Source of the DNA: Planctomycetota bacterium
GTDB taxonomy: Bacteria > Planctomycetota > Planctomycetia > Planctomycetales > Planctomycetaceae
Reading direction: 5' to 3'
Length of the DNA: 64,000 nucleotides
Assembly: GCA_022600195.1 (NCBI GenBank)
Contig: JAHZKX010000010.1
Span: forward strand, 1 to 64,000
Part shown: positions 1 through 64,000 of the stretch, in pieces
Layout of the letters: each line of letters starts with the position of its first letter
Numbering within the stretch: position 1 is the first letter of the stretch
The notes under the pieces: model-generated
Seen by the model: the letters and a program-made list of their open reading frames with translations, nothing else
What the model was told of the DNA's origin: nothing
Databases searched by the model: none
Program-made: the position numbers and the translations under genes

Positions 1-230
1 ACGAAGAAGAGTCCGACGAAGAAGAGTCCGACGAAGAAGAGTCCGACGAAGAAGAGTCCGACGAAGAAGAGTCCGACGAAGAAGAGTCCGACGAAGAAGA
101 GTCCGACGAAGAAGAGTCCGACGAAGAAGAGTCCGACGAGGAAGAGTCCGACGAGGAAGAGTCCGACGAGGAAGAGTCCGACGAAGAAGAGTACGACGAT
201 GAAGAGTACGACGAGGAAGATGATGATTAA
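1..230 (+). CDS. C-terminal end of an acidic repeat protein (5' end outside window)
   Basis: The frame is open from the window edge and ends with TAA at 228-230. From base 3 it encodes twelve consecutive copies of the pentapeptide EEESD, followed by an acidic tail with two Tyr-containing degenerate units (EEYD-like) that ends in three Asp residues. The segment is almost only Glu, Asp and Ser, so it should be disordered and strongly negative. Its function cannot be told without the N-terminal part. It lies 88 bp upstream of murG on the same strand, so co-transcription is possible. The nucleotide repeat is nearly perfect, which suggests recent expansion by slippage. Acidic tails of this kind occur in many unrelated proteins, so no family is assigned. 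Confidence 0.7.
   Translation, partial: EEESDEEESDEEESDEEESDEEESDEEESDEEESDEEESDEEESDEEESDEEESDEEESDEEEYDDEEYDEEDDD
3..182 (+). repeat. 15-bp tandem repeat, 12 copies
   Basis: The unit GAAGAAGAGTCCGAC is repeated 12 times head to tail. The only visible changes are silent GAA/GAG or boundary variants in the last few copies. The unit is in frame (15 = 5 codons), so copy-number change would lengthen or shorten the protein without a frameshift. Degenerate units with TCC changed to TAC follow to base 227. The repeat may continue to the left of the window. Confidence 0.95.
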
Positions 231-318
231 CTGGGAATTTGAGCGCAGATCCTTTATGCTGGAAGAGCTGGTGGTTGTTTAAATTTATCAAACTCTCCTT
301 TTGTAATTAATCTGGACT

Positions 319-1467
319 ATGACCGAATCCATTTCGGATAAAAAATCAATCATCTTTGCTGGTGGTGGAACCGGAGGACACTTGCTTCCGGGAATCGCTG
401 TCGCGGAACAGTTAGATTCTCAAAATGAATTCCAAATTCTCTTTGTTGGCTCGAATCGCCCCGTTGAACAGCAGATCATTGAATCTGCCGGATATCAGCA
501 CCTTCGATTACCAAGCTCATCAACCAGTGATCTCAAGCGGACCCCCATTCGGTTTCTCTGGAATAATGGCCGTGCCTTTTTACAGGCACGCCGTTTCTTA
601 CGAAAAGAAAAACCAGCGGTTGTGATCGGACTGGGAGGTTTTGCCAGCGTCCCTGTAGTCATTGCAGCCTCATGGCTTAGGATTCCAGTAGTATTACTTG
701 AGCAAAATATTATTGCAGGAAGAGCCAATCAGTTTTTGTTTTCTCGTTCTAATCTGGTCTGCACTTCATTTGCAGAGACTTCATTTAAAAATGCTGATAA
801 CACGAAATCGGATCAACCTCGGATCGTCTTTACTGGGAATCCTGTCAGAAAAAATATATTGAAATCGGCTTCATCGAATGAAACAATCATCAATAAAGTA
901 GACAGAACCTTAATTCTGGTACTGGGGGGAAGCCAGGGAGCGACTGCCGTCAATGATGCTATTATTTCCATGCTGAAACAATGTTCGGACGTATTACTCT
1001 GTAAGTTGCATCTGGTACATCAAACAGGATCACATGATTATAGGAATGTTGAAAAGGCTTACCAACAGTTGAAAGAGATCTATCCTGAACTCCAAGTAAC
1101 GGTTCAACCTTTTATTGAGAATCTGTCAGAGTGGTACTCGCAGGTGGATCTGGTTATTTCACGTGCTGGTGCTACAACTTTGGCAGAGTTAGCCTGTGTA
1201 GGTTGTCCGACGGTCCTGATTCCTTTTCCCGACTCCATCGGAGATCACCAACTTCTTAACGCTCGTTTTTTTGAGGACAGCGGTGCTGCGGTTCTGGTAG
1301 AACAGGCCCAGGAGATTGCTTCCACGGCAAAACTACTTTGGGATGTGGTACTGGCTTTACTAACGGATTGTGATCAACGGAACAAAATGCGACAGTCTAT
1401 GCGTGATATCTCACTTCCTCAAGCTGCACGGGATGTGGCCGTTGAGGTCACTAAATTGCTAAACTGA
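319..1467 (+). CDS. murG: MurG: UDP-GlcNAc:lipid I N-acetylglucosaminyltransferase
   Basis: This membrane-associated GT-B glycosyltransferase adds GlcNAc to undecaprenyl-PP-MurNAc-pentapeptide (lipid I) to make lipid II, the last cytoplasmic step of peptidoglycan synthesis. At 382 residues it is slightly longer than the usual 355-365. Visible motifs are the N-terminal glycine loop GGGTGGH at 15-21, a second glycine loop LGGSQGA at about 202-208, the nucleotide-sugar region SRAGATTLAEL at 281-291, and DHQLLNA at 309-315. The ATG has no obvious Shine-Dalgarno sequence. No other mur or fts genes flank it, so it is detached from a dcw cluster within this window. The assignment is firm from the motifs and overall layout. 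Confidence 0.95.
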   Translation: MTESISDKKSIIFAGGGTGGHLLPGIAVAEQLDSQNEFQILFVGSNRPVEQQIIESAGYQHLRLPSSSTSDLKRTPIRFLWNNGRAFLQARRFLRKEKPAVVIGLGGFASVPVVIAASWLRIPVVLLEQNIIAGRANQFLFSRSNLVCTSFAETSFKNADNTKSDQPRIVFTGNPVRKNILKSASSNETIINKVDRTLILVLGGSQGATAVNDAIISMLKQCSDVLLCKLHLVHQTGSHDYRNVEKAYQQLKEIYPELQVTVQPFIENLSEWYSQVDLVISRAGATTLAELACVGCPTVLIPFPDSIGDHQLLNARFFEDSGAAVLVEQAQEIASTAKLLWDVVLALLTDCDQRNKMRQSMRDISLPQAARDVAVEVTKLLN

Positions 1468-1742
1468 AGACATGTCTTAGTGTTCACTGCCAGGGCCTGG
1501 GGACAGAACATCAACCTGGGTTGTGTGTCATCTATCGGTAAACTGCTACCTTTCAGGCTGGTTTTCCAAGTTTTACAGAATCAGAAAAGTCTGATGATTC
1601 ACGAATAAGAGTCGATTTGTTACCTTTCAAAGTTCCTGTTTCAACACAGGGAGCATTACGTGAAATGGAATGTTTGACTCAGTAAATATTTTCATTCCAA
1701 AACATTAAATAAAAGATGAGCAAGTAGAAACGGAGAAGAGAC

Positions 1743-3539
1743 GTGTCACTGATTGTCCAGAAATTTGGTGGAACAAGTGTAGCCGATACAAGTAAAATTC
1801 AGGCTGCAGCGCGACGTGCCACTAAAATGCATCAGGCAGGGCATCAGGTCGTGATGGTGGTCAGCGCACGCGGTAAAAAAACTGACGAACTTGTTAGGCT
1901 TGCTGCTGAAATTACAGACGACCCAACTCCACGAGAGATGGATATGCTGCTTTCCACCGGAGAGCAAGAGTCGGTCGCATTGATGGCGATGGCTATTCAC
2001 CAACTGGGGGAAGAGGCCATTAGTTTGACCGGTTCTCAGATCGGAGTCGTCACTGATTCTTCTCATATGAAAGCTCGAATTCTTTCGATTTCAACGGAAA
2101 GAATGCGAACCGCTTTGAATGAGGGAAAGATCGTAATTGCAGCCGGCTTTCAAGGTAGAGATAAGGATTGGAATATTACTACTCTGGGACGAGGTGGAAG
2201 TGACACGACCGCGACAGCATTGGCGGCTGTGTTAGATGCGGAGATGTGTGAAATTTATACCGATGTGGAAGGAGTTTTTACCAGCGACCCACGTATCGTG
2301 CCGGATGCTCATAAAATCGATAGCATTTCTTACGACGAAATGCTCGAACTGGCAAGTCTGGGGGCTGGTGTAATGCATTCACGCTCTATTGAATTTGCAA
2401 AAAAATACAAAGTACCATTAAAAGTGCGTCCTTCATTTTCGGATGCCCCCGGGACCCTCATTGCTGTTCAACCATTAGAAGATGCACCCGTAGTAACAGG
2501 TGTTGCTTTTGTTCGAGATGAAGTCAGAGTCAGCCTATCTGATATTCCGGACGAGCCTGGTGTGATGGGAAGTATTTTTACTCGCATGGCGGAAAGAAAA
2601 ATTTGTCTGGATATGATTGTACAGGATGTGGGAACAGGAGGCGTCGCTCGTGTTTCCTTTACAGTTCCTGAATCAGATCTGGCTGAAACACTGACTGCTG
2701 CCAGAGAAGCAATTGATTCTATCGGTTCAGGAAAGATTCAACACGGAACCAACCTTTCCAAAGTCTCAATCGTGGGTAGCGGAATGCGTCATCATTATGG
2801 TGTGGCCAGTCGAATGTTTTCCATTTTGTCTGAAGCGAATATCAATGTAGGCATGATTACTACCAGCGAAATCAAGACGACAGTTCTCGTTGATCGCAAT
2901 CAATGTGAAGAAGCAGTACGAGTCATTCACAAAGGCTTCGAACTGGACTGTCTTCCCAGTTATTGCTTTGCTACGAATGAGAATATCTCAGAAGGAGACC
3001 AATCAGAAAGTTCGATACTGAAGCAGAACGAGTTAGAGCAGGAAATAATGGATCAGTTATCGAATATGGAAGATATTGTTGTGAGTGAGGTATTACTGGA
3101 TCAGAGTCAGTCGCGAGTAACGGTCAGAAATCTGCCAGATAACCCGGGGATCTGCTCGCGGTTGTTCTCAGTGGTTGCTGAGGGTGGTGTGTCTGTTGAT
3201 ATGATTGTGCAAAATATGGGAGAAGAAGAACAGGCCCACATTTCTTTTACTGTGCCAAGAAGTTCATTGATTAAAAGTCTGGAATTGGTCGAATCTCTCC
3301 TGTCTGAATGGGGAGATGCCGAGTTGAGTCATGAAGCGGAAATTGCGAAGCTCTCGGTCGTCGGAATTGGGCTTCGCAGCCATACGGGTGTAGGCCAGTC
3401 AATGTTTTCCACGCTTGCCGAATCGAATATTAATATTCAAATGATTAATACCAGCGAAACCCGGATCAGTGCAGTCGTGGATCTCAGGCATGGTGAGAAT
3501 GCCTATCGGGAACTCTTAAAGAAGTTTCAGTTGGCATGA
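1743..3539 (+). CDS. lysC: Aspartate kinase with four ACT domains
   Basis: Aspartokinase phosphorylates L-aspartate with ATP, the entry step to lysine, threonine, methionine and diaminopimelate. The kinase domain spans roughly 1-245, with KFGGTS at 7-12, a GRGGSDTTA motif near 149-157 and a [12 protein letters not shown] stretch near 173-184. Two tandem ACT pairs follow (about 262-400 and 457-598). Each pair has the NPG/EPG and SEANIN/AESNIN type loops, so the protein appears to have duplicated its regulatory region. At 598 residues it is about 150-190 longer than common monofunctional aspartokinases. It resembles the four-ACT enzymes known in cyanobacteria. The start is GTG, preceded by a GGAGA-type binding site at about 1732. 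Feedback control by lysine and/or threonine is likely, but the effector cannot be read from sequence. Confidence 0.94.
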
Positions 3540-3545
3540 ACCAGT

Positions 3546-3926
3546 TTACGGTTTCCGTTCGAGAGCCGCATGCATAAGCTGTGGAAGCTGTGCAGAAAAT
3601 TGACTGCGTGGAAGAATTTGCGAGCATCCCGCTATTTTTGCTTTTTTAAATTGTTCTGTATCCACATGCGGCCCGAATGCAATGCTCACCAGATGAGAGT
3701 CAGGGTTAAGTATCGAAGCCAGCAGTTCCCAATCCAGATGGGGGAGATTCATATCGATTAGAATTAACTGTCTCAATTCATTCGACAGGTATTTCAATGC
3801 TTGTTTACAGGAATTTGCGGAACTGAAAGAAAACTCCAGTTGCGTAGCGACTCCTGTGATTTTACTCAAAAAAAAGATGTCTGAGCAGAGTATGACGATC
3901 TGAGGTGACGTACCTGTTTCAGTCAT
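3546..3926 (-). CDS. Degenerate response-regulator receiver (single domain)
   Basis: The 126-residue protein has the alternating hydrophobic-strand and helix pattern of a CheY-like receiver. The strand-3 stretch LILIDMNLPHLDW ends in a plausible phospho-acceptor Asp at about residue 58. The acidic pair normally found after strand 1 is reduced to a single Asp near residue 16. The conserved strand-5 Lys is replaced by Arg in the LPRSQF segment near 107. It may be a pseudo-receiver or an unusual receiver with altered phosphorylation. No output domain is attached. I chose the ATG at 3926; a TTG at 3938 would add four residues. It converges on lysC with only 6 bp between the stop codons. Confidence 0.6.
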   Translation of the reverse strand: MTETGTSPQIVILCSDIFFLSKITGVATQLEFSFSSANSCKQALKYLSNELRQLILIDMNLPHLDWELLASILNPDSHLVSIAFGPHVDTEQFKKAKIAGCSQILPRSQFSAQLPQLMHAALERKP

Positions 3927-3953
3927 ATTTGAGAGCAATTCATAAAGGTTTGT

Positions 3954-4340
3954 TTAGATGACAGAACGGTGGAAATGCACATGTTGCCATTCGCCATCCT
4001 GTTTTTGCCAGAGTCGTGTTTCTTCAAACGATGCACTTGAATCATGACCATGTTCATCTATGGACTGGACGATTCGAACATAAGTAACCAATGCGACATC
4101 GTCCATAATGGAAACCATGGGAGAACTGATGGTGGATTGTCGAGGTCGTCCGGTTGGATTCATCTCAAAATAAAAACGATGGAAATCCATTCCTGTAATC
4201 AGGTGCCCCTGGGCTTCTGGCTCAAATGCGGTCAATTCTTCATCACATAGATCTGTGTAAGTGTTCCAGTCTTTGTGATCGATGGAATCGAGTAATTGTT
4301 TGTTCAATTTTAAAAGCAGCTGGACATCATTATCTGACAT
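3954..4340 (-). CDS. CaMKII-association-domain / SnoaL-like fold protein
   Basis: This 128-residue protein of the NTF2-like superfamily most resembles the calcium/calmodulin-dependent kinase II association-domain family found in bacteria. Supporting features are the N-terminal helix LLKLNKQLLDSIDHKDW, the segment EELTAFEPEAQGHLITG, a central FHRFYFEM, and the C-terminal WQHVHFHRS strand. Such bacterial proteins form small cone-shaped oligomers, and their substrate or ligand is mostly unknown. The ATG at 4340 has an AGGA binding site about 7 bases upstream. It lies between a pseudo-receiver and an FHA protein on the same strand, with gaps of about 30 bp. A small operon is therefore likely. The fold is well supported; the function is not known. 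Confidence 0.75.
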   Translation of the reverse strand: MSDNDVQLLLKLNKQLLDSIDHKDWNTYTDLCDEELTAFEPEAQGHLITGMDFHRFYFEMNPTGRPRQSTISSPMVSIMDDVALVTYVRIVQSIDEHGHDSSASFEETRLWQKQDGEWQHVHFHRSVI

Positions 4341-4370
4341 GATCGTATCCTGAAAAAACTCATGCGGAAA

Positions 4371-4940
4371 TCACTTTCCCTCCATTTTATCATCTAACTC
4401 AATTTCTGGAAATTCAACCGTCCTGTTATTTTGCTTGTTATTATGATCAGGAACATATTCTTCGATTGTGACAGTTTCGCTCGATTTGTGCTTTTCAGGT
4501 TTTTCCTGAGTTCCGGGCTGAGCCGATTCTTCAGGAATCTTGATTTCTACAGCTTCATCAGAATTCGGATTATGAGAATTCGACGGCAGAAGATCTTCAA
4601 TACCCTTTAAGTTAATAGTTGATCCAGGATCTAGAAAATCCTGATTATCGTAGTCGATACGAAAATTGATGTCTGCGATGGACAGCAGGCAGCCGGAAAC
4701 CAGTTTTGTGTCTCGTTTGGGGGTTAGCTTTTGTCCGTCTATAAAGGTACCGTTTGAACTTCCCAGATCATGAACGATGGCAACAGAATCGGTCAGGAAT
4801 ATTTTACAGTGATGGCGGCTGACTAGATCAGACTTCAGCTTTAAATCACAATCAGAGCCCCTGCCAATCAATGTGGTTTGAGTGAGCGTAAAGGGTTTTG
4901 AACTTTGAGAAGGGCTTTGAATACTCAGTTGAATTTTCAT
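4371..4940 (-). CDS. FHA-domain protein
   Basis: An N-terminal forkhead-associated domain covers about residues 5-97. It carries the phosphothreonine-binding signature GR at 26-27, SRHH at 41-44 and LGSSNGTFIDG at 59-69. The remaining half is a polar, acidic, probably disordered tail that ends in a Glu/Asp-rich segment and contains several Thr and Ser residues. FHA domains bind phosphothreonine peptides, usually made by Hanks-type Ser/Thr kinases, so this is likely an adaptor in a kinase pathway. No kinase is adjacent; the nearest are at 44 and 56 kb. There is no signal peptide or membrane segment. The gene follows the clpX terminator, so it probably has its own promoter. Confidence 0.9.
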   Translation of the reverse strand: MKIQLSIQSPSQSSKPFTLTQTTLIGRGSDCDLKLKSDLVSRHHCKIFLTDSVAIVHDLGSSNGTFIDGQKLTPKRDTKLVSGCLLSIADINFRIDYDNQDFLDPGSTINLKGIEDLLPSNSHNPNSDEAVEIKIPEESAQPGTQEKPEKHKSSETVTIEEYVPDHNNKQNNRTVEFPEIELDDKMEGK

Positions 4941-4956
4941 GACTCAATCATTTACA

Positions 4957-4987
4957 AGAAAACCCGCCGAAGTGAGACTTCGGCGGG
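4957..4987 (-). terminator. Intrinsic terminator of clpX
   Basis: On the minus strand a perfect 11-bp GC-rich stem (CCCGCCGAAGT paired with ACTTCGGCGGG, 3-base loop) at 4963-4987 is followed by a TTTTCTT tract. It lies just beyond the clpX stop codon and before the FHA gene. The layout matches a Rho-independent terminator acting on leftward transcripts. Confidence 0.85.
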
Positions 4988-5034
4988 GAATTAGATCGAC
5001 TAAGCTCGATCATGTAAGTTAGATCGAAGCAAGT

Positions 5035-6324
5035 CTATGCGGCTGCGGAATCATCAGTGGGGAGTAACTGTTCAGTTCCCCGGATGACTTCAGGTGTAAG
5101 CACATATTTTTTACCGGCTTCCTGTTCGGGAAGTTCATACATGATATCAAACATTGCCTGTTCAATGACGCTTCGTAATCCACGCGCACCTGTATTTTTC
5201 TTTTGAGCAATACAGGCAATTTCATGCAATGCTTCGTCAGTAAATTCCAGTTTGGCATTTTCCATTTCAAAGAATTTTTGAAACTGCCGTACAAGGGAGT
5301 TCTTCGGCTCAGTCAATACGCGAACCAAATCATCTTCTTCAAGTTGAGCTAATGAAGACAATACGGGAAGTCGCCCGAGCAATTCCGGAATTAAGCCAAA
5401 CTCTAAAACATCATCAACAGAGGCTTGGGCAAGCAATTCGTTTTTCGACCGTTCCTGCTCTTTCTTTTGGCTGGTAGAATGTCCAAAGCCGATCGTTTTG
5501 CGACCGAGACGCTTACCGACGATGTCATCAAGACCTACGAATGTGCCGCCACAGATAAACAGAATATTCGTTGTGTCTAACTGAATATATTGTTGCTCTG
5601 GATGTTTTCGTCCTCCCTGAGGAGGAACATTGGCAACAGTTCCTTCCAGCATTTTAAGCAATGCCTGCTGGACTCCCTCGCCGGAAACGTCGCGAGTAAT
5701 CGAAACATTCTGGCTGGTTTTTCCAATCTTGTCTATCTCGTCAATAAACAGAATTCCTCTTTGTGCAGCTTCCACATCAAAGTCGGCGGCATGCAATAAT
5801 TTCAATAAGAGGTTTTCTACATCCTCGCCTACGTAGCCTGCTTCGGTCAGGGTCGTTGCATCACCAATCGCAAAGGGAACCTGCAGATAACGCGCCAGAC
5901 TTTTGGCAAGTAACGTTTTACCTGATCCAGTTGGTCCGATCAGCAGAATGTTAGATTTATCAAGTTCAACATCCGATTCTTCTTCTTCTTCGGCATGCAT
6001 CAGTCTTTTGTAATGATTATGAACGGCAACCGCCATGACTTTCTTGGCACGTTCCTGACCAATAACGTAATCATTCAGGTGGGTTACAATTTCTCGTGGT
6101 GTAGGAACATTTTTAAATAACTTCTTCGAAGTCCCTCTTCGTCGATGTTCTTGTTCCAATATTGATTGGCAGACTTCTATACATTCTCCGCAGATATATG
6201 CATTGTCAGGACCCTCTACGAGAGGCCCCACTTCGCGATAACTTTTTCTACAGAAAGAACAATTTGCATTTTTTTTTCCAGAAGGATTACGTTTTCCAGA
6301 AGTGATATCTCGTCCGGTGGGCAT
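5035..6324 (-). CDS. clpX: ClpX, ATP-dependent unfoldase of the ClpXP protease
   Basis: AAA+ unfoldase that recognises, unfolds and threads substrates into ClpP. The N-terminal zinc-binding domain has Cys at 22, 25, 45 and 48. Walker A GPTGSGKT is at 130-137, Walker B ILFIDEID at about 191-198, and pore loop GYVG at 163-166. The ClpP-docking IGF tripeptide is present in TIGFGHS, and the arginine-finger region reads ELLGRLPV. Length 429 matches the family. The ATG has an AAGGGA binding site. clpP, the common upstream neighbour, is not next to it, so its partner must be encoded elsewhere. A strong intrinsic terminator follows the gene, which points to a monocistronic unit or the end of an operon. 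Confidence 0.97.
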
Positions 6325-6526
6325 AGCTTCCCTTCAACGGTGTCAACTAAATTGTGGCGTTCAACGTCCAGTGAGTTTTGATTTTGCCTCCCTGCAAATC
6401 ACTCGATAGGTAAATAACTTAAATCTAATAATGAAATAATTTTAAGAGGCAATCAGTATGTCATTATGATGATCAAAAATGATGGGAGATGAGCTGGTAC
6501 AATACCGCCCGAATTCTCTAATCAGA

Positions 6527-6847
6527 TTATTCAGTTTGATCAGTATCTTCTTCTTTTTCCAAAACCTTATCGGTCGGATCAACAAGCCGTTTCTTGATGG
6601 ATCGGAATTCGTCGTCGGTGAGGTCACCTTCTCGACGCATTTCTGAGAATTGAAGAAGCAATTCACTCGTGTCAACATGACGATCCTCATTTTCCCGAAA
6701 ATGTCCTACGATCCTTAAGATCATCCAAATCAAAAAACTGACAGTGATCACAGCCAAAATCCACTCAAGAATAGATCCCTCAAAGAGTTCCTTGAGTAGC
6801 TTTTGGGTTCCAGAAAGATTTCTCAGAGTTATATTGAACAGAATCAC
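6527..6847 (-). CDS. Small SHOCT-type membrane protein
   Basis: A 106-residue protein with one transmembrane helix at about residues 26-48 (EWILAVITVSFLIWMILRIV). It is followed by a short C-terminal SHOCT-like helix pair, recognisable from the LLLQFSEMRREGDLTDDEF pattern, and ends in an acidic tail. SHOCT modules sit at the ends of many membrane or oligomeric proteins and are thought to aid oligomerisation. The start shown is GTG. No clear binding site is visible and no in-frame ATG precedes the membrane helix, so the exact start is uncertain. It lies about 200 bp upstream of clpX on the same strand and could be co-transcribed with it. Confidence 0.7.
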   Translation of the reverse strand: MILFNITLRNLSGTQKLLKELFEGSILEWILAVITVSFLIWMILRIVGHFRENEDRHVDTSELLLQFSEMRREGDLTDDEFRSIKKRLVDPTDKVLEKEEDTDQTE

Positions 6848-7499
6848 TTTAAAATAAGCAGAGAGTATTGTTCCCCTGCCTTCCCTAATACGAAATCCAT
6901 CAAGCTTTACTGTTAAAGCGAACTTCTTTAATAATACAACTCTCTAATAACCCTACTCTGATATATTGTATATCAATCATTATTAGGATGAATATCAATT
7001 GTGACAAGTCCCTCAGATGCTTTTGGTATGTATCAGTATAAGCGAATATTTAGCATTTCACGCGCCAAACTTCGGCAAAATATGTCGTAAACAGGAAATA
7101 TCGGTTCTCAAATTAGGTGCGGACAGAGGTTGCATGTTGGAACTGAGAATAGGATAAATGATCTATTTCCAACTGAAAATCTATTAAAAAGATGTCACTG
7201 AGCGGTGAAAATCAAGAGAGTAGCTGAAATAATGAAGAATCGACTTTGGTGAAATCTGAAATGTAGTCCTGAGTCCTGAAAAGAGTAATACTTACATTGT
7301 CGATCTTACCTGATTTGAAAGCGAGTCCACTATTATCTGCTGTTTTATGATTCGCTGCCCGAAATGAAAGACTCTCGGTGGCCTTGCATTGCATCCCAGA
7401 GTATTCACTTTTATGATCAACTCCCTGTCATTTTACGATGAAGTGGAAAAAGTATTAATTCTTGAAACCAGACTTGTTACACAGACTTAAGGATTTTGA
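6848..7499. other. Intergenic stretch, 652 bp
   Basis: This is the spacer between two divergent genes and should hold both promoters. It is AT-rich and contains a small inverted repeat GATATA-TTG-TATATC at 6960-6974 that could be an operator or just an AT-rich chance palindrome. A 60-codon minus-strand frame at 7212-7394 lacks any recognisable feature and I did not call it. No RNA gene was recognised. Confidence 0.6.
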
Positions 7500-7985
7500 A
7501 TGGACTTTGAAAAACGTCTAAAGCATGCCATCAACAAAGGCCGTGCCGCCAAAGATGAAGAGCTACAACAAGATGTTGGTAAGAAGATGTCTGAAGAGGA
7601 GTTCCGAAACCTTCATCTAAAATATCGACTTGAGTTAACTGAGCATATTGATGCATGTTTGAAAAAATTAACTGATCATTTTCCTGGATTTCAATTTAAA
7701 ACCCTTATGGAAGAAGATGGTTGGGGATCCCGAATTACGCGAGATGATGTTAGTCTCAGCACTGGGAAAAAAGCACAGAGCCTTTACAGCCGCCTGGAAA
7801 TGATTGTCAGACCCTTTACTGAAACTCATATCATTGAATTGGTTGCCAAAGCGACGATTCGGAATAAAGAAACCTACAATCGTTCCCACTATCAGTTTGT
7901 CGCCGAAGCCGATATGCAGTCGTTCCAAGACCTGATTGACATATGGATTTTGGAATTTGCAGAGGAATTCTCATTTCAAGCCTGA
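7500..7985 (+). CDS. Conserved-looking hypothetical protein
   Basis: A soluble 161-residue protein with no signal peptide, membrane segment or motif that I recognise. The N-terminal part is charged and probably helical (KRLKHAINKGRAAKDEELQ). It is followed by a mixed alpha/beta part with the pattern GWGSRITRDD and a C-terminal amphipathic helix. The ATG has an AAGGA binding site at 7489-7493 with a 6-base spacer, which supports real translation. It lies 53 bp before the KDPG-type aldolase gene on the same strand and may be co-transcribed with it. Its function is unknown. Confidence 0.8.
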   Translation: MDFEKRLKHAINKGRAAKDEELQQDVGKKMSEEEFRNLHLKYRLELTEHIDACLKKLTDHFPGFQFKTLMEEDGWGSRITRDDVSLSTGKKAQSLYSRLEMIVRPFTETHIIELVAKATIRNKETYNRSHYQFVAEADMQSFQDLIDIWILEFAEEFSFQA

Positions 7986-8038
7986 TAGTAACAACCCACC
8001 AGTCAAAATAGATTATCGATATTGAAAGTAGACATCTT

Positions 8039-8686
8039 ATGAGTCGACATGCTGATTTCGCTCAGGTTATTGATCGTGGAGCGGTTGCTATTATTCGTGC
8101 TCCCTCTGGTGAGTTACTGGTTGATGTGTCTAAAGCTATTTATGCAGGTGGCTTAGACGTCATCGAAGTCACTTTTACAGTTCCAGGAGTTCTCGATATT
8201 CTTGCTCAAGTCAAGCGGGAACTGGGTGACAAGATTCTGTTAGGCGCCGGAACGGTACTTGATTCTGAAACAGCACGTGCTGCCATCCTTGCGGGAGCAG
8301 AATTCATTGTGACACCCACAGTGAATACAGAAGTGATTGAATTGTGCAATCGATATGACAAACTGGTTATGACAGGTGCTTTAACTCCGACAGAGTTATT
8401 AACCGCTTGGGAAGCCGGGGCAGATATTATAAAGGTCTTTCCTGCTTTTGTAGGCGGGCCGGAATATCTCAAAGCATTACATGGACCCCTGCCTCAAATT
8501 CCACTCATGCCCACAGGTGGCGTCGATTTAGAGACATTACCCGACTATCTCCACGCGGGAGCGTGTGCCGTTGGTTTGGGAAGTTCTCTTGTCACAAAAC
8601 AGATGGTTGAAACGGGTGATCTGGATGGAATTCAAAATCTGACTACTGAATATATGAATAAAATCACTCAACTCCGTAAAAGCTGA
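8039..8686 (+). CDS. eda: KDPG/KHG-type aldolase
   Basis: Class I (Schiff-base) aldolase of the Eda family, which cleaves 2-keto-3-deoxy-6-phosphogluconate to pyruvate and glyceraldehyde-3-phosphate, or 4-hydroxy-2-oxoglutarate to pyruvate and glyoxylate. The length of 215 is typical. The Schiff-base Lys132 sits in ADIIKVFPA, the catalytic Glu43 in VIEVTFT, and GAGTVLD starts at about 69. The phosphate-binding PTGGVDL segment lies near 158-164. No edd, dehydratase or sugar-kinase gene is adjacent, so whether it acts in Entner-Doudoroff flux, in sugar-acid breakdown or on KDPGal cannot be decided. The family is firm; the substrate is inferred. Confidence 0.9.
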   Translation: MSRHADFAQVIDRGAVAIIRAPSGELLVDVSKAIYAGGLDVIEVTFTVPGVLDILAQVKRELGDKILLGAGTVLDSETARAAILAGAEFIVTPTVNTEVIELCNRYDKLVMTGALTPTELLTAWEAGADIIKVFPAFVGGPEYLKALHGPLPQIPLMPTGGVDLETLPDYLHAGACAVGLGSSLVTKQMVETGDLDGIQNLTTEYMNKITQLRKS

Positions 8687-8993
8687 CAAGAACGAATTCA
8701 TATTTAGCTGAATTCAGCGCAATATCCTCTTCCCCTGGAGATCTAAGCTACCCTGCCTCTACTTTGCTATTGCATAATATAGGGAGGTATTTTCTTGTCT
8801 GCCCTCTCAATCTAACCATAAAGATCGTCTCAAGTCGTACGATCTGATTGGTCGATATTCCTAGATAGTCAGGATTCGGTTTACTAGTACCCGTACGTCT
8901 AGGCTGTTGAATAAAGTAACATCTTCTCAGGAGGGGGCTCCGAGCCTGGATAGCATAAACAATGTTGTTATCCGGGCGTGAGTGTGTATTGGC
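8687..8993. other. Intergenic stretch, 307 bp
   Basis: The gap holds a 7-bp inverted repeat (GAATTCA/TGAATTC) at about 8695-8716 just after the aldolase gene, without a T-tract, and a second hairpin close to the next start codon (listed separately). A purine-rich GGAGGGGG stretch lies at about 8930-8937, too far from the start to serve as its ribosome binding site. No RNA gene was recognised. Confidence 0.5.
8946..8975 (+). promoter_or_regulatory. Possible leader hairpin before secreted-protein gene
   Basis: CCTGGATA and TATCCGGG can pair over 8 bp with one G-U pair around a 14-base loop. The hairpin ends about 18 bases before the ATG at 8994, where it could affect ribosome access. There is no T-tract, so it is not a terminator. 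A regulatory role is inference only. Confidence 0.3.
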
Positions 8994-10634
8994 ATGAGAC
9001 TATTTACATTACTGGTAGTCAGTTGCTGGATTGGGGGAAATCTATCTGATTCAACCCAGGCTGCTGCTATTCCTTCTGCACCCGTCTATACCAGTAAGAC
9101 CCAGTTTCGAATTCCCTATCACTATGATCAGGCTGAGATAGACCGCTTGGGAGCTCGCGAAATCAGGCTCTATGTTTCCACAGATCGTGGTGTAAGTTGG
9201 AACCATCTGAAATCAGTATCTCCTCAGGCCCGGAAGTTTCCTTTTGAAGCTACACAAGATGGCGAATACTGGTTTTCAGTTCGAACTCTTGATTCAAAAA
9301 ATCAACTCCATCCTTCCGGTCGGGTTTTTGAACCCGGTTTGCGGGTTGTGATCGACACAACTCCGCCTCAATTAGATCTTGATTTGAGACAGATTTCTCC
9401 CGGTAAAGTACAACTTGTGTGGAATGCAGAGGACCAGAACCTTGACCCGAACAAGCTGGTTCTGGAATATTCTCAAAATGGCAGCCAAAACTGGCAACGA
9501 GTGATTGTTGCCCCGCATCGTAAAGGTCAGACAACCTGGTCGATTTCCCAAGGTGGAGTTGTGGCAGTTCGTGGCATGATCAAAGATCATGCCAATAATA
9601 TTGGCAACAGTCAAAAAAAGATTCGAGTGGTTGCTGCCGCCAGCCGTACAATACCCAAGGCCAAACAAGAGATTCCTGATTTCAATCAACCCATTGCACA
9701 AGGTGGCTTGCCTGAAAATAGATTATCCATGACCGATCCAGCATCACCTGCACCCTATTCGGGCTCAGGCAAACCTCTGAAACCGAATCAACTGGATACC
9801 TTGGAAACTCATACTCCTCTTGCAAACCGACAGCTTCCTAGCGTTTTTCCGAAAAAAGGCGGTTTGAACGAAGTGCCCCTAATAGATAAATCAATTCAGG
9901 ATCAAATAAAAGGGCAATTCGTCGCCGATGATCCGGAGAAACGACCACTCTATGCCAAAAACCGATATCCATTGAAAGAAAAGGATTGGCAACCGAAACG
10001 AAAACAGGTCTTGAATGGAACTCAGTTCCAGATTGGTTTTCAAGTCGATAAAGTAGGTCCTTCAGGAGTCGGAGCCGTTGAGCTGTATATCACTGAAGAT
10101 AATGGACAGAAGTGGTATAAGTATGGAGAAGATCCCGATAAAAAAAGTCCATTCCACGTAGAAGTTCCTCAGGATGGAATCTATGGATTTGCGCTTCGTG
10201 TGCGAAGTGGTGTAGGACTGGCCGATGCCTTACCAAAGTCAGGTGAAAAACCGGATGTTGTGATTGTAGTTGATCGTATTGCTCCTGTCGTTAAGTTAAA
10301 TCCGGTGAAACAGGAGTTGAGTGGGCAGGCAAATAAAGTGACGATCTCTTGGGAAATGAGTGATCAGAATTTGGCAGAAAAGTCCATCGCCATTAACTAT
10401 TCTACTCAACCAGATGGCCCGTGGGAGCCCATAGTCGGTTGGCAGGAAGATACAGGGCGGTTTACCTGGACTGTTGGTCCAGGCAACCCTTCCCGATTTT
10501 ATCTGCAAGTCATAGCACGTGATGCTGCCGACAATATCTCGAAAGCGGTCACGCCTGCACCAATTATTCTGGACTTGACCAAGCCTTCCGGACGAATTGT
10601 GGACGTTGAAGTGATCAGTCAATCCCCTTATTAA
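8994..10634 (+). CDS. Secreted protein with duplicated beta-sandwich-like modules
   Basis: A signal peptide is evident from the ATG at 8994 (MRLFTLLVVSCWIGG and onward, with cleavage probably after the Gln-Ala-Ala segment). The mature part holds two related halves. Each has a module with V/I-x-x-D-x-G-x-x-W, a PF-x-V/F-x-D-G-x-Y motif and a VVIDxxxP end, followed by an Ig-like module containing W-x-x-x-D-x-N-L. The halves are separated by a Pro/Gln-rich linker. This is an internal duplication and suggests extracellular beta-sandwich repeats. It is a planctomycete-type secreted protein of unknown role. A GTG at 8982 would add four residues before the signal peptide. Confidence 0.8.
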   Translation: MRLFTLLVVSCWIGGNLSDSTQAAAIPSAPVYTSKTQFRIPYHYDQAEIDRLGAREIRLYVSTDRGVSWNHLKSVSPQARKFPFEATQDGEYWFSVRTLDSKNQLHPSGRVFEPGLRVVIDTTPPQLDLDLRQISPGKVQLVWNAEDQNLDPNKLVLEYSQNGSQNWQRVIVAPHRKGQTTWSISQGGVVAVRGMIKDHANNIGNSQKKIRVVAAASRTIPKAKQEIPDFNQPIAQGGLPENRLSMTDPASPAPYSGSGKPLKPNQLDTLETHTPLANRQLPSVFPKKGGLNEVPLIDKSIQDQIKGQFVADDPEKRPLYAKNRYPLKEKDWQPKRKQVLNGTQFQIGFQVDKVGPSGVGAVELYITEDNGQKWYKYGEDPDKKSPFHVEVPQDGIYGFALRVRSGVGLADALPKSGEKPDVVIVVDRIAPVVKLNPVKQELSGQANKVTISWEMSDQNLAEKSIAINYSTQPDGPWEPIVGWQEDTGRFTWTVGPGNPSRFYLQVIARDAADNISKAVTPAPIILDLTKPSGRIVDVEVISQSPY

Positions 10635-10668
10635 GTCGAATCAAATTGATTTCAGGACTTAACAAAGG

Positions 10669-10995
10669 TTATGTTTTTTCAGACTTCTGTTCGTCTGTTG
10701 GCTCTGAACTGGGAATTTCAAACTTGGGGGCTGTAAATTCATCAGAACGCTCTTCAGGCGTAGGTCGAGGAGTTTCAGTCTGTGAATCCGAATAAGTTGA
10801 CTGATTGACCTCGTCTTCAATTCCACTGACGCCTTTTTTGAATTCAACAATCCCTTTGCCCAGGCTCCGTGCCACTTCCGGTAGTCGTTTACCGAAGAGA
10901 AGCAAAGCGATAATCCCGACGATGATCATCTCATATCCGCCAGGCATCCCAAAAATTGCAGGAACAGCAGTCATGTGTGTGATAGTTTGGAACAT
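10669..10995 (-). CDS. tatA: TatA/E-family twin-arginine translocase subunit (first copy)
   Basis: TatA forms the size-variable pore that moves folded proteins across the membrane with TatBC. This 108-residue copy has a short N-terminal transmembrane helix (GGYEMIIVGIIALLLFG), the FGKRLPE hinge, an amphipathic helix (VARSLGKGIVEFKKGV) and a polar acidic tail. The start at 10995 has an AGAGGT binding site. It is transcribed after a second tatA-like gene 133 bp upstream. No tatC is in the window. The two copies share the FGKRLP and SLGKxIVEFKKG blocks, so they look like a tandem duplication. Confidence 0.93.
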   Translation of the reverse strand: MFQTITHMTAVPAIFGMPGGYEMIIVGIIALLLFGKRLPEVARSLGKGIVEFKKGVSGIEDEVNQSTYSDSQTETPRPTPEERSDEFTAPKFEIPSSEPTDEQKSEKT

Positions 10996-11128
10996 GTTTA
11001 ACCTCTTTTTATACTTAAGGTGTTAAGGGCAATACACAAAAAGATCGCGCCCTCTGTGCCTTGTTTCGCATTTTTGTTGACTTCAGCAATCGGGAAGTTT
11101 GTCTCACGAATAAAATGTTCTGGACCGG

Positions 11129-11323
11129 TTAATTATCTGGTTTGGTGTCATGCGGAGGGAACTTGGATGTTTCTTCTTCGTCAGTATCTTCTCGAGCCCC
11201 TTTTTTGAATTCGACAATGCTTTTCCCAAGAGAATTCATGGCCCCTGGTAAACGTTTACCAAACAGGAGCAAGATAATCCCTAAAATGATGGTAACTTCA
11301 ATCCAGCCCGGAAAGCCAAACAT
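11129..11323 (-). CDS. tatA: TatA/E-family twin-arginine translocase subunit (second copy)
   Basis: A compact 64-residue TatA: a transmembrane helix beginning WIEVTIILGIILLLFG, the FGKRLPG hinge, an amphipathic helix ending EFKKG, then a short acidic tail. The hydrophobic helix is intact and there is no sign of decay. It lacks the longer tail of its neighbour, so the two may have separate TatA-like and TatE-like (or TatB-like) roles. Nothing in the sequence decides which is the main pore former. Confidence 0.92.
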   Translation of the reverse strand: MFGFPGWIEVTIILGIILLLFGKRLPGAMNSLGKSIVEFKKGAREDTDEEETSKFPPHDTKPDN

Positions 11324-11759
11324 ACTAATGGTCCCATTAACTCTAATGCATTAGTCGAAGTCGACAATTGCGTTTATAATTGATCAGGTTCATTCGGCGA
11401 AATGATAACAGATGAAGACTTCACCGATAAAATGAACACCAGCAAAATGGGATGCTCCAATGAGGTATGCTCTATGGGCGCTGAGGAAAAGACAAGAAGG
11501 AAAATCACCATTCCTGCTTGGTGGCCCCTGCGAAAAATATCTCGGAGGAAATCCCATGGATGGATATCCACTCGGTTTGCCCGCAGGAGTCGCAGGAGGA
11601 TTGAGCGGTAAGTAACTAAATCATAACCGCGCAAACGTGCCTGTCAACAGAATTTAACGGTGCAATTCAGGCGATTTAGCATTCTGAACAGTAATGTTAG
11701 AAAAAAAGAGCATTTTCCGGTTTATACGCCGCATTGGGTATATGGAGATCAGTTTCGCC
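11324..11759. other. Intergenic stretch, 436 bp, with one doubtful ORF
   Basis: The stretch holds no recognised gene. An 86-codon minus-strand frame at 11374-11634 has a hydrophobic middle (AGMVIFLLVF) that could be a membrane helix, and a basic N-terminus. It has no recognisable family or clear ribosome binding site, so I leave it uncalled. The promoter of the tatA pair should lie near the left end. Confidence 0.5.
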
Positions 11760-12812
11760 TTAACCTGTTGTCGCATCAAGGGATGTTTTCTGGAGTAGGA
11801 GCAGCATTTCAATCCATTGGACCCTGCGAGCGAACTGGCTCAATTCCCGGTCCTGGCTTGATTCACATTCAGAACAACAGTCGACAAAGGTATTCAGAGA
11901 CCAACAATTATTTAACAACAACCGATCTTTCCAGTTGGCGACGGTTTGACTTTCAAATAGATCAAATAATGGTCGTACCCGTTCTGGTAAAAGATCGTGA
12001 ACGGGGTGATAACCGACGACCCTGCTCCAGTATTTTGCGTTAGAGTAATCTGGTTCACGGCGGTGCATAATGTGATGCCAGTAGTCACCCGCCTGGTGTA
12101 AGCCCTGATTTTGTACTGATTGCGAGAACTGATGGCTTTCATCAAGATAATCATGAAGACACAATAACCCGGCCTGCATGGCTGTTGCGTCAGCTGGTGA
12201 CGAAATCGAGGGTAAGTCATGAGCAGGTTGATAAGCACGAAGTAAATTCAGAAGCCAGTTGCGTGCAAGGCCGGGAGCATTCGGGGCCAGATCGGGTAAT
12301 GGAGGTTGCGATGTGCTGGAGAGAGGAAGTTCAGTTGAACTGAAACTGCGACTTTTCACACCCGCTTGGGCCAGAAGAATCAAAATATGCCAGAGTAGAT
12401 CCGCTGAATCAGGGACTTCCTGAAGCCTTGAAAATGCAGATTTTGGGATTAGTACCAAGGCATGCTGAAGTGGATTCATTGCAAGAGATGCTGCGACCGG
12501 AGGCAAGCACTCAATTAATTGAATAAATAGTCCTGAATCGTCGAAAGGCAGAAGATAAATCTCATTTTGATCCGCATTCAAATTAAGATTGTTTAGTTGA
12601 TTCAGTTCTGACAGATCCACTAATCGTTGGGAGTCAACAATACCCAGATAATCCGAAGTGGTTCCTTCAATGAGTGAAACGAGTTCATTCCGTCGAAGGT
12701 GCGCGGTCTCAGTATGGTTCAGTCTACCAAAACTCAGATTGGAAAGATCAGTTAAGCTCTGTAACGATTCGTGGTAATTTCCAGAAAGGGAGAGATGGAT
12801 CAAAGTTGTCAT
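11760..12812 (-). CDS. Planctomycete-type hypothetical protein
   Basis: A soluble protein of about 350 residues. The C-terminal half has a distinctive run of aromatic and His residues: GLLCLHDYLDESHQFSQ, then GDYWHHIMHRREPDYSN and AKYWSRVVGYHP. I recall similar blocks in uncharacterised planctomycete proteins, but the assignment of function is open. The clustered His, Asp and Glu residues (HDYLDESH, HHIMHRREPD) would suit metal binding, which is inference. The N-terminal half is leucine-rich with no clear repeats. I chose the ATG at 12812 over a TTG at 12827. No signal peptide is seen. It lies about 95 bp beyond the PQQ protein on the same strand. Confidence 0.75.
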   Translation of the reverse strand: MTTLIHLSLSGNYHESLQSLTDLSNLSFGRLNHTETAHLRRNELVSLIEGTTSDYLGIVDSQRLVDLSELNQLNNLNLNADQNEIYLLPFDDSGLFIQLIECLPPVAASLAMNPLQHALVLIPKSAFSRLQEVPDSADLLWHILILLAQAGVKSRSFSSTELPLSSTSQPPLPDLAPNAPGLARNWLLNLLRAYQPAHDLPSISSPADATAMQAGLLCLHDYLDESHQFSQSVQNQGLHQAGDYWHHIMHRREPDYSNAKYWSRVVGYHPVHDLLPERVRPLFDLFESQTVANWKDRLLLNNCWSLNTFVDCCSECESSQDRELSQFARRVQWIEMLLLLQKTSLDATTG

Positions 12813-12922
12813 GGGAATGAAATTCAATTTAAAAGAGAAGAAGACCGTCCTGATTTGCCTAACTTAATCTATTTACAGACTGTTAGAAAGGCAACTCTTA
12901 TGGGGGGCTTCTCTCTTCAGAA

Positions 12923-15900
12923 TCAATCTCTGCTAAAACAGCAGAGTTGACCATTTTCCAATGAAACAATAATCCTTCCTTCAGAATCAATGGCCGTTCC
13001 CCCCTTCACTGCCAACGCGGGAAGTTTGTGAGTCCAAAGATCTGTTCCTTTATCAATATTGATTGCTGTTAGAAACGCTGACTCTGGTTTTAAATCCGGA
13101 TGACCGGCGGTAACAAGTGTCTCTGGAGAAACGATAAAACTGGTAAAGCGACGCTGATTCTGGTCTTCCCAGATTTTCTTGCGTTTGAAGGCTTCACCTG
13201 TACGACGGGCACGCATGCTTAACCAGCGTGCCACTTCTTTTTTCACCTTGGGGGCACCTGGCGGCAACGCTTCTTTCAGAGTCAGATTTGTAAACACACT
13301 TCCTTCATAACTGGCATCATGAATCAATTCTCTTCTGTCAGCCAGTGTGTGTTCAATAGAGAGATACTTCCCATAGCCAGGGTAGTACGGATAGAAGGCA
13401 GTTCGGTATTGTGATCGAACTTCTGTACTGGGGGTATTTAAACACTTTAATGTCTTCAGGTTGTAACGGGCAATTTCATAAACGCCTCCTGCCAGGAATC
13501 GGAGTTCATCGCCTTCGATATATAAACTACCCTGCAGACTGATCCCACTATTCACTTCCTGCGATAGTGCTCCCGAGCTGTTGTTTTCCTGCTTTAACTC
13601 ACCAGTCTTTGAATTTAAGGCGACAACGTGCGTACCATCAAAGTGAGCGATACCTGCGACGGCGTAAACGGTATCATTCTGAACCACAACGCCACCTGAA
13701 ACAGGCCAGGTCGATATCAATTTTCCATAGACGGGAATTAAACGTTTGTCGGGGGCTACTCGAAATGACCAGAGAGGTTTACCAGTTTTTGCTTCGTAAG
13801 CGTAAACTCGCCCATCAGCTGATCCAACATAGAGACGATGATTGTTGACCGTCGGAGGATAATAAATGGCGCCGCCTGTATATTGTTTCCAAATCTGCTT
13901 GCCTTGCATATCAAATGCAGTAATGACACCATTTCGATCACCGATAAAAATCTGATTACCAGCAATAACAGGTGCTGTAGGCAGTGCAGATTTTGTGACC
14001 TGGGTTGTCCAGGCAAGTTTAGTTTTGTCAGGAACTGAAACTTTTGTTGTGGATGATTGATGATTGTCACCACGAAACGAGGGCCAGTCATTTTCGTGAA
14101 CAGATAACAATTCAACTTTTGTCAGATCATCTGCATAAGCGACTCGTCGAGGAGGGACTTGTTTTGCAGGTGAAGAGGAATTCTTTTCAGGACCCAAACA
14201 GATATGTCCGTAAAGCGATAATTGGCACCCACACATCCAGGGCCCCCAATATAAGAGCCCATTGGAAACTATGACACCATCCTGACAGGGTGGGCGCATG
14301 GGGGCAATATGTTGGGCAGAATGTGTTTCCGTTTCCAGTCTGACAGTCCCACCGCTGGTGCGGAAAAAGATACTGTCTACACTGCCGGTGGCTCGCGTAC
14401 AGGCGCGGCGAGTGGGAAGTGAAGCAATTTTTTCTCCGGTAGCATAATCCAGTTTCATACCAGTTTCTTTGGGGCCGGCGGCATAAATTCCATCATCGCG
14501 TAAAACTAATTGCAGATTACCATGCTCTTTTTCCCACAGCCAATATCCATCAGTGGCAGACGCGGTGACAAGATGTAAACGCTGTGGTCCAGCAAAAAAC
14601 AGGTAGTCATCGCTACATTTCATATAGGCTGTCGTAGCATATCCTGTAACGTAATGTTGAGCTTTTTGATTGGATCCGATCGAAGATAAAAGTTTTTTAT
14701 CATCATTTTTCCAGAGCTGTTTTCCATTCTTGGTATTCAGGCACGCAAGAAATTTACCAGGGCAATAATAAAAGAGCTGGTTGTTTTTCATACAGACGCC
14801 GCGGCTGTCGATATAGTCCTGCTCACGAAAATGCCAGAGGATTTTTTTTGTAGCAGGATTCATTGCTACAAACGTGCGGCCGAATCCAAAAGCGTTTTTA
14901 GGATCAGAATAGTCGTGTCCTTTCCACATTCCCCAAGGCCAGTGTCCCAGGCCGCGTCTTGCTGATTTTTGGGTATCAACCTTGATTTCTTTACTTCCGA
15001 TTAGTGCATAGAGAGTCCCGTTTTGCATACCCATCCATTTCCAGACGGGCCCATCAGCAAGTTTCTCATCAATGATGATTTCATCCCGGATTTTGCCCGT
15101 TTCACTATCGATAATTTTACAGGACTCATTGTCTGCCATATAAAGGGCATCTTTGGTTCCAATCATAGTGTTTCGGTGAATCATGAAACCTTCTGGTAGT
15201 TTTCGTTTCCAAAGGATAGTTCCGTTGTAAGCATTGATACACATCAAGGTATTCAAAATTGCATTTTGATTCTGTTTATGTGCGATGTGGCCAAATGCTT
15301 TAAAGACCTTACCGCCCGCTGCTACAGATACTTCAGGCATTGGTGAAAATTTGGGATCTGCGAGGAATTGAGTACGATAAGGAGAGCGTGCATTTTGATC
15401 GGTCGATTGCGGATTATTATCCGGTCGATGATAAGGATGGTTCCAATAATCATTTCCCGCCGGAATTGGTTTTGTCAGTTTAGAATCAGAAAAAAATGCG
15501 ATGCCTTCGGGTCGCAGAACACGCAAAAGCTCCTCTTTAGATGTCTGTTTACCAGCTGTTTTTTGTACAAAAATAACGTCGGCCAGATTACTGGCAAGTG
15601 CAATGGCGTCATGCGTTCCGTGATCAGCAAAAATACGTTGTCCCAACATTCCTGCTTGATCAGCCAAAGCTCGAACTTGAGCAACTTCTTTGGGGGATTC
15701 AGATTGAAAGTAAATCTGCAGCTCACTATTTTGAGTCAGCTCTACAACAAAAGAAGCCTGGTCAGCATCAGGTAACCCTAGAACGATACAGAGTCCCTTG
15801 GTTGATTTCAGCTTATTCAGACAGGTACTGGTATCAGGTGAAATCTGTTGCCTGTTTTTCTGTGCTTCCACAACCGTAGGAGCTTGTAGCAAAAGAGACA

Positions 15901-15946
15901 GAACAGAAATGAATAACAGCGACCTGATGGTGTAGAACTTCAACAT
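12923..15946 (-). CDS. Large secreted PQQ-type beta-propeller protein with N-terminal Rossmann-like domain
   Basis: A 1007-residue protein. The start at 15946 has a GAGGAAG binding site and leads into a signal peptide (LLFISVLSLLLQ, cleaved after the VEAQ region). Residues of about 40-150 resemble a class I methyltransferase-like Rossmann fold without a clean SAM motif (ADVIFVQKT and ELLRVLRPEGIAFF). The rest is built from PQQ/WD-like blades recognisable by repeats such as ALNSKTGELK, AYEAKTGKPLWSF and AFDMQGKQIWKQ. PQQ-type propellers either bind pyrroloquinoline quinone or act as scaffolds; calcium- and PQQ-ligand residues cannot be assigned here. Many Cys residues are present (MCGCQ, CTRATG). 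It is likely periplasmic. The long upstream frame to 16003 is not needed. Confidence 0.85.
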   Translation of the reverse strand: MLKFYTIRSLLFISVLSLLLQAPTVVEAQKNRQQISPDTSTCLNKLKSTKGLCIVLGLPDADQASFVVELTQNSELQIYFQSESPKEVAQVRALADQAGMLGQRIFADHGTHDAIALASNLADVIFVQKTAGKQTSKEELLRVLRPEGIAFFSDSKLTKPIPAGNDYWNHPYHRPDNNPQSTDQNARSPYRTQFLADPKFSPMPEVSVAAGGKVFKAFGHIAHKQNQNAILNTLMCINAYNGTILWKRKLPEGFMIHRNTMIGTKDALYMADNESCKIIDSETGKIRDEIIIDEKLADGPVWKWMGMQNGTLYALIGSKEIKVDTQKSARRGLGHWPWGMWKGHDYSDPKNAFGFGRTFVAMNPATKKILWHFREQDYIDSRGVCMKNNQLFYYCPGKFLACLNTKNGKQLWKNDDKKLLSSIGSNQKAQHYVTGYATTAYMKCSDDYLFFAGPQRLHLVTASATDGYWLWEKEHGNLQLVLRDDGIYAAGPKETGMKLDYATGEKIASLPTRRACTRATGSVDSIFFRTSGGTVRLETETHSAQHIAPMRPPCQDGVIVSNGLLYWGPWMCGCQLSLYGHICLGPEKNSSSPAKQVPPRRVAYADDLTKVELLSVHENDWPSFRGDNHQSSTTKVSVPDKTKLAWTTQVTKSALPTAPVIAGNQIFIGDRNGVITAFDMQGKQIWKQYTGGAIYYPPTVNNHRLYVGSADGRVYAYEAKTGKPLWSFRVAPDKRLIPVYGKLISTWPVSGGVVVQNDTVYAVAGIAHFDGTHVVALNSKTGELKQENNSSGALSQEVNSGISLQGSLYIEGDELRFLAGGVYEIARYNLKTLKCLNTPSTEVRSQYRTAFYPYYPGYGKYLSIEHTLADRRELIHDASYEGSVFTNLTLKEALPPGAPKVKKEVARWLSMRARRTGEAFKRKKIWEDQNQRRFTSFIVSPETLVTAGHPDLKPESAFLTAINIDKGTDLWTHKLPALAVKGGTAIDSEGRIIVSLENGQLCCFSRD

Positions 15947-15971
15947 TTCGATCTTCCTCAGCTCGAGTAGT

Positions 15972-15999
15972 ATTATAAAAGTGAGAGAACCACATCCAA
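15972..15999 (-). promoter_or_regulatory. Sigma-70-like promoter for the PQQ protein gene
   Basis: On the minus strand a perfect TATAAT (15972-15977) is preceded, with a 16-bp spacer, by TTGGAT (15994-15999). The -10 lies 25 bp before the ATG, which leaves a short leader containing the GAGGAAG binding site. The -35 match is only partial. Confidence 0.45.
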
Positions 16000-16123
16000 C
16001 CATTTATGGAACACGTTAACGAATGCATCAGCGTCCCTTTATAATGGCAGTATTGAATCAGATTATCAAAGAGTAATTGATACTTTCGGGGTAGTTTTTT
16101 AGTCGTACTGAAATTCGAACAGG

Positions 16124-16135
16124 CTCAAATTTGAG
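16124..16135. promoter_or_regulatory. 12-bp palindrome, possible operator
   Basis: CTCAAATTTGAG is a perfect palindrome within the divergent intergenic region. Related half-sites (CTCAAAT, ATTTGAG) occur again near 16314 and 16379. Binding of a dimeric regulator is a guess. Confidence 0.25.
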
Positions 16136-16438
16136 AGTGGATTCTTTTGGTCGGCATTGTCTTTTCTATTCTGAATGACGGCATGTGTACATGTGGTTCA
16201 TTCTGGTTGTGGAATTTGTCTGATCTTGAGAAAAACTCTATTATCAACTAGTTTATATTTTAAATTTGTGAACAATAAGTGCAGATTGATTTGCCCATCA
16301 AGAAAATAAATCAATTTGAGATATCAATGACGGAGGTGGGCGCAATAGTTTGAGTTAAAAACAAGGGGACCTGTTTGAAGCTCAAATGGTAAATCGTTTC
16401 GACTGGTGATCAAGTCTAATCACTGGCGGTATTCTTGT

Positions 16439-17788
16439 ATGAATCACATCTTACCAGATTATTATGTAAGTGAAGCGACATGGTTTTACCTGTCTCTATT
16501 GCTGTCGCTCGCGGTATTTTTCCGCTTTGATCGCATTATTTCATTGCGCAACTTAGATTTATTATTATTGCTTTCTATTTCCCCGGGACTTTTATTTGTC
16601 GGGGATCACCCCCTGCTGGGAAATGTCTGGCTGTTTGTGGGAACAGGATTATTAGTGATTCGCATGAGCCTTGATTGCTTTTTTCAGCGCAGGCCGCGCG
16701 GGGAACAAAATCTAAATAGCTTCGGCATGGCGTTTCTCTGTATTTCGATCTTTGCTTTTTTAGTTGTGCGCGTCTTCACAGAGAATCCGGCACCGGAAAC
16801 GATTCAAACCGTAAAGCAGGCTGACAGCTTATTAAGCATGCAAGATGTTACTTCTACTCAAAATCAAAAAATTCCAGAAGCCGGACCAACTGCGCGTCTT
16901 TTGATTGCGCCAGTTGTTCCCCTGTCATCGGCAGTAGTAAACGGGGCGAACACCCCTTCCAATTCTGGTATCTCTCTGGATGGATCTACGCTGGCAGCCC
17001 GCATAATGGCAATCCTGGCTCATGCCTTTGTGGTTGTCGGATTAATCATTATGGGAAAAGTGCATTTTGCTGATGTTCAGCTGGGGTTGGCCATGGCACT
17101 ACTTTATCTTCTGCTACCCTGTACTGCCTACGATGTCAGTAAAACAAACCATGTGTTGCCCGCTGCCTTACTTGTTTGGGCATTTGTGGCTTACCAGAAA
17201 CCTGTTATGTCAGGAATTTTTATGGGCCTCGCATGCGGTGCGATGTTTTTTCCCGTCTTCCTTTTACCATTATGGGCCAGTTTTTATAGAAAGAACGGTC
17301 TAAAACGATTCGCAATCTCTGGCAGTGTCGTTGGGATTATCTTACTTGGTAGTTTAATTCTGACATCAGTGGATCGTTATTCATTTACCCAGCAAACAAT
17401 AGGTTCGATCGACTGGTCCGTTCTCAAATTTGAGGGAGGGCAAAATATTCCTGGTTTTTGGGGTGCCGTTGATTCTGCTTATCGGATTCCCGTCTTTGTA
17501 GGTTTCGTGCTTTTGATAGCTTGTTTGACAATCTGGCCGCGGCGTAAAAATTTAGGCCATTTGATGTCACATACAACAGCCATCATCATTGCGACATTAC
17601 TGTGGTACCCTCAACAGGGAAGCGTTTATCTCTTGTGGTACTTACCTATGCTGCTGATGGTTGTGTTCAGACCGCGGTTGTTCCATCAATCACAAAAAGA
17701 TAGAGACGATCGGAACCAACAGGAAACTGAAAGCCCCACCTCGCGATTTCAAGATTCGGTTGGTATTGTGAGGCACTCGTCTCATTAA
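16439..17788 (+). CDS. Multi-span membrane protein, unknown
   Basis: An integral membrane protein of 449 residues from the ATG at 16439. It starts with a cytoplasmic or periplasmic short segment, then about nine to eleven hydrophobic helices, such as WFYLSLLLSLAVFF near the start, LGLAMALLYLLLP in the middle, and LLWYLPMLLMVVF before a polar C-terminal tail. A polar loop of roughly 70 residues sits between the fourth and fifth helices. The pattern of many helices with a WFY-rich N-terminus recalls planctomycete GT-C-like or O-antigen-type proteins, but no catalytic motif is visible, so no function is assigned. A GTG at 16406 would extend it by 11 residues. It converges on the GT2 gene. Confidence 0.75.
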   Translation: MNHILPDYYVSEATWFYLSLLLSLAVFFRFDRIISLRNLDLLLLLSISPGLLFVGDHPLLGNVWLFVGTGLLVIRMSLDCFFQRRPRGEQNLNSFGMAFLCISIFAFLVVRVFTENPAPETIQTVKQADSLLSMQDVTSTQNQKIPEAGPTARLLIAPVVPLSSAVVNGANTPSNSGISLDGSTLAARIMAILAHAFVVVGLIIMGKVHFADVQLGLAMALLYLLLPCTAYDVSKTNHVLPAALLVWAFVAYQKPVMSGIFMGLACGAMFFPVFLLPLWASFYRKNGLKRFAISGSVVGIILLGSLILTSVDRYSFTQQTIGSIDWSVLKFEGGQNIPGFWGAVDSAYRIPVFVGFVLLIACLTIWPRRKNLGHLMSHTTAIIIATLLWYPQQGSVYLLWYLPMLLMVVFRPRLFHQSQKDRDDRNQQETESPTSRFQDSVGIVRHSSH

Positions 17789-17816
17789 GCTGAATTCAGA
17801 ATGCTCTCTGCCTAGT

Positions 17817-17847
17817 TGATCAGGAATGTTGGGAAAGTTCCTGATCA
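17817..17847. other. 10-bp inverted repeat at convergent gene ends
   Basis: TGATCAGGAA and TTCCTGATCA form a perfect 10-bp stem with an 11-base loop, covering the last codons of the GT2 gene and lying about 30 bp after the membrane-protein gene. It could slow RNA polymerase from either side, but there is no T-tract, so a classical intrinsic terminator is not supported. Confidence 0.4.
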
Positions 17848-18899
17848 GCATCAGTCGTGGCATTTAGTTCGACGCTTTGAACGTGACTGGAGATTGCCAG
17901 AAGAGGTGCTTCGACGTCCGGTGATGCGAAATTCGTTTTAGTGCTGACGATAAACATTGGGCGGGCTCTTACTTGATCATAAATTCGAGTGACATATTCA
18001 CCAAGAATTCCAATCCCCAACGCATTTAATGCACCAAAAAAAGACGCGGTAATTGTAGTCGAAGCCCAGCCGGGAATGGCCAGTTCGGTGAAGACCTTAT
18101 GGTAGAGAACAAAAGTAATGAGTCCTAAACAGACGATCGCAGATAATGCAGCAATTGCATAAAAAATAGTGAGTGGCAAGAATGAGAAGGAAAAAATAGC
18201 CGTTTTTGCCAGGCGGCATAACTCAATAAATGAGACTCGCGTTTTTTCGTCATATCGGGCAAGACGCTCGACAGTCACTCCAATCTGGCGATATCCGACC
18301 CAGGAACGTAGTCCCGGAAAGTAGCGATCTCTGTCGCTTAGCTGTGCAATCTGAACAGCCACTTGGTGATCAATGAGACCAAAGTTGCCAGCGTCACGAG
18401 GAATTGGTGTACTGGATATTATATTAAGCGTTTTATGAAAGGTCTGAAAAGCCCAACGTTTTACTATATTTTCTTTACGGTCAGTACGAATTGCAAAGAC
18501 AACATCATAACCCGCTTGCCAGTGTTCGATAAATTTCACGATGGCTTTCGGGCAATCCTGCATGTCTGAGTCCATGATCACCACGGCGTCACCTGTAGTG
18601 TGGAGCAAACCTGCCTGGACAGCTGCCTGATGTCCAAAATTTTTAGCAAAGTGAATGACTCTCACTCGTGAATTTAACTCAGCAAGCTCATTCAGTATTA
18701 AGCCGCTTCGGTCTGAAGAACCATCGTTCACAAATATGATTTCATATTCGCACCCGGCTGTCAGTAATGATTCTTCAACAGCCTGGAGTAATTGCGGAAG
18801 TACATTTTGTTCATTAAAGACCGGAAGTACGACTGAAACAAGCGAGTCAGAAATCGGCTTTCGTGGTAGAATGGAATGTTGGGAATCGCTTGTCTTCAT
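17820..18899 (-). CDS. GT2 glycosyltransferase, GtrB/DPM-like
   Basis: An inverting GT-A family 2 enzyme that most likely transfers a sugar to polyprenyl phosphate at the cytoplasmic membrane face. The GT-A domain holds VVLPVFNEQ at about 24-32, NDGSSDRSG near 59-67 and the DSDMQD metal motif near 110-115. Two C-terminal transmembrane helices follow at about 237-263 (FLPLTIFYAIAALSAIVCLG) and 278-302, with a GILGEYVTRIY segment typical of the family. Length 359 fits. It overlaps the upstream methyltransferase gene by 4 bp (ATGA), so the two are translationally coupled. The sugar cannot be read from sequence. The lipid-linked sugar could feed the nearby GT-C-like membrane proteins. Confidence 0.9.
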   Translation of the reverse strand: MKTSDSQHSILPRKPISDSLVSVVLPVFNEQNVLPQLLQAVEESLLTAGCEYEIIFVNDGSSDRSGLILNELAELNSRVRVIHFAKNFGHQAAVQAGLLHTTGDAVVIMDSDMQDCPKAIVKFIEHWQAGYDVVFAIRTDRKENIVKRWAFQTFHKTLNIISSTPIPRDAGNFGLIDHQVAVQIAQLSDRDRYFPGLRSWVGYRQIGVTVERLARYDEKTRVSFIELCRLAKTAIFSFSFLPLTIFYAIAALSAIVCLGLITFVLYHKVFTELAIPGWASTTITASFFGALNALGIGILGEYVTRIYDQVRARPMFIVSTKTNFASPDVEAPLLAISSHVQSVELNATTDADQELSQHS

Positions 18900-19627
18900 T
18901 TAACCAGTACTCCTACGAGCGAAAGGCCAAATGGAACTCCTGTTGAATGAATCAGCTTACGCTCAATTTGGGCACACGATTTCAGACAGGCGTTTGTGAA
19001 ACGTGATACTCGGGCGAAACAAGGTGGAGAATCATCTGTGCGATTCAATATTTTGTCTCTACCTCTGACTGCAATGGCAGCGGGTAAAGTAAACGAGTTC
19101 CAGTATGTCAGCCACTTTACTTTCAGTCCAGCTTGTTCGGCGTGTTTCCGGAACTGCGATTTTGTATAACGGCGAAAGTGACCTAATTTCCGATCCCAGT
19201 CAGAATACAACAGGGGGTAAGCTGGGACCGTAAGAATAATCCCCCCATCATCGACCAATGTTTCTGCTGCATTTTTCAGTAACCCAACCGGGTCCTCCAT
19301 ATGCTCCATCACATCTAACAGGATTACTGCTTTTGCTGAGGCAGCAGGGACTGGCCAGGGTTGACTCAGATTGTGTACACGTATATCGTTTAGGCCACGC
19401 GATCGGCCATGTTCGACAGCATCTTCCATTAGATCAAAACCGGTGACTTCGTATCCGAGCTGATTAAATTCAAGCAAGTTACGTGCAGAACCTATACCAC
19501 CCTCTATAACCAGGCCAGGAGGGGGGAATTCATTCATCAAAATTTCTGTGACTAACTTACGTTTGGCGACATGCCACCAGTAGTTTTCTTCCAATTCAAT
19601 CAGCTCAGTGAGGTGTCCTGGATCCAC
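18896..19627 (-). CDS. Class I SAM-dependent methyltransferase
   Basis: A Methyltransf_11/23-like protein of 243 residues. Motif I reads VIEGGIGSARN (about 40-50), the acidic strand-2 end is GFDLMEDA near 63-70, and the post-motif region is VILLDVMEHMEDP near 100-112. The segment LGHFRRYTKSQFRKHAEQAG is typical of methyltransferases next to glycan genes. The start is GTG at 19627. The stop codon overlaps the start of the GT2 glycosyltransferase. The substrate is probably a polyprenyl- or glycan-linked intermediate, inferred only from the neighbour. Confidence 0.88.
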   Translation of the reverse strand: MDPGHLTELIELEENYWWHVAKRKLVTEILMNEFPPPGLVIEGGIGSARNLLEFNQLGYEVTGFDLMEDAVEHGRSRGLNDIRVHNLSQPWPVPAASAKAVILLDVMEHMEDPVGLLKNAAETLVDDGGIILTVPAYPLLYSDWDRKLGHFRRYTKSQFRKHAEQAGLKVKWLTYWNSFTLPAAIAVRGRDKILNRTDDSPPCFARVSRFTNACLKSCAQIERKLIHSTGVPFGLSLVGVLVK

Positions 19628-19876
19628 GATACTTAATTTCTCTTTGGGGTGAATACTGATATAGGAAATTCAAGATGCACTATGCAGATTGAAGTAAAAG
19701 AGGCCTCGAAGAAGTCAGCATAACGCAGCAGCCGGGTGAACTCTTCAGGATTCCTGATGAATATAGTGGATTTTCATGCAATCTAGCCGTATAAATTTTA
19801 ACTATACTGTTTATTCTGTCTATAGTGTTTCTGGGTGCCTTTTTCGTGAGGGATAAGGGTGGTGTAAATATGTGGA

Positions 19877-21655
19877 GTGCAAGGCGTGCAAAACCAGCAA
19901 AATAGACAATCAACAGGGTTAACATGGTTTGCTGCTGTGATTTTCCTTCTCATTCTCATTCTGAATATCCCGCTCTTTATCAGAATGCCTTTAGCAACAG
20001 ATGTTGTTCTTTACGATTTGCAGGCCCAAATGGTCCTGAATGGAGGAACTCTTTATCAGGATATGTTTGAGACGAATTTACCAGGTATTGTCTGGTTACA
20101 TATGCTGGTTCGTTCTTCTGTTGGGATGAGCTCTGATGCTATCCGTGTGGTTGATCTGTTGCTTTTCAGTGGTACTGTCGTGCTTCTGATGTTGTGGAAT
20201 CGCAGAAATCATCTTTCTCTGACCGGTATGCTTTGGGTTGGAATCGCATTATTCTCGTTTTACTTCTCCCTTTCAGAATGGTGTCATTTTCAGCGAGATA
20301 CGCTGATTCTTCTCCCTGCACTGGCGGCAGTCTGGTTGCGACGCAAACAAATTGATCGACTTATTAATGGCACTGATTCACTACCACAAGCTTCATTGAA
20401 ATCAGTATTTGTGTGGGCGTTCCTGGAGGGTCTCTTATGGGCAACCGCATTTTGGATCAAACCCTTTGTGGCTGTACCAGCGCTTTGTGTCTGGATTGGA
20501 TCACTTTTGATCCTGAAAACATTCCGCAAACGAATGATTGATTTGTCAGGAGTTCTACTTGGAGGTTTATGTCTGGGAGCGGTAGGGATCTACTGGATGT
20601 GGCAGACTGGCGCCTGGTCTTCGTTTTATACGACATTTACTGAGTGGAATCCGGAGTATGTGGCCGCTCGAAAAGCGGGATGGCAACCATTACGATTTGC
20701 CCAGTTTTTATATCGCTTTTATCCCTGGTTCTTACTTCATTTACTGGCGGTGCCTCTCGCTTTGATCGCATTGAAAGACTATTGGTATAGCAATGCGAAA
20801 ACAGACAATGATGCACTGGTGGAATCGGGGAAACGCGATTCAGTGCTCTTATCTCTATTTTATTTAGGGTGGCTCGTTCAGTCATTTGCGTTCCAGCACC
20901 TCTTTGATTATGTGCATCCCCCTTCTCATTTGTTGGCCATCACAGTTATTGGTGGTTATTTGGGGAGCCGATTTCAGAAGCGTTCGCTCACCTGGGGCTG
21001 GAAAAGTAGCCTGGCCTTTTTTTTGATGATGGTGATGTTCTCATTTCCGGCGTTCAAACCACAGCGGGCCACGTTATGGAAGACCTGTTTGTTGAATTCC
21101 AGTAATGCCCAGTTGAAGTCGAAGTTGGCGTTATTGGTACAGGTCGATTGGGAAGATCTGGACGCCGTACGGAAATATTTAAAATCTCAAAAACTGAATG
21201 ATGGACAATTACATTGTTTCAACAGCACGTTGGTTTATTTGTATCCAGAGTTATCAGTTAAGCCGGCAACTCGGTTTGTATTTTTCGATTCGGTGCTGAT
21301 TTTTTGCCCTAACCACCGAAAAGAACTTTATGCTGCAATCAATGAAAGCCAGCAAAAATACATTGTGACCGACTTAATCGACAGTGGTTTTGGAAGTGAG
21401 AATACGTTGGCAAAGTCAGTGAACCCGAAGCAATTAACACCTCCGGATTATCCTGTCAGTCTCAAAGGTGCCTACCCATGGTCGCATCCTGTAGTTTTTC
21501 GTTCGGGAAGATACCTGGTTCATAAAGTCGAACGTCCATTGGGAAAATTTTTGGGAAGCGGAAAAGTACCAACAGAAACACAAGTTAAAAAATACTATCA
21601 AAGACAACAAAAGCAGAAGCAGTTGAAGCAATCAGACGCGCCAGCAAGTAAATGA
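19877..21655 (+). CDS. GT-C type membrane glycosyltransferase-like protein
   Basis: A 592-residue protein with about ten hydrophobic helices in its first 380 residues, then a roughly 200-residue soluble C-terminal domain and a basic Gln/Lys-rich end. The first extracytoplasmic loop carries an acidic motif (ATDVVLYDLQAQMVLNGG, then LYQDMFETNLPG), as in ArnT/PMT family GT39 enzymes. Such enzymes move a sugar from a polyprenyl phosphate to lipid or protein on the outer face of the membrane. The start shown is GTG; a second GTG lies nine bases later. It diverges from the GT2/methyltransferase pair, so these genes may form one envelope-glycan group. Family-level confidence is moderate; substrate unknown. 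Confidence 0.75.
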   Translation: MQGVQNQQNRQSTGLTWFAAVIFLLILILNIPLFIRMPLATDVVLYDLQAQMVLNGGTLYQDMFETNLPGIVWLHMLVRSSVGMSSDAIRVVDLLLFSGTVVLLMLWNRRNHLSLTGMLWVGIALFSFYFSLSEWCHFQRDTLILLPALAAVWLRRKQIDRLINGTDSLPQASLKSVFVWAFLEGLLWATAFWIKPFVAVPALCVWIGSLLILKTFRKRMIDLSGVLLGGLCLGAVGIYWMWQTGAWSSFYTTFTEWNPEYVAARKAGWQPLRFAQFLYRFYPWFLLHLLAVPLALIALKDYWYSNAKTDNDALVESGKRDSVLLSLFYLGWLVQSFAFQHLFDYVHPPSHLLAITVIGGYLGSRFQKRSLTWGWKSSLAFFLMMVMFSFPAFKPQRATLWKTCLLNSSNAQLKSKLALLVQVDWEDLDAVRKYLKSQKLNDGQLHCFNSTLVYLYPELSVKPATRFVFFDSVLIFCPNHRKELYAAINESQQKYIVTDLIDSGFGSENTLAKSVNPKQLTPPDYPVSLKGAYPWSHPVVFRSGRYLVHKVERPLGKFLGSGKVPTETQVKKYYQRQQKQKQLKQSDAPASK

Positions 21656-21685
21656 CCAAACAGTTGGTCTCGCTAATCCTGCCAG

Positions 21686-24127
21686 TTATTGCTTAGAAGT
21701 TGAGTCTGGCGTGGAGTGTGAAGACTTGGTCAATAAAATCAGAACGATGGCAAGTGTCATGATAGAAATGAGGCGTCCGATTTTAAATCCAGGAGGCGTA
21801 AACGAGAGGTGGACGTCATGATTTCCTGCCGGAAGAGGAATGGCCCTTAATGAAAAGTTGGCGGGTAAGATCGGAGTCAAACTTTCATTGACTTGTGCAG
21901 ACCAGCCCGGGTAATAGATATCTGAAAGTACCAGATATCCCGGTTCATTCAATGCAGCCCTGATTTGCAGCTTGTTGGGAGTGGCTTTAGTGATGTCTGC
22001 AGCCTTATAAGTTTGTCGTTTACCTTTCGATAGCACGTCTTGTTGTAACAGGACCTCATTACGCGGTTGTACTTTTGCTATTGTCTCTACGATTTGTTTG
22101 CTTTGCTCATTCTGATTTATTGGTTTGGTGTTCCCAATTAAAAAGGCTCTGGGGAGTGGGTTTGTATTTTCCAGAATCAAATACGGAATTTGAGTCGGTT
22201 CAGTATTTCGCAAAGTAAATTCTTCAGGTATTGATCCTTTTTCAACTATCTTCCACCCGTCAATCTCAATACGTTTATCTGTTTGTAATATGGCATATTT
22301 CACACTTAAAAGGTCCAGTAATTGTTGGCGAGCGGTGGGGATTTGTGGCTCGCTATACCCGGCCATCATCTGAGCAGCGTCCTTCTGGGGAAAAACTGCT
22401 GCTGCCAACAGTCCTAGTCGTACAAGCGGTACAGGCTCATAACCCTGGATTTTCAAGATCTGATTGTTCCATGCTTCGCGGTCACTCAGTAATTTTTGGC
22501 CGACAAGGACTCTATGCTGTCCCAGATTATTTTTCAGGAACGTTGTGATTTTTGATTCATGGCGAAATGTTGCCTGAGGAATCGTCCGTAAAATCTGATT
22601 GCTGTGTACTGACAGTTCACCCAAGCAGATGACACAAAGTAAAATGAGGCCCCCTGTTGCTGTTTTACGAGAAATACAGGCTAAGAATACTGCTGCAGAA
22701 AGACCGAGTACGGCAACGATGCAAGGGACCAGTTGGATTTTGATAATACGTTCCGGGTCAATGTTGAGTGTTGTCAGCCCACCTGAAGTGAACACAAGCC
22801 AGGGCAATAACAGTGAGGCTGTGATGAAACAGACGCTTGAAATGATTCGATATCTATTTCTTGATGGGTTCAGGAACAGGTTCGAAATCGATTCACAACC
22901 AAAGCCCGACAGCATGGCTATCACAAACGAACAGATCCAGAGTAATCGAGCGGGCATTCGGAACATGGAAAAGCCCGGAATGAACTCATAGCACAGTTTG
23001 TAAAATGGTAGATGTGGTCCGAATGCTAATAAGATAGACGCCAAGCCAATTAGGAACAAACGAATGACTGTTCGTTTTTTAAATGAAGCGATCGTTCCCA
23101 GGCAGGCGAGTAATAAAGGCAGACATCCAAAATAGCAAACTGCTTCCCAATAGTAACCCCCTGGTCCTCTGTAATTAGCGGGTCCTCCCCAGACAAAGGG
23201 GTCCAGTAGCTGCAGCACACTGGGAAGTGAGAGGCTACCACTTTCCAATACTTTTAAATCGATGCCACTGGCTCTGACTGCTTGCTGGGTATAGATATAA
23301 ACGGGGATCAAGTCAATGGCGACCAGTCCTATCGTCAGGATACCCGCGATCAACCAACCTTTGAGTAAGGCAGCAGTTGAAGTAGTAATTCTTGAATGCT
23401 CAGGATTGATTTGGTCATTGATTTCTGAGTCAGATGCTGATGTTCGATTATTTGGCAGGAGTGCAATGAGGGCCTCGATAACAACAGAAGCAGTGAAGAA
23501 GAGCAGCAAATAATATAGTTCTTGAACATGGCCACAGCAGAAAGCTAACGCAATCAGCATTGCCAAAATGGGGATCGCTTTTTTACGACCTTCCATTAAC
23601 AGTTCATAACCATAAAAAATCCAGGGAAACCAGGAGATCTGAGTGATGGATGTGAAATGACCTTCCCCCGTTTTTGCAACAAAGTAAGGAGCCGCCAGAA
23701 AGATGATTCCTGATATTAATGAACTGAAGAAACTGAGTCGGTACTTCCGGCCAAGTAGATAAGCCCCCCAGCCAGCCCACCAGTGATGAAAAAGGAGTGT
23801 CCAGCTGATTGATGTTAATGCGTTTGTGATATAGAAAACCCAGTTTCCCGGATAGAATAGTGACGATTGAGGGCTCCCCAGCCATGGCATTCCCAGTAAT
23901 GAATATGGGTTCCAGAAAGGAAATTCAGAGTGCTGTTCGATACATATCTTTTGGTAGCTTTTAAAGGCTATGAATTGATTTGTAGTATCGTTATGACCTT
24001 GATCTTGTGACCCAACGAGTACATCAGTCGGATGGAGTACTAATGCCTGGAAGCAGAAGCCTAAAGTGATTGCAAGTACCAAAGCTGCTATCAGATTTTG
24101 AAACAGTCTGGAATTCATGAGCGTCAT
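21686..24127 (-). CDS. YfhO-family membrane protein
   Basis: An 813-residue integral membrane protein with a large N-terminal set of about twelve helices (helix 1 within LIAALVLAITLGFCFQALVL) and a C-terminal periplasmic domain, closed by a last helix near 790-806 (LISIMTLAIVLILL). The conserved N-terminal loop with FPFWNPYSLLGMPWLGSPQ matches the YfhO/GT-C-like family, whose members are linked to glycosylation of cell-surface polymers such as teichoic acid in Bacillus. The C-terminal LSDIYYPGWSAQVN and LPAGNHDVHLSFTPPGF segments are also typical. It converges on the GT-C gene with 30 bp between stops. An in-frame ATG at 24118 is an alternative start. Confidence 0.85.
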   Translation of the reverse strand: MTLMNSRLFQNLIAALVLAITLGFCFQALVLHPTDVLVGSQDQGHNDTTNQFIAFKSYQKICIEQHSEFPFWNPYSLLGMPWLGSPQSSLFYPGNWVFYITNALTSISWTLLFHHWWAGWGAYLLGRKYRLSFFSSLISGIIFLAAPYFVAKTGEGHFTSITQISWFPWIFYGYELLMEGRKKAIPILAMLIALAFCCGHVQELYYLLLFFTASVVIEALIALLPNNRTSASDSEINDQINPEHSRITTSTAALLKGWLIAGILTIGLVAIDLIPVYIYTQQAVRASGIDLKVLESGSLSLPSVLQLLDPFVWGGPANYRGPGGYYWEAVCYFGCLPLLLACLGTIASFKKRTVIRLFLIGLASILLAFGPHLPFYKLCYEFIPGFSMFRMPARLLWICSFVIAMLSGFGCESISNLFLNPSRNRYRIISSVCFITASLLLPWLVFTSGGLTTLNIDPERIIKIQLVPCIVAVLGLSAAVFLACISRKTATGGLILLCVICLGELSVHSNQILRTIPQATFRHESKITTFLKNNLGQHRVLVGQKLLSDREAWNNQILKIQGYEPVPLVRLGLLAAAVFPQKDAAQMMAGYSEPQIPTARQQLLDLLSVKYAILQTDKRIEIDGWKIVEKGSIPEEFTLRNTEPTQIPYLILENTNPLPRAFLIGNTKPINQNEQSKQIVETIAKVQPRNEVLLQQDVLSKGKRQTYKAADITKATPNKLQIRAALNEPGYLVLSDIYYPGWSAQVNESLTPILPANFSLRAIPLPAGNHDVHLSFTPPGFKIGRLISIMTLAIVLILLTKSSHSTPDSTSKQ

Positions 24128-24415
24128 TTCTTAAAAGACCGAACGTGTGTTTTTCCGCTAAGAAAGACTGTCAGTTGTAAAGGAACTGATACAAGTCAGC
24201 GCATAATGCATTAAAAAACTAACATTCGCACTGACTCAGTCGTCTACTTTTCTTCTGGAAAGATTAACGCCTTAGGATGGTAGAGATTGTCTATGCCTGA
24301 ATTTGTATAGGAACCGCATAGATTGTGCCGAAATAGAGTTTTGACACAAAGGCAATCTGGTATATTTATCCAAAAACAGGAGCAGGAAGACTTGTTGGTT
24401 GAAATTCCCAACCAA

Positions 24416-25270
24416 TCAGCTTCGATTAGGGGGCTGCAATCCATGCGGTTCGACAATTTTTCCGTACATTTCGGGGCGTCGGTCCGCCAATCGATCAATC
24501 ACATGTTTTTCAGGTACTCGATCCACTCTTTTATTGCGCGCGATTGCAGGGTCAATCATAGCATAGAGAACTTCTTCTTCTGTTCCAGAAGCACAAGCTA
24601 GTGTTTCACCTGTGGGAGCGCAGATACTACTTTTTCCAATAAACTGAAAACCACGCTCCATGCCGACCCTGTTAATGGCACAATAGTAAATGCCGTTCTC
24701 CATAGCCCGTATATTAATCGCATGTTCTGCCACACATTCAGCTCCGGAAGGCCAGTTTGTGGGAAGAACGATTAAATCTGCACCCTGAAGTGTCATGGCA
24801 CGCGATGATTCTGGAAATGCACTATCGTAACAGATATTGAGTCCAATATTTGCTTCCGGATGAGCATGAACTTCGAATGCACGATCGCCGGGAGTTGCGA
24901 ATCGGTCTACACCGAGAAAAGGTAAATGTACCTTTCGATAACTTCCCAGAACACCCTCAGGTGTAATCAGGACGGCTGCGTTGTAGACGCTCTGCTCAGC
25001 CAGTTCGAGCATGCCTACCACTACGGAATGATTTAATTTTCGGCAAATTTCCTGCAGTCGTTTTGTTGTCGGCCCCGGGATTGTTTCTGCATACGGGATG
25101 GCTTCTTCTAAGCTTTCAAAACAGTAGCCAGTCACAGCACATTCTGGGAAAACGGAAAGAGCAGCGCCTTCGGCTGCAGTCTCTTTCATTCTCTCGATAA
25201 TGCGATTCAGATTCTCTTCCTTCGCCATCAAGGATACATTCATTTGTACGCCGGCAATTTTCATGGACAT
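24416..25270 (-). CDS. Carbon-nitrogen hydrolase (nitrilase superfamily)
   Basis: An amidase-type hydrolase of 284 residues. The Glu-Lys-Cys triad is visible: Glu in FPECAVTGYCF (about 43), Lys in YRKVHLPF (about 113), and Cys in NICYDSAFPE (about 147). The GADLIVLPTNWPSG and NRVGMERGFQFIGKS stretches are family-typical, the latter being the usual NxxG...F-G-S region. The start at 25270 is supported by an AGGA binding site. Substrates in this branch include N-carbamoyl amines, omega-amides and aliphatic amides, and none can be chosen. The gene stands alone, followed by a 288-bp gap before yfhO. Alternative starts up to 25315 would add up to 15 residues. Confidence 0.92.
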   Translation of the reverse strand: MSMKIAGVQMNVSLMAKEENLNRIIERMKETAAEGAALSVFPECAVTGYCFESLEEAIPYAETIPGPTTKRLQEICRKLNHSVVVGMLELAEQSVYNAAVLITPEGVLGSYRKVHLPFLGVDRFATPGDRAFEVHAHPEANIGLNICYDSAFPESSRAMTLQGADLIVLPTNWPSGAECVAEHAINIRAMENGIYYCAINRVGMERGFQFIGKSSICAPTGETLACASGTEEEVLYAMIDPAIARNKRVDRVPEKHVIDRLADRRPEMYGKIVEPHGLQPPNRS

Positions 25271-25391
25271 CAATTCCTGAGGGATTTTTGAATGGCTACG
25301 GAGTTCAAAAGACAAAATTATAGTGTGGTGTTAATTATAGACACCCACGTGAATCGATTCTATTGAGTTCCGTTGAATCCAAGAAGATTTG

Positions 25392-26105
25392 TTATCGACG
25401 AATCGTCTCAAATGGTGATGCATGTTGGACAGGCGGAGATTGATCTGCAGGGGCAACTCCTTGCATCGGGACCAAAATACCTGATTCCACCAGAGTGATA
25501 TACGTCATAGTTAGGAGAATTGCATAGGCAACCGCATTTCCAAACAGGCCTTTACCGAACCATTTTATGGCAGTTCCAGAAGATTTTTTCAAACGAATTT
25601 TGGCTCCCTTTCGTTCGACACTGTAGACCTCGTCGAGAATAAGATGTGAGAGGAAGCCTAACGAGATACCTCCGGCCATGAGAAATTTGACGGCATAAGA
25701 ATCACTGACATAGGTAAGGAAAATGGACTCTCCTGTGATGATTAATGCGGGAAGGCTATGGAACATGCCGCGATGTACCGCAAATTTACCAAGGATAGCA
25801 GCTGCACCATAACGAACGGCCGCGTAAGTCACCACTGCCATCAGTATGGCAGTGTCTGGGTCTGTACCAACTCGAATCATACTCCGCATTGCGACAAATG
25901 AAGCGACAGCTGCAGTTAAACTGAAGAGCTCTTTAATCGGGCGACCGGTTTCCGAATCAAGATCAGGCAGCATGCCGCCGATCCAGGTCAGTACACCAGC
26001 CAGGATTCCTTGTGTAGGAGTGAATCCCATCAACAAACTGGCAACGGAACCATAACCAATTCCCAGTAAACCACTGACACTAATATGTTCCTTGTAACCA
26101 GCCAT
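25392..26105 (-). CDS. YdjM-like metal-dependent membrane hydrolase family protein
   Basis: A 237-residue membrane protein of the DUF457/YdjM family, related to inner-membrane metal-dependent hydrolases. Histidine and aspartate clusters fit the family: the N-terminal HISVSGLLGIG, GGMLPDLDSETGRP near 42-55, HRGMFHSLP near 113-121, and LGFLSHLILDEVYS near 147-160. Four to five hydrophobic helices surround these. The family is widely distributed and poorly characterised. In Escherichia coli the gene is LexA-controlled, but no LexA site is visible here. The ATG has a GGGAAG binding site. It lies between the HisN-type phosphatase and the amidohydrolase on the same strand, with gaps over 100 bp, so operon membership is uncertain. 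Confidence 0.82.
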   Translation of the reverse strand: MAGYKEHISVSGLLGIGYGSVASLLMGFTPTQGILAGVLTWIGGMLPDLDSETGRPIKELFSLTAAVASFVAMRSMIRVGTDPDTAILMAVVTYAAVRYGAAAILGKFAVHRGMFHSLPALIITGESIFLTYVSDSYAVKFLMAGGISLGFLSHLILDEVYSVERKGAKIRLKKSSGTAIKWFGKGLFGNAVAYAILLTMTYITLVESGILVPMQGVAPADQSPPVQHASPFETIRR

Positions 26106-26239
26106 ACTTTTCTTCCCTGAAGTTGCGGTACAATTCTGGTATGTATAAAGCGCGATTGTTTGCCCGGGGATCGTAGCAAAGAACAGGGGAAAGGATCAAT
26201 GGGATTTCTCAATTGGGTCTTGCAGGCATGATCTACAGC

Positions 26240-27043
26240 TCATTGTGCAATGATTTGTAGGATTTCGTCTTTTAAAGCGGCATTCACAGCCAATCCATTT
26301 TCAGAATAAATCGATGGGTTTCCTGCAAAGTCGATCCAGTGGCCTCCGGCTTCTTCTAGAATGGGAACCAATGCAGCCGCATCCCAGGGGCTTAAAACTG
26401 GGTCAATCATGACTTCTACCCTCCCTGTAGCGACTAGCATATGGCCATAGCAGTCTCCCCAACCACGAGCCAGATAGGAGTTGCGACAGAGGTACTCATA
26501 TGCTTTTTGTTTGCCAATCGTTTCCCAGCGCGTCATGGTCGTTGTGCAGAAGACAGATTCTGAGAGTTGAGATTGATCAGAGACTTTCGCCCGACGAGGT
26601 TCCTGGTTTCCGATTTTCCACCATGCCCCCCCTCCCTTCATGGCATAAACGACTTCATCTAATGCCGGGAAGCGGCAGACGCCCATCACGAGTTTACCGT
26701 TTTCTTCCAATCCCAGGAGCGTTCCGAACAAAGGGACACCATGTGTAAACGGTTTCGTTCCATCAATGGGGTCAAGAATCCATTTGAATTCATTTGTGCC
26801 TTCTACAGGCGGTAGTTCCTCGCCCATAATACTGTCGTTGGGAAAAGCCTGAGTGATTTCCGCTCTTAAAATCTCTTCCGCTCCGCGATCAGCAATGGTA
26901 ACGGGAGAGTTATCGCTCTTTCGTTCGACATGGAGATCAGGAGATTGATAATATTTAAGAATCAGATCACGGGCTTTTTCTGAAGCCGTCAAAGCCAGCT
27001 CTAATCGTGCTTTTATTTCAAAATTTTCTGAGTGTGTATTCAT
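26240..27043 (-). CDS. hisN: Inositol-monophosphatase-fold phosphatase, probably histidinol-phosphatase HisN
   Basis: A 267-residue Mg/Li-sensitive sugar-phosphatase-fold enzyme. Metal motifs are visible: GEELPP near 74-79, LDPIDGTKPF near 91-100 and SPWDAAALVPILEEAGG near 217-233. The LDPIDGTKPFTHGVP and ARGWGDCYGHML blocks resemble the HisN-type histidinol-phosphatases known from actinobacteria and other phyla. This would make it the histidinol-phosphate to histidinol step, and also fits inositol- or other sugar-phosphate hydrolysis. No other his genes are nearby, so the symbol is a best guess from motif resemblance; the fold itself is secure. Confidence 0.8.
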   Translation of the reverse strand: MNTHSENFEIKARLELALTASEKARDLILKYYQSPDLHVERKSDNSPVTIADRGAEEILRAEITQAFPNDSIMGEELPPVEGTNEFKWILDPIDGTKPFTHGVPLFGTLLGLEENGKLVMGVCRFPALDEVVYAMKGGGAWWKIGNQEPRRAKVSDQSQLSESVFCTTTMTRWETIGKQKAYEYLCRNSYLARGWGDCYGHMLVATGRVEVMIDPVLSPWDAAALVPILEEAGGHWIDFAGNPSIYSENGLAVNAALKDEILQIIAQ

Positions 27044-27131
27044 GATTATTTAACTCTACTTCTTTACTTTAAGTCTTCTGAATTAGCTAATGAAGATGAC
27101 AGCAGGCAGATGATTGTCTTTTGAAAACGGG

Positions 27132-28376
27132 CTAGCTGTTTTTCAGGCGATAAAGATGCTCCCCCGCTTTTCTGACGAGAAGAATGCCTTCTTCTTCCCG
27201 GTTTGCAAATGATTCCACATCAATGCTGTTCGGATCTCGATAACCAAGGTTGATTTTCTCGCAGAGCTCAGGCGAAATTTGTGACGCAAGTGTGACTTGT
27301 ACACGAGGATGTTCCACACCGTCTGTAAAACTTCCGGTGCCTCTAACATGGGTCGAATGCGCCAAAATTCCCCAAGGGTACTTCTTGAACTGGTCCCATT
27401 GTTTCGTAAAGTAGTCGCGAACGTGATAGCCTACCTGTTCGATCAGCGAGCCATGAGTAATAGAAATTTCTTTCATGTGAGGAGCATAGATAATTAACTC
27501 TCCTCCATCTGCGACAACAGGCTCCAGTTTATACATGCATTTTCCGGCGACCCATAGTTCATCGTACATTAGAGGCGCGCAGGAAAGAACTTGTTTGAAC
27601 GGTTGGGCCATACGTTTGATGTGAATTTGACCGGATAAGTCTGCGGCAGATTCCCAAGCAGACTTTGGAGTACCGTAATACAAACCATAAAGCGAGCTGT
27701 CGGGAGCAACAACAAAGGTAATACAACGTTTCTCGTTCGGAATCATTGCGGCAGAACGATTAACCACCTCGCGCACAGGGGTGTGCTTCACTCCAATAAT
27801 TCCGACGTTTGTGATCAGGGCACCAAGCCAGTGGAAAAAGTTCAGCAGGTCCGGGCCAGAAATACCTGGAAAAAAGTATTTACTTCCACCAGAGAAACCA
27901 ACGACTTCATGAGGAAAAACTGGTCCCATGATTTGCAAGATATCATAGTCCTTTACACGGGAATTAATTGTGACCGGGACTTCCATTTCCAGCAGACCTT
28001 CTGAGATTTCTCTCGTCTCTTTTTTTGTTAAAATTCCCAGTTCTGTCAGTCTGTCGGGTTGATCCCATTCATGATTGAAAAGCCCAACATCCTTATATTC
28101 CGTTTGTCTTGCACTTTCAGAAATTCCGAGCAAACGGCAGATATCCTGTTCGGGCATTGGTGGGTGCGTTCCCAGAGCAATTAAGACGTCAATTCGTTTC
28201 GCGACCGGGCTCAGAATGCGATGAAATGTAGAAAACAAGAGTGGTAAAGGTGCGGTGCGGGTCGCATCCGGAACGATCAACAGGACGCTTTGGTTACGAT
28301 AGTCTTCGACGGGAAGATTCGATTCAAACCACTGAATCACTTCCTGGTCAGTAAGAGTTTTATAGATTTTTTCCAT
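27132..28376 (-). CDS. LarA-like nickel-pincer racemase/epimerase family protein
   Basis: A 414-residue protein of the lactate-racemase (LarA/DUF2088) family. The pattern around the cofactor is kept: DATRTAP near 37-43, then His71 in ALGTHPP, His156 in PHEVVGFSGGSK, Lys166 at the end of that motif, and His182 in LLNFFH. The spacings H156-K166 (10) and K166-H182 (16) match those of His174, Lys184 and His200 of the Lactobacillus LarA. It probably binds the nickel pincer nucleotide and racemises or epimerises a 2-hydroxy acid. No larB, larC or larE cofactor genes are nearby. The ATG at 28376 is chosen over a TTG two codons earlier. Confidence 0.85.
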   Translation of the reverse strand: MEKIYKTLTDQEVIQWFESNLPVEDYRNQSVLLIVPDATRTAPLPLLFSTFHRILSPVAKRIDVLIALGTHPPMPEQDICRLLGISESARQTEYKDVGLFNHEWDQPDRLTELGILTKKETREISEGLLEMEVPVTINSRVKDYDILQIMGPVFPHEVVGFSGGSKYFFPGISGPDLLNFFHWLGALITNVGIIGVKHTPVREVVNRSAAMIPNEKRCITFVVAPDSSLYGLYYGTPKSAWESAADLSGQIHIKRMAQPFKQVLSCAPLMYDELWVAGKCMYKLEPVVADGGELIIYAPHMKEISITHGSLIEQVGYHVRDYFTKQWDQFKKYPWGILAHSTHVRGTGSFTDGVEHPRVQVTLASQISPELCEKINLGYRDPNSIDVESFANREEEGILLVRKAGEHLYRLKNS

Positions 28377-28382
28377 TGTCAA

Positions 28383-28875
28383 TGTTGCTTCCAGATAAGC
28401 CCGTTTATTCGCTGTTTCTGTTTGAATTTAGGAGGGCCAGCAATGAAAACGAATTATATGATGATTGACTTAAATAGTGAATTGAGTCACCTGTTCTGTG
28501 AAAGTCCTATAACACACTTTTAGTGATACAACCAGTCTTATGGTGATGAACTTCCGAGACTCTTTAAGATAATAGAATGTTCACATTTATTTTAAATGGA
28601 AGTCAAAAATTCATAAGAAAACAAGCCAGACTGACTGGTCAAAAGTAGCGTCAATCTAGTACCCTCATAAGGTGCGGTTTCAAAATGGTTTGAGCGACAT
28701 TTTACTCGTGTTGAATAAGGTCCGTTTTGACTTTTAAGAAGCTGTATTTTAAAATTAATTGTGTCTCGACCGATACCATCGTTGGTCCAAAAGAAACTCA
28801 GGGCTGACTTATGCAAATAAAAGGGAGTGTCTCAATAATGCGAATTGCGTTTTGGGATCAGGCAGGAGGCCGTCC
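28383..28875. other. Intergenic stretch, 493 bp, divergent promoter region
   Basis: Spacer between the leftward LarA-like gene and the rightward SNF2 gene. It contains a good sigma-70-like promoter reading right (listed) and a roughly 120-base leader. No convincing protein or RNA gene was seen; short frames there lack binding sites and family features. Confidence 0.6.
28727..28755 (+). promoter_or_regulatory. Sigma-70-like promoter for the SNF2 helicase gene
   Basis: TTGACT (28727-28732), a 17-bp spacer, and TAAAAT (28750-28755) match the consensus at 5/6 and 5/6. The predicted start of transcription lies about 112 bp before the ATG at 28876. Confidence 0.5.
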
Positions 28876-31800
28876 ATGACGTTGGCAGAAATGCTTGAAA
28901 ATCAATTTCGTGCAGATATTCGATTTCGTGGTGCTGCTTATATTGAAGCTGAGCGAGTTGAATTGACTCGGGTTACAGCAGATCATATCTTTGCTGTTGT
29001 TCGCGATGGAGTGGAGTATCAAACTCAACTTTCACGTGACGATGGCAATCTGAAAACGTATTGCACCTGTGATCAGTTTCAGAAATTTAATGTTTGTAAG
29101 CACCTTTGGGCAGCAATACTCGCTGTTGATCAGTCAGGGTATCTGACAGGTGTGATCAAACCTGGATATATTCCTCCTTTTATTATCGAAAGTGCCCCAC
29201 TCTCATTCGATGAGGATGATCCTGACTTCGATTATTCCATGCCTGCAGATTTCGAATTAAGTGGCCCCCGTTCAAAAAAGATGAAATCGGGTGGTAACCA
29301 ATCGACAGCAGTCTCAACAAAGCCCCGCTTACGGGATTGGGAAGCCCGTCTGGTAGAACTCAAGAATGAGTTTGTGATGGCACCCGTCTTGTCGAAGACG
29401 ACCCAACAAGAACGCGAAATATTTTATGAAATCGATGTCGAGGAAAGTCTGGAATCAGGTCAGCTAGTCGTCCAGACATCTCAGCGGCAGCGACGCGCGA
29501 ATGGCCAGTGGGGTAAACTGAAGCCCCTTAAGCTAAAAGCAGGTCAATTACAGGAAGTGGAACATGAGGATGACCGTCGGATTCTCGCGTATCTTTCTGG
29601 TGGAACTCCCGAAAGAACAAATTGGCGCGCACAGCAGACAGAAACTCAGGTTGCTGCATTCCGGTATCGAATTCCTTACGAATTATGCGAATTAATATTG
29701 CCACTTATGTGTGGCACAGGACATGTACGTTATCTTGATCGCCAACCCGAAGATGTTGATTCATTGGTCTGGGACGGGGAGCACTCCTGGGAATTCTGTA
29801 TGGGAGTGGAACGAAACAAAAAGGAGTCTAATTGGAATCTTAGTGGCCATTTAAAGCGTGGAGATCAGGTTCTGGAGATCTCCTCGGCACGGTTAATTGT
29901 TGCCGGCGGTCTTGTCTTAACACGCGATAAAATTACACCATTGGAAGATTACGACTCGTTTCCCTGGATTAAAATGATTCAGTTAAACCAAACGATTGAA
30001 GTCGAAGAGGGAGAAGAGCAGGAACTGGTAGATCGATTACTGGATATGCCAGTCCTTCCCAGGCTTGAATTACCCTCAGAATTGCATCTTGAAGAAATTA
30101 CCTGCGAGCCAAAGCCGGAGTTATTAATTCATTCGCCTCAAAAAAAACGATGGCAACAGGATCGCCTTTTTGGTGAAGTTCACTTTAACTACCTGGATCA
30201 TTTGGTTTCAGGTTCCAGTACACAATGGGCTATCGTTGATCGAGAGGAAAAACGCTGCATTCTCCGTAATCGAGAAATGGAATCAAAGGCTTGGACCTTA
30301 CTGCAAGATAGTGGTTTTCGCAGATTATTGGACCGGCGTGTTCAGGGACGCGATGTAGAGATTTCTGCACGAGATTTGGGAAATGCTGTTCGCGATCTGA
30401 TAAAAGAAGGTTGGGCAGTTCGGGCTGATGGCAAACAGGTTCATCAACCAAGTAATATGCTTTTCAAAGTTCAGTCCGGTATTGACTGGTTTGAACTACA
30501 TGCAGACATTGATTTCGAAGGCCAGACCGTTCTCTTTCCTGAACTGCTCTCTGCATTAGCACGCGGCGATTCTTCAATTCGGCTTGATGATGGTTCTTTG
30601 GGAATTCTTCCAGAAGAATGGATAGAACAATATGGTATTCTTGCTGGAATTGCGGTCACCGATGAAGATCATCTTCGATTTGCTCCTAATCAGGTTGCAC
30701 TGCTTGATGCTTTGCTGAGTGCGCAGGAGTTTGTAGAAACAGATTCAGTATTCGATGAATTTCGAGAGAAAATTAAAACTTTTTCAGGTATTTCTATCGA
30801 TAAAGAGCCTGAGGGGTTTGAGGGAGACTTACGCAAGTATCAACTCGAGGGATTAGGGTGGTTACAGTTTTTACAGGATTTCCATTTCGGCGGTTGTTTG
30901 GCCGATGACATGGGTTTGGGAAAAACTGTTCAATTACTAGCGTTACTATTAAGGCGAAAACAATCGCGTGAAGAACATTTACCATCACTGGCTATCGTGC
31001 CTAAGTCATTAATGTTCAATTGGATTCAGGAAGCGGAAAAGTTTACTCCTGAGATCAAGACTATTGAATATGCGGGAGGAGAACGTACTAAGCTCATCGA
31101 ACAATTGACTGAATATGACCTGGTATTAACGACCTATGGAACGATGCGGCGAGATATTAATCAGATTAAGGATATCCAGTTTGATTATGCTGTCTTAGAT
31201 GAAGCGCAGATGATAAAAAATTCAGGATCTCAAGTAGCAAAAGCATCACGTTTGCTTAAAGCGAAGCACCGAATTGCGTTAAGCGGTACACCTGTAGAAA
31301 ATCATTTAGGAGATCTTTGGTCGATCTTTGAGTTCCTCAATCCGGGAATGTTAGGGCGCAGTTCTGTCTTCAAAGCATACACCAGTGATATTGAGGATAA
31401 AAACTCACGCGTTATGTTGGGGAACGCCCTGCGTCCATTTATTTTAAGACGAACAAAAGAGCAAGTCGCCAACGAGTTACCCGAAAAAGTAGAACAAACC
31501 CTGTATTGCGATATGGGTAAAGAACAAACTCGGCTTTATGATGAATTAAGACAACACTACCGCGATTCTATTTTAGGAATGGTTGAATCTAAAGGACTTG
31601 GTAAGACTAAAATACACGTACTTGAAGCACTGTTGCGTTTGCGACAAGCTGCCTGCCACCCTGCTTTACTTGACCGTGGTCAGGCTCTGGATGCTTCTGC
31701 AAAAATGGACGTTTTGATACCACATCTGGAAGAGTTGATTGAAGAAGGTCATAAAGCATTAGTGTTCTCACAATTTACAAGTATGTTGTCTATCGTGCAG

Positions 31801-32202
31801 GAGCATCTGGATAAAAAAGAAATTGTCTATGAATATCTGGATGGCCAAACTCGTGACCGTAAAGAGCGAGTTGACCGGTTTCAGACTGATAAAGACTGTG
31901 GCATTTTCCTGATCAGTTTGAAAGCTGGTGGGCTGGGCTTAAATCTGACCGCCGCAGACTATGTTTTCATTCTCGATCCCTGGTGGAACCCTGCTGTCGA
32001 AACACAGGCCATTGACCGCGCACATCGTGTAGGCCAAACGAAACGTGTTTTCGCTTACAAATTAATTTGTCGGAACACAGTCGAAGAAAAAATTACGGAA
32101 CTGCAACAACAGAAGCGTGAGTTAGCAGATGCGATTCTGGAAGAAAATCAGAGTGTTCTCAAGAATCTATCTAGTGATGATCTCGAACTTCTCTTGTCGT
32201 AA
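28876..32202 (+). CDS. SNF2-family helicase-like ATPase with SWIM zinc finger
   Basis: A 1108-residue Swi2/Snf2 ATPase, a bacterial class known to accompany DNA- or RNA-associated processes without an assigned role here. The N-terminal SWIM finger has Cys63, Cys65, Cys74 and His76 (YCTCDQF and VCKHLW). A long middle region bears no motif that I recognise. The helicase core begins near residue 650: Walker A DMGLGKT near 678-684, DEAQ box near 775-778, SGTPVEN near 804-810 and the C-terminal helicase motif SLKAGGLGLNLTAAD near 1014, ending in RAHRVGQTKRV. The ATG at 28876 has an AGGAGG binding site at 28864-28869, so the longer 5' frame from 28759 is untranslated. The stop converges with the next gene, with 6 bp between. 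Confidence 0.93.
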   Translation: MTLAEMLENQFRADIRFRGAAYIEAERVELTRVTADHIFAVVRDGVEYQTQLSRDDGNLKTYCTCDQFQKFNVCKHLWAAILAVDQSGYLTGVIKPGYIPPFIIESAPLSFDEDDPDFDYSMPADFELSGPRSKKMKSGGNQSTAVSTKPRLRDWEARLVELKNEFVMAPVLSKTTQQEREIFYEIDVEESLESGQLVVQTSQRQRRANGQWGKLKPLKLKAGQLQEVEHEDDRRILAYLSGGTPERTNWRAQQTETQVAAFRYRIPYELCELILPLMCGTGHVRYLDRQPEDVDSLVWDGEHSWEFCMGVERNKKESNWNLSGHLKRGDQVLEISSARLIVAGGLVLTRDKITPLEDYDSFPWIKMIQLNQTIEVEEGEEQELVDRLLDMPVLPRLELPSELHLEEITCEPKPELLIHSPQKKRWQQDRLFGEVHFNYLDHLVSGSSTQWAIVDREEKRCILRNREMESKAWTLLQDSGFRRLLDRRVQGRDVEISARDLGNAVRDLIKEGWAVRADGKQVHQPSNMLFKVQSGIDWFELHADIDFEGQTVLFPELLSALARGDSSIRLDDGSLGILPEEWIEQYGILAGIAVTDEDHLRFAPNQVALLDALLSAQEFVETDSVFDEFREKIKTFSGISIDKEPEGFEGDLRKYQLEGLGWLQFLQDFHFGGCLADDMGLGKTVQLLALLLRRKQSREEHLPSLAIVPKSLMFNWIQEAEKFTPEIKTIEYAGGERTKLIEQLTEYDLVLTTYGTMRRDINQIKDIQFDYAVLDEAQMIKNSGSQVAKASRLLKAKHRIALSGTPVENHLGDLWSIFEFLNPGMLGRSSVFKAYTSDIEDKNSRVMLGNALRPFILRRTKEQVANELPEKVEQTLYCDMGKEQTRLYDELRQHYRDSILGMVESKGLGKTKIHVLEALLRLRQAACHPALLDRGQALDASAKMDVLIPHLEELIEEGHKALVFSQFTSMLSIVQEHLDKKEIVYEYLDGQTRDRKERVDRFQTDKDCGIFLISLKAGGLGLNLTAADYVFILDPWWNPAVETQAIDRAHRVGQTKRVFAYKLICRNTVEEKITELQQQKRELADAILEENQSVLKNLSSDDLELLLS

Positions 32203-32208
32203 ACCCGA

Positions 32209-35200
32209 TTATTTATCAACCGGCTTTTGCTCCGCCAGCCCTCGTGTAAACGCCTCATAGGCTTCCCGATATTCTTCGGGAACTGGCAAACGACGGGGGC
32301 CTAAACTGTCATTGGTTTGCTTTCTGGTACTTGTACGGTTTCGTTGTTTTGCGCCAGGAGCAGGTTTAAGAGACTTTAACATCTCATCGAATTGACGCTT
32401 TCGCGCCAGTGATTCCGGTGATTGTTGATTCAAATCAGGATTTTGGAGCTGCTTTTGTAAGCGCTCAGAAAACTGTTTCATCTCTTCTTTTGACCAGCCT
32501 AATTCGTTTAATAATTCCTGATCAACTTCTTTCCGTTTTAGCTCGTCTTTGATACGTTTCAGAACTAAATTTGCAGCCTCTTTACCATATTCCAAATTGG
32601 CATCCTCCGCTTCGGGAAGATTATAGTCGCCTTCTGCATTTGATGGTTTGTTACCTTCTGCTGGGGTTGCTCCTCCACTGGTGGCACTGCTTCCTTGAGG
32701 ATTATCTGATTTTGAACTGGTGCCTGAGCCTGGCTTTTCTCCTGATTTGGATTGGCTTTTTCCCTTAGATGCCGATCCCTGGCCTTTCGATCCTGAACCT
32801 TGTTTTCCTGGTTTGGAATTACCGTTCTTGGACGAGCCCTTTCCTTTTTTGTTCTGATTATTATTTTGCTTCATGGATTGTTTAGAATTCGATGGGTTTT
32901 TCTCAGACCCTTTTTCCTGATTACCCTTTTTCCCTGTTGAGTCACCCTTTCCGGGTTGTTTACTTCCTGATTGCCCCTGATCATTTTGAGAACTTTTACC
33001 CTGCTCTCCATCTTGTGGTCGTTTGGATTTCTGCTCGGTTGTTTGATTCTTACCTTGAGGACGTTGGTTAGCACCATCCGGCTGATCATTTTTTTGCTTT
33101 TTCTTATTTCCGTCTGATGGTTTTTGTTTTTGTGAGGGGGATGGGTTTTGATTCGAGTTTTCTGGCTTCCTCATCCCTTTTTGGGGCTTGTTTTCTGAAG
33201 CAGAGTCCGATTTTTCAGAAGATTGATTCTGTTTTTTTGGTTGCTCGCCCTGTTTGGGTTTGGAGTCAGTAGGATCATTTTTCCCGGGTCGGGTTGCGGG
33301 TTTGTCTTTGGGGTCACGCTGAACATTCTGGCTGCTCTTTTCAGGTTTGGCATTGGGATCGTGATCGGGCGTCCCTTTTCCTTTAGTTTCTTCATTCGGT
33401 TTTGTCTTCGTGGCATTATCCGAGGGGGGAGCTGACTCTTTTTTGCCGTTTGGAACAGGACCGTTTTGTTTTTGAGATTTTTGGTTTGAAGAATCTTTGT
33501 CTGGCTGATTTGCTTTTGAAGAAGGTTTTGATTTGGAATTCTTATTTTCTGAATCTTGAGGACTACCATCAGGGTTTTCGGAAGATTGAGAAGTAGAATC
33601 TTTTGAAGAGTTCGATGATTTCTGACCCTGCATGTTCGGGTCAGAAGACTGATTTTGTGAATCTGGCTTCTCGGATCCCGGTTGTTTCTGATTGGGATCT
33701 GATTTTGGTTCTTTACCTTCTTTTTTCAATTGTTCCAGGATTTTCTTGATCGCTTCCTGATCGTCTTTGCCTCTACTGTCTAATCCTTTTTTATCGTCTG
33801 ATTTTTGCTGATTTTGTCCTGTTGATGGTTCTTCAGATTGTTGAGGTTTACCGGATTCGGGATCCGGTTTGCCTTGCTTGTCTTGCTTGTTCTCGCCGCT
33901 GCCCTCTTCAGCTTGCTTTCCTTTTTTGGTTCCTTCACCCGATTTGTTCTTTTCAGATTGATCCGGATTGGTCTTCGAAGCTTCACTACCGGTTTGAGAG
34001 TTTTTGCTGGATTTCTTTTCAGATTGATTTTTGGGGTTCGGGTTTTGTTTCTGGTTTTCCTGAGCTGATTTTTCCTTTTGTTGCTGCAGTTGTTTTTTTG
34101 CTTCTTCTTTTGAGACAGGTTTCAATATTTCAATTTTGATTTTGGGTGTGTTTTTTCGATTTCCGGAGGGGCGCTTATTGTCGCGCGCTTCGACCCAGAA
34201 ATAAATGGTATCTCCCGGAGAAAGTCTTAGTGGTTCCAGTGAGAAATCATGATTCAAGCTGACACGCTTTTCAGCACCTTCAAATAAGGATTTATCGATC
34301 ATGCGAATTTGATCTTTTTCAACTCTCAGGTCAAGGTACCGAATTTTAAAATCAGGATCTTCAGCCATTACAGAGATTGGGACGATGCCGTTAGCTGGCA
34401 TCTTTAAATCTTGTTTAGGCGAAAGCAATGTGATTTCCGGCGATAGATCCGGACGAATCATGAGTGGATAAACTGTGGGCGAAAGAGTCGTCTGGCCTGC
34501 TTCGTTTCGACATTTAATCTGATAAAACTGGGGCGAACTGCCATCTGCACGTAAATTCAATTTCCAGGAAGCCGTTATTGAATTGTTCTTGATTGTTTTT
34601 TCAACTTTGTACTCTTCCAGTAATGAAGTGGAATCTTCTTTGTCAGAGAAGAGAACTTCAAATGAAGTGATCGGCAGATTTGTTGATGCATTGATCGAAA
34701 CGTTGGTTCCTTCCCAGGCATCGATGGCGCCACCGGGTTGTTCAACATCTGAAATTCCCATGTATTGAGGGTATTCATAGCGCACGGAATGCACTGTGGC
34801 AGAAGGTGGCTGAATGACTTTTACCTGAAACGTATCAGAGACCGCATCGCCGGCTTCAATGTGGTAAGTTAGTTCCTGCCGAATTCCTCTACCATTAACA
34901 CCGATGATGACTCCCTGGTAACGTTTTAATGTGTCATCTATCGAACGTAAAACAATCGGTTCATCAACTCTGCCCTGGTCACTGGATGTGTAGAAGAGCA
35001 TGACTTTTTCGGGAACCTCGCCACGCAAATCAACAATCACTTCCAGTTGGCTGCCCGAGAGGACTTCGGTATTTCCAGGAGTTACTGAATTAATCTGAGT
35101 TTGTGTGGCGAATTCTCTTTGGGGAGAAAAGGACATTGCTGCAGAAACTGAAGGCCAGATCTCTTTAGGGGAGAATAAAGCGTAGAAGCACAGCAACGCT

Positions 35201-35730
35201 ACGACAATTAATAGACCGTAAGAAAGATTCATTAAAGGACGGCGATCGACAGCCAGGTCGGTATCGGTTTTAGAAAGTGTCAGGGCGGCTTTCTTTTCCA
35301 GTGAATTGATGATTTCTGGATTGACCGATCGATTTGATTTTTTTAAATCAATCAAGTTCAGAAGCGAGCCTTCCATCTCATCGGATGTTTTTTCTAAAGC
35401 GTGTGCCGAGTAAAGTCGTGTCACTTTTTTGAAATAGGGAATGACTAGTTTCCAGACAGACCAGCCTAGACAGGCAAGCACAACTGCTGCCAGCATTAAT
35501 AGGCGGGATGTGTGACCAAACCCTCCTTTGATAATCCAATGATCGCAGATGACAAAAATCAGCAGGTAGCCAAGAAAGATTGTTGAGATTCCAACACCGG
35601 TTGTGAGTAGGTCATTGGCTTTGATATTTGAGCCAGTTTTCGAAATCTGAAAATCCACATATTCATCGAATTTGGCGTAATGGCCCTCTCGATTTTCTGT
35701 GGATTCGGGTGATTTGGATGCTGTTGACAT
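32209..35730 (-). CDS. Giant membrane protein with ~500-residue disordered polar tail (Bat-like operon)
   Basis: A 1173-residue protein. Three transmembrane helices lie in the first 190 residues (about 43-65, 76-93 and 171-187). A soluble beta-rich region follows up to about 530 and resembles DUF4175-type planctomycete proteins that accompany BatA/VWA proteins. Residues of about 535-1035 are low-complexity and rich in Ser, Lys, Gln, Asn, Gly and Pro, with few hydrophobic residues; they are almost surely disordered and probably outside the cytoplasm. The last 130 residues contain amphipathic helices (MKQFSERLQKQLQNPDL) and a basic region. It is the last gene of the leftward Bat-like set. Function unknown; the low-complexity tail resembles glycosylation or cell-wall binding regions, which is inference. 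Confidence 0.85.
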   Translation of the reverse strand: MSTASKSPESTENREGHYAKFDEYVDFQISKTGSNIKANDLLTTGVGISTIFLGYLLIFVICDHWIIKGGFGHTSRLLMLAAVVLACLGWSVWKLVIPYFKKVTRLYSAHALEKTSDEMEGSLLNLIDLKKSNRSVNPEIINSLEKKAALTLSKTDTDLAVDRRPLMNLSYGLLIVVALLCFYALFSPKEIWPSVSAAMSFSPQREFATQTQINSVTPGNTEVLSGSQLEVIVDLRGEVPEKVMLFYTSSDQGRVDEPIVLRSIDDTLKRYQGVIIGVNGRGIRQELTYHIEAGDAVSDTFQVKVIQPPSATVHSVRYEYPQYMGISDVEQPGGAIDAWEGTNVSINASTNLPITSFEVLFSDKEDSTSLLEEYKVEKTIKNNSITASWKLNLRADGSSPQFYQIKCRNEAGQTTLSPTVYPLMIRPDLSPEITLLSPKQDLKMPANGIVPISVMAEDPDFKIRYLDLRVEKDQIRMIDKSLFEGAEKRVSLNHDFSLEPLRLSPGDTIYFWVEARDNKRPSGNRKNTPKIKIEILKPVSKEEAKKQLQQQKEKSAQENQKQNPNPKNQSEKKSSKNSQTGSEASKTNPDQSEKNKSGEGTKKGKQAEEGSGENKQDKQGKPDPESGKPQQSEEPSTGQNQQKSDDKKGLDSRGKDDQEAIKKILEQLKKEGKEPKSDPNQKQPGSEKPDSQNQSSDPNMQGQKSSNSSKDSTSQSSENPDGSPQDSENKNSKSKPSSKANQPDKDSSNQKSQKQNGPVPNGKKESAPPSDNATKTKPNEETKGKGTPDHDPNAKPEKSSQNVQRDPKDKPATRPGKNDPTDSKPKQGEQPKKQNQSSEKSDSASENKPQKGMRKPENSNQNPSPSQKQKPSDGNKKKQKNDQPDGANQRPQGKNQTTEQKSKRPQDGEQGKSSQNDQGQSGSKQPGKGDSTGKKGNQEKGSEKNPSNSKQSMKQNNNQNKKGKGSSKNGNSKPGKQGSGSKGQGSASKGKSQSKSGEKPGSGTSSKSDNPQGSSATSGGATPAEGNKPSNAEGDYNLPEAEDANLEYGKEAANLVLKRIKDELKRKEVDQELLNELGWSKEEMKQFSERLQKQLQNPDLNQQSPESLARKRQFDEMLKSLKPAPGAKQRNRTSTRKQTNDSLGPRRLPVPEEYREAYEAFTRGLAEQKPVDK

Positions 35731-35886
35731 AAAATACTCGTATCTTGATTGAAACCAGTGCGTGTTCTCCCGTACCTATTATAGGATGATCGACGCCATC
35801 AATGGTATTAATGTTCCTGATTTTTTAATGGGTTTCTTTTTTACCGATATTTTTTAAGAGATAGCGAAACAAACCTGCAAAAGTCT

Positions 35887-38157
35887 TTAAACCAGACCTT
35901 TATGTTTCCGCAAAAACCATTCTCCCGTGAGTAAAACCACGAATAAGACCAGAAAATACCAGTTATCCCAAAGTGATATTCGTCTGTACCTTGTCAAGGC
36001 GTTGTTCCAGGATTTTTCATCATTCATTCGAGTTAAAAAATTTTCCAGTTCTTCAGGTGGAAGCGAACTACCACCTGATAATGAAGAGATGGCTTCCAGT
36101 AAGGAATAATCGGCTGCCGGATTGTCTAATTCCAGATCGCGGGGGTCGACAATGAATCGGGTTGTGGCATCAAATCCAAGAGATACGCCATTTTTTTCCG
36201 CATGGACCGTGACCCAATAATCGCCCGGTTCCATTGTTTGTGTGTAGGTGCTGGAGGAAGATTCTCCCGAACCCACTGTTTGGACTTGAGTGGATTTACC
36301 CGAAGGGCCTGTGACTCGAACTGTAAATTTGACGTCAGAAATGGGTTTGTTTTCTGAATCTCGGGCTCCGAATTGAATGGGGACTCTTGCGCCAGGGGAA
36401 ACATTTCTGGGATTCACACGTGCCCAGATGCTCTGGCCGGAATCATTTTCTTTATGAGCCAGCCAAAGGATCAACTGTCGCCAGAACTGCTCATGTTCTG
36501 CTCGATTGCCAGAAAGAAACCACTGAAATGTCGTGTCGCCAGCAAAAGCCATTACACGCGATCTTGCGACATCTGAAGCAAACAGCAGCGGAACAGCTTC
36601 ACCTCCTGCCGACTGGGCCAGAATTTCAACCGTCTCATATTTTTTTCTTAAACGATTTGCTCCTTTCAACGGAGCCAGGGAATTCCATTTTTTCTGATTT
36701 TCTGTGGCACTGTTTTCAAGTTGCATGACATAACGTTTCAAACCCAGAGCGGTCGGAATCATTTTAAGATCCTGGAAATAATGCAGATCTTTTGCAATAT
36801 TGTTTCCTGCTTGTTTTTCACTGGGACGCATTTGAACTGGGATGAATCTGTCTAATGCTGTACCTGCATAGCCTCCTGGACCGAAACTGCGATAGCCGCC
36901 AGTCATAAGAAGCCCGGCCCCCTGTTCGATTCGGCTGGAAATCTGTTGGATGACTTTAGGTCCTAGAAGATCTGCTGGAACATCTCCAATGAGAAATACA
37001 TCGTATTTTGAGAGGTCCAGATTTTGTGGTATTTTACCGCCAGAAAATCCATTTCCCACAGGAATGTAATCTAATTGAATTTTGGGGTCATTCATCGAAC
37101 GGATAAATTTTTGCTCAGGACGGAGCGAGTCAAAATAAACGACTTGTACGCCCCCCTTCTGAACAGTGACAATCGTTTCCAGGCGGTTGTTCGTCTGTTT
37201 GATTTCTCCTTCCAGAGGAACCACTTCGACGGCAATTTTGTATTCACCTGGAATCTCTGGGGTCCAAAACAGTTCAACAGTACTGAGTTCGTTATTCTGA
37301 GTGGGATGAATCTGTGTTGCGACTCGGGAATTGTTGTACGCGGGAGCAGGTTTCATTTTACCAGCTTCACCGATTTTCTTATCAGTTCGGTCTTCAACGA
37401 GAAGGCGCACAGTTAAATCACGATTAATCGCACCCAAACTACGTACTTTCACGCTGATGGGGGTCGTTTTTTTCTCAAAAACCAGCGGATCAATGACCAG
37501 ACTTTCCATAATCAGATCTAAAGATGTGTCTTTCAGATTAGAAGAACCAAATCCAATAGTGTAAATGGGAATCCCTGAATCCCCAAAAAAACTGGCTTGC
37601 GATCTGGTATCCACATCAAAAGATGGAAGTGTACGTTCTGCCCCATCTGAAAGTAGTAAAATTCCTACCAGTTTTTCCTGTTGTATTTGAGATGAAATAG
37701 AATTCAGTGAGTATCCGATTGCTGTTTGTTCTCCGTTGGATTCTTCAGAAAAAACTTCAACAGGTATCAGCTCTTTTGAAAAATTAAATCGTTTGATTCC
37801 AATGTTTTTATCCATGTTTTCAAACTGATTTTTTACAGAATTCAACGTTTTTACTAGTTCATTTCGACGTGTTGTGTTACCCGGTCCATCTTCAGTTTGC
37901 ATGCTGCGACTGGAGTCTGCCAGTATATACAGCCAGGACTGTCTGGTTGTTTTATCAGTCAATTCAATGGCAGGACGTAACAGCATAAATACAAGTGCAA
38001 ACACAGTGAGTAACCGCATGCCTATCAACGATCGACGTAGTGGAAGTGATAAGTGTTTTACTCGTTTTGGATAGGTGATTAATACCAATGAAATCAACGC
38101 GATGATGATCAGAGTCATCATCGGCCAGGACCAGATTGGTTCAAGAATTGGTTTCAT
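35887..38157 (-). CDS. VWA-domain membrane protein with GATase-like domain (Bat-like)
   Basis: A 756-residue planctomycete-type membrane protein. Two N-terminal helices (about 12-28 and 44-62) precede a VWA domain whose MIDAS motif DSSRS lies near 86-90, a divalent-metal and ligand-binding site. A middle beta-sandwich region follows, then a glutamine-amidotransferase-like alpha/beta segment (residues about 365-430: VFLIGDVPADLL, QGAGLLMTGGYRSFGPGG). A C-terminal helix near 737-755 closes the protein. The layout matches proteins that cooperate with MoxR-type AAA+ ATPases in membrane-protein maturation. Located 40 bp from the BatA-like gene on the same strand, so co-transcription is likely. Confidence 0.88.
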   Translation of the reverse strand: MKPILEPIWSWPMMTLIIIALISLVLITYPKRVKHLSLPLRRSLIGMRLLTVFALVFMLLRPAIELTDKTTRQSWLYILADSSRSMQTEDGPGNTTRRNELVKTLNSVKNQFENMDKNIGIKRFNFSKELIPVEVFSEESNGEQTAIGYSLNSISSQIQQEKLVGILLLSDGAERTLPSFDVDTRSQASFFGDSGIPIYTIGFGSSNLKDTSLDLIMESLVIDPLVFEKKTTPISVKVRSLGAINRDLTVRLLVEDRTDKKIGEAGKMKPAPAYNNSRVATQIHPTQNNELSTVELFWTPEIPGEYKIAVEVVPLEGEIKQTNNRLETIVTVQKGGVQVVYFDSLRPEQKFIRSMNDPKIQLDYIPVGNGFSGGKIPQNLDLSKYDVFLIGDVPADLLGPKVIQQISSRIEQGAGLLMTGGYRSFGPGGYAGTALDRFIPVQMRPSEKQAGNNIAKDLHYFQDLKMIPTALGLKRYVMQLENSATENQKKWNSLAPLKGANRLRKKYETVEILAQSAGGEAVPLLFASDVARSRVMAFAGDTTFQWFLSGNRAEHEQFWRQLILWLAHKENDSGQSIWARVNPRNVSPGARVPIQFGARDSENKPISDVKFTVRVTGPSGKSTQVQTVGSGESSSSTYTQTMEPGDYWVTVHAEKNGVSLGFDATTRFIVDPRDLELDNPAADYSLLEAISSLSGGSSLPPEELENFLTRMNDEKSWNNALTRYRRISLWDNWYFLVLFVVLLTGEWFLRKHKGLV

Positions 38158-38197
38158 ATCGAATTCAAGTATAACTATGATTGTCTGAGACTAATTT

Positions 38198-40684
38198 TTA
38201 AGTTTCAGAAAGGGGTTCTGGTGTTTGGTCAATTTCATAAAAAAAGTTGGCAGTAAAATGTTCCAGACAAAAAAAGAGTATTAGTAGAGTGGCAAGGAGA
38301 GGGAAAATTTCGACTCCCAGTCGACCGGTACGAATGGTTCGTTTGAGGTCTTCTGTATTGCGTGCCAGACTATAACGTTCCATTCCCAATAGCTGATTGA
38401 GTTCTTCAACAGTTATCGGCTGGAAATCGCTTTCTCCAGGAGATGAGTTGACACTGAACCCTGTTGAGAACTGAGTTTGATTACTGGAGTTGTCGATCAG
38501 TTGATAATGCCCTGCTACAGTGGTTTCTGGAATGGATATTTGTTGCTTTCCCGGCTGAACATCGACTCGCAATTGTTTTAGGTCGGGTGTTCTCAACAGA
38601 AACGAAGTAAGGTTTTCAGCAGATGAGGGCCACTGGTAGCTCGCGATATCTCCCGCGAGATAATTTGTCCGATTGGATCTTGCGTGAATCAGGTAGCGCG
38701 TCAGCTGATCTGCAAAAGCCAGATAAGACCAACGGGCAAATAAAAGCTGACTCCAGCTGTTGTCGTCAATGCCCGTTGTAAGAACAATTACTTTTCCTCG
38801 ACCAAGAGATTGCTCCACAATTGCTGGGGAATGGCGAGAATCGGTATAGCGGGCTAAGACTTGTCCTTGATTGACAGGATCGACACGCCAAAAACGATTG
38901 ACCTCCATTGACGAAAGTTCTCCCGTTCCTCCCAGATTCTGAAAGTAAGTAAAGAGAGAGTGTTGGTTATTTTCCAGATCTAAAAATTCTGGTGGAATAA
39001 ATTTCAGTGAGCCAAGCAATTCCACGGGAAGTAATTTTTGAGCGGCTACCGAATTAAAGGAAATAATCATAGATTCGGGTGCATCACCATCACTGCCTAA
39101 AATTAAACAAAGACCCCCTCCTTTTTCAGTATACTCAGTTAATTTCTGCCAGGTAATTGCTGGCAAACTCGTTACATTGATGAAATAGATAGCTGCATAT
39201 TTTTCAATGGGGAGTGTATCGATAGTATTCAGAGGTGCAACTTTGCATTGAAAGCGATTTTTTTTTAAAGCGATCAGAGATTTTGGGGCTAAGGCATCGC
39301 TCCATAGACGTGCAGAATTCTGATCAGGGCTGATGATTAAAATTTCAGGCGGTGGAGATGCCGCGATTGTAAAATAGCGGACGTCGTCGGGAAGATAAGG
39401 GTCTGATGACGTGATTCGTAATTCACCTTGAGTGATTTTCTGGCTGATATTGGGGAGATTCATCTCCAACCCTGTGCCTTGTCGAAAATTTGAAGAAAGA
39501 TCAGCCCCTGATTTATCTGATGGCTTCTTTATGGTTGAGAGCGGGCGTTGGTCCCGTTTGATTAATTGACCTTGTTCATTTTGTGTGTACAGTTCAAGGA
39601 TCGTATTCTCAGCTGTAATTCCAGATGAGACGATGTCCGTTTTTAAAGTGACTGAACTTCCGAGTGTGACTGACTCGCGAGAAAGATTAATCTGAGAGAT
39701 GCCAATATTTTGCGGATTCGTCACTCCGACATCAATGATATATATTCCCAGCCATTTAAGTTTTTCAAGTTGTTGCTTAATTAACTGCGAGGGTTGATTT
39801 TTCCAGGCCGAACGGGCTAGATCCGTATAGAGGTAGATCTCTCTCACGGATTGATCTGATTGAGTCTGGGAAGATTGTTGTTTGCTGGTGTTACGTTTCA
39901 GATCTTCTTCCTGGCGATTGATGGCTGAACGTAATCGATCATCCAGAAAGAGCGAATAGGCTGAAGTTTTCAATGATTTGATTCTCGATTGAACCGCTGA
40001 CAGATCTGATTGATAGGGGGAAATGTCTTCATTGCTGCTGTGTAGTACAGAAACTCTGCTTTGAGCAGGCAGATTACTTAAGTGTTCACCGGCGATCTTC
40101 TTTGCCTGATCCAGACGGGATTGATTTTCCAGTCGGTAATCCATACTGAGGCTGGTATCAAATAAAAAGATAGCTGTGACGGGAATGTTTTCAGAGACAG
40201 CAGGTGTTGGTTCAGAGAGTTCAGCAAAGATCCGATTCTGATAAGGCCAGAATACCAACAACAACAAAAGCAAAAGAGCAGCAGCACCAACTCCTCCTCT
40301 TGTATAGGTACGACGCGTGTTTAACGTCTGCTGAGAGATGTTTTGGTGCTGAAGATATTTCATTAATCCGGCATAAGCAGCAATAGCGAGCACAAGAATA
40401 ATGATTAACATCACAATTTCGTATGTTGAGAAACTATAATTTGCAGGCGGAAGTGAGGGTCTGGTCAGCGCGAAAACAATTGCGATAATGACCAGTATGC
40501 GTAGTAATAACAGCCACAGATGTCGCAATTTAAGTCGTCGGGAGTTTTGGATTTTTCGTTGTTGAAGTAGGGCTAAGGCGGGAAAAATCAACTTCTTAGG
40601 TTTAGACCGCAGAAGGAAGTGTAAAATTACCGGGATTATTGCGAGAAAGATTCCAAGAAATAAACCAGGGTGAATTAAAGACAT
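38198..40684 (-). CDS. BatA/aerotolerance-type VWA membrane protein
   Basis: A 828-residue protein with the BatA-type N-terminus: HPGLFLGIFLAIIPVILHFLLRSKPKKLIFP (helix 1 about 5-25), a second helix near 55-76, and a third and fourth near 87-105 and 131-146. A VWA-like domain follows with the DTSLS MIDAS motif near 175-179. The rest is beta-rich with a GATase-like segment (GGGLCLILGSDGDAPE), and a terminal helix near 800-815. BatA/B proteins form membrane complexes with MoxR ATPases, thought to help metal insertion or complex assembly. No moxR or DUF58 gene lies beside it in this window. Note that the two membrane VWA proteins here are paralogous in layout. Confidence 0.88.
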   Translation of the reverse strand: MSLIHPGLFLGIFLAIIPVILHFLLRSKPKKLIFPALALLQQRKIQNSRRLKLRHLWLLLLRILVIIAIVFALTRPSLPPANYSFSTYEIVMLIIILVLAIAAYAGLMKYLQHQNISQQTLNTRRTYTRGGVGAAALLLLLLLVFWPYQNRIFAELSEPTPAVSENIPVTAIFLFDTSLSMDYRLENQSRLDQAKKIAGEHLSNLPAQSRVSVLHSSNEDISPYQSDLSAVQSRIKSLKTSAYSLFLDDRLRSAINRQEEDLKRNTSKQQSSQTQSDQSVREIYLYTDLARSAWKNQPSQLIKQQLEKLKWLGIYIIDVGVTNPQNIGISQINLSRESVTLGSSVTLKTDIVSSGITAENTILELYTQNEQGQLIKRDQRPLSTIKKPSDKSGADLSSNFRQGTGLEMNLPNISQKITQGELRITSSDPYLPDDVRYFTIAASPPPEILIISPDQNSARLWSDALAPKSLIALKKNRFQCKVAPLNTIDTLPIEKYAAIYFINVTSLPAITWQKLTEYTEKGGGLCLILGSDGDAPESMIISFNSVAAQKLLPVELLGSLKFIPPEFLDLENNQHSLFTYFQNLGGTGELSSMEVNRFWRVDPVNQGQVLARYTDSRHSPAIVEQSLGRGKVIVLTTGIDDNSWSQLLFARWSYLAFADQLTRYLIHARSNRTNYLAGDIASYQWPSSAENLTSFLLRTPDLKQLRVDVQPGKQQISIPETTVAGHYQLIDNSSNQTQFSTGFSVNSSPGESDFQPITVEELNQLLGMERYSLARNTEDLKRTIRTGRLGVEIFPLLATLLILFFCLEHFTANFFYEIDQTPEPLSET

Positions 40685-40772
40685 ATTTCAAATAAATCTA
40701 TTAGGTTGACTCATGCTTAAATCAATAATGTGAAGTTTCTCGAAGTTAAGTCGATAAGGAAACGCGTAGCCC

Positions 40773-41606
40773 TTAAAATTTTGCGTTTCCAGATGATGAG
40801 TTTTTTCGACCACCACCAGTTTGAGGTGAGACAATCTCAACAGTTTCTAAACTGTAATCCATATGTTCATCCAGTTTTGATCCGCGCGAGATATTTTTAG
40901 GTATTACAAGCAACACAACGATTTTATTTTTTCCTGATTCGTCCAGATAGAGTCTCAATTGATAAGGAACACCGTTTATCTCTGTCTCGGGTTCAAATAT
41001 ACCGACCAAAAATGATTTGGGGTCGGTGTAACCTTTTCCTTTTGGATATTTTTCTGTCTTAAATTCTTCTGTATTCAGGAATTGATTGAACGTACTGGCA
41101 AGCTGATTATTTACTTCATCATGGAAGCTGAGTGCCTCATCCATCATTTTTTCCTTAAGAAGGTAATGATTGCTGAGGACGTAAAGATAAGCAGGGAGGT
41201 CTTTAGTTTCATTATCCAGCTCAACGGGAACTTCAACGCGCCAGGCACCTTCCAGTCCGGGTAGAACAAGGTCAATATAATCTGGTTGTCTGGGGTCGAT
41301 GGTTTGAGTTGGTTCAGGATCTACCGTCTCAGCTTCGTCAGAGTCTTTTGCTGGTGCTGCTGTGGGGCCATTGATCTGTTTGAACTCAATCGGCGCCCTC
41401 ATTTTAACCGACGGTGACGACCAGTTATTTGCTAAAGCCTGATCCCGAATATCAACGTATTCAAAATATTTGGCCGTTTCGTTTAATCTGTGCTCATATG
41501 TTTCTGATCCGCAGCCAGTCAAGCTGAGTGCAGCAGACAACATTAATAAGACGGAAGCACCGATTCCTTGAGGGTGATGATCAAAATTCAAAAATCTATT
41601 TTGCAT
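40773..41606 (-). CDS. Lipoprotein of unknown function heading the Bat-like set
   Basis: A 277-residue protein with a lipobox (LSLTGC; Cys near residue 32), so it is likely an envelope lipoprotein. The first part after the Cys is polar, then an acidic Thr/Pro-rich linker, then a compact alpha/beta region (DYIDLVLPGLEGAWRVEV and FLVGIFEPETEINGVPYQLRLYLDE). I do not recognise the family. ATG at 41606 was chosen since the TTG at 41618 gives only a four-residue extension. It lies 88 bp before batA-like, on the same strand, so it probably opens the operon. Its job may be to partner the VWA proteins, which is inference from position only. Confidence 0.7.
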   Translation of the reverse strand: MQNRFLNFDHHPQGIGASVLLMLSAALSLTGCGSETYEHRLNETAKYFEYVDIRDQALANNWSSPSVKMRAPIEFKQINGPTAAPAKDSDEAETVDPEPTQTIDPRQPDYIDLVLPGLEGAWRVEVPVELDNETKDLPAYLYVLSNHYLLKEKMMDEALSFHDEVNNQLASTFNQFLNTEEFKTEKYPKGKGYTDPKSFLVGIFEPETEINGVPYQLRLYLDESGKNKIVVLLVIPKNISRGSKLDEHMDYSLETVEIVSPQTGGGRKNSSSGNAKF

Positions 41607-41901
41607 TGTTAGTTTCAAGTCCCGTTTTTTTTAAAGGCCTGAGATCTATGTTAGCTTATTTTTATGTAAACTGCTGTAAGACATTTCTTTCAAGATGAGT
41701 TAAGTAGCAATTCGATATCAGTTTTTCACATCGTTGTCTCACTTGGAGAACAGGATCTTAAAAGATCAAATACTAAGGAAAGATCATGAGAATTAGAGAA
41801 AGTATAACAATTGAACAGAATGATTTTATACCAATCTGTTTATATTGTTGATGATATAGAAGGGAACGTCAACTACGATCATTTTGTGTGCAAAAATAAA
41901 A

Positions 41902-43182
41902 TTATGTTTCTGCTCGATACCGGACTTGGCCGGAAACAAGGACAATTTCCGCCCTGCCCTGGAGTTCTTTCCCCAGAAAGGGGCTGTTATGACTGGATGA
42001 TTTGAGATTGGCTGGTTCCAGCCTGTATGTGATATCCGGGTTGATCAGTGTGATATCAGCGTCAGCGCCCTCTGCCAGGGTTCCTTTGTCGAGTCCCAGG
42101 ATCTTTGCTGGACCAATTGTCATTTTACTGATAAATTCGGACCAGGATAAATGTTCCGGTCTGATCAAGCTTTGAAAGCAAACAGGAATGAGTGTTTCCA
42201 GCCCGATAATACCAAAGGCAGCACCTAGAATTTCGTCAGTCTTTTTTTCAGTGGCATGTGGTGTATGGTCAGAACAGATTGCATCGATGGTTCCATCTTT
42301 CAATCCTTCAATCAAGGCATCAATATGTTCCTGCGAGCGAAGTGGAGGTAGCACTTTATAATGGGGATCATAGGTTTCCAGCATCTGGTCGCTGAGCGCC
42401 AAATGATGGGGAGTAACGTCTGCGGTAACACGAATGCCGGCTTGCTTGGCTTGTCGAATTTGCGACACACTGTTTTTAGTAGAAATACACATGAGATGAA
42501 TTCTACCCTGGGTTAACTCCGCCAGTGCGATATCGCGATTGACCATAATTGATTCTGCTGCAGCGGGAATGCCTTTCAAGCCCAGCACGGTAGAGTAGTA
42601 ACCTTCGTGCATTTGCCCTTTTTCTGTCAGTTCAGGGACTTGAGGGCGATTCAGAATCGGACGATGAAACATACGCGTATATTCGAGTGCGCATCGCATG
42701 ATTTCAGCATTTTCAATCGGCTGATCTGCGTCGGTAAAACCGACTGCGTTGCCTGCCACCAGTTGTCCAATTTCAGCAAGCTCTTTACCCTCGTGGTTTT
42801 TGGTTACCGCACCTAATGGAAATACATTGCAATTGGCAGCTCGTTCTGCCTGAAGCAAGATAAATTCCGCGGATGAGCGATCATCGACCACGGGAGAGGT
42901 GTTTGGTAAACAACCCAGTGAAGTGACACCACCCGCCAGAGCGGCTGATGTCCCACTTTCGATGGTTTCGTCTTCTTCAAAACCAGGTTCACATAATGAA
43001 ACGTGAAGATCAATGAACCCAGGGCTGACAATTAGTCCTGTTGCGTCGATGACTTCCTCTGCAGCCGTTGTTTCTTTGCAGAGACCTTTGATGATGCCAT
43101 CTTCAACCAAAAGGTTTCCCTGCAGATCCAGATCTTGCGAAGGATCGATAATTCGGCCATTTTTTATGAGAATTGATTTCAT
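41902..43182 (-). CDS. PyrC' : apparently non-catalytic dihydroorotase homologue
   Basis: A 426-residue amidohydrolase-fold protein clearly of the class I dihydroorotase family ([33 protein letters not shown]). Dihydroorotase closes carbamoyl-aspartate to dihydroorotate with a zinc centre. Here the key residues are changed: the HxH zinc motif reads H60-V-S62, the substrate Arg is Cys64, the third zinc His is Arg179, the fourth is Cys232, and the substrate Asn is Leu278. His60, Asp151 and Asp305 remain. Enzyme activity is therefore unlikely. Its 4-bp overlap with pyrB fits the PyrC' subunits known from Pseudomonas and related bacteria, which structure aspartate carbamoyltransferase. An active dihydroorotase should be encoded elsewhere. 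Confidence 0.88.
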
Positions 43183-44159
43183 CCTGGATTTCCCAAGGAA
43201 GATGTACGCTGAAGGTGAAGAAGATAGAGACAGGCCATTCTGATAATCAAACCATTGCTGACTTGGCCAAGAATCACGGAATGAGGGCCATCTGCCACAT
43301 CAGGTGTGATTTCAACTCCACGATTGATAGGGCCTGGTGCCAGGATCAATACATTCTCTTTTGCTTTGTTGATACGTTGTTTATTCATGCCGAACAGATG
43401 GGCATATTCCCGTATTGAAGGAAAAAAATGTCCTCGTTGACGCTCAAATTGAATTCTCAGTAGATTCAGACAGTCGGTGCGTGCTATGACCTCGTCAAGG
43501 CTATTTGAAACTTCGACTCCCATTCTGGATATGTCACTCGGTATTAAAGTCGTCGGTCCACATACAATGACATGCGCACCCAGTTTTTTTAGTCCCCAAA
43601 TATTAGATCGAGCGACTCTGCTATGTAGAATATCACCGACTAAAGTGACAGTCAGTCCTTCAATTTTTCCGAAGTGTTCCCGGATGGTAAAAATATCAAG
43701 CAGGGCTTGGGTGGGGTGCTCGTGTGTGCCATCGCCGGCGTTAAGAATATTTGCATCCAGATGCTGAGCCAGCAGCTGTGGTGCGCCGGGAGTTTTGTGT
43801 CTGACAACAACGTAAGAGACCCCCATGGCTTCGACTGTCTTCGCGGTATCAACAAAACTTTCACCTTTGGAGAGGCTGCTGCCCGAGGATGAAAAGTCAA
43901 CGGTATCGGCACTCAATCTTTTAGCCGCCAGGCCGAAGCTGATGCGTGTTCGTGTAGAGGGCTCAAAGAATAAATTGGCAACCACAGTTCCAGCCAGGGG
44001 AGTCAACTTGGTTTCCCCAATCGCAGCTAACCGCTTAAACTCTGAAGCCTGATTGAGGATAATATTGAGCTCGTCTTTGGAAAGGTCTTGTAGCCCTAAG
44101 ATATGTTTACGCGTCCAACCGCTTGAGATGTCAGTACGATACTCATGGTCTATATTCAT
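43179..44159 (-). CDS. pyrB: Aspartate carbamoyltransferase catalytic subunit
   Basis: Second step of pyrimidine synthesis: carbamoyl phosphate plus aspartate to N-carbamoyl-aspartate. The 326-residue chain has the carbamoyl-phosphate motif STRTR at 68-72, Lys98 in SLSKGES, HPTQ at 148-151, and [11 protein letters not shown] near 185-195. Length and motifs are typical. The stop overlaps the pyrC' start (ATGA), so translation is coupled and the two products probably form a complex, as in the Pseudomonas-type dodecamer with a non-catalytic dihydroorotase-like subunit. No pyrR leader or pyrI gene is visible. The upstream gap of 157 bp should hold the promoter. Confidence 0.96.
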
Positions 44160-44316
44160 AGTCGTATCAGATTTGAGTGGGTAGACGTATTCAGATCATG
44201 GGCAATCAATGTTTGCGCACCCCGACTGAGTGAAAATTACACTGGGCTGAGAGTGATATTACCAAGCCTTTCAGCTTCCTTCAAGGAGTTCACTCAGAGA
44301 TATTAAAGACAGAGTC

Positions 44317-46707
44317 TTAGTTTTTAAAAGTTTGCAGGCGAGACAGGAAATCGGGGAAATTTTCGGGCTGAATGCCGGGAGGATGTGCAGATTTCCGAGG
44401 AACTTGTGCCTCCTCGATCACGGAGTCAGCAGGGTGAAGACTGAGTGGGGCCGCATACTTGAATTTTCCTGTCGATAAGCCTTCAATCATCATTTTTGAG
44501 TTATCCAGTTCCTCCAAAGGCTGGCCTTCGGCTATTTTCCAGCCTGCGATTTGGATATCTGAAGAAGCAACCGATCCTTCTCCAATCAAGCTGACGGAAG
44601 AGAGCCAGTTTTCTGGTGGTTTCTCTCCAAGTGCCTGGATGAGAGCTGCTTGTGCCAGATCAAAAACACAGTCCTGAGTCTCAATCTGAACTATACCAGG
44701 TATGATTTTGGGATCATTCCAGTGAAACAGAAGCAGTGGACCAGAATTTCTAACGGTGAGGTGTTGCAGATTTAGGCGAATCTGCTGATCAATTTCTGGA
44801 GGTCGTTCAAAGTAGAAAGTTGCTCGTGAAGTAATATTCAAACAGTTGGTCAGTGTTATCATTTGTGGGGCATGCGTTAAATGAATTGCATGTTCAGGAA
44901 CTGCGAATACTGAATTCTGGATCTCCATCCGGCTTCGATTCTGTTGTTGCGAATCAATGAGTTCCCAGTGAATGGCACTGCGACCGATAACTTGATTTTC
45001 TTGAGGTTGATCATCCAATTGTGCAAAAAAACAATTTTTGAGAATGACATTTTGCGCTGTCACTTTCAGGAGTGGGAAAACCTGGAACGTTTCTGTTGTT
45101 TGTGTGGCAGATTTTGATTTTCCGGAATGGCTGATAAGAACGACATTTTCCAGAGTGAACTGCTCTGCAAGGATACTCAATGCTTCATCCTGAATCTCGA
45201 TGATCGAAGGGGCATCAGAGCTCCCTTTAATCGTGAGTGGTCCAACATGGGTGATTTTTGAAGCTTCGTAAGGATTTGATGAATCCAGAAGAATAATCCC
45301 ATTTTCGTTTGGAGGAGGCAATAACTGATTGTTGGGAATTTCAGGTTTTGGTGGCGTTACAGAATCCAAAATCGGTGGCTCATCCATGGTTGGTTTATTG
45401 AATGATACATTCGATGTGATTTTAAGGAGTTGGCTGCGCGCTCCCTCATCCAGGAGTGCCAGTGAAAGTCCTGAGAGAACAAAAATTAAAGCTGCGACAA
45501 AAGGCAGTCGGCTTGTTTTTCTTTGTGTAGAGTCTGAAGATGTGCGTGTTGATTGAATACGAAACGATGCATAAAAGTTTTTTAATAATTTGCGTGAACT
45601 TTGCGATTCAACAGGCCATAGTTTTTGGGCCTCTTGAATATTTAAGGGGCGTTGCTCCAGGTTAGATGAAGTGAATTTCAATAAAGCCTCAGCAATGTTT
45701 GCGGGAGTCTCAGGAGCCCAGCTGCGTATATCAGGTATCATTTTTGTCTGATGGCAGGCTAGTTTGGCTAGTGGATCTCCTGTGGTAAAGGGAGGGCGGC
45801 CTGCCAGCAATTCCCAGAGTAAACAGCCTAAGGCATAGAGGTCACTTTGAGCGTCGGGGTGACGACCCGTTCCAATTAATTCCGGTGCGATACCGTCGTA
45901 GCAACGTGGAGGTAATGAACTATGAATTGTGAGCTCAGGGGAGAGAATGGATTCCGTACCCGTATCAACTAATACGGCAGTGCCAGTTGAACTGAGTCGT
46001 ACGTTCCAGGGGCGTATATCGCTATGTATTACATTTCGTTTTTCGAGAGTCGCCAGCGCATCCAGTAACTGAGTTCCAATAGCACTTACGGTAGGTACGG
46101 GAACTCGACCTCTACGAATTAGTAATTCCGAAACGGGAATTGAGGGAAGGTAGCTACTAATGATCACAAAATGTTCGGGTAGTTGCTTAACGACTTTGGG
46201 GAGTACCAGAGAAGAGTGCTCCAGCCCCTGCAAACGATTCAGCAAGTTATGAAAATTATGCTCTAATTGAGAGCTCTGGTCATTCTGAGGACGAGTGATT
46301 TTTAATGTAAAGAGTTCAGTACTTTCTGGTGTTTTAGCTAGATAAGTACTGGATTTATGGCTATGACCTAATTCAGAAACTAGTAAATAGGGTCCGACGG
46401 CCAATTGATCTGGATTGCTTGATTCCAGTGTTCTCGCTTGGAAAGGAGTAATTTTCTGTGCCTGGACGAGTGCATCAATCCAGACAGAATCGAACGCAGG
46501 GATCCCACGGGCCAATTTCTTAACTCGACGACGACATCTCCTTACATCGGCAGCCGTGCAGAGTTTTAACTCTATCAATCGTTGCAATAACTCTTTGGAG
46601 GGAGGTTCCAGCAATGTGTAGAAATCCTTTTCCGCATCAAATAAGCCTGAGACGCGACTCAATCCCTTCATATCTGCCAGAGGCAGTTTGACGGATAAAA
46701 GCCACAT
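44317..46707 (-). CDS. Kinase-like membrane protein with C-terminal beta-helix-like domain
   Basis: A 796-residue protein. Residues of about 30-100 form a helical N-terminus (ELLQRLIELKLCTAADVRRC). A Hanks-type kinase domain lies at about 105-370: Lys136 (FTLKI), HSDIRPWN at 228-235 (Asp230, Asn235), DTG at 248-250 in place of DFG, and APEL near 275. The glycine loop is degenerate (LGHSHKSS in place of GxGxxG). Catalytic Lys, Asp and metal Asp remain, so it may still be active. A transmembrane helix follows near 400-425 (LPFVAALIFVLSGLSLALL), then a beta-rich C-terminus of roughly 330 residues that resembles a right-handed beta-helix. It would face outward. It is divergent from the pseudo-receiver gene. 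Confidence 0.8.
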   Translation of the reverse strand: MWLLSVKLPLADMKGLSRVSGLFDAEKDFYTLLEPPSKELLQRLIELKLCTAADVRRCRRRVKKLARGIPAFDSVWIDALVQAQKITPFQARTLESSNPDQLAVGPYLLVSELGHSHKSSTYLAKTPESTELFTLKITRPQNDQSSQLEHNFHNLLNRLQGLEHSSLVLPKVVKQLPEHFVIISSYLPSIPVSELLIRRGRVPVPTVSAIGTQLLDALATLEKRNVIHSDIRPWNVRLSSTGTAVLVDTGTESILSPELTIHSSLPPRCYDGIAPELIGTGRHPDAQSDLYALGCLLWELLAGRPPFTTGDPLAKLACHQTKMIPDIRSWAPETPANIAEALLKFTSSNLEQRPLNIQEAQKLWPVESQSSRKLLKNFYASFRIQSTRTSSDSTQRKTSRLPFVAALIFVLSGLSLALLDEGARSQLLKITSNVSFNKPTMDEPPILDSVTPPKPEIPNNQLLPPPNENGIILLDSSNPYEASKITHVGPLTIKGSSDAPSIIEIQDEALSILAEQFTLENVVLISHSGKSKSATQTTETFQVFPLLKVTAQNVILKNCFFAQLDDQPQENQVIGRSAIHWELIDSQQQNRSRMEIQNSVFAVPEHAIHLTHAPQMITLTNCLNITSRATFYFERPPEIDQQIRLNLQHLTVRNSGPLLLFHWNDPKIIPGIVQIETQDCVFDLAQAALIQALGEKPPENWLSSVSLIGEGSVASSDIQIAGWKIAEGQPLEELDNSKMMIEGLSTGKFKYAAPLSLHPADSVIEEAQVPRKSAHPPGIQPENFPDFLSRLQTFKN

Positions 46708-46878
46708 TAGAGAACTGCTTTATGGCAAAAAAAGCCAGATTTCGCAAGAGAGATATTTTCGGGACCCTCATATCTGCTTACCAGATCGCTCTTTTCGAAA
46801 ACTAGTAATATGGGGTATAAAACAGGTGAAAATCAATTTTTTGCCTGTCAGATTTGAAATAGAGAAGAGATCAACATA

Positions 46879-47688
46879 ATGAATGTTCCCAAACAGGAAT
46901 TTGTACTGATTTTGGGCAATTCTCAAACTTTGGAAATGAGTCCTGTTTTAGATGCAGTCAGCAAAATCTGTCAGAAGGTGCGTATTGCTGATTTTTCCTG
47001 TTTGAATGTGAATTCGACCGAGGTTGAAAGTCCTGGTTTGATTGTGATCTGCCAAAACTGGTCGGATGAATTTTCGCGCAACGATTGGAACGATCTGGTA
47101 AAACGTTTTCCAATTAGCCGCTTCGTTTGTTGTTATGGAGTCTGGTGTGAATCAGATGGCAGGACCAGAGAAGTTTGGCCTCTCAGTACACGTGTGCCAG
47201 CTCGCTATGCCCGTATTCGAATTCAACAAGAGTGGGATATCGTTCAAGGTAAAGAGAACGCTTTTCCATTGACAGCAGGACGTGACGAAATCTTTCAATT
47301 GCAAGTGACTGCTGAGTCTTGCAAACTTAATGTAGACAGCGATTTTCCATTGATCGGGATTGTTTCTGGCGACCGTTCGTATCAAACGATGTTGGAAGAA
47401 ATGATTATTTCCTGGGGAGCCCAGGTTGCAAACAAGTCGCAGCAATGCGAGGCCGATCTGTTGATTCTTGATTTAGATCCGTGGGAATTGGTTGAAAAGG
47501 AATACGCAGCGCAAACAGATCTTCCTCCAATGATTGGTATGATGGGGTTGTCTCACTTCGAAAATATAGTGGCTTCCAGATTGTTCGGATTCGAAACGAT
47601 TGTCTGTAAACTCGCACCTGAGCTGGAACTTTTTCAGGCAGTCAAACGTAGTCTGGAAATCACGGCGCTTCCGCAGGTAGCGAACTGA
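46879..47688 (+). CDS. Protein with C-terminal pseudo-receiver domain
   Basis: A 269-residue soluble protein of unrecognised family. The second half looks like a CheY-like receiver: strand 1 IGIVSGD (Asp165), strand 3 LLILDLDPW (Asp198), strand 4 MIGMMGL, and strand 5 ETIVCKLA (Lys244), followed by an amphipathic helix. The acidic pair at strand 1 is reduced to one Asp, so it may be non-canonical. The first half (residues 1-130) is another alpha/beta region with a possible similar fold and a basic linker. It starts 171 bp from the divergent kinase-like gene, so the pair could share regulation. It overlaps the converging DUF1080 gene by 29 bp. No output domain is seen. Confidence 0.65.
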   Translation: MNVPKQEFVLILGNSQTLEMSPVLDAVSKICQKVRIADFSCLNVNSTEVESPGLIVICQNWSDEFSRNDWNDLVKRFPISRFVCCYGVWCESDGRTREVWPLSTRVPARYARIRIQQEWDIVQGKENAFPLTAGRDEIFQLQVTAESCKLNVDSDFPLIGIVSGDRSYQTMLEEMIISWGAQVANKSQQCEADLLILDLDPWELVEKEYAAQTDLPPMIGMMGLSHFENIVASRLFGFETIVCKLAPELELFQAVKRSLEITALPQVAN

Positions 47689-48967
47689 TTTTTAAGTCTT
47701 TAAAATTCAGATCTGTTGTCGGATCGTGACCTTGCAGGCTGATATGGCCCGCTTTTAATCGGAGCCCCTTGCGAGGATTTTCGTCAGGCTTTCTAGTATC
47801 TTCCCAGTCTGTTACCTGATACCCATTGATCCAGACCGCAAAATGTGAGCCGTAAGCCGAAAGTGTGGTGGTAAACCATTCATTGTCATTTGAGACAACA
47901 CGTCTGGCTTCTGTTCGTCTGAAGATCGCGCCGGTTCCAGCGTTTTCCGGTTTGGTGCGATCATTGTTCTTAACGCCATTATGTATCTGTGCTTCGTAAC
48001 CATTCGCCATGCCTTTTTCGGAGCCTTTAATTGCCCGGAAAAAGTAGCCACTGTTTAACGCAATACCGTTAGATTTTGCAGTTGCCTGAAAAAGAAAATT
48101 GTCCCAGGTATCTTCAGTTTCAAGGTAGCCCTGCTTTTCTGCCGTGACATGTATTGTCTTATCGACGACTTTAAATGTACTCTTTGATCCGGGAACAACC
48201 TGCCAGCCTGCCAAATCAACTCCGTTAAATATGGTCGACATTCGAAGTGGCTTTAGATAGACATTGCGAAATTCAATCGGGCCTTCGTTTTTCTGGAGTC
48301 CAATAAAACCAACCGTTCGTTGATACTTCGATGTATCTTTAAAATTCAGAACTTCTCTCCCGTTGAGTGAAGCCTTGATCTGTGAATCTTCCAGTCGCAC
48401 CACGAATGATTGCCATTCCATGCTGGCTGGGACAGGTTTTTGTATTTTACTGCGGCCAACTAAACTCCCGGTCGGATATGCTGTCATCTGATCGCAAAGA
48501 TTGAGCTCATAACAGTCCTTGACAGGGTCTTTCGGATTAAAAACCGTTCGAAGGAAAACGCCACTGTTGGTTGAGGGGGTCAATCGAAACTCAAATTTCA
48601 ATTCATAGTCAGCGAAGGGGGATGTGGTTTGAAGCAATCCCGGTTTTCCTGTGTCTGCTTTGATCACGCCTTGTTCAACACGCCAGTTCACGTCATTAGT
48701 GGCTTTCCACCCATACAGGCTATGACCATCAAATAGGGCTATCCAGCCTGCTTCGATTTCTTTAGCAGTCAGACCGGTATCAGGGATGACATCACCCGAT
48801 GGCTCACTTGATCCTTCTGATTTTATGTCCTGTATACCAACCTGCTTCGACTGAGGTTCCGCATTTGATTTCGCTGGGGGAGAAGGATGCTCTATTTTTT
48901 GGCAACCTGTTAGCAGAAATGTAAACAAGGTAATTAAACCAACGAAACGAACTGATTGCAGTGGCAT
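47660..48967 (-). CDS. DUF1080 (3-keto-disaccharide hydrolase-like) lipoprotein, two domains
   Basis: A 435-residue predicted lipoprotein: the signal peptide ends in the lipobox LLTGC (Cys22). Two DUF1080 (concanavalin/LamG-like) beta-sandwich domains follow, at about 65-228 (GWIALFDGHSLYGWKATNDVNW) and 230-435 (IFNGVDLAGWQVVPGSKSTF). The family is expanded in Planctomycetes and is linked to 3-keto-disaccharide hydrolysis or glycan binding. The stop overlaps the end of the pseudo-receiver gene on the other strand. The gene follows prfB by about 50 bp in the leftward run, but it is probably not functionally tied to it. Confidence 0.9.
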   Translation of the reverse strand: MPLQSVRFVGLITLFTFLLTGCQKIEHPSPPAKSNAEPQSKQVGIQDIKSEGSSEPSGDVIPDTGLTAKEIEAGWIALFDGHSLYGWKATNDVNWRVEQGVIKADTGKPGLLQTTSPFADYELKFEFRLTPSTNSGVFLRTVFNPKDPVKDCYELNLCDQMTAYPTGSLVGRSKIQKPVPASMEWQSFVVRLEDSQIKASLNGREVLNFKDTSKYQRTVGFIGLQKNEGPIEFRNVYLKPLRMSTIFNGVDLAGWQVVPGSKSTFKVVDKTIHVTAEKQGYLETEDTWDNFLFQATAKSNGIALNSGYFFRAIKGSEKGMANGYEAQIHNGVKNNDRTKPENAGTGAIFRRTEARRVVSNDNEWFTTTLSAYGSHFAVWINGYQVTDWEDTRKPDENPRKGLRLKAGHISLQGHDPTTDLNFKDLKISSLPAEAP

Positions 48968-49020
48968 TATTTTCTCCCCGATCTGTATATATCGAACAAG
49001 ATTTCTCGCTGAATGAGTAC

Positions 49021-50131
49021 TTAGTCGCCTGACATTCCCCAGCGGAGAAATGATTCCAGGAAACCATCCAGATCTCCATCCAGAATTGGACCGGGATTGC
49101 CGGCTTTATATCCTGTTCTGGCATCCTTGACATATTGTTCAGGATGTAAAACGTAATTCCGCACGGTTTGGCCTCCGAAGCCAATTTTAGATTTGCCTCC
49201 CCGTTTTGCAGCAAGTTCAGCATCTCGCTTTTCCTGTGCGATTTGGAACAGTTTTGACTTCAACATTTTACGAGCTTCAGCCCGGTTTTTATGCTGGCTG
49301 CGATTATTCTGGCACTGAACAACGACGTTTGATGCCAGGTGGGTTAATCTGATGGCAGAATCGGTTTTGTTAATATGTTGCCCCCCTGCTCCACTGGCGC
49401 GGTAAGTGTCTTCACGAACATCCTGATCCCAATTGATTTCGATTTCCGCAATTTCGCCCATATCCGGAGAGACATCAATGGCTGCGAAAGAAGTATGGCG
49501 GCGTCCTGCAGAATCGAATGGGCTGATTCTGATAAGTCGATGATTCCCCGTTTCCCCTTTCAGATAACCATATGCGTAATCACCTTCGATGCGAATGGTG
49601 GCACTCCTGATGCCAGCTTCTTCTGCATCGGATCGGTCAAGCAGTTCTACTTTAAATCCGCGGCGTTCACACCAACGTAAATACATGCGCAACAGCATTT
49701 CTGCCCAATCTGATGAATCCGTCCCCCCTTCTCCAGCCTGAATGCTGAGATAGGCTGCAGAACCATCTTCTGGCGCAGACATCATCGACTGAAGTTCAAG
49801 GTGAGCCAGAGTTGTTTCCAGTCTTTCTGCAGTTGCGGCAAGCTCTGGAATGCTGTCTTCACTTCCGTCTTCTTCAATGAACTCCATCAAAACTTCAAGG
49901 TCTTCTGCACCAGACACTAGTTCCGTTAATGGTTTCACAATTATTTGCAGTTGTTGCAAATTGTTGACTAGTTCCTGAGCTTTTTCCTGGTTATCCCAGA
50001 AACCAGAAGCACCCATCAATTCATTGATTTCGACGGTTTTGTTTTTCTTGCCAGCATAGTCAAAGAGAGTCTCGTAATTTGACGATGCGATCAATGATTC
50101 CCTGGCATTTATCTTTGAGTTCGTGGTCCAT
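49021..50131 (-). CDS. prfB: Peptide chain release factor 2, made by programmed +1 frameshift
   Basis: RF2 releases peptides at UAA and UGA. The reading frame opens at the ATG at 50131, encodes 23 residues ending RDSL, then meets an in-frame TGA at 50060-50062 in the context CTT-TGA-C. A +1 shift (skipping the T at 50062) continues with DYAGKKNK to the stop at 49021, giving 369 residues, the usual RF2 size. GGQ is present in GAGGQHINK and the stop-codon specificity tripeptide SPF in RISPFDS. This is the classical autoregulatory RF2 layout, in which low RF2 favours frameshifting. The normal strong internal Shine-Dalgarno (AGGGGG) is not visible; only a weak ACGAGA precedes the slippery site. 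The TTG start suggested by a single long frame (50094) is artefactual. Confidence 0.94.
50059..50065 (-). other. prfB programmed +1 frameshift site (CTTTGAC)
   Basis: On the minus strand the heptamer CTT TGA C gives a Leu codon followed by an in-frame UGA and a C, the context used for RF2 autoregulation. The +1 frame begins GAC TAT (Asp-Tyr), as in the E. coli gene where Leu-Asp-Tyr spans the same junction. Confidence 0.92.
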
Positions 50132-50178
50132 TATTTTATCCAATTTAATTACGATAGCATGGTAATAGCAAGTGATGA

Positions 50179-51495
50179 TTATTTTTGATTAGATGTGCTG
50201 ATGCCAATGCCAAAGTATTGAATCCCTTTTTCTTTCAGTTTTTCAGGATCGTATAAATTACGACCATCAAAGATTACCGGGTTTGACAATTTTTTGAGAA
50301 TATAATCGAAGTCCGCGTGCCGAAACTCATTCCATTCCGTCACGATGGTTAAGGCATCAGCACCTTCCAGGGCCTCATGGTGATGAGAAAAATAGGAAAG
50401 TTGATCTCCATATTCGGCTTTCACATTTTCCATCGCTACAGGGTCATGTACTTGCAGATTTGCTCCCGCTTTTAATAATTGATCTATCAGGACCAGTGCT
50501 GGAGCTTCTCTGATATCATCGGTTTTAGGTTTGAAAGCGAGTCCCCAGATGGCAATGGTTTTTCCTTTCAGATCTTCCTGGAAGTAACGGCTGATCTTTT
50601 CAAACAAGACTTTTTTTTGATTGATATTTACCTGGTCAACAGCATTCAAGATCGTTGGTTGCATTTTTTGATTGTTAGCAACTGAGATAAGTGCAGAAAC
50701 ATCCTTCGGGAAGCAGGACCCACCATAGCCCACACCTGGAAACAAAAACGAAAAACCAATTCTTTGATCATGCCCTATTCCCCGTCGCACTTGGTTAATG
50801 TCGGCTCCCACGCGCTCACAGAGATTTGCCATTTCATTAATGAAACTGATTTTTGTAGCTAGCATACAGTTAGCAACATATTTTGTCATCTCAGCGCTTT
50901 CAAGTTCCATGGAAAGAAATGGGTGCTCTGTGCGCAGGAACGGTTGGTAAAGTTCATGCAGTGTTTCAGCGATTTCGGGCCGAGAAACGCCTACTACAAC
51001 TCGGTCTGGTTTGGAGAAATCGTCAATGGCAGTTCCTTCTTTCAGGAACTCAGGATTGGATGCGACATCGACAACTCTTCCCGTTAAAGCTTGAAGCTGC
51101 TCTGCTAATTTTCGGTTTGTCCCTACCGGAACAGTACTCTTAATAATAACGATCGCGTCTTTGGCTAAATGAGGCGATAGAGATTCTGCCACCTTCCAGA
51201 GACTCTCCAGATTTGCAGCACCATCTTCACCTTGAGGAGTACCTACTGCGATGAATATGCATTTGGCGTGGGGGACTGAATCTTTATAACTGGTTGTGAA
51301 ACACAAACGCTGCGCATTTGTGTTTCGTTTGACCATTTCTTCCAGACCGGGTTCATAAATCGGGATTTTGCCAGACTTGAGCATTTGAACCTTGTATTCA
51401 TCAATGTCAATGCAAGTGACGTGATTTCCACTTTCGGCAAAGCAGGTGCCTGTAACTAGACCAACGTATCCCGTCCCAATAACTACTATTTTCAT
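50179..51495 (-). CDS. ugd: UDP-glucose 6-dehydrogenase
   Basis: Oxidises UDP-glucose twice with NAD to UDP-glucuronate, used for exopolysaccharides and other envelope glycans. The 438-residue chain begins [16 protein letters not shown] (Rossmann motif), has the catalytic Cys in [10 protein letters not shown] near 258-267, and the C-terminal UDP-binding half with [13 protein letters not shown]. The start at 51495 has a GAGG binding site; the frame from 51519 is longer by eight residues and not needed. It lies between rfbB and prfB in the leftward run. Confidence 0.96.
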
Positions 51496-51636
51496 AATGT
51501 CCTCAAAAAAATGATTCATTCATAAATTTGTGATAAAATATCATCGTCGTCCGGTATGAAAAATGATTTCCCGTCTGCTGGAACATTAGGAACATCTCAT
51601 TTGAAAAATAGTGTTTGTGACGAAATTGAAATACGA

Positions 51637-52659
51637 CTATGTATTTAATCGATTCCCATACTGTTGGTCATAGTACTGTAGATATTTTCCGGATCGAATT
51701 CGATTCACCCAATCCAGATTCTCCTGATACCATTTGAGGGTCGCATCTAATCCAGATTGAAATTCGGTTTCAGGTTTCCAGCCTAGTTCTGATTCTGCTT
51801 TACTACAGTCAATGGCATATCGCATGTCATGCCCCGGGCGGTCTGTGACATACTTGATTAAGCTTTCTGGTTTTTTCAGTAATTTGAGTATTACCCGTGT
51901 GATTTCAATATTCTGCATCTCTGTATTTCCACCGAAGTTATAAACCTGGCCCACCTCTCCTTTTCTCAAAGCAGCATCAATTCCACGACAATGATCATTT
52001 ACGTGAATCCAGTCACGAACGTTGGTGCCTGCTCCGTAAATTGGTAAGTCTTTATCTTCCATCGCATTCGAAATGAACAGAGGAATCAGTTTTTCCGGGA
52101 ACTGGTATGGGCCGTAATTATTGGAGCACCGGGTAATGATCGCGGGTAAATCGAAGGTTTTATAATAGCTGCGAACCAGCAGGTCTGCTGCAGCTTTCGA
52201 GGCAGAATAGGGACTGTTGGGAGCGATCGGAGTTTCTTCTGTAAATAAACCTTCCAATCCCAGGCTACCATAAACTTCATCGGTTGAAACTTGTACAAAA
52301 CGTTTGATGTTTTGCTTGCGGGAGGCGTCAAGTAATATCTGAGTTCCTACAATATTTGTCTGAATAAATGGACCTGAATCAAGAATGCTACGGTCGACAT
52401 GCGATTCAGCAGCGAAGTTAATCACTGCGTCAAAGTCTGTCGATTCCAGTAGTGAATTTACAAAATTACTATCAGCGATATCTCCTTTAACAAACTTGTA
52501 CCCTGAATGTGACTCAATTTCCTTTAAGTTTTCCAGGTTGCCGGCATAAGTTAATTTGTCGAGATTTGTTATTGAAATATCAGAGTATTCAGAGAGCTGA
52601 TAACGGATAAAGTTTGATCCAATAAAACCACACCCGCCAGTCACTAATATGTGCCTCAT
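51637..52659 (-). CDS. rfbB: dTDP-glucose 4,6-dehydratase
   Basis: Extended SDR enzyme that turns dTDP-glucose into dTDP-4-keto-6-deoxyglucose, the second step towards dTDP-rhamnose and other deoxysugars. Motifs: TGGCGFIGSN (7-16), TDEVYGSL near 126-133, and the YSASKAAAD catalytic Tyr-Lys pair near 152-160, plus RCSNNYGPYQFPEKLIPL. The 340-residue length is typical. rfbA, rfbC and rfbD are not in the window. With ugd downstream it indicates surface polysaccharide synthesis, matching the glycosyltransferases at 17-24 kb. Confidence 0.95.
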   Translation of the reverse strand: MRHILVTGGCGFIGSNFIRYQLSEYSDISITNLDKLTYAGNLENLKEIESHSGYKFVKGDIADSNFVNSLLESTDFDAVINFAAESHVDRSILDSGPFIQTNIVGTQILLDASRKQNIKRFVQVSTDEVYGSLGLEGLFTEETPIAPNSPYSASKAAADLLVRSYYKTFDLPAIITRCSNNYGPYQFPEKLIPLFISNAMEDKDLPIYGAGTNVRDWIHVNDHCRGIDAALRKGEVGQVYNFGGNTEMQNIEITRVILKLLKKPESLIKYVTDRPGHDMRYAIDCSKAESELGWKPETEFQSGLDATLKWYQENLDWVNRIRSGKYLQYYDQQYGNRLNT

Positions 52660-52715
52660 TAAATTCTCCGTAATTAATAGTTCTCAAGAAATAGTGATAC
52701 TCGTGTTGGAAAATA

Positions 52716-55505
52716 TTATTCCGAGTCTGATCCTGAATCAGTACCATTGTTTTCTTCTGTGGCAGGGATATCAGTGGGTGCTTCCGGACTGGTCGCTATG
52801 TCATTTTCGGAGTCATCAAAGATTTCTGCTGGAATTCTGGCTAATGAAACGAGTTTGTCGTTCTCGGCTAGTTTGATGACGCGTACTCCTTGAGTATTTC
52901 GTCCAACCTGACTGATCTCACGACCACGGACTCGCTGGATGATACCATTTTTTGTGACCATGAGTACTTCATCATCTTCGGCAACCGGGATAATATCTAC
53001 GGCCTGACCGTTTCTGGCTGAGGTGCGAATGTCGCGGACCCCTTTCCCACCCCGTTTTTGACGGCGGTAATGCATTCCACTTCGCGTTTCCTGTTCATCT
53101 TCAGAACTTTCGTCTAAATCTGAGTCGTTTGAGGAAGGTTCTTCGTCCGTTTCTTGCGAATCATCATCGATGGATTCAGGAGAGTCATCTTCGGAATCCG
53201 GACTGCTGGGTATAAACCCAAATGGAGTCCGTTTGCCGAACCCATTTTCGCAAACAGTTAACAGGCAAGTGTCGGGGTCTGCAATCACCATTCCAATCAC
53301 GTGCCCCGTTTTTGAGAGCTTTATTCCTTTCACACCTCGCGTGTTGCGCCCCATGCTGCGCGCATCAGACTGTGCAAAACGAATGGACATCCCGTCTGAA
53401 GTCGCAAGTAATAAGTCTTCGCCAGGGGAAACGATTAATGCTTCGACGAGTTCATCATCTTCATCCAGTTTGATGGCGATGATGCCTCCTTTCTGGACAC
53501 GACTATAGGCGGAAAGTGGTGATTTCTTGATGATTCCATTTCGCGTTACCATTACAAGGAACCGCTCTTCATCAAATTCTCGTACAGCGACGCAATTAGA
53601 GACGGTTTCATCTTCCTTAAGCGTCAGCAGGTTCACCAGAGCTCTTCCCTTCGCAGTACGGCCTTGAAGTGGCAGGTCATAGACCTTTTGCCAATAGACA
53701 CGTCCACGGTTTGTGATAAATAAAAGGTAAGAGTGAGTGCTGGAAACAAAAAGGTGTTGTATCGGGTCTTCTTCGTCAGTCTTGACACCTTTAATTCCTT
53801 TTCCACCACGATTTTGTGCCTGATATGTGTTTAATTGAGTTCGCTTGATATATCCCTTTTGTGATAGTGTTACGACCATGGGTTCTTCTGTAATTAAATC
53901 ATCACGATTCACATCTGTCAGCTCGTCATCGGAAATATCAGTTCGACGTTTATCTGAGTACTTCTCTTTCAGATGCAGCATATCATCACGAATCAGAGCT
54001 CGGATATGATCTTCATCGGATAGAAGATGCAGATATTCTCCGATAGATTTGAGCAACTCTTTATGTTCGTCACTCAGTTTCTCTCGTTCCAGATTTGCCA
54101 ATGACCCTAATTGCATTGATACGATGGCTTCCGCCTGATTGGAAGATAAAGAATAATATTCGTGAACACCCTGTTCGTTCTGGTATTCCTTGAAACCCGC
54201 TTCACCTAATGCCCGTTCTATGAGTTTGCCATCAACCTGCATACCTTGCAGACCAATTTTTGCTTCTGCTCGACTGGGTGAATTGCGTATGGTTTTGATG
54301 ACCTCGTCGATATCAATTTGAGCGATCATCAAACCTTCAACAGTATGTTTTCTCTTGCGGGCTTCTGCCAGCAGAAACTCTGTACGTCGACGAATGACAT
54401 CAATGCGATGCAGGAGGAACTGTTGAATCAATTCCTTAACGGAAAGTGTTTCTGGTCGGTTGCCAACCAATGCCAACAGAATAAGACTAAAAGTGCTCTG
54501 AAGGGGAGAAAACTTAAATAGCTGAGCCAAAACGACTTCTTTATCAGCATCCCTTTTCAGGATGATCTGAAGATGTACTTTCCAGGGGGGAACGTTTCTG
54601 TCAGTCAGGTCAACAATTCGCGAGATTCCCTTGACTCGGTCGTCTCGGACTAATGTTTCCAGCTTTTCCCTGATCCTGTCACGCGTTTCCATGTAGGGGA
54701 TTTCTGTTACCACAATCACATCTGACTGTTTTTCAGTTTCAAAGTGTGTGCGGGCGCGTAGTGTAATCGTTGAGCGACCGGTAGCGTAACCTTTTCGAAT
54801 TCCATAACGACCACAAATAATGCCTCCCGTTGGGAAGTCCGGGCCAGGCATCACCTGCAAAATTTCATCAATGGTAGCGTCGGGATTATCAATCAATAGA
54901 GTGACAGCCTCACAGACTTCTCCCATGTTTTGTGGGGGAATACTGGTCGCCATCCCGACGGCGATTCCGCTTGATCCATTAACCAGCAGGTTAGGGAATT
55001 TTGCAGGGAGAACTACAGGTTCATTATTTCTTTGGTCATAAGTGGGAACAAAATCAACGGTGTTGCGGTTGATGTCATCCAGCATTTCAGCTGCAACCGC
55101 GGAAAGTCTTGCTTCAGTGTAACGCATGGCGGCAGGAGGTAAGCCTGCAAGCGACCCAAAATTCCCCTGTTTATCAATCAGGACGTTTCGCATGACCCAG
55201 TCTTGTCCCAGACGCACAAGAGTTGGATAAATAGAGCCATCACCGTGTGGGTGGTAGTTACCGCTGGTGTCACCAGAGATTTTTGCACATTTAACCCGAG
55301 ATGAGCTTGCACCCAGGTTTAAATCATTCATTGCAACAAGAATTCGCCGTTGAGATGGCTTGAGACCATCGCGTGCATCAGGCAGCGCCCGACTGATAAT
55401 AACACTCATCGCATAAGTGAGGTAACTGTCTCGCATCTCATCCTGGATATCCAGGTATTTGATATTCTCTTCAATTTTCGGCTCACCGCCGTTGTCGCTA
55501 GCCAA
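52716..55505 (-). CDS. gyrA: DNA gyrase subunit A
   Basis: Type IIA topoisomerase subunit that breaks and rejoins DNA. The catalytic Tyr129 sits in [10 protein letters not shown]. The C-terminal beta-pinwheel domain starts near 520, with a GyrA-box variant QNRGGKG and a second RGGKG block (KRGGKGVRD). Two acidic, disordered insertions are present: one of about 35 residues near 775-810 ([11 protein letters not shown] type) and the C-terminal tail. The quinolone region reads HGDGSIYP (87-94): positions equal to E. coli Ser83 and Asp87 are Gly90 and Pro94. The start is TTG at 55505 with an AAGGAG site; the conserved N-terminus requires it. A 929-residue length is long for GyrA. It heads a leftward run with rfbB, ugd and prfB. 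Confidence 0.95.
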
Positions 55506-56008
55506 TCCTTTTTCTCCTTGAGGAATTCAACTAATGATGGTCAATCTTACTTCTCTACTTGAACTTGGCTTCTAACTTGAGTTGTCTGTATGATACGAGA
55601 TCTTAGTAGACAGATTTTGCCAAGTCAGGTGATGTGGAAACGATTCAAATTTGTTGAAATGGATGCCAGTTTCCTTAGAGTTTCAGTGATTATTAAGCTG
55701 CTTAGAGCAGGCTGTATTTTGTTAAAATAGAGGTTTTGAAATTTGTAAAACACGACAGAATTCAATCCGGTAAATCATCACCGAATTGTAGCTGGATTCC
55801 GTAAATTTCACAACTAACAGGGCCCTCGAATTTTGGTGGGATTGAAGAGAGAAAAACCTTGAAAATCAATAAGTTACGTTCTGAGATTAGTCATTGAGGG
55901 TCGCTCGTCTATCGCATAGAATAGAGAGGGTATCGAGTATGGTATTCAAGGGGAATCAGAGGCTGGAAGTTCATCCCGAGTGCAGCATTTCTTAAAGACT
56001 ATTTTACC
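55506..56008. other. Intergenic stretch, 503 bp, divergent promoters
   Basis: Spacer between gyrA (left) and the kinase-led module (right). It must hold both promoters, but I see no consensus hexamer pair convincing enough to mark. No RNA gene or open frame of note is visible. Confidence 0.6.
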
Positions 56009-58207
56009 ATGAATGAATCAGAACCTGCTGAGAATACTCCACAGGTGGAGAATCTGAAAACTTCCGAGAAAGGAAGCTCCGATTCTGAGTCCAGCGGAGT
56101 TGATTCCTCTGAAATGACTCTGAAACAGTCAGCGGAAGAAATAACCCAGGCTGCGCATTTAAGTAAAGACCACCTTGCTCTGCCTTCTAAAGTTCCTGGA
56201 TATATTATGGTCCGGTCACTGGGGGAAGGATCGTATGGATCCGTGTGGCTTGCCCAGGAAGAAAATACCGGGAAATATGTTGCGATCAAGTTTTACACTT
56301 ATCGACGAGGGTTGGACTGGTCACTCTTGAATCGAGAAGTAGAAAAACTGGCAGAACTCTATACCTCACGGCATATTATCAGCTTGCACGGAGTTGGATG
56401 GAATAGCGATCCTCCTTATTACATGATGGAATATCTTGAGAATGGTTCTCTGTCATCATTTCTGGAAGCGGGGCCCCTACCCGCATCTGAAGCAGTTCGC
56501 ATCGCAAAAATAGTTTTACTGGCTCTCGTGCATGCACACGGACGTGGGATTTTACATTGCGATTTAAAACCGGCCAATATTCTGCTTGATGCGAATTTTG
56601 AACCAAGACTCTGTGACTTTGGACAATCTCGACTCTCAAGCGAACAAAGTCCCTCTTTGGGGACACTCTATTATATGGCTCCCGAACAGGCTGATCTGCA
56701 GGCAGTACCTGATTCGCGGTGGGATGTATATGCACTCGGGGCTTTGCTTTATCATATGTTATGCGGAAAAGCTCCCTATCGGACAGCAGAAAATGAGCAG
56801 TCCATTCGAAAGTTAAAAACTCTCGAAGAGAAACTTCAGGCCTATCGCGATTTGATCCAAATCTCTCCCCGCCCCGCTGAACATCGCAAAGTTTCCGGCG
56901 TGGATCGACGTTTGGCTGAAATCGTCGATCGCTGTCTTGAAACAGATCCCAAAAAACGATTTCCGAATGCACAATCTGTGCTGACAAGCATGCTGCAAAG
57001 AGAACAGCAGCGGGCAAGAAGACCATTAATTGCACTGGGGATTATTGCTCCTCTCTTGGTGATTATTGGATTAATCCCCGTTGCAGGAGCCGCTGTAAAT
57101 CAAATGGAAAACAGATTTCGAGAAAATCTGACAGAACGAGCATTAAAGAGCGATTCCATTGCGGCCAGTTTATTGTCGCAAAACGTTGCACGGGATCTTC
57201 AGGATCGTCAGGACCAACTAGAGGAGCTATCTCGTAAAACATTGTTGCGTTCTAATCTGGTAAATGAAAAAACATATTCAGTGGTGGGAGATTATTTGAA
57301 GGAAGCAAAGGCAATTGTTGACGAGAAACGGTCAAAGCTGGAACTTGAAAAAGATACGAGTTGGTTTCTTACAAATGACGAAGGGAAGCAAATTTGGCGT
57401 GATCCACTGGGGCCGACAATTGGTCAGAATTTTTCATATCGAGATTATTTTCACGGGCATGGTAAAGAGTATGAAAAAGGAAACGCGCCCAACTCAATTA
57501 AACCAATCACGGAACCTTATATTTGTCAGGTTTTCAAGAGTGAAGCCACTCATCAATGGATGGTGGCTATAGCCGTTCCAATTTGGAATTTACAAAACGA
57601 TAAGGTCTTGGGAGTCTTGGCTAGAACCACGCATCTGGATCAATTACTGTCAGGCTATGATGAAAGTATACGTGGGGATTCTGAAAATAGTGGGGACCGA
57701 AAAATAGCGTTGATAGACAACCGTGATGGAAAAATGCTGGCTCACCCGAGAATGACTGCAAATATTTTACGAAATATGAATCGTGATGAAGTGGACCGTT
57801 TAGTTCTCAAAGAGAAACACTTTGATGAATTGCAATCATTTAAACTGGCACAAGAAAAGAATCGAACTGGTCCATTATCAGCAATAATAAGTGAATATCA
57901 TGATCCCGTAGAAGCAGTGCTTTCAACCAATGATGAGGATAACGTCTGGCTGGCAGCTTTCTCTCCAATAGGTATGACTGGTTGGACGGCCGTTGTTCAG
58001 GAACGTCGGAGTATGGCGCTGCGTCCTGTTACGGAAATGCGAAGTTGGCTTATCCAGTATGGTTTGATTGTGTTGGCAACGAGTTGTCTTTTAGTGTTTA
58101 CAGTCTGGTATTTTGTGATGCGGGTTCTGACAGAACGACGTGCCTGGGATTGGGCTCGTCACCAGTCTGAAAAGCGATCTGAACAGGGTTCTGGATCATC
58201 CCGTTGA
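56009..58207 (+). CDS. Membrane Ser/Thr kinase with extracellular Cache-like sensor
   Basis: A 732-residue Hanks-type kinase. The first 60 residues are polar and disordered. The kinase domain (about 64-330) has GEGSYG at 72-77, Lys94, Glu110, HCDLKPAN at 183-190 (Asp185), DFG at 203-205 and APE at 224-226. The Arg of the usual HRD motif is Cys, so it is a non-RD kinase. A transmembrane helix lies at about 340-363, then a roughly 320-residue outward domain resembling a double Cache sensor, and a second helix near 688-714. It is the first gene of a rightward set with the FHA-cyclase gene 41 bp downstream. Phosphothreonine made by this kinase is a likely ligand for that FHA domain. Confidence 0.92.
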   Translation: MNESEPAENTPQVENLKTSEKGSSDSESSGVDSSEMTLKQSAEEITQAAHLSKDHLALPSKVPGYIMVRSLGEGSYGSVWLAQEENTGKYVAIKFYTYRRGLDWSLLNREVEKLAELYTSRHIISLHGVGWNSDPPYYMMEYLENGSLSSFLEAGPLPASEAVRIAKIVLLALVHAHGRGILHCDLKPANILLDANFEPRLCDFGQSRLSSEQSPSLGTLYYMAPEQADLQAVPDSRWDVYALGALLYHMLCGKAPYRTAENEQSIRKLKTLEEKLQAYRDLIQISPRPAEHRKVSGVDRRLAEIVDRCLETDPKKRFPNAQSVLTSMLQREQQRARRPLIALGIIAPLLVIIGLIPVAGAAVNQMENRFRENLTERALKSDSIAASLLSQNVARDLQDRQDQLEELSRKTLLRSNLVNEKTYSVVGDYLKEAKAIVDEKRSKLELEKDTSWFLTNDEGKQIWRDPLGPTIGQNFSYRDYFHGHGKEYEKGNAPNSIKPITEPYICQVFKSEATHQWMVAIAVPIWNLQNDKVLGVLARTTHLDQLLSGYDESIRGDSENSGDRKIALIDNRDGKMLAHPRMTANILRNMNRDEVDRLVLKEKHFDELQSFKLAQEKNRTGPLSAIISEYHDPVEAVLSTNDEDNVWLAAFSPIGMTGWTAVVQERRSMALRPVTEMRSWLIQYGLIVLATSCLLVFTVWYFVMRVLTERRAWDWARHQSEKRSEQGSGSSR

Positions 58208-58248
58208 CCAAATCATCAACAGAATTCATAAAATGATGGAGATGTTTC

Positions 58249-60033
58249 TTGTTGGAATTAATGATATATGGATCAAATCCTCAGAATTCCAGCAGGATTT
58301 GTCTGGAGAGCGGTCAGGAGCTCATTCTAGGCAGGTCTCCGCAAGCTGATATTTCGGTCCCCTGGGATGATCGAATTTCACGTCAACACGCCATTGTACT
58401 GGTACAGCAGAATCAGCTTTCCGTTTCAAAAATTGCTTCTGCCGAGAATCGTATCTTTTTATCAGGGAGTGAACGGGATGATTTTCTCCTTGAACCTGGA
58501 AATTCATTCGTAATTGGTTCCTCAACCTTTCAATTAGTAAATTCGATATCAAGTTTTTCATCGCCGAGTGAGTCTCCCCTGGAAGAGGTGACATTCAAAC
58601 CGAATGAGTTATTAAAAGTCAGGTATCGTGATGCTGATCAGAGAATTGACGTCTTGGCACATTTACCTGACTTAATTATGGATGCAAGGAATGAAGATGA
58701 TTTGTTCCACCGTCTGGTGACAATGTTGTTGTCTGGTGTGAAGCATGCAGATGCTGTCGCTGTCGTCCGATTGAACGATGAAGATCGCGTGGAAGTGCCA
58801 TTTTGGGAACGCAGACGCCAGACCCAGGGGGAGTTCCGTCCCAGCGGACGACTTGTTCTGGAAGCGGTCAAAAACAGTAGACGAACTGTATTACATGTAT
58901 GGGCAGCCAAAGATGATTCACAGCCCCAGGATGATTATACTGCGGTAGCCGAATTTGACTGGGCATTTTGTACTCCCATTGAAGATGGTGTCTCCAGTAA
59001 GTGGGGGCTCTATGTCGCAGGAAAACTGAATCACCCCTATCAAGTGGATATTCCCGCAGGAGCCAGTGGAATTGATCTTCAAGCTGACGTCAAATTTACA
59101 GAACTTGTTGCTTCGATTGTGAAATCTGTAAGACGTCTTAATCAGCTGGAAAGGCAACAGGCTGGATTGCGTCAGTTCTTTGCCCCACCGATTCTCGCAG
59201 CCATCGGTGATGACTTAAATACTGAGATTCTGGAACCTCGAGAATGTGATGTCACAGTATTATTTTGTGACCTCAGAGGTTTCAGTCAATATGCGGAAGA
59301 TTCATCTGGAGATTTAATCGGGTTGTTGGACCGAGTCAGCCAGGCTTTAGGAATCATGACATCTCATATCCTTGATTTTGGAGGAGTGACTGGAGATTTT
59401 CAGGGGGATGCTGCCTTAGGATTCTGGGGATGGCCCTTCTCATCTGAAGTAGCTCCCCTGGATGCTTGCCGTGCTGCTTTGGCGATTCGCGCTGCCTTCG
59501 AGCAAATCCATCACCAGTCAGATCACCCACTTTCCGATTTCCATATGGGAATTGGAATTGCACATGGGCGAGCCGTAGCTGGGAAAATTGGTACTCATGA
59601 TCAAGTGAAAGTGACAGTATTTGGGCCGGTCGTTAATCTGGCCAGCCGCCTGGAAGGTTTGACAAAACAGTTACGTGTTCCGGTTTTAATGGATGAAGCA
59701 ACAGCTCAAATTATCAGGAGTAAGCTGGACCCAGAGGAAGGTCGTGTTCGTAAACTGGCTCAAATCCTGCCGTATGGTATGGAAAAACCAGTGATTGTCA
59801 GCGAACTCCTGCCTCCAGAATCACAGTCAGAAACACTTACGAATGAACAAGTTGCGTGTTATGAAACAGCCGTAGATTGTTTTGTTCAAGGGCAATGGGA
59901 GGAATCATTTCGTTTACTACATGGGATTCCCCCATTTGATCGTGCACAGGATTTTCTTGCATTACAAATTACACAAACGAACAGAGTCCCACCAGTTGAT
60001 TGGGATGGAACCATCAGGTTTGATAGTAAGTAG
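58249..60033 (+). CDS. FHA-GAF-class III nucleotidyl cyclase
   Basis: A 594-residue soluble protein. FHA domain at about 1-97 (LGRSPQ at 27-32, SRQHA at 44-48), a GAF-like region at about 120-300, and a class III cyclase domain at about 332-515. Metal Asp341 (FCDLRGFS) and Asp387 are kept, as are the transition-state Asn463 and Arg467 (VNLASRLEG). The purine-specifying Lys is Asp383 (GDFQGD), while Thr456 (VTVFG) fits the class IIIb bicarbonate-responsive type. So the product may be cAMP, cGMP or nothing. The start is TTG with GGAG eight bases before. A kinase gene precedes it, suggesting the FHA reads its phosphorylation. Confidence 0.9.
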   Translation: MLELMIYGSNPQNSSRICLESGQELILGRSPQADISVPWDDRISRQHAIVLVQQNQLSVSKIASAENRIFLSGSERDDFLLEPGNSFVIGSSTFQLVNSISSFSSPSESPLEEVTFKPNELLKVRYRDADQRIDVLAHLPDLIMDARNEDDLFHRLVTMLLSGVKHADAVAVVRLNDEDRVEVPFWERRRQTQGEFRPSGRLVLEAVKNSRRTVLHVWAAKDDSQPQDDYTAVAEFDWAFCTPIEDGVSSKWGLYVAGKLNHPYQVDIPAGASGIDLQADVKFTELVASIVKSVRRLNQLERQQAGLRQFFAPPILAAIGDDLNTEILEPRECDVTVLFCDLRGFSQYAEDSSGDLIGLLDRVSQALGIMTSHILDFGGVTGDFQGDAALGFWGWPFSSEVAPLDACRAALAIRAAFEQIHHQSDHPLSDFHMGIGIAHGRAVAGKIGTHDQVKVTVFGPVVNLASRLEGLTKQLRVPVLMDEATAQIIRSKLDPEEGRVRKLAQILPYGMEKPVIVSELLPPESQSETLTNEQVACYETAVDCFVQGQWEESFRLLHGIPPFDRAQDFLALQITQTNRVPPVDWDGTIRFDSK

Positions 60034-60262
60034 TTTCGTCAATTGATGCAAAATCAGTGATCATGATAATCTGCGGTTCTAGTCCGGTTTTACTGGTTGG
60101 GTGGAATGTATTTGTTAAGCAATGTTTTTCTAGCTCATTTTTTACAAAAACTTTGCTCATTCGTATGATTGTGACCTATTTTTAGAAAGGACATCATAGA
60201 GAGGACTTTATGATTTAGTCCTTTACAAATTGGGATAGTCAGAATCGTTGAGAGAACTCACT

Positions 60263-60439
60263 ATGAGCAATACAGAACTGATAACAGAATCGGATCTGAA
60301 GAACCAAACGGAAAAAAATGATAAATTTCTTGAAGCAATAGGAATAGATAGTCGTTCCTACGAAATGTTACTCGTGCTAAATGAAGTTTTTGATTCCATT
60401 CATACTCCCAGCAAGTCTTACGAATTGCGAATTAATTAG
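60263..60439 (+). CDS. Small acidic protein before a response regulator
   Basis: A 58-residue polar protein with no signal or membrane segment. It has a helical middle (FLEAIGIDSRSYEMLLVLNEVFDSI) and ends 15 bp before the response regulator ATG. The stop codon (60437-60439) and spacing suggest translational coupling. It resembles small helical linker or adaptor proteins, but I recognise no family. The ATG at 60263 is preferred; a TTG at 60248 would add five residues. It follows the cyclase gene by 229 bp, so it may have its own promoter, which is not evident. Confidence 0.55.
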   Translation: MSNTELITESDLKNQTEKNDKFLEAIGIDSRSYEMLLVLNEVFDSIHTPSKSYELRIN

Positions 60440-60454
60440 TTGCAGGCTTCGCTC

Positions 60455-61051
60455 ATGATAAAAACATCCGAAAAATCAAATGCCCGCGTCCTGGTGATAG
60501 ATGATGATCCGCTCTTTCGAAATCTGATGGTTTCATTTTTGCGTCGAGAGTATATTGTTTCTGTTGCCAGTGATGGATCAGAGGGGTTTTATAAAGCATT
60601 GGAATATCCACCTGACATCGCGATTGTTGACGTGCAGATGGATGTGTGGGATGGATTACAAACCTTAAAGGCTTTTCGTTCGCATCCCATGCTTACACAA
60701 ACCAAAATCATCATGTTGACGTCCGATGCAAGCAAGGAAACGGTGATTGCTGCGATTCAAAATGGTGCAAATGACTACATTATTAAAACCAGTTTTTCCA
60801 AAACTGAGTTTCTGGAAAAAGTTCGAAAATATACACATCCGGAAATATCAAATGATGTGAACTCTTCCGAGACACAGGATGCAGTCCCTGTATCAAGAGA
60901 GCCAATCCCGGAAGTCCCTCAGCAAGCATCAGCTCGAGAATCCATTGTGGCTGGAACCAGTTCAGCTTCAGTTGAAGACCAACTGGGAGAATTGTCTCTC
61001 GATCAAACCGAAGAAGAACAACTGCAAGAACTGATGGAAGATTGGGATTAA
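60455..61051 (+). CDS. Response regulator with single receiver and acidic tail
   Basis: A 198-residue protein. The receiver (about 11-125) has the acidic pair IDDDP, the phospho-acceptor Asp in IVDVQMD and Lys in YIIKTSF, so phosphorylation looks possible. No DNA-binding or other known output domain follows; instead there is a polar Glu/Gln/Ser-rich tail of about 75 residues ending in EEQLQELMEDWD, which could be an interaction surface. No histidine kinase is next to it; the nearest kinase is the Hanks-type one 2.2 kb upstream. It ends the rightward set, before a strong bidirectional terminator. Confidence 0.9.
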   Translation: MIKTSEKSNARVLVIDDDPLFRNLMVSFLRREYIVSVASDGSEGFYKALEYPPDIAIVDVQMDVWDGLQTLKAFRSHPMLTQTKIIMLTSDASKETVIAAIQNGANDYIIKTSFSKTEFLEKVRKYTHPEISNDVNSSETQDAVPVSREPIPEVPQQASARESIVAGTSSASVEDQLGELSLDQTEEEQLQELMEDWD

Positions 61052-61144
61052 TGTTCGCTTTCGAGACGAGTCTCTGCTGTAGAGTTTTTGCTTTTGAAAA
61101 AGTCAACCAGAACTGAATTAATGATTTAAATAGGTTGAAGCACT

Positions 61145-61180
61145 AAAAAAGGGCACAGACTTTAGTCTGTGCCCTTTTTT
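61145..61180. terminator. Bidirectional intrinsic terminator
   Basis: A perfect 10-bp GC-rich stem (GGGCACAGAC and GTCTGTGCCC, loop TTTA) at 61151-61174 is flanked by A6 on the left and T6 on the right. It serves the rightward response regulator gene and the leftward gene at 61202 equally, lying in the 150-bp gap between their stop codons. Confidence 0.95.
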
Positions 61181-61201
61181 ATCAGATATTACGAAATAAG
61201 G

Positions 61202-62854
61202 TTACAGGGTTTCTTTGGAGAACTTGGCAATAATATTGCCAATAAATCGTAAAATTCCTTTGTCCAATTTCGCGTTGCCATTAATGGAATCCCCGTCTCG
61301 CTTCATCACAAAGGTGAAAGTGTCATCAGCATTTGTCAGGGATTTTAATGCCAGATCACGTATTTCCTGATTCCCCTTCTTTTCCCTGAGTCTGTCGATC
61401 ATTTTTAACCAGGGAAGAGTTTTCAGATTAAGCTCTATTACGTTAGGACTGATATCTTCGGGAGGGTCTTCTTTGACCAGTTTGGCAGCAGTTTTAATGC
61501 GATCAATTGCGTTGATTCCAGCAGCCATCCATAACGCATCGGGAGTACTACCGACATATAATGCCTCCCCTGCTCCAAACTGTTCATAAAAACCATCCTG
61601 GAATCGTTCTTTGATGTTGATTTTGTGAATACTCAGGCCATCTTCTTTTACAAAATCAAGCTCAACCGTTTGATCCTTAAGTAATTTAGGGAGCAGCTCA
61701 ACGACTTCTCTCAGCTTGGTACCATCTTTTGATCGTATTCCACCCAGCATGATGTATTTACCACCATCGACGGGATTGGAATCAATGAAGGCGTCAATTA
61801 AAGATGCTTCCTTACCTGCATCAAGCATTTGAATTACCAGTTCGGCTACTTTGCTGCCCGCTGTTATTTGTTCCTCAGTTAACTTCTTATTATTGGCGAT
61901 ACGATCTTTAAGGGTTGGCAATAATAACTTGTAAAATTCTGTGAAATTTGTCTTTCTCATTTCATCCAGCGGATGATTAATTCGGCCATTGAGAATTCCA
62001 TCTTGTTTGACAGGAATCTTGGCAAAATAACTTGGTTTCGTGGCAAATTGCTTGATACTTTCTTCGAGAGAAGTCCCTTCAATTGCTTTCAATGTAAACT
62101 CGAGGCGTCCTTCATGCTTTGTAGAGTCGGTGGTCCAACCAATAACCATTTTTTGCGATTCCGCAAATAATCGTTCCAGTTCATCCATCTGGTGCGTAAA
62201 AGCCAGTTTTCTCAATTCAAAAGCATTTTCAGTTTCATCACGCTTTTTCTTGACGGCAGCCAGTAATTGTTTACGAGTACTCGTCATCGATTTTTTACGG
62301 GCATCAACACCTTCTTTTTCATTAGTAATCAATGCACTGAAATCGTATTTTTTCTTTAAAAGATCTTGAACTCTTTTGAGAGGATCTTCTATCTCTTCTA
62401 CTTCAGTGAGCTTTTCAGAAATGACGACATACTTAAATTTCTTTAAGTATTTCATAAATCCCTGAAACAGGTTACCTAACTTGTAGGGACCATTTCTTTG
62501 TTTTTTTGATGAAATCTCGAAGACTTCCAACGCCTCTCGGAAAACTCCGAGATCAGTAACGGGAAGTATTAATCGATAACGTTCCTCCTGGTTCTCTCCG
62601 AGCAAGATGTCGATTCTCAATGGACGTTGTTGATCAATTCCTTCAAGGAACGTGGGAAGCAATTCATCTAATTTATCCCACCCTGTTTTGTCTCCCGCAA
62701 GATCCAAAACAAGAAATTTCAGATCTGCAATCATGCCCTCGGCATTGATCTGAACGAGCGAGATATTAGGGGCAGTAGAATCCTCGGCAATGGCTGTTTT
62801 GGAGAGAGAGATTCCAAGCAATAAGATCAAAGCAAAATGAGCAATACGGCTCAT
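61202..62854 (-). CDS. Secreted protein of unknown function
   Basis: A 550-residue protein with a signal peptide (ALILLLGISLSKTAIA, cleaved near residue 23). The mature part has mixed alpha/beta and helical stretches with many charged residues, including a coiled-coil-like basic and acidic region around 195-240 (KQLLAAVKKKRDETENAF). No catalytic motif or repeated module is seen and I do not recognise the family. Similar soluble secreted proteins are common in Planctomycetes, but that is a loose remark. The gene has an AGGA-type site just before its ATG (GGAGGAAAT). It ends at the bidirectional terminator. Confidence 0.8.
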   Translation of the reverse strand: MSRIAHFALILLLGISLSKTAIAEDSTAPNISLVQINAEGMIADLKFLVLDLAGDKTGWDKLDELLPTFLEGIDQQRPLRIDILLGENQEERYRLILPVTDLGVFREALEVFEISSKKQRNGPYKLGNLFQGFMKYLKKFKYVVISEKLTEVEEIEDPLKRVQDLLKKKYDFSALITNEKEGVDARKKSMTSTRKQLLAAVKKKRDETENAFELRKLAFTHQMDELERLFAESQKMVIGWTTDSTKHEGRLEFTLKAIEGTSLEESIKQFATKPSYFAKIPVKQDGILNGRINHPLDEMRKTNFTEFYKLLLPTLKDRIANNKKLTEEQITAGSKVAELVIQMLDAGKEASLIDAFIDSNPVDGGKYIMLGGIRSKDGTKLREVVELLPKLLKDQTVELDFVKEDGLSIHKINIKERFQDGFYEQFGAGEALYVGSTPDALWMAAGINAIDRIKTAAKLVKEDPPEDISPNVIELNLKTLPWLKMIDRLREKKGNQEIRDLALKSLTNADDTFTFVMKRDGDSINGNAKLDKGILRFIGNIIAKFSKETL

Positions 62855-63220
62855 ACATTTCCTCCATGATGTATTTCAAGGGATCAGTGGTGATCTAAGA
62901 ATGACAATTTTGTGGTGTGTAATTAACTTTCAAATTAAACTGACTACCAATTTTGAAAACCACATCTTTCGAATGTTAGTTTATAATAAAAGTGATGAAT
63001 AGGGAACTATGGTTGAAGAAATAGCTAAACTCCAAAATCATTGAAATTTGAGTCAAGGATATTTAGCCGAAACTATAGTGCTACACGAGAGGTGTACATG
63101 TGGTGTGGTGTTTTGAGTTCTGATTCAAACTCGGACTAGATAAAAAATCGGCGGGACGTAACGCAAATAATTAATCAGGTTTCACTAGAAATAAAAAAAT
63201 CAGAAACAGAAGCCGTATCA
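62855..63220. other. Intergenic stretch, 366 bp
   Basis: AT-rich spacer between two leftward genes. It should hold the promoter of the secreted-protein gene. A TATAAT occurs on the plus strand at 62982-62987 but reads away from any gene. Nothing else recognisable was seen. Confidence 0.5.
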
Positions 63221-64000
63221 TTACAGGTTTTTGGATTGTTCCTGTGGTGTCGATACGCCTGTCTGCTGATTCTCCAAAGACTCAATTCCACTAATCAAAC
63301 CCAGTAATCCCGAGATTCTTTCTGTAGGAGTATAGGCATTACTATCCAGTTCTTTCTTGATCGGCGAAATGGTTCCATGCTGTGCAGAGACTGCGCCAAC
63401 CGTATTCAGCATATCTTCACGCAAAACGGGATCTTTGATAGCCTTGATAAACTGGATGGCCTGATTGTATTCAGATTGACTCAGTAGATAGGAGAGTAGT
63501 TTGAGGGAGAGTTGCCCTTTCCATGGTTTCTTGATTTCTGATTGATTAATTTCGTGTGCTGCCTGCTCTGGTTTACCGTTTTTAATCAGAGAGGTTGCCT
63601 GCTGAATCAGGTTGTCCTCTTGAGATAATGCGGGAACGTTTTCGTTCACCGTTTCTTTGATCTTACTGATTAACTCATTATTCTTCTGACCCACAGATTG
63701 TATGATGACTGCAGGCAGGCTGGACTTCAAAAGTGGATCATTCAAATTATCATTGACAGACTTCTGAGATTGCAAAGCAATATTCCAGGCGTCGATTTCT
63801 AAGTTGGATCGAGAAGCTTCTGAAAGGAGTTTGACCAAGAGAACTAATCTTTTTTCAGCGGAAGACTTTAAGTTACGGAGTTGTTTTCGGTAGTTTTTGA
63901 CTCCCATTTTGACCCGATCGCTACTACTAAGATTGAGGGCCTCTTTGATGTCATTTTGAAAATTAAAATTCGCTGTTTCATTAATTTTATTCTGAACAGC
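63221..64000 (-). CDS. C-terminal part of an unknown helical-repeat-like protein (5' end outside window)
   Basis: The frame is open from the right edge: the 31 codons between 63908 and 64000 contain no stop, so the ATG at 63907 is probably internal. The visible 259 residues are strongly helical and rich in Lys, Gln, Asn and Ser, with pairs of helices such as LSLKLLSYLLSQSEYNQAIQFIKAI that recall TPR-like repeats. No signal, membrane segment or catalytic motif is in the visible part. A TPR-like or similar scaffold role is a guess. The full protein and its N-terminal domain lie to the right of the window. Confidence 0.6.
   Translation of the reverse strand, partial: AVQNKINETANFNFQNDIKEALNLSSSDRVKMGVKNYRKQLRNLKSSAEKRLVLLVKLLSEASRSNLEIDAWNIALQSQKSVNDNLNDPLLKSSLPAVIIQSVGQKNNELISKIKETVNENVPALSQEDNLIQQATSLIKNGKPEQAAHEINQSEIKKPWKGQLSLKLLSYLLSQSEYNQAIQFIKAIKDPVLREDMLNTVGAVSAQHGTISPIKKELDSNAYTPTERISGLLGLISGIESLENQQTGVSTPQEQSKNL

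Follow-up and report, generated by a model that had tools for sequence, protein, structure and literature searches.

The window, a stretch of 64,000 nucleotides at the start of a contig from a member of the Planctomycetaceae, contains four open reading frames (ORFs) on the forward (+) strand at 56009-58207, 58249-60033, 60263-60439, and 60455-61051. The first encodes a membrane Ser/Thr kinase of 732 aa, and the second encodes a 594-aa protein with a TTG start, in which an FHA domain, a GAF-fold domain, and a class III nucleotidyl cyclase domain are combined. A gap of 229 bp (60034-60262) separates the cyclase gene from that of a 58-aa protein, and the last gene encodes a receiver-only response regulator. 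The ORFs and their domains agree with a preliminary description of the locus as a rightward four-gene module, including the length given there for the gap. The small ORF, with an ATG start at 60263, is nested in a TTG-started ORF from 60248; the receiver ORF starts with an ATG at 60455, 15 nt past the stop codon of the small gene, and a TTG-started ORF for it begins at 60440. The neighbors of the cyclase gene are those of the kinase, the small protein, the receiver, and gyrA, and the retrieved relatives belonged to Gimesia and other Planctomycetaceae. Between the receiver gene and a converging gene at 61202-62854, a hairpin flanked by A and T runs (GGGCACAGAC-TTTA-GTCTGTGCCC; 61147-61183) resembles a strong bidirectional terminator. 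The converging gene encodes a 550-aa protein without a Pfam match and is conserved at this place in the genus.

The kinase protein matched Pfam Pkinase (E 4e-47) and dCache_1 (E 3e-14), both exceeding the cut-off. Its cytoplasmic N-terminal tail is followed by the kinase domain (residues 67-324), a first transmembrane (TM) segment (~340-363), an outward-facing dCache domain (386-663), a second TM segment (~684-706), and a short tail; the TM segments are hydrophobic stretches read from the sequence. The HxDLKxxN, DFG, VAIK, and APE motifs identify it as a Hanks-type kinase, and HCDLKPAN and DFG were conserved in an alignment of 22 homologs. Two narrower assignments were rejected. Against the PASTA kinase model (PknB/StkP; NCBIfam NF033483), the protein scored 139.7 bits with a cut-off of 450, and its outer part is a dCache domain. 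Against the model for the MAD6 kinase of MADS defense (NF047741), it scored 124.1 bits with a cut-off of 460, and no mad-type neighbors were present; the PADLOC profile for this kinase type, which the protein matched, carries no cut-off. In total, this genome gave 39 kinase hits. A single internal stop, due to decay or assembly error, was seen in the kinase-homolog matches at G101:C205, G060:C1, G173:C3, G030:C456, and G027:C77.

In the second protein, the FHA domain (58324-58518, + strand) scored 25.1 bits against a Pfam cut-off of 20.7 and contains the residues of a phosphothreonine reader (GR, SxxH, and Asn). Among 35 homologs, the pocket residues R29, H47, and N67 were invariant and S44 was at least 90% conserved. 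A Pfam search for GAF gave no match in any of these homologs. The AlphaFold model of the middle domain (residues 112-312, pTM 0.80) was nevertheless matched by Foldseek to GAF domains of phytochromes, PDE5A, and histidine/sensor kinases in the PDB, so that the earlier GAF call held (58633-59028, + strand). With the model of the full protein, Foldseek retrieved CyaB, CyaC, Cya2, and a phytochrome-cyclase fusion. The C-terminal domain (59248-59685, + strand) matched Guanylate_cyc (PF00211) with 45.5 bits against a cut-off of 21.9 and has the class III fold. Alignments located its key residues at D341, D383, D387, T456, P460, N463, and R467, and the metal-binding D341 and D387 and the transition-state N463 and R467 were invariant in the 35 homologs.

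We then considered the substrate. Alignment to solved cyclases placed D383 at the position of the ATP-specifying Lys, and T456 fell on the second base contact. At these two positions, Lys followed by Asp or Thr characterizes adenylyl cyclases (PMC4215837, PMC7384201), and guanylyl cyclases have Glu, followed by Cys, Ser, Thr, His, Ala, or Gly at the second contact (PMC4215837). The adenylyl cyclase signature was rejected because Lys is replaced by Asp in all 35 aligned homologs, with Thr at the second position. Compared with the guanylyl cyclase signature, the first position is acidic but is Asp rather than Glu, and the second is Thr. Because this combination is nearer to the guanylyl cyclase pattern, GTP may be a likelier substrate than ATP, an assignment of low confidence. 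Asp also occupied the Lys position in more distant planctomycete cyclases, and cyclases with the canonical Lys occur in the same class, indicating that the assignment of D383 is not an alignment artifact. Class III cyclases with Asp at this position and a GPxGHxVN-like loop were observed at L188, L190, L193, L195, and L203, and the Asp-type planctomycete cyclases form a broader clade whose base contacts are non-canonical.

The replacement of Lys by Asp in 35 of 35 homologs would also fit an enzyme that has lost catalytic activity or yields an unusual product (cCMP or cUMP, as in Pycsar) and serves mainly as a phospho-dependent scaffold, and the PADLOC profiles for Pycsar cyclases did match the catalytic domain. 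However, drift would not keep both metal-binding Asp residues and the Asn/Arg pair invariant, no Pycsar-type effector adjoins the cyclase, and proteins with cNMP-binding domains are encoded in the same genome. We regard a dead or unusual enzyme as unlikely. As a class, a Pycsar system was rejected because the cyclase has no adjoining cyclic-nucleotide-gated effector.

PF00211 matched only two proteins in this genome, both of them FHA-cyclases of the same family. The gene of the second lies in a redox locus (L093:3829-8884; G000:C51). Its divergent neighbors encode a twin cNMP-binding/4Fe-4S ferredoxin fusion and multiheme cytochromes, and the genes downstream encode a further cytochrome, an ECF sigma factor, and a TPR-repeat kinase.

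Next, we surveyed the kinase and the cyclase in 198 genomes of the class, calling a gene present when a strong homolog (E below 1e-50) was detected. Both were present in 106 genomes and neither in 79; 10 genomes had only the cyclase and 3 only the kinase (Fisher p 9e-40, without a correction for relatedness). Even in family f1, some genomes lacked both genes although other members carry the two. Within 4 kb of a cyclase gene lay 59 of 115 kinase genes, and all 59 were upstream on the same strand; in about half of the genomes the two genes were non-adjacent. No strong cyclase homolog was found outside the class among 149 sampled genomes of the phylum. Conserved gene order beside gyrA, without functional coupling of the signaling genes, would explain the linkage inside the genus, where a block that runs from a sugar-nucleotide gene past gyrA into two unrelated genes is kept in its entirety. 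By contrast, the flanking genes differ between families (f2, f3, f5, f7, and others) while kinase and cyclase stay adjacent and in constant order, and general conservation of gene order does not explain this; furthermore, both genes are missing together in families whose other members carry them. An origin of the linkage in gene order alone is thus highly improbable. The preliminary description had proposed a conserved neighborhood as a check, and for the kinase and cyclase it was found in eight named families (f1, f2, f3, f5, f7, f9, f10, and f14), or nine when the divergent second pair of f3 is counted apart. These results indicate that the kinase and the cyclase are a deeply conserved pair. 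The second pair of f3, in the same order, was observed at L183, L182, G065:C2, G062:C1:1.54 Mb, G163:C355, and G170:C155.

We also examined the N-terminal tail of the kinase. Between genera, the tail was unalignable apart from T37-x-x-Q40 and S52 at +15 (56117-56164, + strand). Thr with Ser at +15 was present in 81 of the 84 scored kinases, the +3 residue being Gln in 72 and Met in 4, and seven kinases that the script left unscored showed the same element by eye. The pattern T-x-x-[QM] with Ser at +15 occurred in 76 of the 84 kinases, whereas shuffled sequences gave 1.7 on average and at most 5, relatedness being uncorrected. The element was also kept where the kinase and cyclase genes are unlinked, and the full element was absent from nine other kinases of this genome. 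Of the three scored kinases without it, one was that of G053, a genome in which no cyclase was detected, and the other two were of the divergent type; the divergent-type kinases of f3 that could be read had no T37 element.

FHA domains bind phosphothreonine and often discriminate at the +3 position, a rule that is not universal, and in Rad53 FHA1 the +3 residue is attracted by Arg83, two residues before the pocket Ser85 (PMC4037201). The counterpart of Arg83 in the window is R42. When the +3 residue of the kinase was Met, the FHA domain of the cyclase had Phe at the +3-reader position in all 12 pairs that could be read, versus one of 69 Gln-type pairs (G036). The FHA domain of G047 was counted as Phe from direct readings, and for G035, which has a Phe-type FHA domain, no kinase was found in the assembly. 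The Met/Phe pairs include one from f1 (G159), which switched independently of f3. This covariation arose at least twice; about two origins are few, making it strong but not decisive evidence. Because T37-x-x-Q40 has the shape of an FHA ligand and its +3 residue covaries with the reader, we favor a model in which phospho-T37 docks on the cyclase's FHA domain. The earlier proposal that the FHA domain binds the kinase's own phosphosites is, to this extent, supported at the sequence level.

Co-occurrence and adjacency leave the contact between the two proteins unspecified. The kinase could instead phosphorylate the cyclase or a third protein, with the FHA domain binding in cis or to a different phosphoprotein and T37 belonging to an autoinhibitory or activation-related element. 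An intramolecular role is possible because T37 lies within a longer conserved element that reaches S52, beyond the needs of a bare docking motif, and T37 was retained in two of the three kinases whose genome has no detected cyclase. However, such a role would not lead one to expect the +3 residue to vary together with the FHA pocket of the same genome's cyclase, and we find this arrangement improbable compared with docking of phospho-T37. The FHA domain could also read other phosphoproteins in a genome with this number of kinases, and the second FHA-cyclase does not adjoin a kinase of the present type.

The receiver protein matched Pfam Response_reg (E 6e-23) and no other domain; it has an acidic pocket, the phosphoacceptor D59, and a variable linker, and lacks an output domain. 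Its C-terminus is conserved as LQE[IL][MI][DE]xW[DE]-COOH, with a looser form among orthologs (L-Q-x-[hydrophobic]-x-[DE]-x-W-[DE]). In the window, it reads LQELMEDWD before the stop codon (61022-61048, + strand), and the coding pattern for this sequence had a single occurrence in this genome and in each of three further genomes among the 13 searched, always at the receiver gene. The 58-aa protein has a conserved core, R-S-x-E-M-L-x-x-L-N-x-x-F-D, at residues 31-46. Homologs with the core [ML]-L-x-x-[LI]-N-x-x-[FW]-D were encoded just 5' of the receiver gene in ~10 of 15 genomes outside the genus. Compared with 200 shuffles, the core gave counts of 0 or 1 for eight genomes and 4 for one, and that of G201 was recognized by eye only. 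The small ORF, listed in the preliminary description, is a real gene with same-core homologs in other genera. In two of these genomes the receiver gene is unlinked from the cyclase gene, and at L118 and L121 the small gene was seen to accompany such an unlinked receiver.

Receiver orthologs were found in 22 of the 198 genomes, all of f1 and all with the kinase and the cyclase; the gene lay just downstream of the cyclase in 18 and elsewhere in four. These results indicate that the small protein and the receiver are a second conserved unit, with a weaker link to the kinase-cyclase pair, as had been suspected from the gap. Four-gene synteny, as first envisaged, was therefore found across families for the kinase and cyclase, and did not extend to the other two genes, which are restricted to f1 and sometimes lie elsewhere in the genome. 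A promoter-like site in the gap (60141-60169, 10/12), of a kind not above chance regionally, is in line with separate transcription of the small and receiver genes. The gap gave a fold z of -2.1 and no Rfam match, and no RNA element was recognized there.

All four genes might still constitute one system, an extension of the kinase-cyclase mechanism and not exclusive of it, in which the receiver is phosphorylated by a histidine kinase from elsewhere and gates the kinase or cyclase, and the small protein competes through a similar helical motif (ExLxxLNxxFD, compared with LQExMEDWD in the receiver). The presence of the pair in 22 of 22 receiver genomes, the position directly 3' of the cyclase in 18, and the conservation of both short motifs between genera point in this direction. 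However, in f1 nearly all genomes have the pair, so that co-occurrence says little; the receiver gene lies elsewhere in four genomes, and the two motifs were judged alike by eye only. We consider a single four-gene system possible but lean against it.

For the kinase and the cyclase themselves, a split receptor cyclase is the probable arrangement. The dCache domain would sense something outside the cytoplasm and control how active the Ser/Thr kinase on the cytoplasmic side is. The kinase would phosphorylate its own N-terminal tail at T37, and the cyclase would then bind phospho-T37 through its FHA domain, reading Q40 at +3 via the loop around R42. This docking may join two cyclase chains at the membrane or lift an inhibition relayed through the GAF domain and a coiled-coil segment, and in either case would change cyclic-nucleotide synthesis. 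With an acidic D383 at the ATP-specifying Lys position, conversion of GTP to cGMP would be likelier than that of ATP to cAMP. The receiver and its small partner may provide a second input or act as an adaptor through short helical tail motifs. In its most specific form, the proposal would be a two-protein receptor guanylyl cyclase with a phosphothreonine tether, in which the kinase senses the outside, the FHA-docked cyclase makes cGMP, and the receiver and small protein are extra inputs sharing a single docking groove; we offer this version as speculative and rather doubtful.

Planctomycete genomes each encode dozens of Ser/Thr kinases (39 hits here), few with an assigned output. One class-wide kinase now gains a specific predicted output, addressable at the single residues T37, Q40, and R42 of the FHA domain. 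If the proposal is true, Hanks-type kinase signaling is tied to cyclic-nucleotide signaling via a phospho-dependent contact. Since both class III cyclases found here carry an FHA domain, such synthesis may be under phosphothreonine control throughout, and the conserved Lys-to-Asp change raises the question of planctomycete cGMP.

Kinase-to-FHA-protein signaling, cyclases, and kinase-cyclase fusions are already known. Mycobacterial PknB with FhaA and FhaB exemplifies pairs of a membrane Ser/Thr kinase and FHA proteins, which resemble the present pair in that phosphosites of the kinase are read by an FHA protein and the genes are often near each other. Such signaling is also described for PknQ and MupFHA, where the site lies in the activation loop (PMC4238996). 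The mycobacterial FHA proteins are not nucleotidyl cyclases, however, and the activation-loop site differs from the putative N-terminal tail site proposed here. In Myxococcus PKN2, a kinase and a cyclase-like domain are linked in a single fused protein (PMC1262709), whereas here they are separate; PKN2 has Glu/Thr at the base-contact positions in place of D383/T456. Pycsar cyclases share the bacterial class III cyclase fold, and the PADLOC PycC profile matched, but in Pycsar a gated effector is adjacent. One study devoted to planctomycete kinases (PMC11032199) makes no mention of a cyclase. In the literature searched on FHA domains, cyclases, and planctomycetes, with most subscription papers outside the search, we found neither a described match for the kinase/FHA-cyclase pair nor a described cyclic-nucleotide pathway in this bacterial class. 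Synechocystis Cya1 is a cyanobacterial protein in which an FHA domain is linked to a class III cyclase; we know of no dedicated partner kinase for it. Animal receptor guanylyl cyclases consist of an outside sensor, a membrane span, a kinase-like part, which is a pseudokinase, and a class III cyclase, and the planctomycete pair has corresponding parts in one line. By contrast with the animal receptors, in which all parts are fused, the parts here are divided between two proteins, the kinase has full catalytic motifs, and the two proteins are putatively joined by phosphothreonine and the FHA domain.
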